Shown: piece after piece, positions 1 to 64,000 of the stretch
Numbering within the stretch: the stretch's first letter is position 1
Layout of the letters: every line of letters begins with the position of its first letter
Source: Sulfurospirillum sp.
GTDB taxonomy: Bacteria > Campylobacterota > Campylobacteria > Campylobacterales > Sulfurospirillaceae
DNA length: 64,000 nt
Assembly: GCA_016744795.1 (NCBI GenBank)
Contig: JADGDR010000006.1
Span: 124,001-188,000, forward strand
Direction: 5' to 3'
Made by a program: the position numbers and the translations under genes
Notes under the pieces: generated by a model
What the model saw: the letters and a program-made list of their open reading frames with translations, nothing else
Told to the model about the DNA's origin: nothing
Databases searched by the model: none

Positions 1-868
1 TGATAATAAGCTGTAAAGATATAAAGTTAGAAGATATAACAGTAACTTCCCAGCCAAAAAACCCAAGTAAACCAGAAGTAGTAACTATGGAACTTGCCGA
101 TATAATTATGGGTAAAATTACCCATCTGAGTTCTCTAAATGTTATCCAAAGAACCGTGATAAGAAGTACTAAAAGTGCAGACCCAAAAATAAATAGATCA
201 TTTTTGACAAAACTTATTAAGTCATCACTTATCATGTTGACGCCACCTAAAAAGAGTTTTCCACTATGTTTATACTCTTTTAGTATGTTTCTAATGTCTT
301 GAATAAAAATATGATTTTCTTCTCTTAATGTATCACGTTCTTTTTTTGATAGGGTATTTTCTGGTTTTAGGTTTAAAATAATAGCCGTTGTTTTAAAATC
401 TGTACTTACTAAATTATTTTTATAGATAGGGCTGTTTAAAAACTCTTTTTTTACTTTAGACATGTCAAGATTAGAGTTTGAAAGGGTTGGAATGTTAGAT
501 ATAAGTTCTTTTATTGCTTTGTTTGAACTTTGAAGTAGCGGTACATTTAATATAGATGTAATGGAGGCTATTTTATCTAAAGACTCTAGTTTTAAACTCA
601 TATCTTTTATTGTATTTAGAGTTTTTTTGGAGAGAAGATAGTCTTTTGGAGAAAAAGCAATTACTAGGATATTTGGAGTTTTAAACTGTTTTGTTACTTT
701 TTTTGCAAAAATTAAATCAGTATCATCTTCAAGCAAAATTGTATTGCTTGATGCATCAATTTCCAGTTTTGTAGCTCCAACGGCAAATATTAAAACTATA
801 AGCCCAACTATAAAAAGTACTTTAATTGGATTTAAAAGAAGAAAATTTTTATAAAAAGAGTTTATCAT
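1..868 (-). CDS. RND/MMPL-family lipid exporter, N-terminal part (cut by window edge)
   Basis: An open frame starts at the ATG ending at 868 and runs off the left edge, giving about 289 residues. It begins with a short cytoplasmic stretch and one membrane helix (VLFIVGLIVLIFAVGA). A large periplasmic region with the early-porter pattern follows (DASSNTILLEDD, then TPNILVIAFSPKD). The visible part ends in several hydrophobic helices. This is the layout of HpnN/MMPL-type RND proteins, which move lipids across the envelope. It starts directly after the mlaC stop, in the same operon as mlaC and mlaA, which supports a role in lipid traffic. Substrate is unknown. The C-terminal half is not in the window. 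Confidence 0.8.
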   Translation of the reverse strand, partial: MINSFYKNFLLLNPIKVLFIVGLIVLIFAVGATKLEIDASSNTILLEDDTDLIFAKKVTKQFKTPNILVIAFSPKDYLLSKKTLNTIKDMSLKLESLDKIASITSILNVPLLQSSNKAIKELISNIPTLSNSNLDMSKVKKEFLNSPIYKNNLVSTDFKTTAIILNLKPENTLSKKERDTLREENHIFIQDIRNILKEYKHSGKLFLGGVNMISDDLISFVKNDLFIFGSALLVLLITVLWITFRELRWVILPIIISASSIVTTSGLLGFFGWEVTVISSNFISLQLII

Positions 869-1438
869 TTAGAGTTTTTTATCAAGCTTACTTAAAAGTG
901 TTGCATAGGATTCTTTTTGAAGCACATTGTTAAATTGTGCTCTATATATTTGAATAAGGCTAATACCTATGATGTCAACATCATATATAAGCCAACCATT
1001 TGCTTTTGACTTGTAAAATTTATATGTGATATCATAAGTATCTTTGCTACCAATAAGCCGAGTTAAAAGCCAAACTTTTTTTTTACTTATCTCTTTAAGT
1101 TCGAGTATTTTTAGTTTTTCATCAGTATATAGACTTATTTTATCTACGTAAGAATTTTTAAGATGGGTTATGAATTTTGTACTGAATTCATTTCTTTGTT
1201 CAGGGGTCATTTTTACCCAGTTAGCTTTTCCTAAAGAGAGTTTGGTCATAAGTTTATAATCAAATATATCTTCAAAAATAGGAAATATTCTTGTCGCTTT
1301 CTCTTTTAAATTTAAATTTTTTTGTATGATTATTGATGTTGCATCATTGATTTTGTTTTTCATTGTCGTTGAAATATTTGCTTTTTCAACTGCACATAAT
1401 GACATAGTGATAAAAAACAATAATATAATTTTCTTCAT
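869..1438 (-). CDS. mlaC: MlaC/Ttg2D-like periplasmic phospholipid-binding protein
   Basis: A 189-residue protein with a cleavable signal peptide (hydrophobic IILLFFITMSLCAV near residues 4-17). The mature part has the MlaC signature: an FPIFEDIFDYKLMTKLSLGKANWVKM segment near residue 50, then the conserved WLIYDVDIIGISLIQIYRAQF near residue 150. MlaC proteins carry phospholipid between outer and inner membrane partners. The gene begins one base after mlaA ends and its stop adjoins the start of the RND gene, so the three are surely co-transcribed. Unlike E. coli, where MlaC works with an ABC transporter, the neighbour here is an RND/MMPL protein. Family assignment is firm; direction of transport is not shown. 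Confidence 0.85.
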   Translation of the reverse strand: MKKIILLFFITMSLCAVEKANISTTMKNKINDATSIIIQKNLNLKEKATRIFPIFEDIFDYKLMTKLSLGKANWVKMTPEQRNEFSTKFITHLKNSYVDKISLYTDEKLKILELKEISKKKVWLLTRLIGSKDTYDITYKFYKSKANGWLIYDVDIIGISLIQIYRAQFNNVLQKESYATLLSKLDKKL

Positions 1439-1439
1439 T

Positions 1440-2207
1440 TTATTCCTCGATTAGAGCGTCTCTACGCTGTTCATATACACTTTTTAATAGTATATATAAG
1501 TTTACCGAATCTTTCCTTATGTTTTCATATTCGTCTACATGTAAAGAGTACTCATTAGCCATGTTATAAGTGTTAATGAATATATATGCTTTGTTATTTT
1601 CAAAAATATTCCAATCTCTTTTTTGTGCATGATAGATTGGGTTTACAAAAGTATCTCCAACAAGTCCTATAGTATCTCTTAGGTTTGATGGACCCAAAAG
1701 TGGTAATACTATGGGTATATCATTACCCATCCCATAAAAACCTAAAGTTTGCCCAAAATCTTCATCATGTCTTTTTAATCCAGCTTCACTTTTTGCTATG
1801 TCAATAAAACCAGCTAATCCATATGTTGAGTTTATGGCAAATCTACTAGTCTCTTCAAAAGCATTATTGAATTTAAATTGAAGAAGATTATTTGTGAATC
1901 TTATAGGAAATTGTATATTATAAAAAACGTTTGAAACACCTTCTCTAATAGGCTTAGAAACTAAATAACGATATCCTTTTGCAATAGGTCCCATGATATG
2001 GATATAAACAAAATCATTAAACTGAGTCATAGGAATATTGTACACCTTAAGAGGATCCCATGCAACTTCTTTTTTTATAGGAAATTCATCTTGAAAGTCA
2101 TTGAATGAGTTATCTATTTGACTAAATAGTAACGAAAAAGAGAAACAAACAATAATAATAGTTTTTAACAAATACACACCCTTAATTAAATATAAAAATT
2201 TATTCAT
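1440..2207 (-). CDS. mlaA: MlaA/VacJ-family outer-membrane phospholipid protein
   Basis: A 255-residue VacJ/MlaA protein. The family core is clear: NSTYGLAGFIDIA near residue 128, the HDEDFGQTLGFYGMGN motif near residue 147 and LPLLGPSNLRDTIG shortly after. MlaA forms a channel that removes phospholipid from the outer leaflet of the outer membrane. The N-terminus has a hydrophobic signal (LLKTIIIVCFSFSLLF), but the only cysteine there is preceded by I-I-V and does not form a lipobox, so the protein may not be lipidated. It is the first gene of an mlaA-mlaC-RND operon; its start lies about 33 bp from the proposed left end of the genomic island, so its promoter is close to or inside the junction. 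Confidence 0.88.
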   Translation of the reverse strand: MNKFLYLIKGVYLLKTIIIVCFSFSLLFSQIDNSFNDFQDEFPIKKEVAWDPLKVYNIPMTQFNDFVYIHIMGPIAKGYRYLVSKPIREGVSNVFYNIQFPIRFTNNLLQFKFNNAFEETSRFAINSTYGLAGFIDIAKSEAGLKRHDEDFGQTLGFYGMGNDIPIVLPLLGPSNLRDTIGLVGDTFVNPIYHAQKRDWNIFENNKAYIFINTYNMANEYSLHVDEYENIRKDSVNLYILLKSVYEQRRDALIEE

Positions 2208-2239
2208 TATATTATTTATTATATTTAATAATCATTAAA

Positions 2240-2255
2240 AAATGGTTGAGTTGTC
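2240..2255. repeat. Candidate left attachment site (attR copy of ssrA 3' end)
   Basis: The 16 bases here match the end of ssrA at 12861-12876 in the same orientation with one mismatch (T for G at 2247). The ssrA copy covers the encoded CCA end and the acceptor stem. A direct repeat of a tmRNA 3' end at the far boundary of a region that carries an integrase next to ssrA is what site-specific integration leaves behind. Confidence 0.6.
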
Positions 2256-2348
2256 TTAAACCGATATATACTTACCATAAGCTTGCCATTAGTACTTTGA
2301 GATTATAAAAAAGTCTTTTATCTAAATATCAGAGTTAATGAAAAAAAC

Positions 2349-2359
2349 GGGTTGGTAAA
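2349..2359 (+). repeat. Left terminal inverted repeat of the IS
   Basis: GGGTTGGTAAA reads inward from the left end. It stops one base before the transposase stop codon at 2360-2362, so the coding frame fills the element to its very end. Confidence 0.75.
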
Positions 2360-3318
2360 TCATTTATTTTTCTTATAGTTTGTGAGATAGTAATCCACAA
2401 TTTTTAACTTCAAACTTTTACTCAACCCTCGATGTATTTTTATCAACATTTTCATAGGAGAGAATACTCCATCATCTAAACAATTAGTTGTGTTTGGAAT
2501 CTTGATTTTTTTGTACTTTTTAAATGTAAAAAGATAAGGCAAATTAGTCCTCAAACTTTTATAAGCAGCTACTAGTCTAGCATGAGTAAAAGACTCTTTT
2601 TTAGTATCTTCATTTAGAGTTTTTTCGTTTAAAAAATCTTTATATTTATCGTACCAATTATCAAGCTTTATAGTGAATTTAATATCGCTCGTTCTTGTTA
2701 AAGTAGAGACTATTTCTTTTAGTTCTTGGCTGGCTTCTAGTTTTGGATGTTTAGTTATATAGCGCTGTATGATTCTTTTCTGATGAAAGTTACACATTTG
2801 CACTGGATAATCTTCAAATGCTTTATATAAGCCTCTTTTGCCATCTATAGTGATAGATTTTATCTTATAGCCTAAATTTATTAGTTCTTGCAAAAGATAT
2901 TTATAATCATCTATCTTTTCACTTTGAATATGTTTCCAAATAAGTATCTCTTTACTATCTGCATCTTTAAAAACAAGAGTGCCTAATTTATCTTTTCTTT
3001 TGCCATAAAAAGTAGCATCACAAACTAAAATTACTTCTCTTGGATCATTAACTTTTTTAACAGGTTCATACTCTAATATTTGCTTTTTTATCCAAGGTAG
3101 ACTTTTATGATATTCAGCTGATAAATCTTGAAGTGTTTGTCTCTTGTATATGTATTCTTTGAATATGATTTCTTGTAGTTGTTTTGGTCTTCTTTTGGAA
3201 CTGAAATAGCTATCACAACTGTGACAAAAATATCTTTTTATTCCTCTTCTTCTACCCCATTTTATAACGCTATTTGAATAGCAATTTGGACATATTTTAT
3301 AGCTTTTTTACAATCCAT
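2360..3318 (-). pseudogene. IS256-family transposase, zinc-ribbon variant, frameshifted near its start
   Basis: The best start is ATG at 3318 (MDCKK), but the rest of the protein is in the next frame. One extra A in the A6 run at 3304-3309 would give MDCKKSYKICPNCYSNS, a proper zinc ribbon, followed by a second Cys pair (YFCHSCDSYF). The remaining frame is open to 2360, about 320 residues. It contains a DDE-like core: VCDATFYG with the first Asp, SITIDGKRGLYKAF with the second, a CNFHQKRIIQRYIT region, and NTTNCLDDGVFSPMK near the C-terminus where the third acidic residue is expected. The frame has no usable start after the shift until a TTG at 2893, past the first Asp. It is either inactive or depends on slippage at the A run. 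Confidence 0.7.
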
Positions 3319-3367
3319 TCTAAATAAACCTTTGTTTACTACCAATATACCATACTTTCAAGCACTT

Positions 3368-3378
3368 TTTACCAACCC
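3368..3378 (-). repeat. Right terminal inverted repeat of the IS
   Basis: TTTACCAACCC on the plus strand is the exact reverse complement of the left end. It lies about 50 bp upstream of the transposase start. Confidence 0.75.
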
Positions 3379-3521
3379 ATATTTTGCATTAAATCAAATA
3401 AATCTACTTTTTAGGGTTTACACAGTTATTTTTACACTCTCAATTTTATAAAGGAGCAATTATAGCTTTTGAGGGAAAGGATGATTTTGGCAAAGCATTA
3501 ATATCTTGGCTTATCACTTTT

Positions 3522-3770
3522 TTGATTACTCATATATTGTTGCTTTTTAGTTTTGCATTTTTAATTTCTTATTTCAATAACGTTAGTTATCTAAACTATT
3601 GGGTTGCATTATGGTCAAGTATGTTAATTGCATTAATCCCACGATATAGATTATTTTTATTTAGAATTATAAGTAGTCTAATGGTACTTTACCTTTGTAT
3701 ATGCTTGTTATTTATTTTAATCGCATTAGTTTTTAAGCCAACAATTTTTTTATTGCTAATTTTGATTTGA
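3522..3770 (+). CDS. Small hypothetical membrane protein, possibly 5'-truncated
   Basis: I do not recognise the family. The product is 82 residues from a TTG start and almost wholly hydrophobic, with three likely membrane helices (ITHILLLFSFAFLISYF, YWVALWSSMLIALIP, ISSLMVLYLCICLLFILIALVF). The frame is open back to 3402 and the extra residues (KGAIIAFEGKDDFGKALISW) look like real protein, but there is no ATG or GTG in them and no good ribosome site for the TTG. The gene may have lost its 5' end when the neighbouring IS inserted or rearranged. It is followed by another small hydrophobic frame. Confidence 0.4.
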   Translation: MITHILLLFSFAFLISYFNNVSYLNYWVALWSSMLIALIPRYRLFLFRIISSLMVLYLCICLLFILIALVFKPTIFLLLILI

Positions 3771-3806
3771 TTTTATTTAATTAAAAAAATCAATAGAAAC
3801 CCTCTT

Positions 3807-3956
3807 ATGGCAATAGGACTTATAATTATTGTTTTGACATATGTTCATAAAATTTGGAGCCTAACACCATTCATTTTATTTTTAGAAAATCCATTTCAAC
3901 ATTTCATAGAATATACTATTCCTTTATTTGTAAAACTAATCAATTTTAATTTTTGA
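3807..3956 (+). CDS. Hypothetical 49-residue membrane peptide
   Basis: ATG at 3807 to TGA at 3954-3956. One clear hydrophobic helix (GLIIIVLTYVHKIW) is followed by an amphipathic tail. No convincing ribosome binding site. It follows the small membrane protein by 36 bases and could be its displaced C-terminal part or a separate peptide. Low confidence; no family recognised. Confidence 0.3.
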   Translation: MAIGLIIIVLTYVHKIWSLTPFILFLENPFQHFIEYTIPLFVKLINFNF

Positions 3957-4070
3957 TAATTATTAGAATTCACGATAAAGTTTTTTGTCTGCAATAAATC
4001 AATGTCTAAGTTGAATGAGGCGTAGTCGTGGATGAGTAAGCGAACGATAGTTCACAAATATATTTATATA

Positions 4071-4261
4071 TTATTTTTGTTTATTTTCTATTTCTTCATT
4101 TATAACACTTAATGCTACTTCTAATTCTTCTTTAAAATAAACTAACTCCATTAATGAGAAGTCTCCATAAAAAGCTATTTCATTTGGTTTAGTATCAATA
4201 TTGACATTTAAGCCTTTATTTCTAGTAATCCCTTACATTCGTTATAATGGAGTATATCCAT
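4071..4261 (-). pseudogene. Remnant of a small unknown gene with one frameshift
   Basis: ATG at 4261 opens MDILHYNECKG and then goes out of frame. The next frame continues smoothly as GITRNKGLNVNIDTKPNEI, then AFYGDFSLMELVYFKEELE and ends with NEEIENKQK and TAA at 4071. The total of 191 bases is one base short of a whole number of codons, which fits a single indel near 4230. The joined product would be about 63 residues, acidic and helical at its end. No family recognised. The stretch from 3957 to 4070 beside it holds an unusually GC-rich patch (4012-4053) but no gene I can support. Confidence 0.35.
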
Positions 4262-4458
4262 GGTATACCCTTTATTTTTTTAAATATTTTTCAAAAGTAG
4301 AAAATTATATCTGTCTAATATAAAAATACATAAAAAGTATATATTTTTATGCAAGTTTATTAATTGATTAAAAGAAATATTTTCCTAAAAGTAGGTTTTT
4401 GATAAAGATTAAAATAAAATTCGTTACAATATGTTTTTTTATGTATTAAGGTTGATTT

Positions 4459-5358
4459 ATGGAAATTTATATCGAAGAAATAAATACTTTACAACATGCT
4501 GTTAAATATTATAATGATATAAAAAATACTTCGTTGGAAGAAGAGCTGATTATAAATTTTATAAAAGCTAAATTTATTCGTAATCATTATTTATCAATAA
4601 TTGGAATGGCTATAGAGGTTGTAAAAAAAAGAGGAGTTATCGTTAAAATAAAAAAGCCTATTGAAAAAAAAGTTTTGGACTCTATGATTAAAATAGGATT
4701 TTTAACAGTATTTTGTAATACAAAAAATAGAAAAGACACACATAACACTATGGTCAGGTATACTAACATTCCAATTGAAAATTATGGTTTAGATTTACAG
4801 AAGTTTTATTCGTATTTTATGAGACAATTTATGGGAAAAATTGATAATTTATCTCCAATACTATTAAAAAAAATTCTACAAAAATTTTTTGAACTTTTTT
4901 CAAATGTATTTAGACATAGTCAAAGTGCATTAGGTTTTTTCTGTTCAGGACAATTTTATCCAAAAAATAATAAATTTAATTTTACAATAGTAGATAACGG
5001 TGTAACAATCAAATCAAATGTCAATAAATATTTATTAAAAAAGCATATAGAAGAAAGGTCCTTTTCAGAAAAAATATTTAAAAAATTTAAACCTTTGAAT
5101 GGATTAGAAGCGATTGAATGGGCTTTAGTTGGTAATCATTCAACGACTGGTAGTGGAGGTCTAGGGTTGAGTTTGTTAATGGAATTAATTAAAGTTAGTG
5201 ATGGAGATATTGAGATTATATCTGGGGATGGATACTTTAGTACAAAACAAAGTAAAGTTTTAGAAAAGCCATTTGATGGTACAATAATTAGTGTCGAGTT
5301 AGACACAAATAAGGACAAATATTATTTTTTAAAGGAGGAAGTCAATGCAAATACTTAA
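4459..5358 (+). CDS. GHKL (HATPase_c) ATP-binding protein of a three-gene operon
   Basis: A 299-residue protein. The C-terminal half is a GHKL ATPase fold: N-box FELFSNVFRHS (Glu145, Asn149), G1 box IVDNGVTI (Asp179, Gly181) and G2 box TTGSGGLGLSLLMEL (residues 229-243). The first 120 residues resemble a small alpha/beta domain and show no dimerisation-phosphoacceptor histidine, so this is not an ordinary sensor kinase. It has the form of anti-sigma-like or MutL-like switch ATPases. The next gene overlaps it by 14 bases and has a strong AAGGAGG site inside this frame, so the two are translated together. Such ATPases are often paired with DUF4325 STAS-like proteins. Function is unknown; location inside an island suggests defence or stress control (inference). 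Confidence 0.75.
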   Translation: MEIYIEEINTLQHAVKYYNDIKNTSLEEELIINFIKAKFIRNHYLSIIGMAIEVVKKRGVIVKIKKPIEKKVLDSMIKIGFLTVFCNTKNRKDTHNTMVRYTNIPIENYGLDLQKFYSYFMRQFMGKIDNLSPILLKKILQKFFELFSNVFRHSQSALGFFCSGQFYPKNNKFNFTIVDNGVTIKSNVNKYLLKKHIEERSFSEKIFKKFKPLNGLEAIEWALVGNHSTTGSGGLGLSLLMELIKVSDGDIEIISGDGYFSTKQSKVLEKPFDGTIISVELDTNKDKYYFLKEEVNANT

Positions 5359-5692
5359 TGTTAAGAATATTATACAAAATACAATAGCAATGTCTACAGA
5401 AGACGGAGTAAAATTGTTTAATGAAGTTTATAAGGTACTAAAGAGTAAAGAAAGAGTTTGTATATCTTTTGAAGGTATAGACATTTTAATTTCTCATTTT
5501 CTAAATGAAGCGATTGGGAAGCAATATGAAAAATTTGATAATTGGGATATTTTAGATCAAGCTATTGAATATAAGAATTTGGATCAAAATGATTTTGATT
5601 TATTAAAAAACAAGGTTATCCCAACAGCAAAAAATCACTTTCAAGATGTAATAAAAAGTGAAAAAATAGAAAAAGAAATTTTAAATGATTAA
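5345..5692 (+). CDS. STAS-like protein (DUF4325 type)
   Basis: A 115-residue protein. The central pattern VCISFEGIDILISHFLNEAIGKQY (residues about 38-61) is the hallmark of STAS-like DUF4325 proteins, where a beta strand and a conserved F-x-x-E helix follow an FEGI motif. These proteins are usually found next to a GHKL ATPase and by analogy with SpoIIAA/SpoIIAB may be the switch partner of that ATPase (inference). A good ribosome site (AAGGAGG, 5332-5338) supports the ATG at 5345. The gene overlaps both neighbours, 14 bases upstream and 8 bases downstream, so the three products are likely made in fixed ratio. Confidence 0.7.
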   Translation: MQILNVKNIIQNTIAMSTEDGVKLFNEVYKVLKSKERVCISFEGIDILISHFLNEAIGKQYEKFDNWDILDQAIEYKNLDQNDFDLLKNKVIPTAKNHFQDVIKSEKIEKEILND

Positions 5693-6197
5693 TTTTACGA
5701 GCGTATACAATATAGAGGAATCAGACAATGTATTTATTGATACAAATATTTTAATATTCCTTTTTTCTCCTTCATTTGTAAATTCTAGAGAATTTCAAGT
5801 CGAAAAATATTCAAGTATCATGAGTTTGTTAATTCAAAAAAAATGTAAATTATTTATTAATGAATTGGTTGTGTCAGAATTTATTAATAGATGCATGAGA
5901 ATTGATTTTGAAAGAAACTTTAATAAAAATAATGATAAAAATTTCAAAAGAGACTATAGAAAAAGCCAAGAATATAAAGATACATTAAAAATTGTTATTA
6001 ATGAACTAAATAAGTTTTTAAAGTTTTCAAAACAAATAAACGATGATTTTATAAATTTTGAGATTTCAGAAAATATAGAAGCAGATTTCAATGATTTAAT
6101 AATTGCTGATACCGTAAAGAAAAATAATTTAAAATTACTAAGTGATGATGGAGATTATGAGGCTTTAGATATTGATACAAATTGGTATATTAGATAG
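5685..6197 (+). CDS. PIN-domain protein, putative RNase effector
   Basis: A 170-residue PIN-fold protein. The acidic active-site residues are all visible: FIDTNILIF (Asp19, Asn21), VVSEFINR (Glu65), FNDLIIADT (Asp137, Asp142) and LLSDDGDY (Asp154/155). PIN domains are metal-dependent RNases, familiar as VapC toxins. Here there is no VapB-like antitoxin. The gene instead follows a GHKL ATPase and a STAS-like protein and overlaps the latter by 8 bases. A plausible model is that the ATPase and STAS-like protein hold the nuclease inactive until a signal arrives. The nuclease family is clear; the model is inference. Confidence 0.75.
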   Translation: MINFTSVYNIEESDNVFIDTNILIFLFSPSFVNSREFQVEKYSSIMSLLIQKKCKLFINELVVSEFINRCMRIDFERNFNKNNDKNFKRDYRKSQEYKDTLKIVINELNKFLKFSKQINDDFINFEISENIEADFNDLIIADTVKKNNLKLLSDDGDYEALDIDTNWYIR

Positions 6198-6285
6198 TAC
6201 TCAACTACTACTCTTTCTGCATAAGTAACTCTCTTTTTCTATCGTTCTATCTTATTTTACTTCATAGGGAATAGATATAAATAAA

Positions 6286-7476
6286 TTATTTTCCACTTTT
6301 ATTCTCTTCAAAAGACCATTCTTTGAGAGTAACAGTTTCTATTGGTGTTAACTTATAAAATGAAGGCAGTTTTTTCTGTAGTTTATGAATTTCTTTATGA
6401 CATTTTTTACATACGGAGATAAGGTCACAATCATTTTCTTTTCCTAAATGCTCATACAAAATATGATGAACTTGTGTAGCATCATTTTGGCACACTTGGC
6501 ATTCATGATTATCTCTTAAGAGTATTCTTTCCCTAGTGTTACTCCATTCTAAAGAATCATAGTATGTTGAGAATGTGTCTCTTTCTTCTAAAATATATTT
6601 GCCATTTTTAATGTCTTGTTTTAATTGTTTATTAAACTCTTTTCTTTTGTCATTCATATATTTTTTTCTTTTGTCAGTCCATGGTCTGTACATAGTATTA
6701 TTAAATTTTTGCTGATTTAGCGTATATTTTTCTCTAACAGACTGATCAAAAGGTTTCAATAAAGAAAGGTCAGGAAAATCTTTTTTTGATATAGATTTGA
6801 TGTGATGTCCACATATTAAACATTGAAGTACAATAGCTCAGCCTGTCTTATAGTTTCTCATTCTAGGGGCATAGGTATTATGTTCACAGTAATGCCTTGC
6901 AGGAAGTGGATGAAGTTGTTCATATTCATTATATGCCTCTTGAATGTCAAACTCTGGTAGTTTGTCACCAATCCAATACTTTTTGTTATAAATTTCTTTG
7001 CGTTGTTCATTCCAGTTTTTAACTTTAGAATGATATTTATCAAGTAAAGTAGAATTATAGTTAGGAAGGTCTTCCCAGCCCTTAAAATCTTTTTTCTTTA
7101 AATGATTTGTAATAAACCCACACATTAAACATTGCTCAATAATATGTTTACTACCATTACTATAGGTTTGAAGTCTCATTTCTACATCTGTATGAGGACA
7201 GTTATTGAAGTTTACACGTGGATTTGGATTTTTCTCTTCATATTCTTGTACAGCTTTATTTGCTTCACAAATGAATATATCAAAATTTCTAGGCTTAAGC
7301 TTGTTGTTTTTTTTGTGTTTTTCAATTTGTATTAATACTAGTGAAATTTCGTTAGTATATATCTTATGTCAATATTCATCTATTTCAAGAGAAATATATT
7401 TTTCATAGTAAGACCACTCTAGTTCTCTCAAAATTTCTATATATTCGTTTAAGGGATTTTCCAAAATTTGGTTCAA
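6286..7476 (-). pseudogene. HNH endonuclease-like gene read through two in-frame TGA codons
   Basis: One uninterrupted frame runs from TTG at 7476 (AAGGA site 7 bases upstream) to 6286, about 396 codons, broken only by TGA at 7369-7371 and TGA at 6838-6840. Both fit a tryptophan: DEY[TGA]HKIY and NYKTG[TGA]AIVLQC. The C-terminal part has an HNH core (CQVCQNDATQVHHILYEH, then VCKKCHKEIH). Two zinc-type repeats precede it: CPHTDVEMRLQTYSNGSKHI ending in QCLMCG, and CEHNTYAPRMRNYKTG ending in QCLICG, each followed by KKDF. Without readthrough three fragments would be made; the last (up to 6759) keeps the HNH. Each stop is a single G-to-A change from TGG. Early decay is likelier than recoding. 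Confidence 0.65.
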
Positions 7477-7540
7477 TAAATATCCTTGCTTAAAGATTTA
7501 TAAAACATATAATAGTGTCGTTAATTTTGTTTCAAATTTC

Positions 7541-7922
7541 TTATTTTTCATTTAACCATTCTTCCCACCAGCTTATTAATTTTCTTTTCTCATCTATATA
7601 ACGCATTTTACTATCTCTACTATAAGCCGATTTGACTTTATTTGACTCAATATGTGCAAGACATGACTCAATAATATCACTATGCATACCATATTTTTTA
7701 ATATGGTCATGTGCATTAGTAGAAAACATTGCTCTAAAACTATGAGTAGTCATAGTATTTTTGTATCCAAGTCTCATAAGGGCTTGGAAAAACAAAATTT
7801 CCATCACCAAAAGAGTAGGACATTATTTGTTTTAAAATATTTATAGCTTTATCACATAGCGATAACACAAAATCTTTACCAGTTTTCATTTTATCAGCTG
7901 GAATATCTAAAAGAGCATTTTA
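7541..7922 (-). pseudogene. Remnant of a second tyrosine integrase, C-terminal part
   Basis: From 7922 the frame reads NALLDIPADKMKTGKDFVL to GDGNFVFPSP, then shifts and continues QALMRLGYKNTMTTHSFRA to the end at 7541. It closely matches the C-terminal third of the intact integrase at 11501-12724 (catalytic HxxR as HSFR, tyrosine in SAYSR). The internal deletion corresponds to 47 bp in the intact gene, bounded there by two copies of AGGGCTTG (11739-11746 and 11786-11793), so it arose by recombination between these short repeats. The N-terminal two thirds are missing. The substitutions elsewhere show that this is a diverged relative, not a recent copy. Confidence 0.8.
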
Positions 7923-7947
7923 ATATCTCCTTTAACTTGAATCTTTT

Positions 7948-8196
7948 TTAATTAAATTTATCAGTAGCCTTTTTAACAATGTCATCGCAGCATCCTGAAA
8001 TTTCTAAAGACAGATTATCAAGGTTTTTTCCTTTAACTAAAATTTTTGGTACTTTATTATGTTTATTACAGCGAAGAGTTCCTATTGATTCTTTAATTGA
8101 CTCAGAGTAACTTTGCAATATAGAAGCTTCTAGGCTTTCCTTTATATTGTTTGGGTTTGTTTTTTTTCCATTGATTTCAAATGAAATTTCTATCAT
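7948..8196 (-). CDS. Small unknown protein with conserved Cys/His pattern
   Basis: An 82-residue protein from ATG at 8196, preceded by a weak AGGTAC site. It is a compact alpha/beta sequence with LRCNKHNKVPKI (Cys and His at about residues 42-45) and a later SGCCDDIVKKA, spaced so that they could form a metal or disulfide site. I have no name for it. Genes of this shape are common in islands and near defence genes, but that is a general impression. It lies downstream of the ATPase-Mrr pair on the same strand, separated by a 254-base gap that holds a strong inverted repeat. Confidence 0.55.
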   Translation of the reverse strand: MIEISFEINGKKTNPNNIKESLEASILQSYSESIKESIGTLRCNKHNKVPKILVKGKNLDNLSLEISGCCDDIVKKATDKFN

Positions 8197-8339
8197 GATA
8201 GTACCTTTCTAATAATTTAATAAATAATAGTATATATTTTTTAGAATATAAAAAAATATTTCATTTTGAAAGATTTAACTTTATTAGATTCTATGATGTA
8301 TTTAAATATTTAACGAATTTAATAATCTTTAACTTCAAG

Positions 8340-8381
8340 TTAACTATATTGACTTTTAAATTAGACAGTCAATATAGTTAA
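8340..8381. repeat. Perfect 15-base inverted repeat (hairpin) downstream of the ATPase gene
   Basis: TTAACTATATTGACT at 8340-8354 is exactly complementary to 8367-8381, with a 12-base loop. It lies in the otherwise empty gap 8197-8450, about 70 bases past the stop of the ATPase gene. There is no T run after it on either strand, so it is not a typical intrinsic terminator. It could be a processing hairpin or a protein-binding site. Confidence 0.6.
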
Positions 8382-8450
8382 TAAAAAGCCGGTTTATTTA
8401 AAGGCAAGTGTTTTTATACTCTATCATCTGGAAAAAGAATAATTTTTATT

Positions 8451-10475
8451 CTATTCACTAGGGATATCTTTAAAATATTTATCTATTATTGTCTGTTGAA
8501 GTGCTTCATCTTCTTTAATAAACCCCACTACTCTATTTTTATAATCTCTTAATATTTTGTCACCTACAAAACTTAGCATTCCTTTATTATTATAATGCTT
8601 TAATGCTCTATCATAGTCTTCAGTATCACATATTTCATTTAGAAGTTGACTATGTTCATCATAAAAACCTTGTATTTCCAAGGTTTTTATGGCATTTTCA
8701 AGTTCTTCATTTAATTTTGTTGCTGTACTCGCCCTACCAACTAAACTATTTAAAATTTTATCTGTTTTAAACCTTGTATAACCCATAGATTGTACATCTT
8801 CTGTTTCTTTTATTTTTATAAAGATTTGTTTTTTAGCATTATCATAATCATCTTCTGATGCATGTACTTTTAATTGTATTTCTTTAAGTATATCATCATC
8901 ACAAAGTATGTTTTCTACTTCCATAACTTCAAGAGTGTATATATCATTATCTTTCCATGCCATTATTTCATCAATTTCATAAAAATCTTTATCTATAATC
9001 GCAATTGCTTTTAGGTTAAACATCTCGGTATTACCATTAAAAGCTTTACAATAATCAATTGCTTTTTGATGCCCTCCTACTGGAATAATTGTGTAGCTTT
9101 TAAATAAAATAGAATATAGCTTATAATCATAGCTATCTTTTTCGCCCTTACAAAATAAAATATTTTTTTTACTTCCTATAAGTTCCACTAGCAACGCTTG
9201 AGGGAGTATTTCATCTGTAGTTATTTCAATGTAGTCCCAATTTGTAGGTGGAGTATATTTTTTTATCCATAATATTTTTGCTTGAGTTCTACCTGTTGCA
9301 AAACTAGGATTATGAGTAAGATATACAAACTGGCAATCATTTCTAATATCTTCTAATTTATCCCATAATTTATTTACTATAGACATATGAAGATGATTTT
9401 CTGGTTCATCTACTATCACGTATCCATCTTTATCGACTAATAACACACTAGCGATACAATAAAATATATTTTTCTCTCCATCACTTAAACCCATGAAACT
9501 ATATTCATTGCCATTTTCAGGGATTGCTTTTATATTGCCTTGTCCATCATATCTAAGCTTTATATGTGTTATTATTTCTTCCCATATACTAATAACGTTT
9601 TCAAGAGTTGAGTTTTCTTTTTCAAAGTCTCCTTTTAGACAGTTTAGATGAGTTCTATTCGCTGTTTCTTGATATTCTGCTATTAAAAGGTTTATCATTT
9701 GATTAAATTCACTATTGATGATACCCATATCATCAGTATTTTTATATAACTTGTCATGTGTATGACTTCTTGAAAAATCTAAATATGCACGAGTCTTTAA
9801 AGGTATACTCTGATTGTCCTGAACTCCAAATGTTTTTTGTGCAGGTATAACAGCTACAAGAGAGTTATATTGTTGATTAATATTAGTCTTTATTTGACGT
9901 GAAAAAGTACTTTTTCCAGAGCCATTAGCACCTATTAAAATTAAATTTTCATTTTTGTTTTTGAGTAAATCAAAAAGTTCTATAGTTGATAGTGCTCCAA
10001 TCATAGTTTGTAAATTATTAGGTGTATTTGATAATGTACTAGTGAACAAACTTAAAATAGTGTGGTCAGCTATATTAATATGCTCATTATTTATAATTGC
10101 TTGTATATTTATATTTTCATTAAAAGTATTTAAACTATTTAATCCTGTGTAATCATTTTCAAAACTAGGATTGAAAGATAAATGTTTATTAAGTAATTCA
10201 ATATATTTATCTGCATAATCGTTATCAGTAATTTCTCTAAGAATCTTCTCTAGGTTTTCTTTTATTTGTTCAATACTTAATTCTAGTATTTTTATTACCA
10301 TATTGTCATAGTGACTTGGGTTACGAGTATAATTGTGAGGATTAGAAAATGAAAAATAATGTGCAGTTATTGTTTTTATATAAACATTATTTTCTTTCCA
10401 AAATGATTGTAGTTTTGATATATTTTCTATATAATCTATGCGTCTACGTATTTTACTTATTACTTCTTGTTTCAT
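8451..10475 (-). CDS. AAA ATPase fused to a DUF4435/TOPRIM-like domain (OLD/PARIS-like)
   Basis: A 674-residue protein. The ATPase part has Walker A IGANGSGKST (about 181-190), an ABC-type signature GLSDGEKN (about 329-336), Walker B YVIVDEPENHLH (about 352-363) and a switch His in LTHNPS (388). The last third fits DUF4435, a TOPRIM-like fold: FCKGEKDSYD with Glu445 and Asp447, IAIIDKDFYEID with Asp495 and Asp497, and LEVMEVENIL. This is the plan of OLD-family nucleases and of the fused AriA-AriB protein of PARIS anti-phage systems. The first 170 residues are helical and unassigned. An Mrr-type nuclease gene lies 53 bases upstream on the same strand. Defence is the likely role (inference from family and island location). 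Confidence 0.75.
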   Translation of the reverse strand: MKQEVISKIRRRIDYIENISKLQSFWKENNVYIKTITAHYFSFSNPHNYTRNPSHYDNMVIKILELSIEQIKENLEKILREITDNDYADKYIELLNKHLSFNPSFENDYTGLNSLNTFNENINIQAIINNEHINIADHTILSLFTSTLSNTPNNLQTMIGALSTIELFDLLKNKNENLILIGANGSGKSTFSRQIKTNINQQYNSLVAVIPAQKTFGVQDNQSIPLKTRAYLDFSRSHTHDKLYKNTDDMGIINSEFNQMINLLIAEYQETANRTHLNCLKGDFEKENSTLENVISIWEEIITHIKLRYDGQGNIKAIPENGNEYSFMGLSDGEKNIFYCIASVLLVDKDGYVIVDEPENHLHMSIVNKLWDKLEDIRNDCQFVYLTHNPSFATGRTQAKILWIKKYTPPTNWDYIEITTDEILPQALLVELIGSKKNILFCKGEKDSYDYKLYSILFKSYTIIPVGGHQKAIDYCKAFNGNTEMFNLKAIAIIDKDFYEIDEIMAWKDNDIYTLEVMEVENILCDDDILKEIQLKVHASEDDYDNAKKQIFIKIKETEDVQSMGYTRFKTDKILNSLVGRASTATKLNEELENAIKTLEIQGFYDEHSQLLNEICDTEDYDRALKHYNNKGMLSFVGDKILRDYKNRVVGFIKEDEALQQTIIDKYFKDIPSE

Positions 10476-10528
10476 TATAAATCCTACAATCTAAAAGATT
10501 ATGTATTATAAATAAATACTATTTGATA

Positions 10529-11491
10529 TTACTTATTTATATTTAAAGTCATATAGGCAGTTTTTAATATATCTTGAATATTTCCTGTCCAATTATAATG
10601 AATATGTTTTCTCATCTCATAATCAAAATTATCAATATTTATCAATTCTAGACGTTTTGAATCGTTTGCATAATCAATACAAGGACGTGTAAAATAAGTA
10701 CTCGCTATTAATATTCCTTTTGTTACACTTTTGGAGACTGTTGTACCCATTAACTGTCTTGCTATAGGTACACCAACGAATTTTTTACTATGTTTACATT
10801 CAATATGAAGTAGGATACTTTCTCTATCATTGTTCTTTTCGGCAATAACATCATAACCGCCATCTCTCGTACGTTTAGTCAATTTTATGTTATATTTTTT
10901 TTGATTATATAGATATGCAACTAATACTTCAAAATTCCTCCATGTTAAGCTATCCAATGTCTCTTGAACTGGTAATGAATGTTGCATATATTTTGCTTGA
11001 ATTATTTTTTTAGCATCAAATAATCCAGTATATCTGCCATCAGGTAAAAATTGACAAAAATTTTGTATATATGAATCTAATGCATTTAATGCAGATTCTG
11101 GGAAATTAGGTAATAAATCTACAATCCATTGTATTGACGGCCATGCACTTTGATTAGGTAAAGGTAAAAATACTTTTTTTAAAAATAAAGATTCATTTAA
11201 TTTTTCTTTTAATTCTTTCCCCGAACAAAGATTTAAATTCTCTCTTATTTGATCATCAGATTGCAAATGTCCTTCAGGTAATAAAAATTTTATCAATATT
11301 TTTTTAACATCTTCATTTGTTCTGGCATCAATGCTACCAATATATTCTTTGTAATGTTTTTCATTTGCAAACATATAATCAATAAAATATTTATCTTTAT
11401 GTGTTGAGTGTATTTTTTTTAACCACTCATCTAAAGACAGATTAGTACCAGTTTCATCAATGAGTTTTTCTAGTTTAAAATCTTGTTTCAT
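10529..11491 (-). CDS. Mrr-like restriction endonuclease with unknown N-terminal domain
   Basis: A 320-residue protein. The C-terminal half is an Mrr_cat PD-(D/E)xK fold: LTWRNFEVLVAYLY (about 182-195), then RDGGYDVIAEK (catalytic Asp214), HIECKH (Glu231, Lys233) and the VPIARQLMGT helix typical of Mrr. Residues 1-170 are helical and not recognised; they may bind a partner or DNA. Mrr enzymes cut modified or foreign DNA. The ATG at 11491 follows a run of T and C in the plus strand that reads as a GGAGAA ribosome site on the coding strand. The gene lies 9 bases from the integrase end and 53 bases upstream of the AAA-DUF4435 gene, so the two likely form one defence operon. Confidence 0.75.
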   Translation of the reverse strand: MKQDFKLEKLIDETGTNLSLDEWLKKIHSTHKDKYFIDYMFANEKHYKEYIGSIDARTNEDVKKILIKFLLPEGHLQSDDQIRENLNLCSGKELKEKLNESLFLKKVFLPLPNQSAWPSIQWIVDLLPNFPESALNALDSYIQNFCQFLPDGRYTGLFDAKKIIQAKYMQHSLPVQETLDSLTWRNFEVLVAYLYNQKKYNIKLTKRTRDGGYDVIAEKNNDRESILLHIECKHSKKFVGVPIARQLMGTTVSKSVTKGILIASTYFTRPCIDYANDSKRLELINIDNFDYEMRKHIHYNWTGNIQDILKTAYMTLNINK

Positions 11492-11500
11492 ATTATTCTC

Positions 11501-12724
11501 CTACAAGTTTATTATCCACTTATCCCACCACTTAATCAATTCTCTCTTCTCATCAATATATCTCATTTTACTATCTCTACTATAAGCTGATTTTACTTTA
11601 TTAGATTCTATATGAGCTAAGCAGGACTCAATAATATCACTATGCATACCATGTTCTTTAATATAATCATGTGCATTAGTAGAGAACATTGCCCTAAACC
11701 CATGAGTAGTCATAGTATTTTTATATCCTAGTCTCATAAGGGCTTGATTTAAAGTATTTTCACTAATAGGTTTTATTTTACTTGTAGGGCTTGGAAAAAC
11801 AAAAGTCCCATCACCATAAGAGTAGGGCATTATTTGTTTTAAAATATCTATAGCTTTATCACATAAAGGTAATACAAAAGCTGTACCAGTTTTCATTTTT
11901 TCTGCTGGTATATCTAATAAAGCGTTTTCTAAATCAACTTCATCCCAAGTTAAATTGCGTAAGTTAAAAGGGCGTAAGAAAACATAAGGTGCTAATTGTA
12001 ATGCGTATACGGTACTGATATCTGAACGGAAACTAGTACCGTAACTTTGAATATCTTTCATAAGTACTTTTATATCTTCTTTTTTTAAAATAGCTGGAAA
12101 ATGTTTTACTGTAGGTTTTTTAATAGCATTTCTTTTATCAATGTCAGCTATGATATTGTGTTCTACTATGTTGTAGGTTACAGCATATTTATATATACGT
12201 TCTATGTAATTTAAAAGTCTATTGGCACTTTCTATAGTACCTTTCTTTTCCATTATCTTTATAAGGTCTAGAATATCTGTACGTTTTATATCTTTCATAG
12301 GTTTTGTGCCTAAGTAAGGATAGGTATTGTTAGTAATTACACTTTTTGCTTTTACGTAAGTTACTTCTTTCCATTCACTTTTCATAATCTCTAGCCATTT
12401 TTCAGTTACATTCTCAAACGTAGTTATATCATGGCTCTTTTTATTTCGTATAGGGTCAATACCCTGTTTTATTAGTTGTTTGGTTGCTTCTCGCTGCATA
12501 CGAGCTTCTTTTAATGAGATATCAGGGTATACACCAAAAGACATAGATTTACGTTTACTGTCAAGGCTATAGTCAAAACGAAAGAATTTTGTGCCATTAG
12601 GACGAATTACTATAAATAAGCCTTGTCCATCACCAAGTTTATATGCTTTTTCTTTTGGTTTAGACCTTTTTATCTCTGCATCACTTAATGGTTTAGTTAT
12701 ACGTGGCATTTTAGCGGTACTCAC
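11501..12724 (-). CDS. int: P4-type tyrosine integrase of the ssrA island
   Basis: A 407-residue integrase with the DUF4102 arm-binding domain at its start (SDAEIKRSKPKEKAYKLGDG, then KSMSFGVYPDISLKEARMQR). A core-binding region follows (about 115-190), then the catalytic domain: the first Arg in FLRPFNLRNLTWDEVD, HGFRAMFST (HxxR) and the tyrosine in SAYSRDSKM. This family integrates islands at the 3' ends of tRNA and tmRNA genes. Its position 140 bases from the ssrA end fits that. The frame starts with GTG at 12724; an ATG five codons later is possible, and neither has a clear ribosome site. A palindrome at 12737-12750 just upstream may be its operator. All catalytic residues are present, so it may be active. 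Confidence 0.92.
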   Translation of the reverse strand: MSTAKMPRITKPLSDAEIKRSKPKEKAYKLGDGQGLFIVIRPNGTKFFRFDYSLDSKRKSMSFGVYPDISLKEARMQREATKQLIKQGIDPIRNKKSHDITTFENVTEKWLEIMKSEWKEVTYVKAKSVITNNTYPYLGTKPMKDIKRTDILDLIKIMEKKGTIESANRLLNYIERIYKYAVTYNIVEHNIIADIDKRNAIKKPTVKHFPAILKKEDIKVLMKDIQSYGTSFRSDISTVYALQLAPYVFLRPFNLRNLTWDEVDLENALLDIPAEKMKTGTAFVLPLCDKAIDILKQIMPYSYGDGTFVFPSPTSKIKPISENTLNQALMRLGYKNTMTTHGFRAMFSTNAHDYIKEHGMHSDIIESCLAHIESNKVKSAYSRDSKMRYIDEKRELIKWWDKWIINL

Positions 12725-12736
12725 TTTTAAATTTTG

Positions 12737-12750
12737 TAACGGTACCGTTA
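12737..12750. promoter_or_regulatory. Palindrome upstream of the integrase gene, candidate operator
   Basis: TAACGGTACCGTTA is a perfect 14-base palindrome 12 bases upstream of the integrase start, and a second GTACCG follows at 12754-12759. The position suits autoregulation by an integrase or excisionase. No experiment-like evidence; inference from position and symmetry. Confidence 0.4.
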
Positions 12751-12835
12751 ATAGTACCGCAAAAGAATTTTAAAGTCAATGAATGTTAGTGAATTCACAT
12801 GAAGGATAAAAGCCTATTTTACCGAAGTTTTAGTG

Positions 12836-12855
12836 TTCGTGTGAATTCGTGTGAA
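12836..12855. repeat. Tandem 10-base repeat next to ssrA, candidate integrase arm sites
   Basis: TTCGTGTGAA occurs twice head to tail, ending 5 bases before the att repeat at 12861. A related GTGAATTCACATGAA lies at 12790-12804. Short direct repeats beside the core site are typical of the arm-binding sites of P4-type integrases. Confidence 0.4.
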
Positions 12856-12860
12856 TAGAT

Positions 12861-12876
12861 AAATGGTGGAGTTGTC
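12861..12876. repeat. Right attachment site, overlapping the ssrA 3' end
   Basis: This is the ssrA-side copy of the 16-base repeat at 2240-2255. It includes the encoded CCA and the 3' acceptor strand of tmRNA, so integration here restores a complete ssrA gene. Confidence 0.6.
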
Positions 12877-13249
12877 CGGAATCGAACCGGAGTCCAAAAG
12901 TAGCCACCGATGACGTCTACATGCTTAAAGAAGTTGTTTATGTTTAATTTTGATTCACACAACTAACAAAGTTACTCAAAACGAGCCCCTAATTTCATTT
13001 TAAGCCGAGACAAACTCAAAATATATCTATTATAGCTATGATACTTCCAAAATCTCCCTTGAATAGAATCAGGAGTGGAAGCAGTCCTACAGCAATGAAG
13101 CTATAAGTTAAAACTTACGCTACTGCGTAAGCTGGACGATAGTTACTGTTATTAGCAGTTATGTTTTTGAAGGTTGTCTAACGCAAGACCCTCACTCGCG
13201 ACATGCAGCCATAAGCTAAAACTACTCCTGTCGAAGCCATGTCAACCCC
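12864..13249 (-). ncRNA. ssrA: Transfer-messenger RNA (tmRNA)
   Basis: About 386 bases on the minus strand. The 5' end (GGGGTTGACATGGCTTCGAC) and 3' end (GGTTCGATTCCGGACAACTC then CACCA) form the tRNA-like domain with a T-arm and an encoded CCA. The reading frame at 13156-13115 starts with the resume codon GCT and encodes ANNSNYRPAYAVA followed by TAA, a normal proteolysis tag ending in hydrophobic residues. tmRNA with SmpB frees stalled ribosomes and tags the broken protein. Its 3' end is the insertion site of the neighbouring island; the gene is complete. Confidence 0.97.
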
Positions 13250-13372
13250 ACAGAAAATAGATTGCAATTATATCTTAATTATATAAAAGAATCAATTAAT
13301 AAAACTTTTTAACCATACAATCTCTTTATTAAAGTAGATGTTGTATACTTCATTTTTATTTAGGAGTAATTT

Positions 13373-13843
13373 ATGCTTAGAGTGATTATGGGTTTTTTTG
13401 TAGTTTTTTTGTTTATAGGTTGTAGTTTAACAAAACAGAGTCAAGTTATTTATGAAGAGTATATTTCAAATAAAACCATGAAACAAGTCAAATTAAAAAA
13501 AGATAAAAATGGACTTATTAATGGTAGCATAAAAGGAAATGTAACAGAACTAAATCATACTCAAGGTCTTTGGAATTATGAAGTTAAAAGTAACGACACA
13601 CGCAATCAAAAACTTTCCTATGCAAATTTTACTCATACAAAAAAAGTGGCAAAAAAGGGTGATTTTGTATATGCTATTATAAAAAATGGTAAATTAAAAG
13701 AGATTTATCTTATAAAAAAAGCCAATTATCAGAGGAAAGTAAACAAAAAAAATAAAAAACGACCTAAAATAAAAGTTTACAAGAGAGCTGAAAAGCACCA
13801 AGTTTTAAGTATTCCTACAGTTGAATCAATATCTTTAGACTAA
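13373..13843 (+). CDS. Hypothetical lipoprotein
   Basis: A 156-residue protein with a short signal and a lipobox (VVFLFIGCS, Cys17), so it is probably a membrane-anchored lipoprotein. The mature part is basic, with a lysine-rich stretch near residues 124-137 (KVNKKNKKRPKIK). A predicted beta-rich middle region contains NGSIKGNVTELNHT and GLWNYEVKSND. I do not recognise the family. An AGGAG ribosome site supports the ATG at 13373. It is a single gene convergent with the next kinase gene, and both may use the hairpin at 13918-13961. Confidence 0.7.
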   Translation: MLRVIMGFFVVFLFIGCSLTKQSQVIYEEYISNKTMKQVKLKKDKNGLINGSIKGNVTELNHTQGLWNYEVKSNDTRNQKLSYANFTHTKKVAKKGDFVYAIIKNGKLKEIYLIKKANYQRKVNKKNKKRPKIKVYKRAEKHQVLSIPTVESISLD

Positions 13844-13917
13844 ATGTTAACCATTCATTGTCTTTGGTTTATTACAATTTTATTAGCAAATTCATATAGA
13901 CTCCTTGAATAAAAGAG

Positions 13918-13961
13918 TGATTAGAAAAGTTTGCCAAGCCTTTTTCTAATCAACTTTTTTT
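13918..13961 (+). terminator. Intrinsic terminator after the lipoprotein gene
   Basis: TGATTAGAAAA at 13918-13928 pairs exactly with 13942-13952, the loop is 13 bases, and a run of seven T follows after AC. It overlaps the last codons of the convergent kinase gene. Confidence 0.75.
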
Positions 13962-15520
13962 AATCTTATCGTAAATTTAGCCCCTTTATCATCATTTGAT
14001 GCTATTAAAAGCCCACCCATATTTTTTTCTATGATTAGTTTTGACATATAGAGTCCTATTCCTGTCCCCCCACTATCTTCTTTTGTTGTGAAATATGGTT
14101 CAAAGATTTTCTCAATAGGTTTTGCTTCTATTCCACCTGCATTGTCTCTTATGGAAAGATAAGTATATATTTTATCACTTATAAGGTCTATCACTATCGT
14201 TGGTTTATTTATTTGTTTACTAACTAAAATATGTTTTGCATTTGTTATTAAATTTAATAAGACTTGTTCAAATTCATTTTTATGTCCAAATATTTTTTCA
14301 TCTTTTGCTATGTTTACATGTAAAGATATATTCTTCTGTTTTGCAGTAGTCCCTATGATGTTCATAACAGCATCAACTGCTTCTTGTGCAAAAAACTCTT
14401 TTTTCTCGCGAGATGGCATAAAAAATTCTCTAAAATCATCTATTGTTTTTGACATATATTCCAATATATGTTCAGCTTCTTGAGCTTTATTTTGCATAGA
14501 ATCAGAATCTAGTTTTCCAAGGTTATATTTGAATTTGATTGTCATCATGATGGCTGAGAGTTCTGAAAGAGGTTGTCGCCATTGATGGGCTATGTGACTT
14601 ATCATCTCTCCAAGAGCTATGAACTTAGATTTCTGAATGAGGAGTTGTTCTTGATCTTTAGAATTTCTCACTTCTTCAAGAACTCTTTTAGTTAAAGTTT
14701 TATTGAGGTTTTTTAACTCAGCAGTTTTTTGCTCTACTTGAGAGTTGTATGTGTTTAAAAACTTTTCAATCTGTTTTCCTAAAAATATAGCAAAAGCATT
14801 GGCTACAAGGGAAAAGAATAGAAAAATGAGTATAGCTGAAGTAATTTCAATTTGGAGTGTTCTTTTTAGAGATGCTTTTTTTTGTGCTATTTCAACATCT
14901 ATATCATCTAGATACACTCCTGCCGCAATTACCCAATCCCAATTAGGATATAGTTTAAAGTACGATACTTTTGGGCGTATGTCATGTGTGTCTGGTTTTT
15001 TGTACATGTAGTTTACAAAAGAGTATCCTTGTTTATCAACTTCTTTTAAAAAAACCTTACGGAATTTTTTGCCATTGGCATCTTCATATTTATCTGATAT
15101 GTATTTGTTTTCTAAGTCTGGTCTATTTGGATTGACAATAAGTTTTGCAAAGTTATCTCCACCTTGAAAGTTTTCTATCTTATACACAAAGAGATAATTA
15201 TCTTTTTTCTTCCCAAATCTTATGCTTTTTATCCATGCTTTTAACTCCTTTTTATATTCATCTTCTTTTTTAACAGAGTTTAGTGCTTCTAGAGTGGCTT
15301 TTTTAAATTTAATCATCTCAATAATTGAGTGTACTTCTCTTTTTATAAGTTCTTTTTGGGAGTTTATATAAGTTTTTTTACTATCTTTTATTCCTCTTTC
15401 CATAATATCATACTGTTTTGTTATGAAATAGTAGCTATTAAATAGCATTAACGAGGTGATTATGAACATGGTACTAAATATAATCACGTTTGAGATGTTG
15501 TTCTCTTTTATAATTTTCAA
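13946..15520 (-). CDS. Sensor histidine kinase with periplasmic Cache domain
   Basis: A 524-residue kinase. One membrane helix lies at about residues 12-32 and a second at about 226-250. Between them is a single Cache (sCache_2) domain with DNYLFVYKIENFQGGDNFAK, DANGKKFRK and NWDWVIAAGVYLDDID. A coiled coil leads to the H-box MISHIAHQWRQPLSE, then the N-box (NEFEQVLLNLITNAKH), G1 (IRDNAGGIE) and G2 (GGTGIGLYMSK). It is divergent from the response regulator gene, with only 41 bases between the starts, and next to the DctPQM genes. The likely role is sensing C4-dicarboxylates or a similar acid, analogous to DctS/DctB, but this is from context. Confidence 0.85.
   Translation of the reverse strand: MKIIKENNISNVIIFSTMFIITSLMLFNSYYFITKQYDIMERGIKDSKKTYINSQKELIKREVHSIIEMIKFKKATLEALNSVKKEDEYKKELKAWIKSIRFGKKKDNYLFVYKIENFQGGDNFAKLIVNPNRPDLENKYISDKYEDANGKKFRKVFLKEVDKQGYSFVNYMYKKPDTHDIRPKVSYFKLYPNWDWVIAAGVYLDDIDVEIAQKKASLKRTLQIEITSAILIFLFFSLVANAFAIFLGKQIEKFLNTYNSQVEQKTAELKNLNKTLTKRVLEEVRNSKDQEQLLIQKSKFIALGEMISHIAHQWRQPLSELSAIMMTIKFKYNLGKLDSDSMQNKAQEAEHILEYMSKTIDDFREFFMPSREKKEFFAQEAVDAVMNIIGTTAKQKNISLHVNIAKDEKIFGHKNEFEQVLLNLITNAKHILVSKQINKPTIVIDLISDKIYTYLSIRDNAGGIEAKPIEKIFEPYFTTKEDSGGTGIGLYMSKLIIEKNMGGLLIASNDDKGAKFTIRLKKVD
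14313..14324. repeat. Copy of the TTTACATGTAAA palindrome (in coding sequence)
   Basis: An exact 12-base copy within the Cache kinase gene. It is one of seven exact copies found in the window. Confidence 0.6.
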
Positions 15521-15561
15521 ATTTAACCTCTTTTTAAAAACAATATACTAACATATCTTCC

Positions 15562-16236
15562 ATGAATACAAAAATGCTTGAACAATTAAATAATTATAGG
15601 ATTCTCTACGCTGAAGATGAATGTGGAGTTAGAAAAAATGTTGCTGAGATGTTAGAGCTTCTTTTTAAAGAAGTTCATGTGGCATGTGATGGCAAAGAAG
15701 CTTATAGGCTTTTTGAAGAGTTTGACCCAGATATTGTTATAACAGATATCAAAATGCCAAATCTCAGTGGTATAGAGTTAGCAAAGAAGATAAGAAAAAA
15801 AGGCAAAAACACACAAATCATTATTATATCTGCATATACTGAAGTTGATTATATGCTTGAAGCAGTTGAATTGTCACTTATAAGATATATAGTAAAACCT
15901 ATAACAGAAACAAAACTTTTTGAAGTATTAGAGCGTTTTTTAGAAATACAAAAGAGTAATGGAATTATAGATTTAGTAGATGATTGGTTGTACGATAGTG
16001 CTAACAAAATTATAAAAAATTCTAATATAGTGTATGAGTTAACAAAAAAAGAGTCTAATTTGTTAGAGTTATTATTATCTAAAAAGTCAGTACTTACATA
16101 TGAGGAGATTGAGATGGAGTTATGGACAGATGAATGTATGAGTCTCAATGCTCTAAGATTGCTTATGAAAAACTTTAGAAAAAAACTTCCAAAAGATTAT
16201 TTGAAAAATATTCAAGGAATTGGTTACAAATTGTAA
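15562..16236 (+). CDS. OmpR-type response regulator, probable regulator of dctPQM
   Basis: A 224-residue regulator. The receiver domain has the acidic pair in YAEDECGV, the phosphorylation Asp in IVITDIKMPNLSG (about residue 55), the Thr/Ser switch in IIISAYTE and Lys in IRYIVKPI. The C-terminal winged helix is of the OmpR type: YELTKKESNLLELLLS to LRLLMKNFRKKLPK and NIQGIGYKL. The gene is divergent from the Cache kinase and 105 bases upstream of dctP, which indicates a kinase-regulator pair controlling the TRAP transporter. A symmetric TTGTAAC element at the end of this gene may be its binding site. Confidence 0.88.
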   Translation: MNTKMLEQLNNYRILYAEDECGVRKNVAEMLELLFKEVHVACDGKEAYRLFEEFDPDIVITDIKMPNLSGIELAKKIRKKGKNTQIIIISAYTEVDYMLEAVELSLIRYIVKPITETKLFEVLERFLEIQKSNGIIDLVDDWLYDSANKIIKNSNIVYELTKKESNLLELLLSKKSVLTYEEIEMELWTDECMSLNALRLLMKNFRKKLPKDYLKNIQGIGYKL

Positions 16237-16260
16237 CATATGCTATAGAAATTTTGTAAC
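16223..16260. promoter_or_regulatory. GTTACAA/TTGTAAC repeats before dctP, candidate regulator site
   Basis: GTTACAA and TTGTAAC face each other at 16223-16237, and TTGTAAC is repeated at 16254-16260, 23 bases on, about two helix turns. The elements overlap the stop of the regulator gene and lie 82-119 bases before the dctP start, upstream of a TTGACA-like box at 16281. Spacing and place fit an OmpR-family activator. Confidence 0.4.
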
Positions 16261-16341
16261 TTTTATTCACATTTAAAGTTTTGACATAATTAATACATAT
16301 CTTTTTTTTATACTATTGTAATATCAAAAAGGAGATATAGA

Positions 16342-17325
16342 ATGAAAAAATTCTTACAAGTTGCAGCAGCAACTGCATTATTGGTTTCAGCTTCAGTAGC
16401 AGCCGATTATACTATTAAGTTTTCACATGTGGTAAGTCCAAATACACCTAAAGGTAAAGCAGCTGATTTTTTTGCAAAAAGAGTTGATGAGTTAACAGCA
16501 GGAAGAGTAGAAGTTAAAGTTTTTCCTAGTTCTCAGTTATATACTGATAAAGCAGTTATGAAAGCGCTTAAAATAGGTAATGTTCAAATGGCAGCACCAA
16601 GTTTTTCAAAGTTTACAAGTTTAGTTCCTCAACTTCAGTTATTTGATTTACCATTTCTTTTTAGAGATGTAAATCATGTTCACTCTGTAATGGATGGTGA
16701 AGTAGGACAAGTTATGAAAGATTTAGTAACAAAAAAAGGTTTTGTTGCTTTAAGTTATTGGGATAATGGTTTTAAGAATTTTTCAACAAATGGAAAACCG
16801 TTAATTGTTCCTGCAGACGCAAAAGGTCAGAAGTTTAGAATTATGAGTTCAAAAGTTATTGAGGCTCAGTTTTTAGCAGTTGGGGCGAATCCTCAAGTTC
16901 TTCCTTTCTCAGAAGTCTATTCAGCTCTTCAGCAAGGTGTTGTTGATGGTGCAGAAAATCCTCTTTCAAACTTCTATACAAAAAAGTTTCTTGAAGTTCA
17001 AACTAGCTTAACCCTTTCAAGCCATGGTTACCTTGGTTATCTTGTAGTTATGAGTAAGAAATTTTGGAAGAAATTACCAGATGATTTAAAGCCTAAAATC
17101 ATTCAAGCTATGAACGAAGCAACACAAATGAACAGAAAACTTGCGGCGGAATTAGAAGATGAGTACCTAGCAAACATTAAGGCATACGCTGATAAATCTG
17201 GAAAGTTGAAAATATTTACTCTAACAGATGCTCAAAAAGATGCATGGAGAAAAGCAACAGCCGTAATCTATCCAGATTTCTATAAAGTTATCGGTGAAGA
17301 TTTAATCAAAAAAGCTCAAAAGTAG
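16342..17325 (+). CDS. dctP: TRAP transporter solute-binding protein DctP
   Basis: A 327-residue periplasmic binding protein of the DctP family. The signal peptide ends near SVAADYTIKF. The family features are the FSHVVSPNTPKGKAAD start, the LPFLFRDVNHVHSVMDGE segment, KGQKFRIMSSKV with the substrate-binding Arg near residue 171, and the GVVDGAENPLSNFYTKKFLEVQ region. It captures C4-dicarboxylates or related organic acids and delivers them to DctQM. A strong AAAGGAGATA site precedes the ATG. It is the first gene of a dctPQM operon directly after its probable regulator. Confidence 0.93.
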   Translation: MKKFLQVAAATALLVSASVAADYTIKFSHVVSPNTPKGKAADFFAKRVDELTAGRVEVKVFPSSQLYTDKAVMKALKIGNVQMAAPSFSKFTSLVPQLQLFDLPFLFRDVNHVHSVMDGEVGQVMKDLVTKKGFVALSYWDNGFKNFSTNGKPLIVPADAKGQKFRIMSSKVIEAQFLAVGANPQVLPFSEVYSALQQGVVDGAENPLSNFYTKKFLEVQTSLTLSSHGYLGYLVVMSKKFWKKLPDDLKPKIIQAMNEATQMNRKLAAELEDEYLANIKAYADKSGKLKIFTLTDAQKDAWRKATAVIYPDFYKVIGEDLIKKAQK

Positions 17326-17343
17326 AGTAGGTAAAGGTTGGTT

Positions 17344-17898
17344 ATGGTGAAATTTTTTACAATTCTTGATTTAGGTGTGGCATCTGTTAACAAAAACATA
17401 GCAGTATATGGTATGATTTTAGGTGTTTTGCTTGCTTTTATCAATGTTGTGTTGCGCTACTTCTTTGATGCTAGTTTAACATGGGCAGGGGAGTTGACTA
17501 ACTACTTGTTCATGTGGGGCGCACTTTTTGGTGCGGCTTATGGGTTTAAAAAAGGTATACATATATCTGTAACACTCCTTTTAGCAAAGTTACCACCAGC
17601 TATAGGTAAAGCAATGCTTATCTTTGCTCATTCTATCTCTTTTATTTATTTAGCTGCAATGTCATATTTTGGTTATCACCTTGTATTATTGATTGCAGAG
17701 TTTGACGAGATGAGTGTTGATTTGGATATCCCTATGTGGATACCAAATCTTGTACTACCTTTAGCTTTTGGATTTGCAGCTTTTAGAGCAGGAGAAAAGA
17801 TATATGAGGTGTCAATAACTGATGCAAACGAAGTTATGAAAAAGAGTGAAGAGGAATTGATACATGATATCTCAGAGATGGAAGGAGCTAAACAATGA
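17344..17898 (+). CDS. dctQ: TRAP transporter small membrane subunit DctQ
   Basis: A protein of about 184 residues with four membrane helices, and the family motif in the second (DASLTWAGELTNYLFMWGALFG, where W and E are conserved). DctQ joins with DctM to form the sodium-driven membrane unit. I chose the ATG at 17344, with AAAGG six bases upstream, over a TTG two codons earlier. It lies 18 bases after dctP and overlaps dctM by four bases. The charged C-terminal tail (KKSEEELIHDISEMEG) is cytoplasmic. Confidence 0.9.
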   Translation: MVKFFTILDLGVASVNKNIAVYGMILGVLLAFINVVLRYFFDASLTWAGELTNYLFMWGALFGAAYGFKKGIHISVTLLLAKLPPAIGKAMLIFAHSISFIYLAAMSYFGYHLVLLIAEFDEMSVDLDIPMWIPNLVLPLAFGFAAFRAGEKIYEVSITDANEVMKKSEEELIHDISEMEGAKQ

Positions 17899-19175
17899 TG
17901 ATGCTTAGTCTTTTTGGACTATTATTTGGTTTAATGCTCATTGGTGTTCCGGTTGCTGTATCTTTGGGAACAAGTACGATGTTAACGGCTTTATTGTTTA
18001 CAGATATTGATCTTATGGGTGTGCCTCAAAAAGTATTTGATGGACTTGATCATTATTCTTTAATGGCGATTCCTATGTTTATCTTAGCAGGAGCTTTTTT
18101 ATCAAAAGGAAGTGCATCTGGAAGAATCATAGAGTTTGCAAAGTCTATAGTTGGACACCTTCCTGGTGGTCTTCCTATTGCTGCTATTTTTGCAAGTATC
18201 ATTTTTGCTGCTGTTTCAGGAAGTTCTCCTGCAACTGTTGTTGCTATTGGTTCTGTTATGTATGGGGCAATCAAAGCTGAAGGTTATCCTACAAAGTATG
18301 CCATAGGTACAATTGCAACTGCAGGTTCACTTGGAATTTTGATTCCACCTTCTATTGTTTTTATTGTTTATGGTGTTACTGCTGAACAATCTATTGGTAA
18401 ACTTTTTATGGCAGGTGTAGTTCCTGGTCTTATGATTGGTACCATGATGATGATTGTTACATATATTGGTGCAAAAAGACTTGGTTTTAAAAGACATAAG
18501 ATGGCATCGTTTAAAGTAAGAATGGAAAAGTTTAAAGAAGCATTTTGGGCTCTTATGCTTATTGTTTTAGTTATTGGTGGAATCTATGGAGGACTTTTTA
18601 CTCCAACAGAAGCAGGAGCTGCGAGTGCTGTGTATGCATTTTTTGTTTCTTATTTTATATATAAGGATTTAAAATTAAAAGATGTATATCCCATAGTGCT
18701 TGAAGCAGCTATGACTTCATCTATGATTTTCTTTATTATTGCAAATGCCATGATTTTTTCTCATTTTTTAACAGATGAAAGTATCCCTCAAGATATTACA
18801 CAGATGATATTAAATGCAAATGTTGGACCAATAATGTTCTTAGTTATTGTAAACATTCTTCTTTTCTTGATGGGACAGTTTATGGAACCTAGTTCGGTGG
18901 TCATGATTACAGTTCCACTCTTACTTCCAATTGCACTGTCTTTAGGTATAGATCCTATTCACTTTGGTGTTGTTATGATTGTAAATATGGAACTTGGTAT
19001 GATAACCCCACCTGTGGGACTAAACCTCTTTGTTGCATCAGGCATAACCGGTCTGAGTCTAAAAGAGGTTATTGTAGCCTCTTTACCTTGGAGCGTAACT
19101 ATTTTAGTAGGTCTTTTATTGGTTACATACATTCCAATAATATCTCTTTGGTTACCAAATTTGATGTTCGGATAA
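17895..19175 (+). CDS. dctM: TRAP transporter large membrane subunit DctM
   Basis: A 426-residue protein with about twelve membrane helices. The family motifs are plain: AIPMFILAGAFLSKG, ASIIFAAVSGSSPATVVAIGSVM, GSLGILIPPSIVFIVYG and, in the second half, GQFMEPSSVVMITVPLLLP and ELGMITPPVGLNLFVASGI. These two re-entrant regions carry the sodium and substrate sites. It is translationally coupled to dctQ by an ATGATGA overlap. A hairpin built from two palindrome copies follows the stop. Confidence 0.95.
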   Translation: MMMLSLFGLLFGLMLIGVPVAVSLGTSTMLTALLFTDIDLMGVPQKVFDGLDHYSLMAIPMFILAGAFLSKGSASGRIIEFAKSIVGHLPGGLPIAAIFASIIFAAVSGSSPATVVAIGSVMYGAIKAEGYPTKYAIGTIATAGSLGILIPPSIVFIVYGVTAEQSIGKLFMAGVVPGLMIGTMMMIVTYIGAKRLGFKRHKMASFKVRMEKFKEAFWALMLIVLVIGGIYGGLFTPTEAGAASAVYAFFVSYFIYKDLKLKDVYPIVLEAAMTSSMIFFIIANAMIFSHFLTDESIPQDITQMILNANVGPIMFLVIVNILLFLMGQFMEPSSVVMITVPLLLPIALSLGIDPIHFGVVMIVNMELGMITPPVGLNLFVASGITGLSLKEVIVASLPWSVTILVGLLLVTYIPIISLWLPNLMFG

Positions 19176-19185
19176 CATTAATATA

Positions 19186-19226
19186 ATCTTACATGTAAAG
19201 TAGAATTTACTCTTTACATGTAAGAT
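19186..19226. terminator. Hairpin after dctM made of two inverted palindrome copies
   Basis: ATCTTACATGTAAAG at 19186-19200 is the exact reverse complement of 19212-19226, with an 11-base loop. Each arm is a near copy of the TTTACATGTAAA palindrome. There is no strong T run, so it may act as a weak or factor-assisted terminator or as a 3' end stabiliser. Confidence 0.6.
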
Positions 19227-19364
19227 AAAATTTACCTTTATAATCCTTATGCTGTGAAATGTAACATAATATCTATATTTAAGTTTTTTTATTAAATTTT
19301 TATTGAGTTTTCCAAAGTTTTATGGTACACTTTTCGGGTAATTAAAATTTCTTAAGGAGAAAAT

Positions 19365-20483
19365 ATGAAATTAGCTAAACTTAGCTTGGCAGCTATTATG
19401 ACAGTTGGTGCATTAAGCACTGCAAACGCACAACCTTTAGAGGAAGCAATCAAAGGTGTAGATTTTTCAGGTTTCGCAAGATATAGATTTCACGATGTTG
19501 AAAAAGACAAAGTAAATACAGGAAATGACAATGACTATGATGTAAAAGTAAAATTAGTTGCTCCTGTAACAGATAACTTAAAATTAACAACAGTTTTTAC
19601 AGCTGGTGGAAAAAATGTTGATTATAAGGCTAATAAACATACTAAAGATGGTAAAGATAAAAATGATGTTGGCAGTAACAGCTATAGTTCAGACATAGGT
19701 AAAATGTGGTTTACATATAAGCAAGATGCTCTTACAGTTACAGCTGGTAGACAAGCAATTGGTACTCCTGTAACAGATAATGGTTACCGTGGAGATAAAG
19801 GCGATGGTGTTGTTGCTATGTATAACCTAGGTTCTGTTACTTTAGCAGCTGCTTATTTTAATACTACAAATTATGGTGCTAATGAAGTTAATGCTCTTGC
19901 AGCAATTGGTTCTTTTGGTGCAGTTAATGCACAAGTATGGTATGTTAGAGTTGTAGATTCTGTTGATCATATGGTATTTGTTCAAGTAGATGGTAAGGTA
20001 GCGGGAGTTAGTTTAAAAGGACAAGTTGTTAATACTAAATTAAAAAATGTAGCTTCTAGTGACGATGATTCTGGTACTTTTTATGCTTTAAAAGCTGGTT
20101 ATAAAATGGATAATTTCTCAGTTAATGCAGGTTATACTGCAACTGATAAAGATATGTCAACGCATGCTCTAGCAAAACCTGCTGATACTGATGTTATTGT
20201 TGGTGGATGGAGATTAGGTTATAATTATCCTCAACTTGCTGATACTAAGGTAATGTTTCTTAATGCAGGTGTTGCACTTGGTAAATTTGGTGTAGCTGCT
20301 GGTTATGCACAAGCAGATATTGGTAGTAGAGCTGCTGATGATTCTGTTAGAGAAATGTATGGTAAATTATCTTATAAGTATGCTAAGAACTTTAATACTT
20401 ATGTTAAATATTCGGATTTAAATGATAAAATTAGTACTAATGATCAGAAATATATAAGATTTGAAGCTAAATACTCTTTCTAA
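19365..20483 (+). CDS. Outer-membrane porin (Campylobacterota major outer-membrane protein type)
   Basis: A 372-residue protein with a signal peptide ending at ANAQ. A long run of alternating beta strands follows and the C-terminus is aromatic (YIRFEAKYSF), as needed for outer-membrane insertion. Features such as DFSGFARYRFHDVEKD, KMWFTYKQDALTVTAGRQAI and YAKNFNTYVKYSDLND are shared by the porins common in Sulfurimonas and relatives. It likely admits small organic acids, which suits its position after dctPQM. It has its own ribosome site (AAGGAG) and a terminator, so it is a single, probably highly expressed gene. Confidence 0.88.
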   Translation: MKLAKLSLAAIMTVGALSTANAQPLEEAIKGVDFSGFARYRFHDVEKDKVNTGNDNDYDVKVKLVAPVTDNLKLTTVFTAGGKNVDYKANKHTKDGKDKNDVGSNSYSSDIGKMWFTYKQDALTVTAGRQAIGTPVTDNGYRGDKGDGVVAMYNLGSVTLAAAYFNTTNYGANEVNALAAIGSFGAVNAQVWYVRVVDSVDHMVFVQVDGKVAGVSLKGQVVNTKLKNVASSDDDSGTFYALKAGYKMDNFSVNAGYTATDKDMSTHALAKPADTDVIVGGWRLGYNYPQLADTKVMFLNAGVALGKFGVAAGYAQADIGSRAADDSVREMYGKLSYKYAKNFNTYVKYSDLNDKISTNDQKYIRFEAKYSF

Positions 20484-20510
20484 TCATTTGATTTAAAAGT
20501 ATTTACTTAA

Positions 20511-20544
20511 GCCAAGATTGTTTAACAATCTTGGCTTTTTTTTT
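20511..20544 (+). terminator. Strong intrinsic terminator after the porin gene
   Basis: GCCAAGATTGT at 20511-20521 pairs with ACAATCTTGGC at 20525-20535 with a very short loop, followed by nine T. Confidence 0.93.
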
Positions 20545-20619
20545 GCCATTTTTTCTCTCAAAGCCTCAGCTAAAGAAAATATTGATATAATCTTTAGTTA
20601 ATTAAATTAAGGATTTTTT

Positions 20620-21207
20620 ATGATAAAGATACTAGCCTCGTTATTGTTCGTTTTTAGCACATTTTCTATTGCTGCAGATGATACTTATGTTTTTGAAGCA
20701 AAAGGTGCTTTTGCAAAAGAGTTAAAAACTTTGGTAGAAAAGTACTCTAAAGAGGGTAAAATAGAAGCAAGAGTTTATAAAAAAGATGATATGGCTAAGA
20801 AAAAAACAAGAACAAAAACTATTTTGTCCGTTTTTACCGATGATACTGCCGAAGAATTAAAATATGCTGATGTAAGTAAAGGTGAAGAGTTATACCAAAA
20901 AGAGTGTGCAAGCTGTCATGGTATTAAAGCAGATAATAATAAATATGCAAATGCAAGAAAACTTTCAACCTTAAAACCTTTAGAAATAATAGAATTACTT
21001 GAAGGTTATAGAGAAAACTATAATGGAAAATTTGGTGGAAGTTTAAGAGCTATTATGCAACCACAAGTGGGCTCTATGTTAAGTGAAGATATGCAATCAA
21101 TAGCAGTTTATATTTACAGTTTAAATCATGATACAAAATTACCAATATCGGAAGATTCTACACATATTGATAAGAATAATGAAATACCAACGAGTTATCT
21201 GCAGTAA
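20620..21207 (+). CDS. Periplasmic c-type cytochrome
   Basis: A 195-residue protein with a signal peptide (LASLLFVFSTFSIAAD) and one heme-binding motif, CASCHG, near residue 98. The heme-distal ligand is probably Met in IMQPQVGSM or LSEDMQ near residues 145-155. The C-terminal 100 residues are a class I cytochrome c domain; the first 80 residues are lysine-rich and unassigned. It stands alone between the porin and the Liv operon, and the CcsBA protein further on would attach its heme. Partner is unknown. Confidence 0.85.
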   Translation: MIKILASLLFVFSTFSIAADDTYVFEAKGAFAKELKTLVEKYSKEGKIEARVYKKDDMAKKKTRTKTILSVFTDDTAEELKYADVSKGEELYQKECASCHGIKADNNKYANARKLSTLKPLEIIELLEGYRENYNGKFGGSLRAIMQPQVGSMLSEDMQSIAVYIYSLNHDTKLPISEDSTHIDKNNEIPTSYLQ

Positions 21208-21262
21208 TTACGATTTTTTTTAGTATAGTATTAAGTTATATAAAAACCCAAAAGGAAAATAT

Positions 21263-22381
21263 ATGAGAAAATTGTCTATATTAGCAACATCAGTTGCACT
21301 TTTAGTATCTGTTTCAGTAGCTAAGGAGATTAAAGTAGGAGCAGTTATGCCTATGAGTGGCCCACTTGCCGCTTATGGTCAAACTACTTATGATGGAATT
21401 GTACTTGCGCAAAAGCTTCAACCAACTCTAAAAAATGGAGATACTGTCAAGCTTGTTTTAGTGGATAACAAAGGCGATAAAGTTGAAACAGCAACATCAA
21501 CAACTAGATTGATTAGTTCTGATAAAGTTACAGCTATTTTAGGTGCTCTTACAAGTACAAATACAGCTCAGGTTATAGCAATAGCAGATAAAAAACAAAT
21601 TCCTGTTATAGCACCAGCTGCTACTAATGATAAACTTACAATGAGAAGAAGTTTTGCTAATCGTGTTTGTTTTGCTGACTCTTTTCAAGGTAAAGTTGTT
21701 GCAAATTATGCCTTAAAAGACTTGGGTCTAAAAACAGCTGTAGTTATTGTTGACCAAGCTCAGGTATATTCTCTTGGACTTTCAAAAGCATTTAAAAAAG
21801 CATTTGAAAAAGGTGGAGGAAAAGTTATTAAGAAGCTAAAAATCACTTCAGGCGATAAAGATTTTAAAGCAATCGTTTCTCAAATAAAAACAATGAATCC
21901 AGATTTTATATTTTTACCATTATATCATCCAGAAGCTTCAATGATCGCTCGTCAATCAAAACAAATTGGACTAAACAAACCAATGTTTTCTGGAGATGGT
22001 GTTGCAAACCAAACTTTCATAGATTTAGGTGGAAAAGCAGTTGAGGGTTATATGTTTACAGATTTCTTTGACTACTCTGCTCCTCCAACACAAAAATCAA
22101 AAGATTTTATTGCTGCTTATTCTAAAGAAACTGGTAAAAATGAATTAAACTCTTTTACAGCTCTTGGTGCTGATACTTACTTTTTATTAGTTGATGCTAT
22201 GAATAGATGTAGTGACCCTAGTGATAGTATTTGTGTAAACAAAGAGATAAAAGCTTCAAAAGGCTTTGAAGGTGTTTCGGGTATTATCAATATGGATAAA
22301 ACAGGAAATGCAACTCGTTCAGCAGTCATAAAAGTAATTACAAATGGAAAAGCTATATATAAAACAACAGTAAATCCATAA
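21263..22381 (+). CDS. livK: Branched-chain amino acid ABC transporter, substrate-binding protein
   Basis: A 372-residue periplasmic binding protein (type I fold, Leu/Ile/Val-BP). It has a signal peptide ending near SVAKE, then VGAVMPMSGPLAAYGQ and the ligand-binding ALTSTNTAQVIAIADKKQIPVIAPAATND. Later segments are VVIVDQAQVYSLGLSKAFKKAF and FSGDGVANQTF. Two C-terminal cysteines (RCSDPSDSICV) probably form a disulfide. It heads the livKHMGF cluster; an 87-base gap with a perfect palindromic hairpin separates it from livH, which may give the binding protein higher expression than the membrane parts. Confidence 0.92.
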   Translation: MRKLSILATSVALLVSVSVAKEIKVGAVMPMSGPLAAYGQTTYDGIVLAQKLQPTLKNGDTVKLVLVDNKGDKVETATSTTRLISSDKVTAILGALTSTNTAQVIAIADKKQIPVIAPAATNDKLTMRRSFANRVCFADSFQGKVVANYALKDLGLKTAVVIVDQAQVYSLGLSKAFKKAFEKGGGKVIKKLKITSGDKDFKAIVSQIKTMNPDFIFLPLYHPEASMIARQSKQIGLNKPMFSGDGVANQTFIDLGGKAVEGYMFTDFFDYSAPPTQKSKDFIAAYSKETGKNELNSFTALGADTYFLLVDAMNRCSDPSDSICVNKEIKASKGFEGVSGIINMDKTGNATRSAVIKVITNGKAIYKTTVNP

Positions 22382-22394
22382 CATCTGATACTTA

Positions 22395-22420
22395 TTTTCC
22401 CTTTACATGTAAAGGGAAAA
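22395..22420. promoter_or_regulatory. Perfect 26-base palindrome between livK and livH
   Basis: The 13 bases at 22395-22407 (TTTTCCCTTTACA) are exactly complementary to 22408-22420. The centre is an exact TTTACATGTAAA copy (22402-22413), and a partial copy follows at 22425-22439. In RNA it folds into a hairpin that could slow transcription or protect the livK message. Confidence 0.65.
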
Positions 22421-22468
22421 CTCTTATACATGTAATAATATTTCAAGTTCTTTTTTTAAAGGTTATAA

Positions 22469-23365
22469 ATGAATTTTTTAGAATTTATGCAACAGATGGT
22501 TAATGGCTTTAGCCTTGGCAGTATGTATGCATTGATAGCTATTGGTTATACAATGGTTTATGGAGTTTTACGACTAATTAACTTCGCTCATGGTGATATA
22601 ATGATGGTTGGAGCTTTTTTGGGTTATTTTGGTATGGCTGTTTTAGGCTTGCCTTTTGTAGCAGCTGTTTTTTTGGCAGTTGTTGGTTCTTCTTTGTTAG
22701 GTATGCTAACAGATAAGGTAGCATATAAACCTTTGAGAGATGCACCTAAGATTTCTCTTTTAATTACTGCTATTGGTATCAGTTTTTTCCTAGAAAATAT
22801 TTTCAATGTTTTGTTTGGAGGAACACCAAGACCTTTTCCTGTTCCTGAGTATATGGAGCATATCATAAATATTAGTGGACTTATTTTCTCAGTCGCTTCT
22901 TTGATGGTACCTATTGTAACCCTACTTCTTTTAACTATTATTCTTTGGGTTTTATATAAAACAAAATATGGTATGGCAATTCGTGCTTTAGCATTTGATG
23001 TAAATACTGTAAATCTTATGGGTATTGATGCCAATAGAATTATAATGCTAGTTTTTGGTATGGGTTCAGGGCTTGCTGCTGTTGGTGGTATTTTTTGGGC
23101 AGTTAATTACCCTTCAGTTGAACCTATGATGGGAGTCCTTATTGGACTTAAAGCTTTTGCTGCTGCTGTTGTTGGTGGTATCGGTAGCGTTGGTGGTGCT
23201 GTAATAGGTGGATTTATTATCGGTTTTACAGAAGTTGTAGTTGTCGCATTTTTGCCAGAATACGGTGGATATAAAGATGCTTTTGCTTTTGTTCTTCTTA
23301 TTCTTGTTCTTCTTTTCAAGCCTACAGGCATATTAGGTATTAACTTCGATAAGAGTAGGTTCTAA
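22469..23365 (+). CDS. livH: Branched-chain amino acid ABC transporter permease LivH
   Basis: A 298-residue permease with about eight membrane helices. The LivH landmarks are present: NGFSLGSMYALIAIGYTMVYGVLRLINFAHGD at the start and the coupling region GMAIRALAFDVNTVNLMGIDANR. Near the end is GLKAFAAAVVGGIGSVGGAVIGG. It forms the membrane pore with LivM. It ends three bases before livM. Confidence 0.95.
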   Translation: MNFLEFMQQMVNGFSLGSMYALIAIGYTMVYGVLRLINFAHGDIMMVGAFLGYFGMAVLGLPFVAAVFLAVVGSSLLGMLTDKVAYKPLRDAPKISLLITAIGISFFLENIFNVLFGGTPRPFPVPEYMEHIINISGLIFSVASLMVPIVTLLLLTIILWVLYKTKYGMAIRALAFDVNTVNLMGIDANRIIMLVFGMGSGLAAVGGIFWAVNYPSVEPMMGVLIGLKAFAAAVVGGIGSVGGAVIGGFIIGFTEVVVVAFLPEYGGYKDAFAFVLLILVLLFKPTGILGINFDKSRF

Positions 23366-23367
23366 TT

Positions 23368-24396
23368 ATGAATATAGTTATAAGAAAAGACCAATGGATA
23401 AATTTAGCAATTATTGCTTCTGCCTTATGGTTTATATGGTTTGCTAGTACTCATTTTGATGAATATACAGTGAGAATTCTAAATAATATAGCTATTTTTA
23501 CTATATTGGCGGTTAGTTATAACCTTATAAATGGTGTAACCGGACAGTTTTCATTAGAGCCAAATGGATTTGTAGCAATTGGTGCGTATGTAACAGCACT
23601 CTTGCTTCTTGATGCTGATGCCAAAGATTATCAGTTTGATATTGAAAGTCCATATCCTTGGGTACTTGGTCTTCAGGCAAATTTTGTTTGGGCACTTTTT
23701 TTTGCTGGAACTTTTTCTTCTTTACTTGCTTTAACTCTCTCTTTTCCTGTTTTTCGTGTAAGAGGAGATTATCTAGCTATCGTTACTCTTGGTTTTGGTT
23801 TTATTATTAGAATCTTAGCTATCAATAATCCAGAAATTACAAATGGTTCATTAGGACTCAACGACATACCTGAGTTTTCCAATCTTTACTGGACGGGAGG
23901 TATAGCTATACTTGCAGTTTGGGGAATACTAAATATTGTGAATTCCAAATATGGACGTGCCATGAAAGCTGTTCGTGATGATGAAGATGCAGCAATTGCC
24001 ATGGGAGTTAATACTTTTAAGATAAAAACTTTTGCATTTTGTACAAGTGCATTTTTAGAAGGCGTTGGTGGGGGGTTACTCGCAGCACTTCTTACAAGTA
24101 TATCACCAGATTTATTTACATTTTTCTTTACATTCCAACTACTTATCATCATAGTTCTTGGAGGACTTGGAAGTACAACAGGCGCTGTTATTGGAACTGT
24201 ATTAGTAATAGGCGGAGCAGAATGGATGAGATTCTTAGATGAACCTATGAATTTTGGATTGTTTGTAACACCTGCTATGCCTGGTATGAGAATGGTTGTA
24301 TTTTCACTTATATTAATTTTTGTAATGCTTTTTGCTCGTGAGGGTATTATGGGTAAACGTGAATTAAAAGACCTTTTTAAAAAGGGTAAAAAATGA
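23368..24396 (+). CDS. livM: Branched-chain amino acid ABC transporter permease LivM
   Basis: A 342-residue permease with about ten membrane helices. Signature segments are YNLINGVTGQFSLEPNGF, RVRGDYLAIVTLGFGFIIRI and the coupling helix GRAMKAVRDDEDAAIAMGVN, with VLGGLGSTTGAVIG in the last third. It pairs with LivH. Its stop overlaps the start of livG by four bases. Confidence 0.95.
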   Translation: MNIVIRKDQWINLAIIASALWFIWFASTHFDEYTVRILNNIAIFTILAVSYNLINGVTGQFSLEPNGFVAIGAYVTALLLLDADAKDYQFDIESPYPWVLGLQANFVWALFFAGTFSSLLALTLSFPVFRVRGDYLAIVTLGFGFIIRILAINNPEITNGSLGLNDIPEFSNLYWTGGIAILAVWGILNIVNSKYGRAMKAVRDDEDAAIAMGVNTFKIKTFAFCTSAFLEGVGGGLLAALLTSISPDLFTFFFTFQLLIIIVLGGLGSTTGAVIGTVLVIGGAEWMRFLDEPMNFGLFVTPAMPGMRMVVFSLILIFVMLFAREGIMGKRELKDLFKKGKK

Positions 24397-25160
24397 TACT
24401 TGAATTAAAAGGTGTAACTAAAAAATTTGGTGGGGTTACAGCAATAAATAATACTACATTTACAGTAAATTCAAAAGAGATTTATGGTCTTATTGGACCA
24501 AATGGTGCTGGAAAAACTACTATGTTTAATATCATAACAGGTAATTATCAAGCAACTGATGGTGAGGTTGTATTTCGTTCAGAAAAACTTAATGGTTTAA
24601 AGCCTCATACTATTGTAAGAAAAGGAATTGCGAGAACTTTTCAAAATATTCGTCTGTTTAAAACTATGAGTGTAATGGATAATGTTCTTATTGGTTTTGA
24701 TTTTCAAGCAAATTACACATATTTTGAATCCATATTCAGATTTCCTAGGTTTTTTGGAGAAGAGAAGCGCATAAGAAAACGTGCAATAGAGATTTTGGAT
24801 TATTTTGGAATAGCTGAATTTGCTGAACATAAGGCAACGGATTTAAGTTATGGGCAACAAAGGAAAGTTGAAATTGCAAGAGCATTAGCAACAAATCCTG
24901 CCATGTTACTTTTAGATGAACCAGCAGCTGGTATGAACCCTGCTGAAACAAAAGAGCTTGCACATCTAATACGAACAGCAAGAGAAGATTTTGATTTGAC
25001 TGTTTTATTAATAGAGCATGATATGAAATTTGTAAATCAACTTTGTGATAAAGTTTTAGTTTTGGATTATGGAAAAACTATATTTGAGGGCAAACCTTCT
25101 GATGCTATAAAAGACAAAGAAGTTGTTGCTGCATATTTGGGAGATTTTGCTCATGATTAA
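24393..25160 (+). CDS. livG: Branched-chain amino acid ABC transporter ATPase LivG
   Basis: A 255-residue ABC ATPase. Walker A is GPNGAGKTT (about 36-44), the signature is DLSYGQQRKVEIAR, Walker B is LLLDEPAAG and the switch His is in LLIEHDMKF. The insertion with FGEEKRIRKRAIEILDYFG is typical of LivG. It drives LivHM transport together with LivF and overlaps both neighbours (4 bases with livM, 8 with livF). Confidence 0.95.
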   Translation: MILELKGVTKKFGGVTAINNTTFTVNSKEIYGLIGPNGAGKTTMFNIITGNYQATDGEVVFRSEKLNGLKPHTIVRKGIARTFQNIRLFKTMSVMDNVLIGFDFQANYTYFESIFRFPRFFGEEKRIRKRAIEILDYFGIAEFAEHKATDLSYGQQRKVEIARALATNPAMLLLDEPAAGMNPAETKELAHLIRTAREDFDLTVLLIEHDMKFVNQLCDKVLVLDYGKTIFEGKPSDAIKDKEVVAAYLGDFAHD

Positions 25161-25848
25161 TGTTAAAGATTTACATGTATATTATGGTTTAATTGAGGCT
25201 GTAAAAGGTATAAGTTTTGAAGTAGAAGAGGGACAAATTGTCTCGTTAATAGGCTCAAATGGAGCTGGTAAAACTTCAACACTTGAAGCACTTTTAAATA
25301 ATGTTAAAAAAACAGGTGAAATAAATTTTAGTGGTTTTGATACAGTAAACCATAAAACGCATTCACTTGTTCAGCGTGGGCTTTCACTTGTTCCTGAGGG
25401 AAGAAGGGTTTTTATAAATCTTAGTGTTGAAGATAATCTTCGTATGGGTGCATTTAATAACGACGAAAACTATGAGCGCCTAAAAGATGTTATGTATGGA
25501 CTTTTTCCTCGCATAAAAGAAAAAAGATTGCAGATGGCAGGAACTCTTAGTGGTGGAGAACAACAGATGCTTGCTATTAGCCGAGCTTTGATGAGTGAAC
25601 CTAAACTTCTTATGCTTGATGAACCCAGTCTTGGACTCGCTCCTAAGATAGTTGGTGAGGTTTTCGAAATCATTACAAGATTAAAAGAAGAGGGAATTAC
25701 CATCTTGCTTGTTGAACAAAATGCTTTTGCAGCTCTTAGAATTTCAGATTATGCCTATGTTCTTGAAAATGGAAAAATTGCAATGCAAGGAATTGCAAAA
25801 GATATGATAGGTGATGATGAAATACGTAAAAAATATCTTGGTGGTTAG
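25153..25848 (+). CDS. livF: Branched-chain amino acid ABC transporter ATPase LivF
   Basis: A 231-residue ABC ATPase starting MINVKDLHVYYGLIEAVKGI from the ATG at 25153, overlapping the end of livG by eight bases. Upstream starts in the same frame would lie deep in livG and add non-homologous sequence. Walker A is GSNGAGKTS, the LivF-type LVPEGRRVFINLSVEDNLRMG segment follows, then the signature TLSGGEQQMLAISR, Walker B LLMLDEPSLGLAP and the His-loop position as LLVEQNAFAA. It is the last gene of the Liv operon. Confidence 0.94.
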   Translation: MINVKDLHVYYGLIEAVKGISFEVEEGQIVSLIGSNGAGKTSTLEALLNNVKKTGEINFSGFDTVNHKTHSLVQRGLSLVPEGRRVFINLSVEDNLRMGAFNNDENYERLKDVMYGLFPRIKEKRLQMAGTLSGGEQQMLAISRALMSEPKLLMLDEPSLGLAPKIVGEVFEIITRLKEEGITILLVEQNAFAALRISDYAYVLENGKIAMQGIAKDMIGDDEIRKKYLGG

Positions 25849-26011
25849 AAAAATCTAACCACTTTTTACAAATTTAATTCTTGACTTAAATCACAGCTTT
25901 TTTTGACGACTTTAGTTAAACTACTTTTTTAATGTTTTCTTAATTTATTTAAACAATATTTACTTTTATCAGATAACATATATATGAATTTTTCTAGTAT
26001 AAAGGGGTTTT

Positions 26012-29000
26012 ATGGAGTCTTTATTGAAGAGTATTCTTTCGATGAAAATGGCGGTAATTTTTTTAGTTATGTTTGCAGTAGCAAGTGGTGTAGCTACATT
26101 TATAGAAAATGATTTTGGAGCGGCTGGTAGTTGGTCTCTTATTTATACATCAACTTGGTTTGAGGCAATTCAAATCATGTTAGGACTTATGATAGTCTAT
26201 AACATGTTTAAGTTCAAAGTTTTTCAAAAGAAAAAGCTCCCTGCATTGATGTTTCATTTAGCTTTTGTTGTGATATTGATAGGTTCTGGAATTACTAGAT
26301 ATATGGGTTATGAAGGTACACTTCATATACGTGAAGGAAAAACAGAGAATAGAGTGGTATCATCAGACTCTTTTATCATAGCACATGCAAAAAAAGATAA
26401 CAAAGTATATACTGTAAGTAAAAAGAAGATAATCTCAGCTATAGGTTCGAATAGTTTCTCAATGAATTTAGATGTTGATGGGGAAACTGCAAATATACAG
26501 TACAAAGAATTTGTACCAAATGCAACTAAAGATGTTGTAGATTCAATAAACGGAAAACCTATGATTTCTATGATGGTAAGTAATGGTGGTAGAACAGAAA
26601 ATGTTGTTTTAAAAAACAATGAATACTTAAATGAAACTCCAATAGACTTTACACTTAATTCAAATCAAAAATCAAAAAATAAATCTTTTGTAAATATTAC
26701 AGTAAGAGATGGAAAGTTTTACTTTATATCGGATCAAAAGATAAGCTGGTTTAAGATGGTAGAGAATAAACGAGGTACATATGAAGCAAATAAAGAGTAT
26801 GAATTTGTTAAAGGACAACTCTATACTTTGAAAGATACAAATTTTGCCCCTAAGTATATAGGTTTAAAAGGCAAGGAAAAAATTGTAACAAATGCCAACC
26901 CTATGCAAAGAGGACGAAGAAATTTGTCAGCTCTTATAGTTGATGTTACATTCAAAGGTGTAACTAAAGAGGTTGCTATGTATGGTATGGGAAAAGGTTC
27001 TAAAGGTTATACTAAATCTATAAATATTAAAGGAATAGATTTTGATTTAGAGTGGGGTTCACAAATTTTTGAATTACCATTTTTAGTCAAACTTAATGAT
27101 TTTCAACTTGATCGTTACCCAGGCTCAAGCTCACCAATGTCATATGCTAGTGAAATTGAAGTGATAGATAAAACTAATGATGTTACTTTACCATATAGAG
27201 TTTATATGAACCATGTTTTGGATTATGCTGGATTTAGGTTTTTCCAAAGCTCATATGATACAGATGAAATGGGTACAATTCTTGCAGTTAATAGTGACCC
27301 AGGTAAATGGCCAACATATATTGGATATATTTTACTTACTATTGGTTTATTACTAAATATTTTAAACCCAAAAAGTCGTTTTAGAAAATTAGCAGGGATG
27401 ATTCAAAAAGATATGGATAAAATAAAATCAGTAATAGTTGGATTTTTAATTATATTTGGAATGCTACAAGCGGGAAATTTACAAGCAAATGAAAATGCTT
27501 TAAATTATTTGAAGAAGTATAATAAAACTCATGCTAATAAATTTGCTGAAATATTAGTTCAGAGTGCAGATGGAAGAATAAAACCGATAGATACAATCTC
27601 AACAGAAGTTTTAAATAAAGTATATAGGAAGTCTAGCTTTAAAGGTATGAGTGCAAATCAAGTTATATTAAGTATGATGGCTAGTCCAGGGGAGTGGCAA
27701 GTTCAACCTATGATACATGTTTTTCATCCAGAACTAAAAAAATTGATAGGTTTAACTAAAAATCAAAAAAATGCAACTTTTAATGATTTTTTTGAAAAAG
27801 ATGGTAAGCACGCTTATAAACTTCAAAAATATGCAGAAGAGGCAAATCGTAAAAAACCATCACTTAGAAATAAATTTGACAAAGATATTATCAAAGTAGA
27901 TGAGAGAGTAAATATCTGTTATTATGTTTATACAGGTGAAATATTTAAAATGATTCCAAAAATAGGTGATCCTAACCACAAATGGTATAGTCCTAAATCT
28001 GCAATATCACTTTTTAATGACAGTGAAAGTGATGATGTACGTTCATTGTTAGCAGGATATTTTAGTGCGCTTTCAACTGGTATGGAAAGTGGAAATTGGA
28101 GTAATGCAAACAAAGCAGTGGAAAAGATAAAATCATATCAAGAACAGTATGCCTCAGATATTATGCCAAGTCCAAGTCGTATAAGTGCAGAGATGTTTTT
28201 TAATAAAGCTGCACTTTTTGAAAAATTAACACCTTTTTATCTACTAAGCGGATTTTTCTTACTTTTTGGAATATTTGCTAAAATGTTAAAACCATCAATT
28301 TCTTTAAAAATGGCAACAAAAGTAGTATTTGGTTTAACTATCATCGCTTTTTCAATACATACATTTGGGTTAGGTCTAAGATGGTATATATCTACCCATG
28401 CTCCATGGAGTAATGGTTATGAATCTATGATATATATAGCATGGTCGTTAGTTCTTGCTGGACTTTTCTTCTCAAGACAATCTATAGTTTCTTTAGCATT
28501 AACATCTATATTAGCAGGAGTTACATTGTTTGTTGCACATCTTAGTTGGATGGATGCACAAATAACAACTTTAGTACCAGTTTTAAAATCATATTGGTTA
28601 AATATACATGTTTCAGTTATAACGGCAAGTTATGGTTTTTTAGCACTGTGTTCTTTGCTTGGTTTTTTTACCTTGATACTTTTTATCATCAAAAAGCCAA
28701 ATGTAAAATCTAAACGAAATGATGAAATTGAAAGAAATATAGTAGAAGCAACAAGAATTAATGAAATGGCTATGATTTTAGGTCTTAGTCTTCTTACAGT
28801 TGGAAACTTTCTTGGTGGAGTTTGGGCAAATGAGTCATGGGGAAGATATTGGGGTTGGGATCCAAAAGAGACATGGGCATTGGTATCAATTCTCTTTTAT
28901 GCTGCTATTGTTCACTTTAGATTTATAAAATCCTTAAATAATCAGTTCGCATTTGCTGTAGCTTCAACTATTGCTTTTGCTTCTATTATAATGACATATT

Positions 29001-29149
29001 TTGGTGTGAATTTTTATCTTTCAGGTATGCACTCTTATGCTTCAGGTGACCCTGTGCCTATTCCTGTTTTTGTATACTATACTGTTGGTGTTGTTGGAGC
29101 TATTGTAGCATTGGCATGGAGAAATAGAAACTTATCTAAGACGCTATAA
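26012..29149 (+). CDS. ccsBA: Fused cytochrome c synthetase CcsBA (ResB-CcsA)
   Basis: A 1,045-residue System II cytochrome c maturation protein. The N-terminal half is ResB-like (membrane helices near 12-32, 50-65 and 75-95, then a large periplasmic domain with YRVYMNHVLDYAGFRFFQSSYD). Another periplasmic stretch runs to about residue 740. The C-terminal part is CcsA: helices with conserved His in WYISTHAPWSNGYESMIYIAWS and the heme-handling WGRYWGWDPKETWALVS (about 947-963), then HFRFIKS. It moves heme out and attaches it to CxxCH motifs. It would serve the cytochrome c at 20620 and others. The fusion is usual in this phylum. It has its own 5' gap of 163 bases with no other gene. Confidence 0.95.
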   Translation: MESLLKSILSMKMAVIFLVMFAVASGVATFIENDFGAAGSWSLIYTSTWFEAIQIMLGLMIVYNMFKFKVFQKKKLPALMFHLAFVVILIGSGITRYMGYEGTLHIREGKTENRVVSSDSFIIAHAKKDNKVYTVSKKKIISAIGSNSFSMNLDVDGETANIQYKEFVPNATKDVVDSINGKPMISMMVSNGGRTENVVLKNNEYLNETPIDFTLNSNQKSKNKSFVNITVRDGKFYFISDQKISWFKMVENKRGTYEANKEYEFVKGQLYTLKDTNFAPKYIGLKGKEKIVTNANPMQRGRRNLSALIVDVTFKGVTKEVAMYGMGKGSKGYTKSINIKGIDFDLEWGSQIFELPFLVKLNDFQLDRYPGSSSPMSYASEIEVIDKTNDVTLPYRVYMNHVLDYAGFRFFQSSYDTDEMGTILAVNSDPGKWPTYIGYILLTIGLLLNILNPKSRFRKLAGMIQKDMDKIKSVIVGFLIIFGMLQAGNLQANENALNYLKKYNKTHANKFAEILVQSADGRIKPIDTISTEVLNKVYRKSSFKGMSANQVILSMMASPGEWQVQPMIHVFHPELKKLIGLTKNQKNATFNDFFEKDGKHAYKLQKYAEEANRKKPSLRNKFDKDIIKVDERVNICYYVYTGEIFKMIPKIGDPNHKWYSPKSAISLFNDSESDDVRSLLAGYFSALSTGMESGNWSNANKAVEKIKSYQEQYASDIMPSPSRISAEMFFNKAALFEKLTPFYLLSGFFLLFGIFAKMLKPSISLKMATKVVFGLTIIAFSIHTFGLGLRWYISTHAPWSNGYESMIYIAWSLVLAGLFFSRQSIVSLALTSILAGVTLFVAHLSWMDAQITTLVPVLKSYWLNIHVSVITASYGFLALCSLLGFFTLILFIIKKPNVKSKRNDEIERNIVEATRINEMAMILGLSLLTVGNFLGGVWANESWGRYWGWDPKETWALVSILFYAAIVHFRFIKSLNNQFAFAVASTIAFASIIMTYFGVNFYLSGMHSYASGDPVPIPVFVYYTVGVVGAIVALAWRNRNLSKTL

Positions 29150-29154
29150 CTCAC

Positions 29155-29181
29155 CTAAGGGACTTTTTTAAGGTCCCTTAG
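29155..29181 (+). terminator. Hairpin after ccsBA
   Basis: CTAAGGGAC at 29155-29163 pairs exactly with GTCCCTTAG at 29173-29181. The T run is in the loop, not after the stem, so termination is probable rather than certain. A TATAAT-like sequence follows at once and may be the promoter of the next gene. Confidence 0.6.
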
Positions 29182-29205
29182 CTATAATTGTATTAAAGGG
29201 TATTT

Positions 29206-29652
29206 ATGGAAGAAAAAGGTCTAATTGTAGCTCTAATTGTAGCTTTGTTAATAATCATAATTTTGGTTTTAGTTGTTGTTATCTCATCAATGGGAAAAAA
29301 GAGCAAAAAAGTAAAAGTTGTTAAAAAACAAGGAATTGTAAAAGGTAAAAAATATACTATAGAAGATATGGTAGAACTAGTAGCAAATAGAAATACAAGT
29401 AAAAACGATTTAACAAATATAATTATAAAAGTTTCAAAAGAGTTTTTGTTTCCACAAAAAATTAAAGGTAAGATGCCAAAAGATATAAAAGTATATTTAA
29501 ATTTTGTGTTGCTTATAGCAAGTCATAAAAAAGCAGATGCTAAACTCATAGCTTTTATGAATTCAACTCTAAAAAAAGCTAATAGTGATTACTCAACTGA
29601 AATAGACATATATGAGAATGAAGGTTTAAGACAAAGATCTAATAGAGGATAA
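29206..29652 (+). CDS. Hypothetical single-pass membrane protein
   Basis: A 148-residue protein with a 24-residue N-terminal membrane helix (LIVALIVALLIIIILVLVVVISS) and a basic linker (KKSKKVKVVKK). A soluble helical domain follows, with YTIEDMVELVANRNTSKNDL and KMPKDIKVYLNFVLLIASHKKADAKLIAFMN. The pattern looks like a small conserved Campylobacterota family, but I cannot name it. It precedes the tRNA cluster, which is on the other strand. Confidence 0.65.
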   Translation: MEEKGLIVALIVALLIIIILVLVVVISSMGKKSKKVKVVKKQGIVKGKKYTIEDMVELVANRNTSKNDLTNIIIKVSKEFLFPQKIKGKMPKDIKVYLNFVLLIASHKKADAKLIAFMNSTLKKANSDYSTEIDIYENEGLRQRSNRG

Positions 29653-29664
29653 GATACACAAAAA

Positions 29665-29740
29665 TGGTGTCCTGTGTTGGATTCGAACCAACGGCCACTT
29701 CCTTAAAAGGGAAATGCTCTACCGGCTGAGCTAACAAGAC
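29665..29740 (-). tRNA. tRNA-Lys(UUU), second copy
   Basis: A 76-base cloverleaf: acceptor GTCTTGT with ACAGGAC, anticodon loop CTTTTAA, T-loop TTCGAAT, encoded CCA. Identical in sequence to the copy at 30116-30191 and last in the transcription order of the cluster. Confidence 0.95.
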
Positions 29741-29822
29741 ACATTAATTTAAATAATATATAAAAATCCTAAATTTAAACTGTCACCTTTTAAATTTAGA
29801 TATGATTTTTTGAAAAGTATCA

Positions 29823-29899
29823 TGGCGCGGCGGACGAGACTCGAACTCGCGACCTCCGGCGTGACAGGCCAGCATTCTAACCAACTAAACTACCGCCGC
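29823..29899 (-). tRNA. tRNA-Asp(GUC)
   Basis: A 77-base cloverleaf with acceptor GCGGCGG pairing CCGCCGC, anticodon loop CTGTCAC, T-loop TTCGAGT, discriminator G and encoded CCA. Confidence 0.95.
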
Positions 29900-29909
29900 G
29901 CATGAAAAA

Positions 29910-29985
29910 TGGTGGTCGTTAGAAGACTCGAACTTCTGACATCCACCTTGTAAGGGTGGCGCTCTACCAACTGAGCTAAACGACC
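29910..29985 (-). tRNA. tRNA-Val(UAC)
   Basis: A 76-base cloverleaf with acceptor GGTCGTT pairing AACGACC, anticodon loop CTTACAA, T-loop TTCGAGT and encoded CCA. Confidence 0.95.
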
Positions 29986-30028
29986 TATAATAAATTTGAG
30001 TCCAGGTTCATCACAAATAACTTAAAAA

Positions 30029-30104
30029 TGGCGACCCCAAGGGGATTTGAACCCCTGTTACCGCCGTGAAAGGGCGGGGTCCTGGACCACTAGACGATGG
30101 GGTC
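30029..30104 (-). tRNA. tRNA-Glu(UUC)
   Basis: A 76-base cloverleaf with acceptor GACCCCA pairing TGGGGTC, anticodon loop CTTTCAC, T-loop TTCAAAT, discriminator G and encoded CCA. Confidence 0.95.
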
Positions 30105-30115
30105 GCACAAAAAAA

Positions 30116-30191
30116 TGGTGTCCTGTGTTGGATTCGAACCAACGGCCACTTCCTTAAAAGGGAAATGCTCTACCGGCTGAGCTAACAAGAC
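30116..30191 (-). tRNA. tRNA-Lys(UUU), first copy
   Basis: Same cloverleaf as the copy at 29665-29740 with anticodon TTT. It is the first gene of the cluster, whose transcript would run Lys-Glu-Val-Asp-Lys. Confidence 0.95.
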
Positions 30192-30287
30192 ACTTGATAA
30201 GTTACTCTATCTCGTAATGAGGTTGAAATTATAGACAAATAAATATCTTTTGTCAAGAGTTTTTCAAACTTTTTTCAAAATTCTTTT

Positions 30288-31382
30288 TTATCTGAAAAAA
30301 ACATCTTTGCCTACATGCATAAGAAGACGCAAAGCATGAAAGCAACTTTGTTTTTGAATGTACTCTCTATCCCCTTGTAGCAGTACCCTTTCAACTAAAA
30401 CTTCACCATTGATTGAACGAGCCCCTATAAATACTGTGCCAACTGGTTTAGATTGGCTACCTCCTGACGGACCTGCTATACCACTTGAGGCTAAGGCGAA
30501 ATCAGCTGAACTCCTTTTTAAAATACCTTCAAGCATCTCTCTAATGCACAATTCACTCACTGCACCATAATTTTTGAATGTATCGTCGCTAACACCAAGC
30601 CAAGCTTTTTTAATAGTGTTTGAGTAACTTACTATGCTTCCATTGAAAATTTCAGATGAACCACTTTTGCTTGTTAGCATGGCTGCAATGCCTCCTCCTG
30701 TACAACTCTCAGCTATGCTTACAGTTTTGTTTGCATTTTTAAGTGATTTAATTATGTGAGTGAGAACATCCCCATTTTCTATAAATTTATCAGGGAAGAG
30801 TGATTTTACTGATTTTAAGAACTTTTCTAAATTGCCATATTTATATGTGCTAGCTTCTATAAAACTCCATCCTTGAACAATGGATGTAGAACAAAGTTTT
30901 ATTTCATAAGTCTCTGCCAAAGGTTCAAGTAAAATTTTTGTTGAATCCTCATCTAAACCAATAAGTGAAAATATTGTAGAATTATCTTTACATGTAAAAA
31001 ATATTTGAGGCAATTCTTCATTCTCTTTTGCTCTTAATATATTTACTTCTTTACCTTGATACTCTAAGAGATATGAGTTATTACCATACTCTTTAGATTT
31101 TGAGGGTGTAAGAGTGTTTTGTTTTAGCTCTAGGACGTCTTCACTCAGTGTTGATATGATTTTACCTATGAGGTTAAAACTATCGTCTGAAGCTACTATG
31201 ATAGTTTGTTCAGATTGTTTTATAGTAGTTTCAAGAGTTTCAAATAGATTAGACTCATTTTTATCTAAGAATATCTTTTGTTTAGGAGTTTTTACATGTA
31301 AAGATATTTGCGAATCAATGTAGTCTAAAAATGGCTTGTTTATTTTTAGTGATTTTCCTACTATTACAAGTGTGGTAGACAT
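30288..31382 (-). CDS. cinA: CinA-family protein with C-terminal nicotinamide-nucleotide amidase domain
   Basis: A 364-residue protein. The C-terminal 160 residues are the CinA/PncC deamidase domain: SIAESCTGGGIAAMLTSKSGSSEIFNGSIVSYSN, GAVSELCIREML and SSGIAGPSGGSQSKPVGTVFIG, with the catalytic Ser/Thr in AESCTGG. PncC turns NMN into nicotinate mononucleotide for NAD recycling. The N-terminal 200 residues are only weakly like the MoaB-type domain of full CinA (VIVGKSLKINKPFLDYI, IIVASDDSF) and have lost much of its motif. It is divergent from ileS. Two exact copies of the TTTACATGTAAA palindrome lie in the gene. Confidence 0.85.
   Translation of the reverse strand: MSTTLVIVGKSLKINKPFLDYIDSQISLHVKTPKQKIFLDKNESNLFETLETTIKQSEQTIIVASDDSFNLIGKIISTLSEDVLELKQNTLTPSKSKEYGNNSYLLEYQGKEVNILRAKENEELPQIFFTCKDNSTIFSLIGLDEDSTKILLEPLAETYEIKLCSTSIVQGWSFIEASTYKYGNLEKFLKSVKSLFPDKFIENGDVLTHIIKSLKNANKTVSIAESCTGGGIAAMLTSKSGSSEIFNGSIVSYSNTIKKAWLGVSDDTFKNYGAVSELCIREMLEGILKRSSADFALASSGIAGPSGGSQSKPVGTVFIGARSINGEVLVERVLLQGDREYIQKQSCFHALRLLMHVGKDVFFR
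30987..30998. repeat. Copy of the TTTACATGTAAA palindrome (in cinA)
   Basis: An exact 12-base copy within the N-terminal part of cinA. A second one lies about 300 bases on. Confidence 0.6.
31291..31302. repeat. Copy of the TTTACATGTAAA palindrome (in cinA)
   Basis: An exact 12-base copy; in the gene it encodes part of the SLHVKT segment near residue 31. Confidence 0.6.
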
Positions 31383-31462
31383 TAAAAACCTTTTTTATTT
31401 ATTATATCATAAGTACGTTTTGGATATAATCGCATAATTTTATAAAATAACTAGGAAACTAA

Positions 31463-34222
31463 ATGGATTACAAAGACACCTTACTCCTACCAAAAACGGG
31501 ATTTTCTATGAGAGGGAATCTTCCCCACAATGAACCAAAGCGTTATGCAAAATGGTTTAAAGATGAAACTGCTTACAACAAAATGAAAGCTAATCGAAAA
31601 GATGCGAAAAAGAAATTTATACTTCATGATGGACCGCCTTATGCAAATGGGCATATTCATATAGGTCATGCACTTAATAAAATTTTAAAAGACATTATAG
31701 TAAAAACTCACTATTTTTTTGGAGAAGAAGTTAGATACGTTCCAGGTTGGGACTGTCATGGACTTCCAATAGAACAACAAGTTGAGAAGAAAATAGGTAA
31801 AAGCAAAAAAGAGAGTATGCCTAAAAGTGAACTTAGAGAGTTGTGTCGTGAGCATGCAAGAAAGTTTATAGATATTCAAAAAGAAGAGTTTAAAAGCCTT
31901 GGAGTCATAGGGGATTGGAAAAATCCATATATGACAATGAAGTTTGAATTTGAAGCAGAGATATATAGAGCTTTATGTGAAGTAGCTGGTAAAGGGCTTC
32001 TTGTAGAAAGAAGTAAACCAGTTTATTGGTCATGGGCTGCAAGAACTGCCTTAGCTGATGCCGAGATTGAGTATGAAGATAAAGAAGATTACTCTATTTA
32101 TGTTGCATATCCACTTCAAGATGAGGCTAAAAAAGCTTTACATGTAGAGGGTGATGTTAGTGTTATTATTTGGACAACAACTCCTTGGACTCTTCCTGCA
32201 AATATGGCAATAAGTTTTAATCCAGAAGAAGATTATGTTTTAACAACAGATGGATATGTAGTCGCAAAAGCACTTCATGAAGCTCTTTTGGAAGAAGAAG
32301 TTATAAAAGGTGAAATAAAACAGACGTTTAAAGCAACACTGTTAGAAAACCTAAAAGCAACAAGCCCCCTAAATGGAAGAGATTCTCTTCTTATTTTAGG
32401 TGATCACGTTACCATGGATGGTGGTAGTGGTTGTGTTCATACGGCTCCAGGTCACGGTGAAGAAGATTATCGTGTAAGTTTGAAGTATGGCATTGAAGTT
32501 ATGATGCCTGTTGATGAGAGAGGTTGTTATGATCAAACTGTCGTACGTGAAAAATTACTACCTGAGCCTGAGAGTTTTGTAAATGAGCATATTTTTAAAG
32601 CAAATGAGAGAATTTTAGAACTACTTGGTGAGAGTCTGTTAAAGTGTTCAAAGTTTACTCACTCTTATCCATTTTGTTGGAGAACTCACAAACCTGTAAT
32701 TTATAGAGCAACTAGACAGTGGTTTATTGCAATGGATGAAAAAACACAAAATGATAAAACTCTAAGAGAGATGGCAAAAAAGAATATTTCAAAAGTAAAA
32801 TTTTACCCTCAAAGTGGAATAAATCGTCTTGGAACAATGGTAGAAAATCGTCCAGACTGGTGTATATCTCGTCAGCGTGATTGGGGTGTTCCTATTGCCT
32901 TTTTTAGAGATAAAGAGACAGGTGAGCCTATTTTAGATGAAAAAGTATTGAATTACGTTGCTATGATTTTTGAACAACGTGGAGCTGATGCTTGGTGGAG
33001 TATGGATATTAAAGATTTACTTTATCCTGGAAGTGGATACAATCCTGAAAATCTTGAAAAAGTGATGGACATACTTGATGTATGGTTTGATAGTGGAAGT
33101 ACTTGGAAAGCGGTTTTAGAATCACGTGAGTACGATAGTGGTTCGTATCCAGCTAGTATGTACCTTGAAGGAAGTGATCAACATCGTGGTTGGTTTCAAA
33201 GCTCACTTCTAGTTTCAACAGCAGCAAGAGGAATTGCTCCTTACGATAAAGTCTTAACACATGGATTTACAGTTGACGCTAAAGGCGAAAAAATGAGTAA
33301 ATCTAAGGGTAATGTTATTGCACCTGAAAAGATATCAAAACAGTATGGTGTCGAAATACTTCGTCTTTGGGTAGCTGTAAGTGAATATACAACAGATTTA
33401 AAAATAAGTGATGGAATTTTAAAGCAAGTAAGTGAACAGTATAGAAAAATAAGAAATACTTGTAGATTTTTACTTGCAAATTGTGAAGGACTTGAAGAGA
33501 TACTTCCTTATGAAAAAATGGGTGTTTTAGATAGATGGATTTTAGACAAAGCAAAGAGTGTATTTGACGAAGTTGAAGCTTATTTTAAAGAATATGACTT
33601 TTCAAAAGGTTTTGCAACTTTAAATCACTTTATAACAGTAGAACTTAGTGGAATATATCTTGATATTTCAAAAGATAGATTGTATTGTAACGGAGTCAAT
33701 GAAGACATAAGACTATCTGCTCAAAGTGCAACAGCATTGATTACAAAAAGACTTTTAGCACTTATTGCTCCAACTTTGACTTATACTGTAGATGAGATTT
33801 TAGAGTATGCTCCAAAAATTATAAAAGAAGATTTGGATGATGTTTTTGATATGACTTATAGTTCTATGGATAAAGTTGAAGTAGAGTTTGATTCAAAGTA
33901 TATGATGGATGCTAGAGAGAAATTTTTTGAGATCATAGATGTTATGAAAAAAGAGAAAATCATAAAATCAACTTTAGAACTTGATTTAATAACAACTTCA
34001 AAAATATTGCAAGAAATGAATTCAACTGATGCCGAAGATTGGTTTACGTGTAGCGCAGTGGTAGCAAAAGCAAGTGGTGAAGAGATGGGAAGTTTTACTC
34101 TAGGTGATGATAAATTTAAAATTGTAAAAGCAATTGCTCATAAGTGTCCAAGATGTTGGAAGTTTAAAGCTAATGAGGAAGATGGACTTTGTGAAAGATG
34201 TGAAGAGGTTATAAATGCCTAG
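31463..34222 (+). CDS. ileS: Isoleucyl-tRNA synthetase
   Basis: A 919-residue class I synthetase of usual bacterial length. The HIGH motif is in [17 protein letters not shown] (about 54-70) and KMSKS is in [11 protein letters not shown] (about 612-622). An editing domain with [15 protein letters not shown] lies between, and a C-terminal zinc site has CPRCWKFK and CERCEE. It charges tRNA-Ile. The small membrane-peptide gene at 34215 begins inside its last codons, and gatA follows, so an ileS-gatA-guaB-metX operon is likely. Confidence 0.97.
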
Positions 34223-34325
34223 TCTTTCTCAACCAGTTGAGATGAACTTTATACTTTACACTATAGGAGTTATAGTAGTAATTTCTATTGTAAGTATTGT
34301 TTTAGTAAAATTAAAAAAGGTATAA
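34215..34325 (+). CDS. 36-residue membrane peptide between ileS and gatA
   Basis: ATG at 34215 overlaps the end of ileS by eight bases, and the TAA at 34323-34325 lies one base before gatA. The product starts [12 protein letters not shown] and has one clear membrane helix ([19 protein letters not shown]) and a basic tail (KLKKV). The tight fit between two coupled genes supports it being real. No function known. Confidence 0.6.
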
Positions 34326-34326
34326 C

Positions 34327-35697
34327 ATGATAACTTTAAAAGAGGCCTTAAAACTTAATAAAGATGAAATAGCTGAACTTAGAGAAGACCTAAAAAAGAA
34401 AATAGAAGATAAAAAAGAGATAGGTGCATATATAGAACAACTTCAAGACACTAATATTGCAGAGTTTGGTGAGGGAATACCTATTGCTATAAAAGACAAT
34501 ATCCAAGTTACTGGTTGGAATGTAACAAATGCTTCAAATATACTGCAAGGTTATGTTGCTCCATATAACGCAACTGTTATTGATAATATGTTAGCACATG
34601 GTTTGGCTCCATTTGGTAGAGCAAATTGTGATGAGTTTGCAATGGGAAGTTCAACTGAGAGTTCTTTTTATGGTAAAACATTAAATCCTCATAATCACTC
34701 TTGCGTTCCTGGTGGAAGTAGTGGTGGTAGTGCTGCAGCTGTTGCTGCTGGTATTGCTGTTGCTGCTCTTGGAAGCGATACTGGTGGTAGTGTTAGACAA
34801 CCTGCTGCTTTTTGTGGTTGTGTTGGAATGAAACCAACTTATGGAAAAGTGAGTCGTTATGGTCTTGCTTCATATTCAAGTTCACTTGACCAAATTGGTC
34901 CAATTACACAAAATGTTGAAGATGCGGCGATTTTATATGACATAATTGCAGGTCATGAAAAACTTGATTCAACTAGTGCAAATGAGGCTCATGAAAAAGT
35001 AAGTGATAAACTTAATTGTGAGAGAAAACTTACTATTGCGGTAATCGAAAATTACTTGGAAGAAGCTGACGACGAGATAAAGAAAGTAACAAAAAATGCA
35101 ATAAAAGCATTAGAAGATGCTGGGCATAAGATAATTTATAAAAATATGGCTAATTCGAAGTATGATATTGCTGCTTATTATGTAATTGCAGCAGCTGAAG
35201 CAAGTGCAAACTTTAGCAGATACGATGGTGTTAGATATGGAAACCGAGCAGATTCAACAAACCTAAAAGAGATGTATTTTAAAACAAGAAGTGAAGGTTT
35301 TGGTGAAGAGGTAAAAAGACGTATTTTACTTGGAACTTTTGTTTTAAGTAGCGGTTATTATGATGCTTATTATATTAAAGCACAAAAAGCTAGGCATTTT
35401 ATTAAATCACAATTTGAAGAAATTTTGAGTGAGGCTGATTTGATTTTAACTCCTGTAACTCCAACTACTGCGTTTGAGTTTGGAAGTAAAAGTGACCCAC
35501 TTGAGATGTATTTACAAGATATTTATACTATTAGTGTAAATTTAGCAGGACTTCCTGCTATATCACTTCCTATTGGAGTTGATAGTAAAAACATGCCTAT
35601 TGGCGCTCAGTTTATAGGACAAGCATATGGAGAACAAGTACTATTTGATGGTGCTTTAAGTTTAGAAAATATATTAAATAAGGGAGAAACTGTATGA
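34327..35697 (+). CDS. gatA: Glutamyl-tRNA(Gln) amidotransferase subunit A
   Basis: A 456-residue amidase-signature protein. The Ser-Ser-Lys triad is visible: Lys in PIAIKDNI (about 56), SSGGSAAAVAAG (about 135) and SDTGGSVRQPAAFCG (about 155). With GatB and GatC it converts Glu-tRNA(Gln) to Gln-tRNA(Gln), needed where glutaminyl-tRNA synthetase does not do the whole job. gatB and gatC are not in the window. It overlaps guaB by four bases. Confidence 0.95.
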   Translation: MITLKEALKLNKDEIAELREDLKKKIEDKKEIGAYIEQLQDTNIAEFGEGIPIAIKDNIQVTGWNVTNASNILQGYVAPYNATVIDNMLAHGLAPFGRANCDEFAMGSSTESSFYGKTLNPHNHSCVPGGSSGGSAAAVAAGIAVAALGSDTGGSVRQPAAFCGCVGMKPTYGKVSRYGLASYSSSLDQIGPITQNVEDAAILYDIIAGHEKLDSTSANEAHEKVSDKLNCERKLTIAVIENYLEEADDEIKKVTKNAIKALEDAGHKIIYKNMANSKYDIAAYYVIAAAEASANFSRYDGVRYGNRADSTNLKEMYFKTRSEGFGEEVKRRILLGTFVLSSGYYDAYYIKAQKARHFIKSQFEEILSEADLILTPVTPTTAFEFGSKSDPLEMYLQDIYTISVNLAGLPAISLPIGVDSKNMPIGAQFIGQAYGEQVLFDGALSLENILNKGETV

Positions 35698-37142
35698 AAA
35701 TTAGAAAAAAAGCGTTAACATTTGAAGATATATTATTGGTTCCAAAATATTCTGAGATTCTTCCTCGACAAGTGGATATTAAAAGTAAATTTAGTAAAAA
35801 TGTATCACTAAATGCACCTTTAGTATCGGCTGCCATGGATACAGTAACAGAACATCGTGCTGCAATCATGATGGCAAGACTTGGTGGTCTAGGGATTGTC
35901 CACAAGAATATGGATATCGAAGCACAAGCAAGAGAGATAAAAAGAGTAAAAAAGAGTGAGAGTGGCATCATTATTGATCCTATTTCTATAAGCCCAGATG
36001 CGACGGTAAGAAAAGCCTTAGATATCATGAGTGAATATAGAATTTCTGGCGTTCCTGTTGTAAATAAAGATAATACTTTAATAGGGATTTTAACAAATAG
36101 AGATTTAAGATTTGAAGTTGAATTTACAAAAACAGTGGCTGAACTTATGACAGTTATGCCTCTTATAACTGTAAAAAAAGGAACTACTCTAGATGAAGCA
36201 GAAGCAATTTTTAGAACAAATAAAGTAGAAAAACTTCCTGTAGTTGGTGAAAATAATCAGCTAGAGGGTTTGATTACTATAAAAGATTTGAAAAAAAGAG
36301 TAGAGTATCCTAATGCAAATAAAGATGAATTTGGTCGCTTAAGAGTTGGAGCAGCGATTGGGGTTGGGCAGATGGATAGAGCTGAAGCATTAGTCAAAGC
36401 AGGTGTTGATGTTCTTGTTTTAGATTCTGCTCACGGACACTCAAAAGGTATTATGGATACTGTTAAGAAGATTAAAGAGACATTAGATGTTGATGTAGTT
36501 GCTGGAAATATTGCGACTAAAGAAGCAGCATTGGCACTTATTGAAGTTGGAGCTGATGGTATCAAAGTAGGAATTGGTCCAGGAAGTATTTGTACAACAA
36601 GAATAGTTGCAGGTGTTGGTGTTCCTCAAATTAGTGCTATTGAAGAGTGTGCTCAAGTTGGTTGTGAACATGGTGTTCCTGTGACTGCTGATGGTGGTAT
36701 TAAGTATTCTGGAGATGTTTCTAAAGCTCTGGCAGTAGGTGCAAGTTGTATTATGATTGGAAGCCTTTTAGCTGGAACTGATGAGAGTCCTGGTGAGCTT
36801 ATTACATATCAAGGTCGTCAGTACAAAACTTATCGTGGTATGGGAAGTATAGGGGCTATGACAAAAGGTAGTACTGATAGATATTTTCAAGAGGGAACTG
36901 CTGCAGATAAGTTAGTACCTGAGGGAATTGAAGGACGTGTTCCTTATGTTGGTAGTGTTAAAAATGTGATTCATCAATTACTTGGAGGGCTTCGTTCTTC
37001 TATGGGTTATGTTGGAGCTAAAGATATAGCTGATTATCAAGAAAAAGCTGAATTTGTCGAAATAACATCAGCAGGACTTAAAGAGAGTCATGTTCATGAT
37101 GTTATCATTACTCATGAAGCACCAAATTATAGAGTAAACTAA
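35694..37142 (+). CDS. guaB: Inosine-5'-monophosphate dehydrogenase
   Basis: A 482-residue IMPDH: the TIM barrel starts with [19 protein letters not shown], two CBS domains are inserted at about residues 95-205, and the catalytic loop is [18 protein letters not shown] with the active-site Cys near 304. The flap is [26 protein letters not shown]. It makes XMP from IMP, the key step to GTP. Overlaps gatA by four bases and metX by one. Confidence 0.97.
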
Positions 37143-38236
37143 TGCAAATTACGACCGCTACTGAATACTTCGAAGAACCTTTGTATTTAGAAAGTGGTCG
37201 TATTCTTGACTCATTTAAACTCACTTATGAGACATATGGTGAGTTAAATGCTGATAAATCAAATACTGTTGTAATTTTTCACGCATTAACAGGAAGTCAT
37301 CATGCTGCTGGTCGTTATGAAGGCGACAAGAAATCTGGTTGGTGGAATCCCCTTATAGGTGATGAAAAAATCATAGATACAAAAAAGTATTTTGTGATAT
37401 GTGTTAATGTTCTTGGAAGTTGTTTTGGTTCAACTGGTCCTATGAGCAATGCACAAAAAGAACCTCTTCGACTAAAATTTCCAGTTATAACAATAAGCGA
37501 CATGGTGAAAGCCCAAATGAAACTTTTTGCAAGACTTGGGATTCAAAAAGCTCATGCCATCATTGGCGGTTCTATGGGTGGAATGCAAGCTCTTTGTGTT
37601 GGTGTTGAATATCCTTTTTTTACTAATAGAGTCATATCTATTGCTTCAACTTATGCTACACAAGCTTGGGCTATTGCATTTAATAGATTGGCTATGGAGG
37701 GCATTGTAAATGACCCTAGATTTAAAAATGGACATTATGATGTATCAGACTTTAAAAAAGAGGGTCTATTTGGTTTTGCAGTTGGAAGAATGGCTGGACA
37801 CATAAGCTTTCTCTCTCCCCACTCTATGGATAGTAAATTTGGAAGAAACTATGTTGCAACTGACGGTCTTTATGAACTTTTTGGTAGATTTGAAGTAGAA
37901 AGATATATGGAGTACAATGGTCATAGTTTTGCAAAAAGATTTGACCCACTTAGTTACTTATATATTATAAAAGCTATGAATATATTTGATGCAACAAGAA
38001 ACTATGATTCTTTAGAACATTCACTTCATCACATAAAATCAAAGTTAACTTTGATTGCTTTTAAAGAAGATAAACTTTTTCGTCCAAAAGAGATGGAAGA
38101 GATAAGAGATACACTTGTAAATCTTGGGCGTGGGAGTGAAGTTGATTATGTTTGTATAGATAGTGATTATGGACATGATGCATTTTTAATAGAGTATGAT
38201 AAGTTTGATTTTTATATAGAAAAGGCACTAAAATGA
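37142..38236 (+). CDS. metX: Homoserine O-acetyltransferase
   Basis: A 364-residue alpha/beta hydrolase. The nucleophile Ser is in GGSMGGMQAL (about 142), the Asp in FKEDKLFRP (about 308) and the His in DYGHDAFL (about 344). The front-end segment VIFHALTGSHHAAG is typical of MetX. It activates homoserine for methionine synthesis. Acyl specificity (acetyl or succinyl) cannot be settled by eye; acetyl is usual in this phylum. Overlaps xseB by four bases. Confidence 0.93.
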   Translation: MQITTATEYFEEPLYLESGRILDSFKLTYETYGELNADKSNTVVIFHALTGSHHAAGRYEGDKKSGWWNPLIGDEKIIDTKKYFVICVNVLGSCFGSTGPMSNAQKEPLRLKFPVITISDMVKAQMKLFARLGIQKAHAIIGGSMGGMQALCVGVEYPFFTNRVISIASTYATQAWAIAFNRLAMEGIVNDPRFKNGHYDVSDFKKEGLFGFAVGRMAGHISFLSPHSMDSKFGRNYVATDGLYELFGRFEVERYMEYNGHSFAKRFDPLSYLYIIKAMNIFDATRNYDSLEHSLHHIKSKLTLIAFKEDKLFRPKEMEEIRDTLVNLGRGSEVDYVCIDSDYGHDAFLIEYDKFDFYIEKALK

Positions 38237-38418
38237 GTTTTGAGAAAAAATTGGAAAATGCGAAAAAGGTTTTAGAAGAGTTATCTAATCCTGAGATTTC
38301 GTTAGCTGATGGTATGAAAAAATATAAAGATGGTTTGGAGCTTTTAAAAGAGGCGACTAAGATGATAGAAGATGCAAAATTACAGTATATGACACTTCAA
38401 AACGAAGATAAAAAATGA
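38233..38418 (+). CDS. xseB: Exodeoxyribonuclease VII small subunit
   Basis: A 61-residue protein with the XseB pattern: FEKKLENAKKVLEELSNPEISLADGMKKYKDGLELLKEA, a helical hairpin, and a length normal for the family. It binds XseA, which is not in the window. The four-base overlaps with metX and with the next gene show tight coupling. Confidence 0.9.
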   Translation: MSFEKKLENAKKVLEELSNPEISLADGMKKYKDGLELLKEATKMIEDAKLQYMTLQNEDKK

Positions 38419-39206
38419 AAATAGCAGCCTTACAATTGAGTACTCTTCCAATGAGTAGTTCAAAGTTAGACTACTATTTTAGAATATGCAAGAAAAAAGA
38501 TGTTGAGCTTCTTTTACTTAGTGAGTATGCACTTAATAGTTTTTTTAAAGAGTTAGAATCAACTCCAATAAGCATGATAAAAGAGCAATCAAATCATAAA
38601 ATAAATGCTTTAAAAGAGTTATGTGCAAAGTATGATATAAGTGTAGTTGCTCCTATAGTTCATGTAAAGGGAAAATCACTTTATAAATCGACTGCAAAAT
38701 TTACTCCTAAATCTGTAGCTTATTATGATCAACAGTTTCTTATAAACTATAAACATTGGAATGAAGAGAAGTTTTTTGATAACGAAATAGGTGAGTTTAA
38801 TTTACCATCTTTTAATATAGATGGAGTAAAATTTGGCATCATTAATGGTTTTGAATTGCACTTTGATATTGCTTTTGGTCAAGTTATGAAGAAGGGAATT
38901 GATGTACTATTGTGCCCATCAGCATCAACCTTTGATTCAAGTGCTCGTTGGATAGAACTACTAAAGCTGAGGGCTTTTACAAATAGTGTCTATATTTTGC
39001 GTTCAAATCGTGTGGGAACATTTAAAAATAAAAATGAAGAGTGGAAATTTTATGGGCATAGTAACCTTGTTTCTCCTTGGGGAGAAGTAGAACTTACTCT
39101 TGGAAGTCACGAAGAGATACTTATAGTAGATATTTGTAAAGATGAATTAAATGAAGCAAGAAAAAATTGGGGCTGGAAAAAAGCTTTAACAAAGAGAGGA
39201 TATTAA
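38415..39206 (+). CDS. Carbon-nitrogen hydrolase (nitrilase) family protein lacking the catalytic Cys
   Basis: A 263-residue nitrilase-fold protein. The Glu of the triad is in LLLSEYAL (about 36) and a Lys is in FLINYKHWNEEKFF (about 115). At the site of the usual I-C-Y-D/E-x-R-F motif it has FGIINGFELHFDIAF, with Gly where the nucleophilic Cys should be. The later LLCPSAS and LRAFTNSVYILRSNRVG segments fit the family. As it stands it should not hydrolyse amides by the normal route; it may be a binding or regulatory protein. It lies between xseB and the ThiF-like gene, ending one base before the latter. Confidence 0.8.
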   Translation: MKIAALQLSTLPMSSSKLDYYFRICKKKDVELLLLSEYALNSFFKELESTPISMIKEQSNHKINALKELCAKYDISVVAPIVHVKGKSLYKSTAKFTPKSVAYYDQQFLINYKHWNEEKFFDNEIGEFNLPSFNIDGVKFGIINGFELHFDIAFGQVMKKGIDVLLCPSASTFDSSARWIELLKLRAFTNSVYILRSNRVGTFKNKNEEWKFYGHSNLVSPWGEVELTLGSHEEILIVDICKDELNEARKNWGWKKALTKRGY

Positions 39207-39207
39207 A

Positions 39208-39873
39208 ATGATGACGTATTTTCATAGACAAGTACAACTTTGGGGTGAAGAGACTCAGAAATCTTTACAAGATAAAACGATTGTTATTATAGGTTGTGGA
39301 GGTCTAGGAAGCTCCCTTGCTATTGGGCTTGGTGGAACAGGAATTGGGCATATTCATTTAGTAGATTTTGATGAAGTTAGTGTTCATAATATTCATCGTC
39401 AAATTGCTTTTAAAGTAGGAGATGAAGGAAAATTTAAATCTGAAATAGTAGGAAAACTAGTTATTGAAAGATGTCCTTATGTAAAAACAACTGTACATGT
39501 AAACAGTTTTGAAGAGTTTGCGAAAAAAGGTATAGAGGTTGATTTGATTATAGATGGAACTGACAATCTACCAGTGCGAGCTAAGATAGATGAGTATGCT
39601 AAAGAAGTTAATACTCCTTGGATATACGGTTCAGTGGAAGCTTTTAATGGTCAAGTCTGCTTTTTTGATAAGAGTGATTTTGGGGCGTTTAAAGTAAAGA
39701 AAAAACAACCAGCAGGAATAGCCGCTCCAATTGTAATGCATATAGCTTCACTTCAAGCCAATTTAGCACTTCGTTACCTTGCCGGCTTTAGTGTTAAAAA
39801 AGATTTTTTATATTACCTCTATATCAACGATGAGGGTGAACTGATAACTCAAAAGTTTGGAATGCCTGTTTAG
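39208..39873 (+). CDS. ThiF/MoeB/HesA-family E1-like adenylyltransferase
   Basis: A 221-residue protein with the E1-like nucleotide fold: GCGGLGSSLAIGLGGTGIGHIHLVDFDEVSVHNIHRQ (about 28-64) and the IDGTDNLPVRAKIDEYA motif. A substrate-side segment IYGSVEAFNGQVCFF follows. It would adenylate the C-terminus of a small sulfur-carrier protein. The CxxC zinc pairs of MoeB/ThiF are absent, and no carrier protein gene is nearby, so the partner is unknown. Last gene of the ileS-to-here operon; followed by an 18-base palindrome. Confidence 0.85.
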   Translation: MMTYFHRQVQLWGEETQKSLQDKTIVIIGCGGLGSSLAIGLGGTGIGHIHLVDFDEVSVHNIHRQIAFKVGDEGKFKSEIVGKLVIERCPYVKTTVHVNSFEEFAKKGIEVDLIIDGTDNLPVRAKIDEYAKEVNTPWIYGSVEAFNGQVCFFDKSDFGAFKVKKKQPAGIAAPIVMHIASLQANLALRYLAGFSVKKDFLYYLYINDEGELITQKFGMPV

Positions 39874-39883
39874 GCACTCCAAT

Positions 39884-39901
39884 ATCTTTACATGTAAAGA
39901 T
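39884..39901. terminator. 18-base perfect palindrome between convergent genes
   Basis: ATCTTTACATGTAAAGAT is self-complementary and centred on an exact TTTACATGTAAA copy (39887-39898). It lies in the 27-base gap between the ThiF-like gene and the rhodanese gene, which converge here, so it may serve as a weak terminator for both. Confidence 0.5.
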
Positions 39902-40584
39902 TAAGGGACTATGGTTGTTAGGTTTAACATAGTCCAGCTGTACATTCCACCTCTGTACCACTTTAACTTTTCTTTTGGGTAACCTATTTTGCGTAGATTT
40001 TGAATAGCCCAAGTTGATTGGGGACACCAAATTCCATTACAAAATAGAAGTAGTGTTTTTGCTTCTTTAAAATTATATTTGCCATTAACAATTTCAACTC
40101 CTAACTCTTCTAAAGTATCTTCAAATTCAGTTGGGTATTTTTTCTTATCAAATCTTTTGTAGGATATATTTGTTGATGTTGGAATAGTACCCGTTTCATA
40201 CCAGTTAGCCAGTCTTGCATCTATAAGCATTAGATTTTCATCTTTAGTAGATTTTTTGATAAAATCTATGACTTCAAGTTCTCCATAAGTATCTATTCCT
40301 TCAGATATTGTAAGTGGTGATATTTTTCCAACAGTAGTTACAAAGGTTTTTTTACACTTAGCTGCTACCTCTTTGTTAGCAAAATCTCCACCCCAGATGA
40401 CATTAGGACTAGCACCATTAACATTTTTACATTGACTATCATGTATTCTTTTTATAACTACGCTCTTTTGCTCATCAAAAGAGTCTATATAATTTAAAGT
40501 TACACCTTTGTTCTTTAAATCAAAACCAGCACTGTTGAGTGCACTAAAACAAATTATAGAAAAAAATAGAATTCTTAAAACCAT
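39901..40584 (-). CDS. Exported rhodanese-like protein
   Basis: A 227-residue protein with a signal peptide (VLRILFFSIICFSALNSAG). The rhodanese domain is C-terminal: LMLIDARLANWYETGTIP and the active loop LLFCNGIWCPQSTWAI with the catalytic Cys near residue 188. The next segment is LRKIGYPKEKLKWYRGGMYSW. It probably handles sulfane sulfur in the periplasm, fitting a sulfur-oxidising or -respiring lifestyle, though that is inference. The first 100 residues contain a pair of Cys (QCKNV, KCKKTF) and are unassigned. Single gene, convergent with the preceding operon. Confidence 0.85.
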   Translation of the reverse strand: MVLRILFFSIICFSALNSAGFDLKNKGVTLNYIDSFDEQKSVVIKRIHDSQCKNVNGASPNVIWGGDFANKEVAAKCKKTFVTTVGKISPLTISEGIDTYGELEVIDFIKKSTKDENLMLIDARLANWYETGTIPTSTNISYKRFDKKKYPTEFEDTLEELGVEIVNGKYNFKEAKTLLLFCNGIWCPQSTWAIQNLRKIGYPKEKLKWYRGGMYSWTMLNLTTIVP

Positions 40585-40702
40585 TACATCTCCTTTAAAA
40601 TATATTAAAGTGTATCAATAAAGTAACTTTTAGTCAAGTAGTAACTTAACTTACATATAAAGGAAAATATGTTAATATAATGGACTTAAATGTAATAGGA
40701 AA

Positions 40703-41839
40703 ATGAAATTGAATTTTGAACCATACCCATTTGAAAAACTAACGAATTTACTTAAAAATATAACTCCATCAGAGAATTTTGAACCTTGTGCTTTGACTAT
40801 AGGTGAACCACAGTTTGATACTCCTATGTTTATACAAGAAGCATTAAAAGATAATGTAAATTTATTAAATAAATATCCAAAAAATGCAGGTGAGAGTTAT
40901 CTACGAGATGCTCAAAAATCTTTTGTAAAAAAAAGATTTAATGTAGCTTTGAAAGATAGTGAGATTATTCCCACTTTTGGAACTCGTGAAGTACTTTTTA
41001 ACTTTCCTCAGTTCTTGCTTTTTGATGTTGAAAATCCGCTTATTGCTTATACAAATCCATTTTATCAGATATACGAGGGAGCAGCTAAAACATGCAAGGC
41101 TGAAGTGTTACACTTAAATCTTACAAAAGAAAATAATTTTAAACCTGATATAACAAGTAAAAAACTAGAAGATGCAAATCTAGTTATATTGAACTTTCCA
41201 AATAATCCTACAGCTTCAACTTTGAGTCTTGATGAGTTTGGTGAATGGGTAAAATTAGCATTGAAATATAACTTTGTTTTATTAAACGATGAATGTTATA
41301 GTGAAATTTATTGTGATAAAAAACCTATTTCATTGCTTGAAGCATCTTTACATGTAAATAATGATAGTTTTAAAAATGTGTTAGTTGTAAACTCTATCTC
41401 AAAACGAAGTTCAGCTCCTGGTCTTCGTTCAGGTTTCATTGCCGGAGATGAGACAATTCTTAAAGAGTATATGAAGTATAGAACCTACATTGGGGCTGCT
41501 ACTCCATTACCTCTTCAAAAGGCATCAGCTGCAGCTTGGAGTGATGAACTTCATGTTGAAAAAACTAGAGTAATTTATAAAAAGAATTTAGAGCTTGCTA
41601 GTGAAATTCTACATGTAAAGATAAGCGATGCTACTTTTTACATTTGGCTTGAAGTGGATGATGAATTAGAGTTTACAAAAGGGCTTTATAAAAGTAAAAA
41701 TGTCAAAGTTTTACCAGGTAGTTTCCTTGGACGTGGGGGAATAGGACGTGCTTATGTGAGAATAGCACTTGTCGAGAATAGTGAAAAAACAAAAGAAGTT
41801 TTAACTCGTATAAGTGATTTTATAAAGGCACAAAAATGA
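40703..41839 (+). CDS. dapC: PLP-dependent aminotransferase, probably succinyldiaminopimelate transaminase
   Basis: A 378-residue fold-type I aminotransferase. The pyridoxal Lys is in VNSISKRSSAPGLRSGF (about 231), with NFPNNPTAS (about 170) and an aromatic Tyr in TNPFYQIYEG; the C-terminal Arg is in GRAYVRIAL. In this phylum this family (start EPYPFEKLTNLL) is usually annotated as succinyldiaminopimelate transaminase of the lysine/peptidoglycan pathway. Close linkage to murC and dapE agrees. The substrate cannot be proved by eye. Overlaps murC by four bases. Confidence 0.85.
   Translation: MKLNFEPYPFEKLTNLLKNITPSENFEPCALTIGEPQFDTPMFIQEALKDNVNLLNKYPKNAGESYLRDAQKSFVKKRFNVALKDSEIIPTFGTREVLFNFPQFLLFDVENPLIAYTNPFYQIYEGAAKTCKAEVLHLNLTKENNFKPDITSKKLEDANLVILNFPNNPTASTLSLDEFGEWVKLALKYNFVLLNDECYSEIYCDKKPISLLEASLHVNNDSFKNVLVVNSISKRSSAPGLRSGFIAGDETILKEYMKYRTYIGAATPLPLQKASAAAWSDELHVEKTRVIYKKNLELASEILHVKISDATFYIWLEVDDELEFTKGLYKSKNVKVLPGSFLGRGGIGRAYVRIALVENSEKTKEVLTRISDFIKAQK
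41347..41358. repeat. Copy of the TTTACATGTAAA palindrome (in dapC)
   Basis: An exact 12-base copy in the coding sequence, encoding part of SLHVNND near residue 218. Near copies follow in the same gene at about 41608-41620 and in later genes. Confidence 0.6.
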
Positions 41840-43131
41840 AAAAAATCCATTTTGTAGGCATTGGTGGAATAGGGCTTTCTGCTTTAGCACGCTATTTAAA
41901 AAAAGAGAATTATATTATAAGTGGCTCTGACATAAGAGACACAAAAATAACAAAGTGTTTATTAGGTGAGGGCATAGATGTATGTGTTCCTCATTGTCCT
42001 GAAAACATAAAAAACCAAGATTTAGTAATTTACTCAGCAGCAGTAAAAGATGATAATGTTGAGTTAGTTGAAGCTAGAAAAAGAGGAATTGTAACACTTT
42101 CTCGTAAAGATGCTTTACCTTTTATACTTAAAGATAAAAGAGTGTTTTCTGTTGCAGGTGCTCATGGAAAGAGTACAACAAGTGCTATCTTAGCAAGCAT
42201 GGTTGATGGTTCGGTTATTATTGGGGCTGAGAGTAAACAGTTTGATACAAATATGTTTTATAGACAAAGTAACAATATAATTTTTGAAGCAGATGAGAGT
42301 GATTCTAGTTTTTTAAACTCTAATCCATATATTGCAATTGTGACAAATGCAGAACCAGAGCATATGGAATACTATAATTACGATTATGATAAATTTTATG
42401 ATGCTTATAGAACATTTTTAGAAAGTGCAACTATACGAGTAATAAATGCAGAAGATGAGTTTTTAAGTACACTTGGTGATATGGATGCAATCCGTCTTTA
42501 TCCAAGTCATGATATAACTCAGATTAAAACAGTTATCAAAAATGGCGAGCCATATACCTCTTTTGTCCTCAAGGACTTAGGTCATTTTGAGGTATGGGGA
42601 ATTGGTGAACATATCGCTCTTGATGCTTCTTTGGCCATTTTAGCAAGCATAAACGAAATAGATTTAGAGAGTACTCGTGAGAAGATTAAAAATTATCGTG
42701 GAATTAAAAAGAGATTTGATATACTTACTAAAAAAGAGGGATATGCACTTATTGATGATTATGGACATCATCCAACAGAGATAAAAGCAACTATGGATTC
42801 TGCAAAAGTTTATGCGCAGTTACTTAATCTTGATAAGATAATAGCTATTTGGCAACCGCATAAATATTCGCGTACTATTGATAATCTTGAGGGGTTTGTA
42901 GAGTGTTTTGCAGGTGTTGATGAACTTATCATCATGCCTGTTTGGAGCGCTGGAGAAGAAAAACGAGAAATAGACTTTGTAAATGAGTTTAAAAAATATA
43001 AACCAGAATTTATAACTAGTCTTAAAAGAGTTGGTGATTTTATAGATTTAGACAACTCAAAAAAACTTAATCACGGTTTGATTATTGGCTTTGGGGCTGG
43101 TGATATTACATACCAACTAAGGGGTGCTTGA
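41836..43131 (+). CDS. murC: UDP-N-acetylmuramate--L-alanine ligase
   Basis: A 431-residue Mur ligase. The N-terminal Rossmann motif is HFVGIGGIGLSALARYL, the ATP loop AGAHGKSTTSAIL (about 113-125), followed by EADESDSSF and the C-terminal DDYGHHPTEIKAT. It joins L-alanine to UDP-MurNAc in peptidoglycan synthesis. It overlaps the aminotransferase gene by four bases and the next gene by one (TGATG). Confidence 0.95.
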   Translation: MKKIHFVGIGGIGLSALARYLKKENYIISGSDIRDTKITKCLLGEGIDVCVPHCPENIKNQDLVIYSAAVKDDNVELVEARKRGIVTLSRKDALPFILKDKRVFSVAGAHGKSTTSAILASMVDGSVIIGAESKQFDTNMFYRQSNNIIFEADESDSSFLNSNPYIAIVTNAEPEHMEYYNYDYDKFYDAYRTFLESATIRVINAEDEFLSTLGDMDAIRLYPSHDITQIKTVIKNGEPYTSFVLKDLGHFEVWGIGEHIALDASLAILASINEIDLESTREKIKNYRGIKKRFDILTKKEGYALIDDYGHHPTEIKATMDSAKVYAQLLNLDKIIAIWQPHKYSRTIDNLEGFVECFAGVDELIIMPVWSAGEEKREIDFVNEFKKYKPEFITSLKRVGDFIDLDNSKKLNHGLIIGFGAGDITYQLRGA

Positions 43132-43472
43132 TGCAGATAGTTTTGTTTTTAATTTTTATTTTATTGGTACTTTTGGTTGTTGTAAGTAAAAAAGATTCTT
43201 TAGGTAAAAACACTAAAATATCTATTGTTATTGTGGTTGCAATTTTTGCAGTTATGATATATTTTTATGAGAGTATTGTAGGTAATAATGCTGAGTATAA
43301 CCGTGAAATGGTAAATGCTTTTAGACAAGGCAAAACTCTTACATGTAAAGATCACAATGTAAATAAAGAAAAGTTTTTATATATTAGTGGAACACAAACT
43401 TTTATGCCAAAAGCGAGCGAAACAACTCTTAAAGGAATTATTGTAAATGTTTCTACATGTAAAGCAGATTAA
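43131..43472 (+). CDS. Hypothetical membrane-anchored protein between murC and mutS2
   Basis: A 113-residue protein from ATG at 43131 (a TTG one codon earlier is less likely). Two membrane helices at about residues 2-20 and 30-50 are followed by a short periplasmic domain with two cysteines (TLTCKDHNVNKEKF and NVSTCKAD) that may pair. Both Cys codons lie in near copies of the iterated palindrome (43338-43350 and 43453-43464). No family recognised. It overlaps mutS2 by one base. Confidence 0.65.
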   Translation: MQIVLFLIFILLVLLVVVSKKDSLGKNTKISIVIVVAIFAVMIYFYESIVGNNAEYNREMVNAFRQGKTLTCKDHNVNKEKFLYISGTQTFMPKASETTLKGIIVNVSTCKAD

Positions 43473-45679
43473 TGGAAAAAATCCTTTCTCAGCTTGACTT
43501 ACAAGAGTATGTTTCTTCTTATGAAAACTACCTTTCACGAAAAAAACCTCTATTTTTAGAGGGAGATATTCACTTGCACCATAAACTTATATGTGAGCTT
43601 TTTAATCACCAAAGTATAAAATCAATTCCTGAGCTTATGAATCTAGATCGCTCAATTTCTATTATGCAAAAAAGTGGTGTTCTTAGAATTGAAGAAATAT
43701 ATGCATATGTTAAAGTTATTAATTATTTTTCATATTTAAAAAAAGCACTTTTGAGCGATGGTTTGGTTAATTGGATGCAAAAAATAGTTATACCTGAAAA
43801 TCTTTTTGATATATGTAATTACTTTAATGAAAAGGGAGAGTTTAAAAACTCTATTGATGAAACATTTGAGTCCATTAGTAGAAGTCTGCATCTTATTAAA
43901 GAAGATATGAGCCAAGCACTTAGACGAACTATGAGTGGTCAAAAAATAAGTACTTATTTAGTTGACAGACAAGTTCACTACATCAACAATCAAGAAGCAC
44001 TTCTTCTTCGTGGTGGTTTTAATCATGTTATAAAAGGTAGCGTGGTAGGACGAAGTAGTAGTGGTTTTTTTTATGTTACACCAGAGAGTATAACAAAGCT
44101 TAGGTCTAAACAAAGTGACTTGCTTTCAAAAAAAGAAGAACTGATTTATCAGTATTGTAAGTCTATCTCTACTATATTCTCAAAGTGTTTATTCTTTCTA
44201 AAGTTTATCAATAAAGAGTTCGATAGGTTTGATGCTTATCAGGCTAGGGTAAATTTTGCTAAAGATAGAGATATGGAGTTTATTTTACCAAAAAAGAGTC
44301 GTGAAATAAAGTTAGAAAAATTTTCACATCCAGCTCTAAGTGATCCTAAACCAATAAGTTTAGATTTTACTAAACAAGTTTTAATGATAACAGGTGTAAA
44401 TGCTGGTGGTAAAACGATGCTTCTAAAGTCAATTTTAAGTGCTGCATTTCTTTCAAAGTACCTTTTACCAATGAAAATAGACTCTAATAAATCTACAATA
44501 GGTTCTTTTAAAGAGTTATTTGCCATACTTGATGACCCTCAAAATGTAAAAAATGATATATCAACATTTGCAGGACGTATGACACAGTTTGCAGGTTTGT
44601 TTGGTAAACATTCGACCTTAGTTGGAGTTGATGAAATAGAACTTGGAACAGATGCCGATGAAGCAGCTAGTCTATTTAAAGTTATTATTGAAAAACTTAT
44701 AAAACGTGAAATGAAGATAGTTATTACAACACATCACAAAAGACTAGCAGCCCTTTTAGCTACAAATTCTCAAGTTGAACTTTTAGCCGCTATCTATGAT
44801 GAAAAAAATCAAAGACCAACTTATGGTTTTTTACAAGGTACTATTGGAAAAAGTTATGCTTTTGAGACAGCGTTAAGATACGGTGTTCCTGCTACTTTTG
44901 TAAGAGAAGCTAGGGAAGTTTATGGAGATGATAAAGAAAAGCTCAATGAACTTATTCAAAAAAATATAGATTTAGAACTCAAGATGAGAGAACAATCGAG
45001 TAAATTGCAGAATGAACTTGAAGATATAAAAAGACTAAAGACTAATCTAAAAGATGAAAAAGAACAGAGTAAAGATGAGTTTAATTCATTAAAATCTAAG
45101 ATGAATTTTGAGTATACAAAAGCCATTAAAGAAGCAAAAGAGGCTATTAAGACAAAAGACTCAAAAGAGGCTCATCGTCATCTGAACAAAGCACATGAGT
45201 ATAAAAAAGCAACACACAAAAGTAAATCTGTGGAACAAAAGGCGATACCTCTTAAAGTAGGTGATAGTATCAAATATAGTGGTTCGCGTGGAATACTAAA
45301 AAGCATAAAAAAAGATCAAGCTACGATAGAGTGTGATGGTATAACACTAAGAGTCCCTCTTGGGTCACTTAAAAGAAGTGGAAACTTACCTAAACAAAGT
45401 GCAAAATCAAGAGTAATGATATCAAAACAAAATGCTAATTCAACTGTAATTTTGGATCTTCATGGTCAACGCGGAGCTGAGGCGGTAGAGAACCTAGACA
45501 AATTCATATCTGATGCTCTAATAAATGGTTATGAGGAGTTGCATATTTATCATGGTATAGGTACTGGCAAATTAGCATATGCTGTAAGAGAGTTTTTGAA
45601 AACACATCCTAGTGTAGAAAGTTTTTGTGATGCACCTCCAAACAGAGGTGGATTTGGAGCTACTTTAGTAAAATTGTAA
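43472..45679 (+). CDS. mutS2: Endonuclease MutS2
   Basis: A 735-residue MutS2 protein. The ATPase has Walker A GVNAGGKTMLLKS (about 308-320), Walker B LVGVDEIELGTDADEAAS and ITTHHKRLA. A long coiled coil at about residues 490-590 leads to a KOW-like segment and the C-terminal Smr nuclease domain (LDLHGQRGAEAVENLDKF, then HIYHGIGTGKLAYAVREFL). MutS2 acts in recombination control and on stalled or collided ribosomes, not in mismatch repair. Length slightly below the typical 760-780. Last gene of the dapC-murC operon. Confidence 0.95.
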   Translation: MEKILSQLDLQEYVSSYENYLSRKKPLFLEGDIHLHHKLICELFNHQSIKSIPELMNLDRSISIMQKSGVLRIEEIYAYVKVINYFSYLKKALLSDGLVNWMQKIVIPENLFDICNYFNEKGEFKNSIDETFESISRSLHLIKEDMSQALRRTMSGQKISTYLVDRQVHYINNQEALLLRGGFNHVIKGSVVGRSSSGFFYVTPESITKLRSKQSDLLSKKEELIYQYCKSISTIFSKCLFFLKFINKEFDRFDAYQARVNFAKDRDMEFILPKKSREIKLEKFSHPALSDPKPISLDFTKQVLMITGVNAGGKTMLLKSILSAAFLSKYLLPMKIDSNKSTIGSFKELFAILDDPQNVKNDISTFAGRMTQFAGLFGKHSTLVGVDEIELGTDADEAASLFKVIIEKLIKREMKIVITTHHKRLAALLATNSQVELLAAIYDEKNQRPTYGFLQGTIGKSYAFETALRYGVPATFVREAREVYGDDKEKLNELIQKNIDLELKMREQSSKLQNELEDIKRLKTNLKDEKEQSKDEFNSLKSKMNFEYTKAIKEAKEAIKTKDSKEAHRHLNKAHEYKKATHKSKSVEQKAIPLKVGDSIKYSGSRGILKSIKKDQATIECDGITLRVPLGSLKRSGNLPKQSAKSRVMISKQNANSTVILDLHGQRGAEAVENLDKFISDALINGYEELHIYHGIGTGKLAYAVREFLKTHPSVESFCDAPPNRGGFGATLVKL

Positions 45680-45734
45680 TCTAGCGCAATTTTATGTATA
45701 ATAAACTAAGTTAAGTTATTATGAAAGGAACAAT

Positions 45735-47009
45735 TTGAAAAAAAATAGTATTAATATGAGTGATTACTGCTTAGAATTAGAAAATAAAGCATTAAAAGAG
45801 ATGCTCTATGTTGATAGCTTAACAGGTTTACCAAATATGCTTTTATATACAAAAGATATAGTAGATATCTCTCATCCAAAAGCTATTGTAGTTGATTTAG
45901 ATTCATTTAGTGACATAAATGAGTATTATGGAAGAAATATAGGAGATTTTGTTTTAAAAGAGGTAGCACAATCTATAAAAACTTATGCGAATAATGAAAA
46001 TATGAAAACATATAGGATGGATTCTGATGAGTTTTTACTTCTTAGTTCCGAAGTACTTGATATAGAAAAATACGAAAGAGTAGCAAGAGAGATGGTTGAG
46101 CTTCTTAAAACAAATGAGATTGCTATACCCAATTTAAATGAAAACATTGTAATAGATGCTACTATAGGTTTTTGTTTAGAGGATAAAGATACACTTAATA
46201 AAGCTCTTTTAGCATTAGATTATGCAAAAAAATCTCAGAGAGATTTTGCTTGTTATATTCATAGTATGGGTATTAGAAATAGTTATGAAGATAGATTAAA
46301 ATATACAAAGCTTATAAAACTAGCACTCAATAATGATAAGGTAATACCTTATTTTCAACCAATATTTGATAGAAATAAAAAAATAGTTAAGTATGAGACA
46401 CTTTCTCGTGTTGAAGATAAAGATGGTAAAGTTATAAGTCCCGGTTTTTTTATGACAACATCAAAAAAAGTAAGGCTTTATTCTATGATGACAAAAAAGA
46501 TTATAGATAAAAGTTTTAGTAAGATTTCAAAAACTGATAATTCTATATCTATCAATCTTTTAGCAAGAGATATGATGGATGGTGATATAAGCACTTATAT
46601 CTTTGAAAAGATGAAAAAGTATGGTGTTTCAAAACAGATTATATTCGAGATTTTAGAAGATGAAAGCATAGAAAATCATGAGAGAGTAGAAAATTTCATA
46701 AATAGAGCAAAACGACTTGGAGTTAGAATAGCAATAGATGATTTTGGAACAGGTTATAGTAACTTTTCATATCTTTTAAGCCTAAAACCAGACTATCTAA
46801 AGATAGATGGTTCTATAATCAAAAATATTGATAAAGATAAAAATTCACAAGCGATAGTAGCCGCTATAATCTCTTTTGCTAAGACTTTACATGTAAAGAC
46901 TATTGCTGAGTTTGTTCATTCTAAAGAAGTATATGAAAAATGCCATGAATTAGGTATTGATGAGTTTCAAGGGTTTTATTTAGGAGAACCATTATCAAAT
47001 TTGCTATAA
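45735..47009 (+). CDS. GGDEF-EAL protein with degenerate GGDEF, probable c-di-GMP phosphodiesterase
   Basis: A 424-residue cytoplasmic protein starting with TTG at 45735 (AAAGGAAC upstream). The GGDEF domain has DSLTGLPNMLLY and a changed active loop, MDSDEFLL instead of GGDEF, so it is probably inactive as a cyclase. The EAL domain has VKYETLSRV (ETL for EAL), SINLLARDM, AIDDFGTGYSNFSYL and LKIDGSIIKNI, then AEFVHSKE and GFYLGEPL. The metal-binding residues are mostly kept, so hydrolysis of c-di-GMP is possible. No sensor domain. Confidence 0.85.
   Translation: MKKNSINMSDYCLELENKALKEMLYVDSLTGLPNMLLYTKDIVDISHPKAIVVDLDSFSDINEYYGRNIGDFVLKEVAQSIKTYANNENMKTYRMDSDEFLLLSSEVLDIEKYERVAREMVELLKTNEIAIPNLNENIVIDATIGFCLEDKDTLNKALLALDYAKKSQRDFACYIHSMGIRNSYEDRLKYTKLIKLALNNDKVIPYFQPIFDRNKKIVKYETLSRVEDKDGKVISPGFFMTTSKKVRLYSMMTKKIIDKSFSKISKTDNSISINLLARDMMDGDISTYIFEKMKKYGVSKQIIFEILEDESIENHERVENFINRAKRLGVRIAIDDFGTGYSNFSYLLSLKPDYLKIDGSIIKNIDKDKNSQAIVAAIISFAKTLHVKTIAEFVHSKEVYEKCHELGIDEFQGFYLGEPLSNLL
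46886..46897. repeat. Copy of the TTTACATGTAAA palindrome (in the EAL gene)
   Basis: An exact copy, part of the full 14-base form CTTTACATGTAAAG at 46885-46898; it encodes TLHVKT in the EAL domain. Confidence 0.6.
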
Positions 47010-47035
47010 TAAGCTCTTTTTAAGGAGACCATAAA

Positions 47036-48133
47036 TTGACAACACAAGAACTATTTTTTAAGCTTTTACGTTATAAATCGATAACACCAGATGATGACGA
47101 AGCATTTTTTTTCATTGCTGATTATCTTTGCGAATATAAACATACTATCATAGATATAGAGGACACAAAAAATATTTTTATATATAAGCGGTTTGGAGAT
47201 GGCCCTCACCTTAGTTTCGCCGGGCATATTGATGTAGTGCCTGCTGGTGAGGGTTGGGATAGTGATCCTTTTGAGCCAACTTTAAAAGATGGTAAAGTTT
47301 ATGCTCGTGGCACACAAGATATGAAAAGTGGAGTTTGTGCATTTATTCAAGCTATGAAAAATACAAAAGAGTTCAATGGTACACTCTCAGCAATCTTAAC
47401 AAGTGATGAAGAGGGAGATGCAAAGTATGGGACTATAGAAGTACTAAAACATCTTAAAGAAATAGATTTTCTTCCAGATTATGCAATAGTAGCTGAGCCT
47501 ACAAGTGAAGAAAATTTTGGAGATGCTATTAAGATTGGACGACGTGGTTCAATAAATGGTTTTTTAAACATTGAAGGTAAACAAGGACATGCTGCTTATC
47601 CGCAAAAATCTGTGAATCCAATAAGTCAGATAGCTGTTTTTTTAGAAAAAATGACAGGTTATCATTTCGATGAAGGAGATGAAAATTTTGCTCCAAGTGA
47701 ACTAGTTGTAACAGATATTCGTTCTGGCATGGAAGTGACTAATGTAACTCCTGCAAATTTGAAGTTAATGTTCAATGTAAGAAATTCAACAAACACAACA
47801 AAAGATGATGTAAAAAAATATATTGAAGAGTTGTGTAATGGTTTAAATTATACTTTGAAACTAACACAAGGGTCTTTTCCTTTTGTTACATGTAAAGATA
47901 GTTTCATCGTTGAAACGATACAAAATGCACTTATAGACGTAACAGGGAAAAAAGCAAAATTATCGACTGCTGGTGGTACAAGTGACGCAAGATATATATC
48001 TCAGTTTGGGATAGACTCAATAGAGTGTGGAGTTATAAACGATACAATTCATGCTATAAACGAGAGATGTGGCATGGATGAGGTAAAAAAACTTGAAAAA
48101 GTATTTTTACATGTAATACAAAATTTTAGATAA
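47036..48133 (+). CDS. dapE: Succinyl-diaminopimelate desuccinylase
   Basis: A 365-residue M20 peptidase-family enzyme. It starts with TTG at 47036 after a strong AAGGAGACC site. Zinc ligands are in FAGHIDVVPAGEGW (His), GTQDMKSG (Asp), TSDEEGDAKYG (Glu-Glu) and the C-terminal HAINE. It releases LL-diaminopimelate for lysine and peptidoglycan. Its presence near the dapC-like gene and murC fits. ridA follows 14 bases on. Confidence 0.93.
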   Translation: MTTQELFFKLLRYKSITPDDDEAFFFIADYLCEYKHTIIDIEDTKNIFIYKRFGDGPHLSFAGHIDVVPAGEGWDSDPFEPTLKDGKVYARGTQDMKSGVCAFIQAMKNTKEFNGTLSAILTSDEEGDAKYGTIEVLKHLKEIDFLPDYAIVAEPTSEENFGDAIKIGRRGSINGFLNIEGKQGHAAYPQKSVNPISQIAVFLEKMTGYHFDEGDENFAPSELVVTDIRSGMEVTNVTPANLKLMFNVRNSTNTTKDDVKKYIEELCNGLNYTLKLTQGSFPFVTCKDSFIVETIQNALIDVTGKKAKLSTAGGTSDARYISQFGIDSIECGVINDTIHAINERCGMDEVKKLEKVFLHVIQNFR

Positions 48134-48147
48134 AAAGGAATGATGAA

Positions 48148-48522
48148 ATGAATTTTATTAGTACAGATAAGGCACCTGCAGCAATTGGTCCATATTCACA
48201 AGCATTAAGTGTAGGTGATATGATTTACACTTCTGGGCAAATTCCACTTAATGCTTATGGAGTTATAGTAGAAGGAGATGTAAGTATACAAACTAGACAG
48301 GTTTTACAAAACTTAAGCGAAGTTTTGAAAGAGGCGGGTAGTAGTTTAAATAAAGTGATAAAAACAACAATTTTTTTAGCTAATATGGAAGATTTTGCAG
48401 ATGTTAATAAAGTATATGCAGAGTTTTTTGGTACTCATAAACCAGCTCGTAGTACAGTAGCAGTTAAAACTTTACCATTAAAGGTAGATATAGAAATAGA
48501 AGCGATAGCAATTAAGGGTTAA
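48148..48522 (+). CDS. ridA: RidA family 2-iminobutanoate/2-iminopropanoate deaminase
   Basis: A 124-residue YjgF/RidA protein of standard length. Motifs: KAPAAIGPYSQALSVGDMIYTSGQIPL, then GSSLNKVIKTTIFLANMEDFADVNKVY, and the active-site Arg in KPARSTVAVKTLP (about residue 105). It clears reactive enamine/imine intermediates made by PLP enzymes. It follows dapE by 14 bases and has an AAAAGGAATG site. Confidence 0.95.
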   Translation: MNFISTDKAPAAIGPYSQALSVGDMIYTSGQIPLNAYGVIVEGDVSIQTRQVLQNLSEVLKEAGSSLNKVIKTTIFLANMEDFADVNKVYAEFFGTHKPARSTVAVKTLPLKVDIEIEAIAIKG

Positions 48523-48684
48523 TGTAATAATCTGTTTTTAAACTTAATTTTTATAGTTAAAGATATATCTATTAACTTTATTTAAGTTTAAAAGTTGACT
48601 ATAGTCTTTATCAATAATGACAGATTTTATAATAATTATTGTATGATTATAACACTAAAAATTTTAAGTTCAAGGACATATTTT

Positions 48685-50028
48685 ATGGTGAATAAACATT
48701 ATGAGGTCTTAGTTGTTGGTGGTGGGATTTCAGGGGCTGCTCTTTTTTATGAATTGGCTAAATATACTGATGTAAAAAGTATAGCACTCTTAGAAAAGTA
48801 TGAAGGTTTAGCAACTTTAAACTCAAAAGGAACTAGTAATTCTCAAACTATACACTGCGGAGATATTGAGACAAACTATACTGTAGAAAAAGCAAAAAGT
48901 GTAAAAAGAACAGCAAAAATGGTTGAAAAATACTGTTTACAATATGGTTATGAAAATGAGTTTATGTTTGCTCATCAAAAGATGGCAATTGGTGTAGGTG
49001 ATAAAGAAGTTGCTTATATGAGAAAGAGATATAAAGATTTTAAAGAGCTTTTTCCGTATCTTGAAGTTTTTGAAAAAGAGAAATTAAAAGAGATAGAGCC
49101 AAAGCTTGTTTTGGATGAGAATGGTAATGAGAGACCAGAAAGTATTGTGGGCGTAGGTGTGCAAAGTGGAGAGTGGAGTACAGTTGATTTTGGTAGAATG
49201 TCAGATAGCCTTGTTGAAAATGCACAAAAGATAGAAAGTGTTGTTACTGATGTATTTTTTAACTCACAAGTTACGAGTATAAAACAAGTAGGAAAAGTGC
49301 ATGAAGTAGAAGTAGGTGATGTAACTTATACTGCTGATTTTGTTGTAGTTAATGCTGGGGCACATTCACTATATCTTGCTCATAGAATGGGACATGGACT
49401 TGATTATGGGTGCCTTCCTATGGCTGGAAGTTTTTATGTAACTACGAAGAAAATTTTAAATGGAAAAGTATATATGGTGCAACATCCAAAACTTCCATTT
49501 GCTGCACTTCATGGTGATCCTGACATCCTTATAAATGGTTTTACGAGATTTGGTCCAACTGCCCTTGCTCTTCCAAAACTAGAGCGTTATCATGGAAACT
49601 CAACAATTATTGATTTTATAAAGACTTTAAGATTTGATAAAAATATTGTAAAGATTTTTTGGGATCTGTTATCTGATGGAGATATAAGAAGTTATATTTT
49701 AAGAAACTTTATGTTTGAAGTTCCTTATATAAATAAAAGACTTTTTGTAAAAGATGCTAGGAAGATTGTTCCTTCACTTCAAGTTGATGAAATAGAATAT
49801 GCTAAGGGCTTTGGTGGGGTTCGTCCTCAAGTACTTGATAAAAAGAATCAGAAGCTTATGTTAGGTGAAGCTAGTGTAAATCCACAAACAGGAATTATTT
49901 TTAATATGACTCCAAGTCCAGGAGCAACAAGTTGTTTAGGAAATGCGGAACGTGATGTAAAGCTTGTTTGTGAATATATTGGCAAAACTTTTAATCAAAA
50001 AGAGTTTGATAGGGAACTAGTTGAGTAA
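48685..50028 (+). CDS. mqo: Malate:quinone oxidoreductase-type FAD enzyme
   Basis: A protein of about 447 residues from the ATG at 48685, which has AAGGA nine bases upstream and puts the FAD motif at the usual place (EVLVVGGGISGAALF at about residues 7-21). An upstream TTG at 48595 would add 30 residues of unrelated sequence. Further family features: KGTSNSQTIHCGDIETNYT, VGVQSGEWSTVDFGRM, VNAGAHSLYLAHRMGHG, and NMTPSPGATSCLGNAE near the end. Mqo oxidises malate to oxaloacetate and passes electrons to quinone at the inner membrane, a link to dicarboxylate uptake. Another member of the FAD-dependent 2-hydroxyacid family is possible. Overlaps the next gene by eight bases. Confidence 0.85.
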   Translation: MVNKHYEVLVVGGGISGAALFYELAKYTDVKSIALLEKYEGLATLNSKGTSNSQTIHCGDIETNYTVEKAKSVKRTAKMVEKYCLQYGYENEFMFAHQKMAIGVGDKEVAYMRKRYKDFKELFPYLEVFEKEKLKEIEPKLVLDENGNERPESIVGVGVQSGEWSTVDFGRMSDSLVENAQKIESVVTDVFFNSQVTSIKQVGKVHEVEVGDVTYTADFVVVNAGAHSLYLAHRMGHGLDYGCLPMAGSFYVTTKKILNGKVYMVQHPKLPFAALHGDPDILINGFTRFGPTALALPKLERYHGNSTIIDFIKTLRFDKNIVKIFWDLLSDGDIRSYILRNFMFEVPYINKRLFVKDARKIVPSLQVDEIEYAKGFGGVRPQVLDKKNQKLMLGEASVNPQTGIIFNMTPSPGATSCLGNAERDVKLVCEYIGKTFNQKEFDRELVE

Positions 50029-50707
50029 TTCCCTTGATTTATATGCAAAAATAGAGCCTTTGATAGGTTTTTATGATGAGTATGAAACTTTGTACTCATC
50101 ATATTTACAACTTCTTTATCCTTTACATGTAGAGTCTGTTTTAGACATAGGTTGTGGTAATGGAAAACTTTTAAAACTTTTTGATGAAAATAATTTTGAT
50201 TCTTTTGGAATTGACAGAAGTTTGGAGATGATAAGAAGAGCTAAAAAACTTGGTGTTAAAGCAGAAACTATAGAGCTTGGAAATATAGATAAAGATTCAT
50301 TTGATTGTGCATTAGCTGTTGGTGATGTATTGAATTATATATGCGATGATGAACTAGACAAGTTTTTTGATGAAGTTAAACTGGTTGTAAAAGACGAGGG
50401 GTACTTTTTAGCAGATATCAATACCCAAGTTGGTTTTGAAGTAGCTGATGGAGTTATGGTTAAAGAGTTTGAGGATAAATTTTTATCGATTGAGGCTAAT
50501 TATGAAAGTGGTATTTTAGCAACAGACATAACACTTTTTGAGAAGAAAAATAAAAATTATGAAAAATCTTCAGGACAAGTTTTACAATATTTTCATGCAA
50601 AAGAGAGATTTGAAAATCTTAAAAGTTTTAGACTTGTAGCATCATCGCCAATCTCTATGTTTAGCGATGAAGATGAAAAGCTATTAATGCTTTTTCAAGT
50701 TATTTGA
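50021..50707 (+). CDS. SAM-dependent methyltransferase, class I
   Basis: A 228-residue methyltransferase starting with TTG inside the end of mqo. The SAM-binding motif is VLDIGCGNGKLLKLF (about 41-55), followed by SFGIDRSLEMIRRAKKLG and DCALAVGDVLNYI. The substrate is unknown; there is no sign of nucleic-acid target domains. Coupled to mqo by overlap and convergent with the next gene, overlapping its end by eight bases. Confidence 0.8.
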   Translation: MSNSLDLYAKIEPLIGFYDEYETLYSSYLQLLYPLHVESVLDIGCGNGKLLKLFDENNFDSFGIDRSLEMIRRAKKLGVKAETIELGNIDKDSFDCALAVGDVLNYICDDELDKFFDEVKLVVKDEGYFLADINTQVGFEVADGVMVKEFEDKFLSIEANYESGILATDITLFEKKNKNYEKSSGQVLQYFHAKERFENLKSFRLVASSPISMFSDEDEKLLMLFQVI

Positions 50708-51242
50708 CAAGTTTGCTTATTTCTTTAAAGACTTCATTTTTAGCACTTACACAAAGTTCAAATAAAAGCGATTCTGCCGTAGTTAGAATCGCTCCAGCTT
50801 GAATCATTCTTGTTATGGCAATCTCTTTGTCATTTGGATTTCTAGAGTTAATACAATCAGTTACTAAAATAGGTATAAACTCATCTTCAAGTAAGTCTAG
50901 GACACTTTGCATTACACATACATGAGCTTCTATTCCAAAAATAATAACAAATTTTTTATTTCTATCTTTTATTTTTTGCATAGTGGTCTTAGTTTTACAA
51001 CAACTAAAAGTTACTTTTTCATAAACTTGAGTATCTTCTAAAAGTTCTTTTATAGGTGAAATTGTATGACCTATTCCTTTTGGATATTGTTCATTTATAA
51101 TAAAAGGTATATTTAATAATTTCAGCCCTTTTATAAGTTTAATGGAATTTTTTAAGATTTCATCTTTGTTGTGTATATGAGGGAATAGTCTCTCTTGAAT
51201 GTCAATTACTATAGCTTGGGTTTGTTCTGTCTGAATACGCAT
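50700..51242 (-). CDS. Isochorismatase-family cysteine hydrolase
   Basis: A 180-residue hydrolase. The triad is visible: Asp in IVIDIQERLF (about 14), Lys in YEKVTFSCC (about 76) and Cys in GIEAHVCVMQSVLDLL (about 110). Members split isochorismate, nicotinamide or similar small amides; the exact substrate is open. The same-strand gene upstream (CheX-like) ends 8 bases away. Confidence 0.85.
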   Translation of the reverse strand: MRIQTEQTQAIVIDIQERLFPHIHNKDEILKNSIKLIKGLKLLNIPFIINEQYPKGIGHTISPIKELLEDTQVYEKVTFSCCKTKTTMQKIKDRNKKFVIIFGIEAHVCVMQSVLDLLEDEFIPILVTDCINSRNPNDKEIAITRMIQAGAILTTAESLLFELCVSAKNEVFKEISKLVK

Positions 51243-51250
51243 TTTTTTCC

Positions 51251-52294
51251 TTATTTTGTTATGTACATGTAAAATGGATTTGATTCAAGTTTCATATCTA
51301 TCCAGATACCATTATTTTGTGGTAAGGCACTAATTACAGTATTTATTGATGTATATGTTCTAGGTAAATCAAATAGTACTTTTATATTTTTTTTAGAAAG
51401 AGATGTTTTGGTACCACCTGTTATGATATTACAAAATTCACCTATACCATCACTAATTCCATCTATATCATTTTCATTCAATTCTTCACCAAGCATAGCT
51501 TCTATGGCAATAAGTGCAACATCTTTGGGAAAGACTAATACGAATTGCCCATCAATATCTCCTCTAAATTGCATAATTGAGCTGATTACGTCATTTTGTA
51601 TCTCTTTTTTAAAAGAGCAAATTGAGTGAGAAGTTTTTGTAGCTTTTAGTCCAGTCATTGTTTCAAGATTTTCTACTGCAATATCTGTAAATGTTGTTAG
51701 GTGTGATACAAGTTTTTTTGATAAGAGAAAACTTTTTTTCTTATTTTCTATTTTTTCTTCTGTTAAGTTGATTTTTGTTTGTGATACTGCAAAGTCTACA
51801 TTTGGATCAAAAATTTTCTCTTTAAACTCTTTCATATCTTTAGTATATAGTAGATTGTGTTCATATCGTGTAAGCATCGAAGCTTGTTTGTCTAGTTCTT
51901 TTTCATCTTCTCCATCATCAAACATAAGAACTTTTAATTGCTTTTTAAAGGTTTTTGTATTTAAAAAAAGTTTTGCTAACCCAAAAGTTTTAAATAGTTT
52001 TACATAAGTATTTTTAGTCTCTTTTTTTAATATTTTATATATTACTGTGGTGAACTCCCCTATACAAACAGGAGCATCTATAGTTGCTTTTACTTTGTGA
52101 AGTGTTTTGACTAACTCTTTTAAACTCTCTAACTCATAAGTTACATTTTCTAAGGAGATAAAAAGACCACTGAGTTTTCGTGAATTTATAGCTTCTCTCA
52201 TATTGTTTATCTCTTGTAGCAATAATTTGTTATTTCTGGTATTGATTTTACCTTCGTAAGTGAAATAGACAATTTTTTCTTTTATACTTTTCAT
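51251..52294 (-). CDS. CheX-like phosphatase domain protein with STAS-like N-terminus
   Basis: A 347-residue protein in three parts. Residues 1-115 read as a STAS-like domain (IVYFTYEGKINTRNNKLLLQEI, LSGLFISLENVTYELESL). A linker (about 116-200) has a receiver-like core (LKVLMFDDGEDEKEL) without a normal Asp site. Residues about 205-347 are a CheX domain with the phosphatase signature SDGIGEFCNIITGGTKTSL, where Glu and Asn act on phosphorylated CheY. It probably resets chemotaxis signalling. The neighbouring two-component and chemoreceptor genes fit. The combination is uncommon to my knowledge. Confidence 0.75.
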   Translation of the reverse strand: MKSIKEKIVYFTYEGKINTRNNKLLLQEINNMREAINSRKLSGLFISLENVTYELESLKELVKTLHKVKATIDAPVCIGEFTTVIYKILKKETKNTYVKLFKTFGLAKLFLNTKTFKKQLKVLMFDDGEDEKELDKQASMLTRYEHNLLYTKDMKEFKEKIFDPNVDFAVSQTKINLTEEKIENKKKSFLLSKKLVSHLTTFTDIAVENLETMTGLKATKTSHSICSFKKEIQNDVISSIMQFRGDIDGQFVLVFPKDVALIAIEAMLGEELNENDIDGISDGIGEFCNIITGGTKTSLSKKNIKVLFDLPRTYTSINTVISALPQNNGIWIDMKLESNPFYMYITK

Positions 52295-52349
52295 AATTAT
52301 ACTGTAGCTAAGAAATCATTATATAATATTGAATTGGGTATGATAAGAG

Positions 52350-53081
52350 ATGATTGATTATGATAAAGTATATAATTTAACAAAAGACTTCACTATTTTA
52401 TATGTTGAAGATGATATATCTTTTTTAAAAGAGACAAAAAGGGTCTTTACAGAACTTTTTTATAAAGTAGATACTGCAAGTAATGGAGAAGAAGGATTAG
52501 TTAAATATAAAGAGTATTTAAATACAAAAAAAATCCCTTATGATTTAGTAATTACAGATATCTGTATGCCATTTATGAATGGAATAGAATTAACAAAAGA
52601 GATATATAAAATCAACAAAAATCAACAAATCATAGTTATATCAGCATATGATGAATCAAAGTATCTTTTAGAATTGTTAAATATGGGTATAGAACAATTT
52701 TTAGTAAAACCTATTAATCTTGATATTTTATTAAGTGTTCTTTTGAATTCTAGCTCAAAAATCAAAATAAATTATGATATTCAAAAAAATAATAAAATAG
52801 TAAAGCTAAAAAATGGTTTTTTGTGGGATATAAATAACTTATCACTTTTAAAAGATGAAAAAATTGTAAAATTAACAAAAAAAGAGACTTTTTTGATGCA
52901 AATTTTAATCAAAAATGAATGTAGGGTTTCAACATTCGATGAGATATTAAATACTATCTATGATGAACCACAAATAATTTCAGATGAAATTTTAAAACCT
53001 CTTGTATCAAGATTAAGAAAAAAAATACCAAAGCAGACTATTGAAAATATCTATGGTTTAGGATATAGGTTAATTTTTTAA
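52350..53081 (+). CDS. OmpR-type response regulator of the glycerate region
   Basis: A 243-residue regulator. Receiver: YVEDDISFLKET, the phosphorylation Asp in LVITDICMPFMNGIE (about 70), VISAYDES and FLVKPI. The C-terminal winged helix has KLTKKETFLMQILIKNECRV, PLVSRLRKKIPKQ and NIYGLGYRLIF. It is very like the regulator at 15562 in plan. The gene is tail-to-tail with the kinase at 53078, overlapping it by four bases, an arrangement that still suggests a pair. Confidence 0.85.
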   Translation: MIDYDKVYNLTKDFTILYVEDDISFLKETKRVFTELFYKVDTASNGEEGLVKYKEYLNTKKIPYDLVITDICMPFMNGIELTKEIYKINKNQQIIVISAYDESKYLLELLNMGIEQFLVKPINLDILLSVLLNSSSKIKINYDIQKNNKIVKLKNGFLWDINNLSLLKDEKIVKLTKKETFLMQILIKNECRVSTFDEILNTIYDEPQIISDEILKPLVSRLRKKIPKQTIENIYGLGYRLIF

Positions 53082-55354
53082 ATTTTAAACAAAATTGCAA
53101 ATTCTATCCCTTTATCTATATTCTTTACGCCAAATTTTCCTTCATTATGCTCTTCGATTATAATTTTAGACATATAAAGTCCCAATCCCGTTCCATTTTT
53201 TCTATTTTTTGTTGAAAAATATGGGTCAAAAATATTTGGAAGAATTTTTGGTTTTATTCCACCGCCATTATCTGATATTAAAATCATATAATTGTTTTTA
53301 TCTTTTTTTGTTGTTATAATTATTTTTCTATTTTCACACTTTTTATCAATAAAATTATCTTCTGAATTTTTTAATATATTTAATATAACTTGTGTTAATT
53401 CATTTTGATAAATTAAGATATTATCATTGCTTTGATAGTCTGTTTTAACTTCGATATGTTTATTTTGCATAGATGTCAATACTATTTGTAAAGCTTTTTT
53501 TATTGGTGCTGTTATTGGTACGAATTCTTTTTCTCTATTTGGTTTGAAGAAGTCTCTAAAATCATCAATGGTGGTAGATAAAAACTGAACATACTCTCCT
53601 ATTTCGTCATATCTAATATGTGTTGATTTTAAGTAATTTTCTACTTCTTCCTCTTTTGAAAAATCAATTTTTTTATTTTTTAATTGAAGTTTCATACCAA
53701 TAATAGCACTTCCAATAGATCCTAAAGGTTGTCTCCATTGATGTGCAATCATACTAATCATCTCACCCATTTGAGCTAAACGAGATTGTTGGAGTAATTC
53801 TTCTTTTCTCTTTTTTTGTTCTTTTTTAAGTTTTTTTTCTATTGTTATATCTTTGGTTACTACAAGTATGCTTTTTTTGTCAGGCATAAGAGCAAAATCT
53901 ATTAAAACATCAATTGTATTACCATCTTTTATGATATGTTGTTTTACATATCCATGAAAAAATCCTTTTTTTTGAACAATTTTAAGTATTTTTATTGATT
54001 TCTTTTTTGAACGAGAAGTTGTTAATTCAAGAGAAGATGTTTTATAAAATTCTTCTTTTGAAAAACCTGTAATTTTTTCATAAGCATTATTTACTAATAA
54101 AAAATTAGAATTCAAATCTATAATAGCAATACCGTTTTTTACTGTATTAAATATTTTTTCAAACAGCATTGTTGATTTTTTTATCTCTTTAACTTGTAGT
54201 GAAACTCTATTTTCTAAGTTATTATTTAGCTCTTGTATTTTTTTGTTTGAAAGATTTAATGCTCTAATTTGTTGGACTTTAAAAAAAATAAATATTGATG
54301 TAAATGAGATAATTAGTAAAGTTATAAAAGCTTTTATCCAAATTGCATAAATTATAAAAAAAGAGTTATTTTTATTTATAACCATAGGATTTTTAAATTC
54401 TAAATCTTTAATTTGAATTCCAAATCTATTTAAATTCTTTTCATTTATATATAGATTATTACCTTCTGTATATTTGAATTTGATATTTTTTATTTGAGTT
54501 CCATTCATATAATTTAAAATATCTAATGCAGCAATTTTACCACTTGTTTTACTATCTATACAGTCTCCACCAATGATATTAGTGTTAGGAAGATTTGTAT
54601 AGATTTTATCATGGGTTATCATTGGATTTTTGTATATATTTGTGATATATTCTAAGGCTAGTATCTCGTTGACATGTTCGTTGTTTTTATTGAATGCTGC
54701 AAAAACCATTAGCATAAGAACAGAATTTTTGTCATAATCATGCAATTGCTCAATTACTTCTTCGATGTTTGAATAATCCAAATATATAAAATTTATATTT
54801 TTTTGTGTTTTATATTTTTTTTTATAACCTTCAATTATTTTATGAGAAGTTATTGTATTGTCGCCAACGAAGTAGATAGTTTTTAAATTTTTTTTTAAAT
54901 TTTTTGCAAGTTTCAGGTTTGCTAATGGATTTTTTTCTTCAAATACACCAGTAAATTTACTTTTATCAAGAATTTTTGCAAGTTTAAGATTGTTAACGCC
55001 TGAAAAGAAGAATTTTGAATTTTTAAATATCTTTTTTTTCTTATTTCTTAAAACAAAGTTTATGGCATTATCATCAGTTGTAATGACTATATCTAAGTTA
55101 AGCTTTTTATACTTATTAACGTAATAATTCAGTAGATTTTGTTCAGTTTTTTTAGTTGGTATAAACGCTTTTGTATCCATAAATTCTACAAATATATTTA
55201 ATCTTTTATCTACCTTTAGTGTTTCTACTATAGCCTCAGATTGTTCTTTTGACCATCTTGAAGTTGGAGAGTATGAGTTAAGCACTAATACGTTTTGACC
55301 AAGCACATATGTGCAGATTAGTAACATGTAGACAATTATTTTCATTTTTAACAC
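53078..55354 (-). CDS. Sensor histidine kinase with ABC-substrate-binding-like periplasmic domain
   Basis: A 758-residue kinase. After a signal helix, residues about 20-300 form a periplasmic domain of the ABC_sub_bind type (NVLVLNSYSPTSRWSKEQSE, DIVITTDDNAINFVL, FFFSGVNNLKLAKIL, THDKIYTNLPNTNIIGGDC). A membrane helix (about 338-358) leads to a PAS domain (IFNTVKNGIAIIDLNSNFLL), then the H-box MISMIAHQWRQPLGS, N-box LNILKNSEDNF, G1 ISDNGGGIKP and G2 GTGLGLYMSKII. It starts 97 bases from the GntP permease gene, divergently, so glycerate or another sugar acid is a likely signal (inference). Confidence 0.85.
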   Translation of the reverse strand: MLKMKIIVYMLLICTYVLGQNVLVLNSYSPTSRWSKEQSEAIVETLKVDKRLNIFVEFMDTKAFIPTKKTEQNLLNYYVNKYKKLNLDIVITTDDNAINFVLRNKKKKIFKNSKFFFSGVNNLKLAKILDKSKFTGVFEEKNPLANLKLAKNLKKNLKTIYFVGDNTITSHKIIEGYKKKYKTQKNINFIYLDYSNIEEVIEQLHDYDKNSVLMLMVFAAFNKNNEHVNEILALEYITNIYKNPMITHDKIYTNLPNTNIIGGDCIDSKTSGKIAALDILNYMNGTQIKNIKFKYTEGNNLYINEKNLNRFGIQIKDLEFKNPMVINKNNSFFIIYAIWIKAFITLLIISFTSIFIFFKVQQIRALNLSNKKIQELNNNLENRVSLQVKEIKKSTMLFEKIFNTVKNGIAIIDLNSNFLLVNNAYEKITGFSKEEFYKTSSLELTTSRSKKKSIKILKIVQKKGFFHGYVKQHIIKDGNTIDVLIDFALMPDKKSILVVTKDITIEKKLKKEQKKRKEELLQQSRLAQMGEMISMIAHQWRQPLGSIGSAIIGMKLQLKNKKIDFSKEEEVENYLKSTHIRYDEIGEYVQFLSTTIDDFRDFFKPNREKEFVPITAPIKKALQIVLTSMQNKHIEVKTDYQSNDNILIYQNELTQVILNILKNSEDNFIDKKCENRKIIITTKKDKNNYMILISDNGGGIKPKILPNIFDPYFSTKNRKNGTGLGLYMSKIIIEEHNEGKFGVKNIDKGIEFAILFKI

Positions 55355-55450
55355 CTAATTTTTCAATTAATTTGCATTATACTTTATTTTGCAATTATTG
55401 TGCAAACCTCTTAAGTTAGAATAAGTACAAATTTATTATAAAGGGTATAT

Positions 55451-56791
55451 ATGTTAGTAGTTATTTTACTTGTAGCTATAGGTTTTATAGTTCTTGCAAC
55501 TAGTAAGTGGAAGTTGCATCCTTTTCTTGCTTTACTCATAGCGGCTTATGGTATTGCATTAAGTGTCGGTATGGGACAGGCTGATATAGCTAAGACAATT
55601 ACAAAAGGATTTGGTGGGATTCTTGCGTACATTGGTATTGTTATTGTTTTAGGTACGATAATAGGTGTTATACTCGAAAAGAGTGGGGCAGCAATAAAAA
55701 TGGCAAATGTTGTTTTAAAAATTGTTGGTAAAAAACGTCCGGTATTGGCTATGTCATTTATCGGCTATATTGTATCAATTCCAGTATTCTGTGATAGTGG
55801 TTTTGTAATTTTAAATGCATTAAAAAGATCAATGGCTAAAGAGTTACAAGTTTCAGGAGTTGCTATGAGTGTGGCACTTGCAACTGGGCTTTTTGCTACT
55901 CATACACTTGTTCCTCCTACCCCAGGTCCTATTGCAGCAGCTGGTAACTTAATGGTAGATAATCTTGGTCTTGTTATCCTTTTTGGTATAGGTATTTCAA
56001 TTATCACTATGCTTGCAGGTTATTTTTGGGCATTAAGAGCTGGTAAAATATATAAAAGTGGAGAAGATACTCTTGTCGATTTATCAAAAGACAGTGAAGT
56101 TGTAGAAAAATATGGTGAACTTCCAAGTGCTTTTAAATCATTTGCACCTATATTTGTGCCGATTTTGTTGATGGCAATGTCTAGCATTGTTAAACTTGCA
56201 TTTAGTGATGCAAGTGATACAACAATATATAAATTATTTATATTTTTAGGAAATCCAACAAATGCACTATTTATTGGTGTTTTATTTGCAACAATGCTTC
56301 TGCCTAAACTAAATGAAGAGACGCTTTCTGGTTGGGTTGGAGAAGGTATTAAAAATGCTGGTGAAATCTTAATTATTACTGGTGCAGGTGGAGCACTTGG
56401 TACAGTTCTTAAAGCTAGTGGTATTGGTGGATATTTGGGAGATATATTGCAAACATTAAGCCTTGGAATACTAGTGCCATTTATTATTTCGGCTGCTCTT
56501 AAAACTGCTCAAGGGTCATCTACTACAGCTCTTGTTGTTACTTCAACAATAATGTTTCCTTTACTTACGAGTCTTGGTTTGGACAGTGAAATAGGTAGAG
56601 TACTCACAGTTATGGCAATTGGTGCAGGAGCTATGACAGTTAGTCATGCAAATGATAGTTTTTTCTGGGTTGTATCAAGATTTAGTAAAATGGATGTTGC
56701 CACAGCATATAGAGCATATACAGTAGCAACATTAATTCAAGGTTTAGTAACAATTGGTATTGTTGTGATTTTAGCAGGAGTTTTACTTTAA
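55451..56791 (+). CDS. GntP-family permease, probably for glycerate
   Basis: A 446-residue permease with about 12-14 membrane helices. GntP landmarks: KWKLHPFLALLIAAYGIALSVGM, GFGGILAYIGIVIVLGTIIGVILEKSGAA, SIPVFCDSGFVIL, ATHTLVPPTPGPIAAAGNL and AALKTAQGSSTTALVVTSTIM. The family takes up gluconate, glycerate and similar sugar acids with protons. The gene is two bases from a glycerate kinase gene, which points to D-glycerate. Ribosome site AAAGGG before the ATG. Confidence 0.9.
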   Translation: MLVVILLVAIGFIVLATSKWKLHPFLALLIAAYGIALSVGMGQADIAKTITKGFGGILAYIGIVIVLGTIIGVILEKSGAAIKMANVVLKIVGKKRPVLAMSFIGYIVSIPVFCDSGFVILNALKRSMAKELQVSGVAMSVALATGLFATHTLVPPTPGPIAAAGNLMVDNLGLVILFGIGISIITMLAGYFWALRAGKIYKSGEDTLVDLSKDSEVVEKYGELPSAFKSFAPIFVPILLMAMSSIVKLAFSDASDTTIYKLFIFLGNPTNALFIGVLFATMLLPKLNEETLSGWVGEGIKNAGEILIITGAGGALGTVLKASGIGGYLGDILQTLSLGILVPFIISAALKTAQGSSTTALVVTSTIMFPLLTSLGLDSEIGRVLTVMAIGAGAMTVSHANDSFFWVVSRFSKMDVATAYRAYTVATLIQGLVTIGIVVILAGVLL

Positions 56792-56792
56792 T

Positions 56793-57932
56793 ATGAAGAC
56801 TATAATTGCAATAGATTCTTTTAAAGGCTGTGCGAGTTCAAATGAACTTGCACAGCAAATAAAACAAGGAATTTTAAAAGTTTATAAAGATAGTGAGATT
56901 ATAATTTGTCCTATTGCCGATGGTGGTGAAGGTACTGTTGAAGCTCTTAGTTCTATTGAGGGAAGTAGGTTGGTTTTAGCAACGTGTAGTAATCCACTTG
57001 GTGAAAAAATTCAAGCTCAGTACGTTATTTTAAAAGATAATATAGCTGTTATTGAGATGGCAAGTGCTAGTGGTTTGGAGCTTATAAGTGAAAATGAAAG
57101 AAATCCTGGGATAACTTCTACATTTGGAACGGGAGATCTTATAAAAGATGCTATAAAAAAAGGTGTAAGAGAGTTTATTATTGGCATAGGCGGAAGTGCT
57201 ACTAATGATGCTGGACTTGGTATGTTAAGAAGTTTAGGTTTTAGATTTTTAGATAAACTTGGCAATGAAATAAGTTTGGCTAAAGAGTTAGGAAAGATTG
57301 TAAAGATTGATAGATCTAAGAGTTTAGAAGAGTTAAAAGAGTGTAAATTTAAAATAGCTTGTGATGTAAATAATCCACTTTTTGGTGAAAATGGTGCTGC
57401 ACATATTTATGCTAAGCAAAAAGGTGCTGATGAAAAAATGATTTTGGATTTAGACGAACAACTTAAACATTTTGCAAAAGTTGTAGAAGATAAAGTTGAA
57501 AAAAAATTAAATGAATATCCAGGAGCAGGAGCTGCAGGTGGACTTGGTTTTGGTTTTTTAGCTTTTTTAAATTCGGAGTTAAAATCAGGTATAAAAATTA
57601 TTTTAGAACAATTAGATATAAAAGGCAAAATAAAAGGTGCCGATTTTGTTGTAACAGGTGAGGGTAAGATAGATAAGCAATCAGCTATGGGAAAAGTACT
57701 TAGTGGCATAGGCAAGGTTTGTAAAGAAGAGGGTGTTACATGTATAGCATTAAGTGGTAATTCTAGTGAAGCTGATTTGAGTATTCATGAAATTGGAATA
57801 ACGGCATTTTTCCCAATTTTGAATTGCCCTATAAACTTGAAAGATGCTATGTTTAAACAAAATGCTTTGGCTTTAACACAGAAAAAAACGGAACAAATAT
57901 TTAGATTGATTAAAGCTACAAGTAAAACTTGA
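56793..57932 (+). CDS. glxK: Glycerate kinase (GlxK/GarK family)
   Basis: A 379-residue kinase of the family that includes GarK and GlxK. Motifs: IAIDSFKGCASSNELA, CPIADGGEGTVEAL, FIIGIGGSATNDAGLGMLRSLG, YPGAGAAGGLGFGFLAF and FVVTGEGKIDKQSAMGK. Known members make 2-phosphoglycerate from D-glycerate, which enolase turns to PEP. The gene sits between a GntP permease and pyruvate kinase, giving a complete line from uptake to pyruvate apart from enolase. Confidence 0.92.
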   Translation: MKTIIAIDSFKGCASSNELAQQIKQGILKVYKDSEIIICPIADGGEGTVEALSSIEGSRLVLATCSNPLGEKIQAQYVILKDNIAVIEMASASGLELISENERNPGITSTFGTGDLIKDAIKKGVREFIIGIGGSATNDAGLGMLRSLGFRFLDKLGNEISLAKELGKIVKIDRSKSLEELKECKFKIACDVNNPLFGENGAAHIYAKQKGADEKMILDLDEQLKHFAKVVEDKVEKKLNEYPGAGAAGGLGFGFLAFLNSELKSGIKIILEQLDIKGKIKGADFVVTGEGKIDKQSAMGKVLSGIGKVCKEEGVTCIALSGNSSEADLSIHEIGITAFFPILNCPINLKDAMFKQNALALTQKKTEQIFRLIKATSKT

Positions 57933-57983
57933 TATAATCTCATAATAATTATGGATTATAATTAAAAAATAAGGAGTGCTACA

Positions 57984-59429
57984 GTGCGTAAAAAGACAAA
58001 AATTTTAGCAACAGTTGGTCCAGCAAGTGATAGTTTAGAGGTTTTAGAGGGTTTAATAAAAGCAGGAGTCAATGTATTTCGTTTAAATTTTAGCCATGGA
58101 ACTCATGAATATCACTCTGAAACAATAAAAAAAATCAGAGAAGCTTCAAAGAATACGAATATAAAAGTAGGAGTTTTACAAGATATATGTGGTCCTAAAG
58201 TAAGAGTTGGACAACTTGAATCAGATTTTTATCTTAAAAAAGGTGATAGCGTAATTTTTACAAAAGAGGCTATTGTAGGTAAAAAAATAGATGATAATAG
58301 TTATAGAGTATGTATAAATCAGCCAAATATTTTGGATATGATGAAAGAAAATGAATATATCTATATGTGTGATGGCTCAATTAGAGCTAAGGTAATAAGC
58401 ACTAATGGTGATGTAGTAACACACATAGATAATGATGGAAAACTATCATCAAATAAGGGTGTAAATTTTCCAAATACAGTTATTAATATAGAAGTAATTA
58501 CACCAAAAGATGAAAAAGATTTACTCTGGGGTGCTGAGCAAAAAGTAGATTTTGTAGCAATCTCTTTTGTTCAAAATGCAAAAGATGTTCTTCGTGCTCG
58601 TGGTATTTTAGATGGTCATGGTTCAAAATCACAGCTTTTTTCAAAAATAGAAAAGTTTGATGCAGTTGAAAATTTTGAAGAGATTTTAGAAGTTAGTGAT
58701 GGGATTATGGTTGCTCGTGGTGACTTGGGTATAGAGGTTCCTTACTCAAAAGTTCCTACTATTCAGAAAAAAATTATTCGTATGGCAAATTCAGCTTCGA
58801 AACCAGTAATTACCGCAACACAGATGCTTTTGTCTATGACAGAAAATGATATGGCAACAAGAGCTGAGATAAGTGATGTAGCAAATGCTGTTTTAGATGG
58901 AACAGACGCAGTTATGCTTAGTGAGGAGAGTGCTATAGGGGTAAATCCAGTTAATGTAGTAGAAGTGATGACAAATACAATCATTGAAACAGAGAAAATT
59001 TACTCTTATAATAAGTTTGGTAAGTTTGATTATTTAGATGACACTGATATTATCTCAGCCTCTGTTGCAAAATTGGCAAGAAACCTAAAAGTAAAAGCGA
59101 TTCTTTCTCTTACAAGTTCAGGAAAAAGTGCAAAAAAATTAGCTAGATATAGAATTAAAAATAATATTTATGCAATCACTCATAGTGAAAGAGTTGCACG
59201 TTCACTTACAATGACATGGGGTGTACATCCTATTATGAATATAGATTTAAGTACATCAGAAGAGATGCTTGGGCATGCTTTACAAGTAGGTTGTTCAAAA
59301 GGTTTTATAGATAAAAATAAAACATATATTGTTACAGCAGGTTACCCAGCTGGTATTGAGGGAAGTACAAATTTTCTTCATATACTTAAACGTGAACAAG
59401 TAGAGTATTATTTAGATTTAATCAGTTAA
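57984..59429 (+). CDS. pyk: Pyruvate kinase
   Basis: A 481-residue pyruvate kinase starting with GTG at 57984 after AAGGAG. Motifs: ILATVGPASDSLEVLEGLIKAGVNVFRLNFSHG, the catalytic Lys in FSKIEKFDAVENF, MVARGDLGIEVPYSKVP and KPVITATQML, then AVMLSEESAIG with Glu of the active site. It makes pyruvate and ATP from PEP. Its place 51 bases after glycerate kinase suggests it serves glycerate use. Its end overlaps the convergent SpoIIE-type gene by 12 bases. Confidence 0.96.
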   Translation: MRKKTKILATVGPASDSLEVLEGLIKAGVNVFRLNFSHGTHEYHSETIKKIREASKNTNIKVGVLQDICGPKVRVGQLESDFYLKKGDSVIFTKEAIVGKKIDDNSYRVCINQPNILDMMKENEYIYMCDGSIRAKVISTNGDVVTHIDNDGKLSSNKGVNFPNTVINIEVITPKDEKDLLWGAEQKVDFVAISFVQNAKDVLRARGILDGHGSKSQLFSKIEKFDAVENFEEILEVSDGIMVARGDLGIEVPYSKVPTIQKKIIRMANSASKPVITATQMLLSMTENDMATRAEISDVANAVLDGTDAVMLSEESAIGVNPVNVVEVMTNTIIETEKIYSYNKFGKFDYLDDTDIISASVAKLARNLKVKAILSLTSSGKSAKKLARYRIKNNIYAITHSERVARSLTMTWGVHPIMNIDLSTSEEMLGHALQVGCSKGFIDKNKTYIVTAGYPAGIEGSTNFLHILKREQVEYYLDLIS

Positions 59430-61082
59430 CTTTACGATAAAAATAATTTGGTTTGCAATATTGTTATAGTAGATTCCCAATGTTGCACTCCTACTCATAA
59501 AAATTCCTCTGCAATGATAACTTCTATTTACTCCAAAAATTGAAGATAATATGGTAGTATCGAAACCTACTCCTTCATCTTTAATTTTTACTAAAAGATA
59601 GTTATTTAAGTCATAGATATCAATTGATATTCTTTTTTTGCAGAGTATTTCTTGTTTATTGATAAAATCAAAGTATTCATCACTCTCTACAAGAGAGTGT
59701 TTTTCCCCTCCACTAATATGTAAATTACCATGTTCATAAGCATTCATAAGTAGTTCCATAAATGCTATGCCTGCATGTGATTTTGTTTTTTGACATTTTG
59801 TTTTTTGTAAAAGTATTTTCTCAAACCATTCGTTTGCTTTTTCTATTTCATCTAGTTTAGAATCAATCATCATGGACTTGATTGGTTTATCAAGAAAAAT
59901 GTTGTTTAGGAATATAAAAGTTATATCATCCTCTTGTTTTGCTATTTTTGATATTATCTTTTTTCTTAAATCTTCTCTAGTTATTGAATTTTTAAAATCT
60001 TCTTCTATATATTTTGCATATGTGTCTTCTTCATTTTGTAAACTATTTTCTACTAAACCATCACTATAAATAAGAAGTTTCTTGATGTTTTTAAAAGGTA
60101 ATTTTTCAGTTTTAAAATCTTTTGTATAAGCACTTAATGGAGGGTTATTAGATTTTAATTTTGTTAACTCATTATCTTTATTTGTAATAAGGATTGAAGG
60201 CATTGAAAAAGAAGCATATTCTATGGTGTGTTTATTTGAATCCATTAGAACAAAAGAGATAGAAAGTATTTCATCATCTAAAAGTATTTTTTGAGTATGT
60301 TTAATTGCATTTTGAGTGAGATTTTTTAAAGAAAAACTTTTTTTTGTTTTTATATGCAGGTCAATGCGTCTGTTTAAAAATGATGTTGCTATCAATGCAC
60401 TTATAGAAGCTGAGAGTCCTTTACCCATACCATCAATGAGAAAAAGAAAAATAATATCTTTATTTATGATTCTTGCAGAGTAGCTATCTCCACTTATGAT
60501 GTCTCGTGGAGTATATAAAAAATCAATAATTGTTATTGACTCATCTGTTTGTTTTAGCTGCTTGTAATAAAAATCATTTCTAATTACTTTTAATGCTTTT
60601 TGAAAAGATAGACTTTCTTGATAATCAGAGTAGTGAACTCTGTCTTTTAATGCGTTGACTTCCTCTTGTTGTCTTTCTTGAATATATTTTTTTGCCAAAA
60701 GCTGTTTTGTGGCATCTTCTATGGCGTCAATTAGGAGAGTCGTTTCAAATGGTTTTTTAACAAAACGAGTAACTCTTAAATGTAAGGCTTCAGTAAGAAT
60801 ATTTACTTGTTCAAAGGAAGATGCAAAGATAATTGGTGTTTCTTCATCATTTTTTCTTATTTGTCTAATAAAATCTATGCCAGATATACCATTAAAACTT
60901 TGAGCAGTTATGATAATATCTATTTTGTTCTTTTCATAAATCAACAAACCATCTTCTGCATTTTTAGCAAATAGAATTCTTTTAAATAGAATTTTCAAAA
61001 CTTCTTCATAAATAGCGGAGATAGCATTAGAACTCTCAACACATAAAAGTGTAAGAGTTTTTAAGTGTGGTCTAAGTATCAA
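59418..61082 (-). CDS. Receiver-SpoIIE phosphatase-HATPase signalling protein
   Basis: A 554-residue protein in three parts. Residues 1-130 are a receiver-like domain, but the phosphorylation Asp is gone (IIITAQSFNGISG, Ala in its place); FVKKPF is kept. Residues about 180-380 are a PP2C/SpoIIE phosphatase with RDIISGDSYSARI and FLIDGMGKGLSASISAL (metal-binding Asp). Residues about 420-550 are a GHKL ATPase like RsbW: GIAFMELLMNAYEHGN and VKIKDEGVGFD. A protein with both phosphatase and kinase modules can set the phosphorylation of a STAS antagonist, here probably the product of 63061-63354 in the same operon. Confidence 0.85.
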   Translation of the reverse strand: MILRPHLKTLTLLCVESSNAISAIYEEVLKILFKRILFAKNAEDGLLIYEKNKIDIIITAQSFNGISGIDFIRQIRKNDEETPIIFASSFEQVNILTEALHLRVTRFVKKPFETTLLIDAIEDATKQLLAKKYIQERQQEEVNALKDRVHYSDYQESLSFQKALKVIRNDFYYKQLKQTDESITIIDFLYTPRDIISGDSYSARIINKDIIFLFLIDGMGKGLSASISALIATSFLNRRIDLHIKTKKSFSLKNLTQNAIKHTQKILLDDEILSISFVLMDSNKHTIEYASFSMPSILITNKDNELTKLKSNNPPLSAYTKDFKTEKLPFKNIKKLLIYSDGLVENSLQNEEDTYAKYIEEDFKNSITREDLRKKIISKIAKQEDDITFIFLNNIFLDKPIKSMMIDSKLDEIEKANEWFEKILLQKTKCQKTKSHAGIAFMELLMNAYEHGNLHISGGEKHSLVESDEYFDFINKQEILCKKRISIDIYDLNNYLLVKIKDEGVGFDTTILSSIFGVNRSYHCRGIFMSRSATLGIYYNNIANQIIFIVKLTD

Positions 61083-61084
61083 AT

Positions 61085-63064
61085 TTATACTTTAAATTCT
61101 TTTAGAGAATTTTCAAGGATATTTGCATTTTTAGATAAAACATCTGCAACTTCATGTATATTTGTGCTTAAGTTTTCATTTTCATCTGAACTTTCAACTA
61201 TAGCTTTCATAAAAACAATAAGTTCCTTTGTTTTAGTTGCAATGTAAATTGCTTTTTGCATTACATTTGTTGACTTTCCACTTGTTACATTTAGTTTATC
61301 TTTAGTGCCTGTTACATCACTAATAAGTTCAACTGATAGTTTTGCAGTCTCTTGCATCTCTTCTGATGTTAGTTTAGATTGTTGCGACATATTATTTATG
61401 TTTTGATTTATTACATTTACACTTACGCTTATTTCATTAAGACTTTTTTGAGTACGTTCTGCAAGTTTTCGTACTTCATCTGCAACGACTGCAAATCCTC
61501 TTCCATGCTCTCCTGCTCTTGCTGCTTCTATTGCTGCATTTAGTGCTAACAGATTTGTTTGATCTGCTATATCACTTATAATGTTTAAAATTTCAGTTAT
61601 ATTTCTTGCTTGTTCTGTTAAGTCTTCTACTTTTATGGAAAGTTCAGATTGTCTTTGTGAACCATGTTCTATATTTTTCACTGAAGTATCTAGTTTATCT
61701 ATAAATTCATTTAGTGTAATTTCTGTAGATTCTAAATCTTCGGTAGTGCTTATTGAAGCTTCTTCGACTTCATCTAGTCTTGTTCCTACATCTTCAATAA
61801 GATGATTCATTTGAGTAACTTTTTTTTGTTGTTGTGTTAAGTTTTTACTTAAATTAATAACTACATTGTCAAGCTTTTGACTTTGTTTAGTTGTTGTATG
61901 AGCAACAGTAGTACTTTCTTGAATTGTATGAGCAAAAGATTTTATCATTTCGTTGATAGAGTTTGATATTTGAGTTAACTCATTTTTGGGACCTTTTGTC
62001 GATATTGTTTTTGAAAGATCTCTATTTTTCGATATATATTCTATTTGAGTTCTATTCTCGCTAACACTACTTAGAATACTTTTTTGAATCCAAATTAAAA
62101 ACGTAATAAGTATTAAACTAAATATAACATTTACTCCAATTTCTATATAAGCAGTTGATTTGTTATTATTTTCTAGTTTAATAATTAATTGTGTATTTAA
62201 TTTTGAGATTTCATCATCTATCTTTTTTAGAATATTTATCTTTTTTGTAATAGTTTTAAACCAAGTAATAGGATCTTTATCAAATCCTCCTTTATAAGCT
62301 TTTTCAAGAGCTATTTTTCTATAAGATTCTACTTGTGCTATTGAGTTGTCTTTTATAGCTTCTTCGTAAAAGTTTACCATATCATTATTGGCTATAGATA
62401 AAAAAGCATCGGTATAACTACTTTGTTCTGTTGTTAATTTTAGCCATTTTACAAACATTCCTTTTTTAAAGGAGTTATTAGCAAATGTTACACTTAAAAC
62501 AGCCCTTTCAATTCCTGCTCTCTCTTTTGATTTTAAAAAGTTTGAATAAGCAGAAAGTGCTTTTACGAGTTCTGGTGAGTTTGCAAGTTTGGCTGTTAAT
62601 GAAATTACTTTTAGTATATGATCATTTAAATTTGTATAAAAATCAACACTATCTTTAGTCGATATTGCAAGATTACTTACTTTTTCTCTTATAGTAGGGA
62701 TTTGCGATGAAATATTCACAATAGTTGCTAATTCATTTTTAAGTTTTTTTGAAAAATCATTTAGGTTTAGAGTAGATATATTTGTTCTTAAAAGTTTTAA
62801 CTTTTCATCAGTCAACTTTCTTTGTTTTGGTAAGATAGTAGTGAATTTTTTTCCATTTGAACCTAGAAAACCTGCACTAGCTCCCCTCTCTTTTTGTGTT
62901 TCATGTATAAACAGACTAAGTTTGCCTGAAAGAACATTTAGTTTTTCAACTTTTTCAAGAATTTTCTCTTTTTCTAGGCTTTGTGTGACTACGCCATAAA
63001 TATTAAATACTGTGTAAAGTAGTACTAAACCTAAGATAAGGGATAGTTTTTGTTTTATATTCAT
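61085..63064 (-). CDS. Methyl-accepting chemotaxis protein with NIT sensor domain
   Basis: A 659-residue chemoreceptor. One membrane helix is near the N-terminus (about 8-26) and one at about 306-326, with a nitrate/nitrite-sensing (NIT) type periplasmic domain between ([22 protein letters not shown], where Arg is the family's key residue). A HAMP-like segment follows and the signalling tip is [40 protein letters not shown]. It overlaps the STAS gene upstream by four bases and is two bases from the SpoIIE gene downstream, so chemoreception and partner switching share one operon. Confidence 0.92.
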
Positions 63065-63354
63065 AACTCATCCTTTTGTACATTAAATTGTGAGATTAAA
63101 TTTAGTTCATCTAATAAGTAATATAATCTTTCATCCTTAACGTTCATAGTAATATCTATTTTGTCTTTATATATTAGTTTTGTTAAATATCCTATTACTG
63201 AAGATGTGATAGATATAGAGTTTATGATTTCGAGTGTAATTGATTTGTTTTGGTTAGTTATATTATCTAAACAAAATTTTATTTTCTGTAAATCACCTAT
63301 ACTCTTTATATTTCCTTCTATTGTGACAATAGCCCCTTTATTCGTAATTTCCAT
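63061..63354 (-). CDS. STAS-domain anti-sigma-antagonist-like protein
   Basis: A 97-residue single STAS domain: [20 protein letters not shown] at the start and the region [23 protein letters not shown] (about 58-80), where a phosphorylatable Ser is expected in the SxTSS stretch. It is first in a three-gene operon with the NIT chemoreceptor and the SpoIIE-HATPase protein. The expected role is to be phosphorylated by the HATPase domain and dephosphorylated by the SpoIIE domain. The downstream target is not visible here. Confidence 0.8.
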
Positions 63355-63455
63355 TAGAATTCCTTAGGATCTTTAATATTATATTCTATCTAAATAAAAT
63401 TAAAATTTACAATAACTACACATAAATCGAGTATTATTTCACATAAGGAGTAAAA

Positions 63456-64000
63456 ATGTATACTTTAAAACAAAAAAATTGGAAAATTAGCGAAAATGAA
63501 ATTACTAGTGAAAATCTTTTTAATAAAAGGAGAGATTTTTTAAAACTTGGAGCTGCTGCACTTGTCTCATCATCTGTAGTTGCTGAAAAATTAGCTGCTG
63601 TTGAGAGTGTTAAAAGAGCATCATTAGATTTCAAAAAAACATTATATGGCAAAGATTTAGAGTTGAATAGTTTTGATCAAGCGAGTACATACAATAATTT
63701 TTATGAATTTTCTTTAAAAAAAGATGCCCCTGCTAAATTAGCACATACTCTAAAACCAAATCCTTGGGATATAGAAATACATGGTGAAGTACAAAAGCCT
63801 ATGCATATTAGTTTAGATGATATCGTAAGCTCATACCCTCTTGAAGAGAGGATTTATAGGTTTCGTTGTGTTGAGGGTTGGAGTATGGTTGTCCCTTGGA
63901 TAGGCGTTACCCTAGCTCATTTAATAAAAAAAGCAAAACCAACTTCAAAAGCAAAGTATGTTAAGTTTACTACTATGCTTGACCCAGAAATGTTCCCAGA
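63456..64000 (+). CDS. msrP: MsrP (YedY) molybdoenzyme catalytic subunit, N-terminal part (cut by window edge)
   Basis: Open from ATG at 63456 (ATAAGGAG upstream) to the right edge, about 181 residues. A twin-arginine signal is present (KRRDFLKLGAAALVSSSVVA, residues about 25-44), though with a long preceding stretch. The mature part matches MsrP: ELNSFDQASTYNNFYEF, PNPWDIEIHGEVQKPM and YRFRCVEGWSMVVPWIG, with the molybdenum-ligand Cys. MsrP repairs oxidised methionine in periplasmic proteins using quinol electrons through MsrQ, whose gene would be expected just past the edge. Confidence 0.92.
   Translation, partial: MYTLKQKNWKISENEITSENLFNKRRDFLKLGAAALVSSSVVAEKLAAVESVKRASLDFKKTLYGKDLELNSFDQASTYNNFYEFSLKKDAPAKLAHTLKPNPWDIEIHGEVQKPMHISLDDIVSSYPLEERIYRFRCVEGWSMVVPWIGVTLAHLIKKAKPTSKAKYVKFTTMLDPEMFP

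Follow-up and report, generated by a model that had tools for sequence, protein, structure and literature searches.

A fused PARIS homologue and an Mrr-type nuclease gene carried by an integrative island at ssrA in Sulfurospirillum sp.

In the window analysed here (the whole 64,000-nt stretch, from contig JADGDR010000006.1 of Sulfurospirillum sp.), an integrative island of about 10.6 kb in the 3′ end of the tmRNA gene, ssrA, carries among its cargo two adjacent genes on one strand: one for an Mrr-type nuclease, and one for a fused AriAB, the single-chain form of PARIS. The best explanation, to which we would give a probability of about three in four, is an ssrA island with two separate defence genes, an Mrr restriction nuclease and a single-chain PARIS, both on one strand and downstream of the island integrase. 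The Mrr-like nuclease would act on its own, cutting modified foreign DNA in a type IV-like manner. The ABC part of AriAB would sense a protein of the phage, in the typical case a DNA mimic with anti-restriction activity, of which Ocr is one; this would release the Toprim part, leading to tRNA cleavage and a stop to the infected cell. In this strain the nuclease step of PARIS is probably weak or dead, through a lysine at residue 443.

The island and its boundaries

The features discussed below are as follows, in window coordinates.

2241..2256 (+): left attachment repeat, AATGGTTGAGTTGTCT, with 2 mismatches (repeat comparison)
7541..7921 (-): C-terminal part of a second, decayed integrase, left as two pieces that differ in frame (88-89% identity to the intact gene)
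8344..8381 (-): inverted repeat, forming a hairpin with 15-bp arms some 70 nt beyond the stop codon of ariAB (folding energy -16.8 kcal/mol; z = -5.8 against shuffles)
8451..10475 (-): fused AriAB, single-chain PARIS, 674 aa (Pfam, PADLOC, and PHROG matches), with a helical N-terminal extension (about 1-165), an OLD/ABC ATPase (about 172-405), and a DUF4435/Toprim domain (about 438-672)
9147..9149 (-): AAG codon for Lys443, at the position of the glutamate of the Toprim "EG" motif (DNA read and homologue alignment)
10529..11491 (-): Mrr-type PD-(D/E)XK nuclease, 320 aa (Mrr_cat match)
11501..12724 (-): tyrosine integrase, 407 aa, Arm-DNA-bind_3 and Phage_integrase domains (Pfam, E down to 3.6e-23)
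12862..12877 (+): right attachment repeat, AATGGTGGAGTTGTCC, at the 3′ end of ssrA (repeat comparison)
12864..13249 (-): tmRNA gene ssrA, the target of the island (ARAGORN)

The element has what is expected of an integrative element at ssrA: an integrase, 16-bp direct repeats, and an empty site in relatives. In two sister genomes of the same genus (G165 and G415), the genes that flank the island adjoin each other across ssrA, with the approximately 10.6 kb from about 2240 to 12861 missing. The genes for AriAB, Mrr, and the integrase make up the ssrA-proximal part of the island; the integrase gene, which is intact, precedes the Mrr gene at a distance of 9 nt, and ssrA lies just beyond the integrase. 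The first-pass annotation mentioned neither this integrase nor ssrA as the attachment site, nor the N-terminal extension of AriAB and the lysine at residue 443 that are described below. The island also contains the decayed integrase remnant at 7541-7921, and is therefore composite. Beside this remnant, at 6286-7179 (-), are two ORFs resembling pieces of an HNH-type protein; the 157-aa ORF has a weak HNH match.

The fused AriAB protein

The first-pass annotation described the 674-residue protein as an ABC-like ATPase joined to a DUF4435/TOPRIM domain in one chain, like a fused form of PARIS AriA-AriB or an OLD nuclease. The chain and its domains were confirmed: the ORF is present, and its matches to AAA_21 (E = 2.8e-13) and DUF4435 (E = 3.6e-9) are both above the Pfam cut-offs. 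Of the two proposed identities, only PARIS held. The PADLOC AriAB model (PDLC02982) spans residues 172-672 with E = 5.4e-108, and PHROG 25246 matches residues 115-672 with E = 1.2e-117, while the PADLOC models for GajA (7e-9), PtuA, and AbiL are many orders weaker. An OLD/ABC ATPase and a DUF4435/Toprim domain in one chain is the domain arrangement that defines the fused form of PARIS, and a single-gene ariAB has already been described (Rousset et al., 2022; PMC9122126). Identification of the protein as a fused form of AriA-AriB, a known kind of anti-phage gene, is thus supported at the level of sequence.

That it might instead be an OLD or Gabija (GajA) nuclease is scarcely credible. The weak GajA and PtuA matches point that way, as does a fold search that favours PtuA ATPases; but the AriAB model outscores GajA by 5e-108 to 7e-9, the Toprim domain is of the DUF4435 type, and no GajB helicase gene was found among the island ORFs. 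The class 2 (OLD/Gabija) identity was rejected on two of these points, the GajA score and the helicase partner.

Compared with the fused PARIS already described (PDLC02982; PMC9122126), the window protein has the same order of ATPase followed by DUF4435/Toprim, intact ATPase motifs, and carriage on a mobile element. In the homologue alignment, residues G182, K188, D332, E334, D356, E357, and H388 of the Walker A, signature, and Walker B motifs are all kept. It differs from PDLC02982 in having an extra helical N-terminal region of about 165 aa, a lysine for the Toprim glutamate, and an Mrr neighbour.

The N-terminal extension has few counterparts. The nearest relative (G274, 45% identity) has one that is weakly similar, and the AriAB of a temperate Oenococcus phage has a shorter one; in the other relatives, AriAB begins just before the P-loop. 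The phage protein (phi9805 AHC30354, 626 aa, within PHROG 25246) is likewise a long AriAB with an N-terminal extension, 34% identical over the shared part, but has its Toprim glutamate intact and no Mrr neighbour. The window sequence adds a long-form fused PARIS homologue, together with its mobile carrier, in Campylobacterota.

In PARIS, the ABC ATPase forms a hexamer that retains the Toprim nuclease; on sensing of a phage protein such as Ocr, the nuclease goes on to cut tRNAs; the E26A Toprim mutant of AriB is inactive (PMC12409363). Residue 443 of the window protein is taken to be the equivalent of AriB E26, from the "EG" motif of the Toprim domain and the distance between this motif and DxD (PDB sequence searches matched no AriB chain). 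All 24 of the other distinct homologues with letters in the "EG" column have glutamate there; only the window AriAB has lysine. The catalytic set of the PARIS Toprim domain (Glu; DxD) is accordingly incomplete in this protein, with the DxD kept (D495, D497) and residue 443 a lysine. Because this lysine replaces a glutamate invariant in 24 other homologues, the Toprim nuclease, a putative tRNase, is probably weakened or killed in this strain, and the protein is best filed as a PARIS homologue, probably nuclease-impaired, rather than as a proven working PARIS. The change from glutamate to lysine offers a clean test of whether this copy of PARIS is a dead remnant or acts via another effector.

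Structure prediction of both proteins had been proposed as a check in the first-pass annotation. The two AlphaFold (AF2) models, one of each protein, are weak (mean pLDDT values of 43 and 52, from three-row alignments), and their fold matches are leads only: the ATPase part of the AriAB model resembles PtuA (the best match) and AriA chains, and the Mrr model is closest to the modification-dependent enzymes MspJI and AspBHI. These matches agree with the sequence evidence and add little to it; sequence comparison is the main basis for assigning the Toprim fold.

The Mrr-type nuclease and its neighbour

The gene before ariAB on the same strand was annotated in the first pass as an Mrr nuclease with an unrecognised 170-residue N-terminal domain, and both statements are correct. 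Mrr_cat matches residues 179-289 of the 320-aa protein (Pfam, E = 1.2e-21), and the D...ExK active site is intact (D214, E231, and K233), with the catalytic motif conserved in all relatives in the alignment. For residues 1-170, no family was matched in Pfam, NCBIfam, or PHROGs; this region is predicted to be helical, in a low-confidence model, and the helical N-terminal domain is common to a small family found in Bacillota plasmids and prophages. Mrr-type modification-dependent (type IV) enzymes, as represented by the PADLOC families mREase_IV and PDC-S02, have the same Mrr_cat domain with an intact D-ECK motif, while the N-terminal domain of the window protein is of another, uncharacterised helical kind. 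The protein probably cuts modified foreign DNA in a type IV-like manner.

The Mrr and AriAB ORFs are both intact and lie side by side on one strand, 53 nt apart. With this arrangement, and with nothing resembling a terminator in the gap, they may be co-expressed. A promoter scan found sites no more frequently than expected by chance. The hairpin at 8344-8381, past the ariAB stop, has no T-run and is therefore not a standard terminator.

The first-pass annotation went further, suggesting a variant defence operon with two nucleases, and proposed a count of how often the two families occur together. AriAB homologues (at E below 1e-30) are encoded by 13 of 397 Campylobacterota genomes and the full-length Mrr family by two; the genome of the window is the only one of the 397 with both. 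No Mrr relative lies beside AriAB at any of 25 other loci (from 12 Campylobacterota genomes, 10 plasmids, one phage, and two viral contigs), and none of the five other full-length Mrr relatives (in G376, plasmids of Mesobacillus and Paenibacillus, and two viral contigs) has AriAB nearby. A tblastn search with both proteins over the collected loci found them together only in the loci of the window itself. These comparisons cover Campylobacterota genomes, plasmids, phages, and profile-based viral scans; scans of genome contigs and single-protein viral scans recovered no relatives. ATPase relatives thus occur without Mrr and Mrr relatives without the ATPase, the outcome under which the annotation itself would have had them as two separate genes, and a special two-nuclease operon is not supported. 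That Mrr and AriAB together make up a single two-nuclease defence system is an improbable reading: the shared strand, the short spacing, and the two intact ORFs would fit it, but the pair recurs at none of the 25 AriAB loci and with none of the five Mrr relatives. The two are probably mere neighbours, though with both genes side by side on one strand a functional link peculiar to this locus is conceivable.

A different kind of connection would be an effector swap, in which the Toprim domain is dead through K443 and the sensing ATPase of AriAB has come to control the active Mrr nuclease next to it; if true, a tRNA-cutting suicide system would have been turned into a DNA-cutting one. The lysine at a position that is otherwise glutamate, the intact ATPase motifs, and the intact catalytic residues of Mrr are all in keeping with this, and there is a precedent in reported OLD-ABC ATPases whose partner is a PD-(D/E)XK nuclease in place of Toprim (PMC12839542). 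As in those systems, an OLD-ABC gene here adjoins a PD-(D/E)XK nuclease gene; unlike in them, the window AriAB still has a Toprim domain, though one that has lost the glutamate, and the Mrr-AriAB pair is not conserved. The substitution is moreover confined to a single lineage, its AAG codon is one base from a glutamate codon, and the relatives of Mrr stand alone. A recent inactivating mutation explains K443 equally well, and the swap must be considered very improbable.

One other pairing does recur. In one Campylobacterota genus (g6), AriAB lies 23 nt after a gene for a 399-aa AAA_14 ATPase in five of five genomes (L066 and L144-L147), and a second AAA_14-like gene, of 412 aa, is found 3′ of AriAB in four of the five (L066, L144, L145, and L147). 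Conserved as the pairing with Mrr is not, the AAA_14 gene may be a real accessory gene.

Restriction neighbours and a possible further module of the island

Several of the other fused AriAB genes in Campylobacterota are in or touching restriction loci. In the nearest relative (G274, locus L063), the gene is part of a type I restriction operon, with hsdS on one side and, on the other, a RhuM/Fic protein gene and then HsdR; in G011 and G162, only 1-2 nt separate it from the type IIG enzyme gene before it; in G106, it begins 19 nt after a methylase/helicase pair; and in G169, a type III-like protein with a RE_endonuc domain is encoded about 1 kb upstream of an AAA_14-AriAB pair. The host genome of the window also encodes its own HsdR. 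PARIS inside BREX has been published (PMC11341690, PMC12839542), and the loci listed here are further cases of fused PARIS in a restriction setting, which would be expected were PARIS to monitor anti-restriction proteins. The Mrr neighbour matches the pattern, which makes a consistent picture and not a test against a background rate.

These loci, with the BREX cases, are the argument for a restriction-guard pair, in which AriAB would fire when a phage disables restriction, the guarded enzyme would be Mrr, and the two, while separate proteins, would have been selected together. Several points tell against it: defence genes cluster anyway; restriction neighbours are lacking for most of the AriAB genes on plasmids and in phages; and the PARIS of a Salmonella BREX island gave no Ocr response in reported tests. 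A guard relationship with Mrr is thus possible but doubtful, and two separate defence genes carried by one ssrA island remain the preferred reading.

The island also carries, at 4459-6197 (+), three overlapping genes that encode a GHKL ATPase, a DUF4325/STAS-like protein, and a PIN domain protein. Four further Campylobacterota genomes (L154-L157), as well as a plasmid of Deinococcus gobiensis (L152), have the same trio in the same order. In the literature collection searched, no paper combined DUF4325, "PIN domain," and phage. The trio may be a conserved toxin or defence module that has yet to be described, and it looks more novel than the AriAB-Mrr finding.
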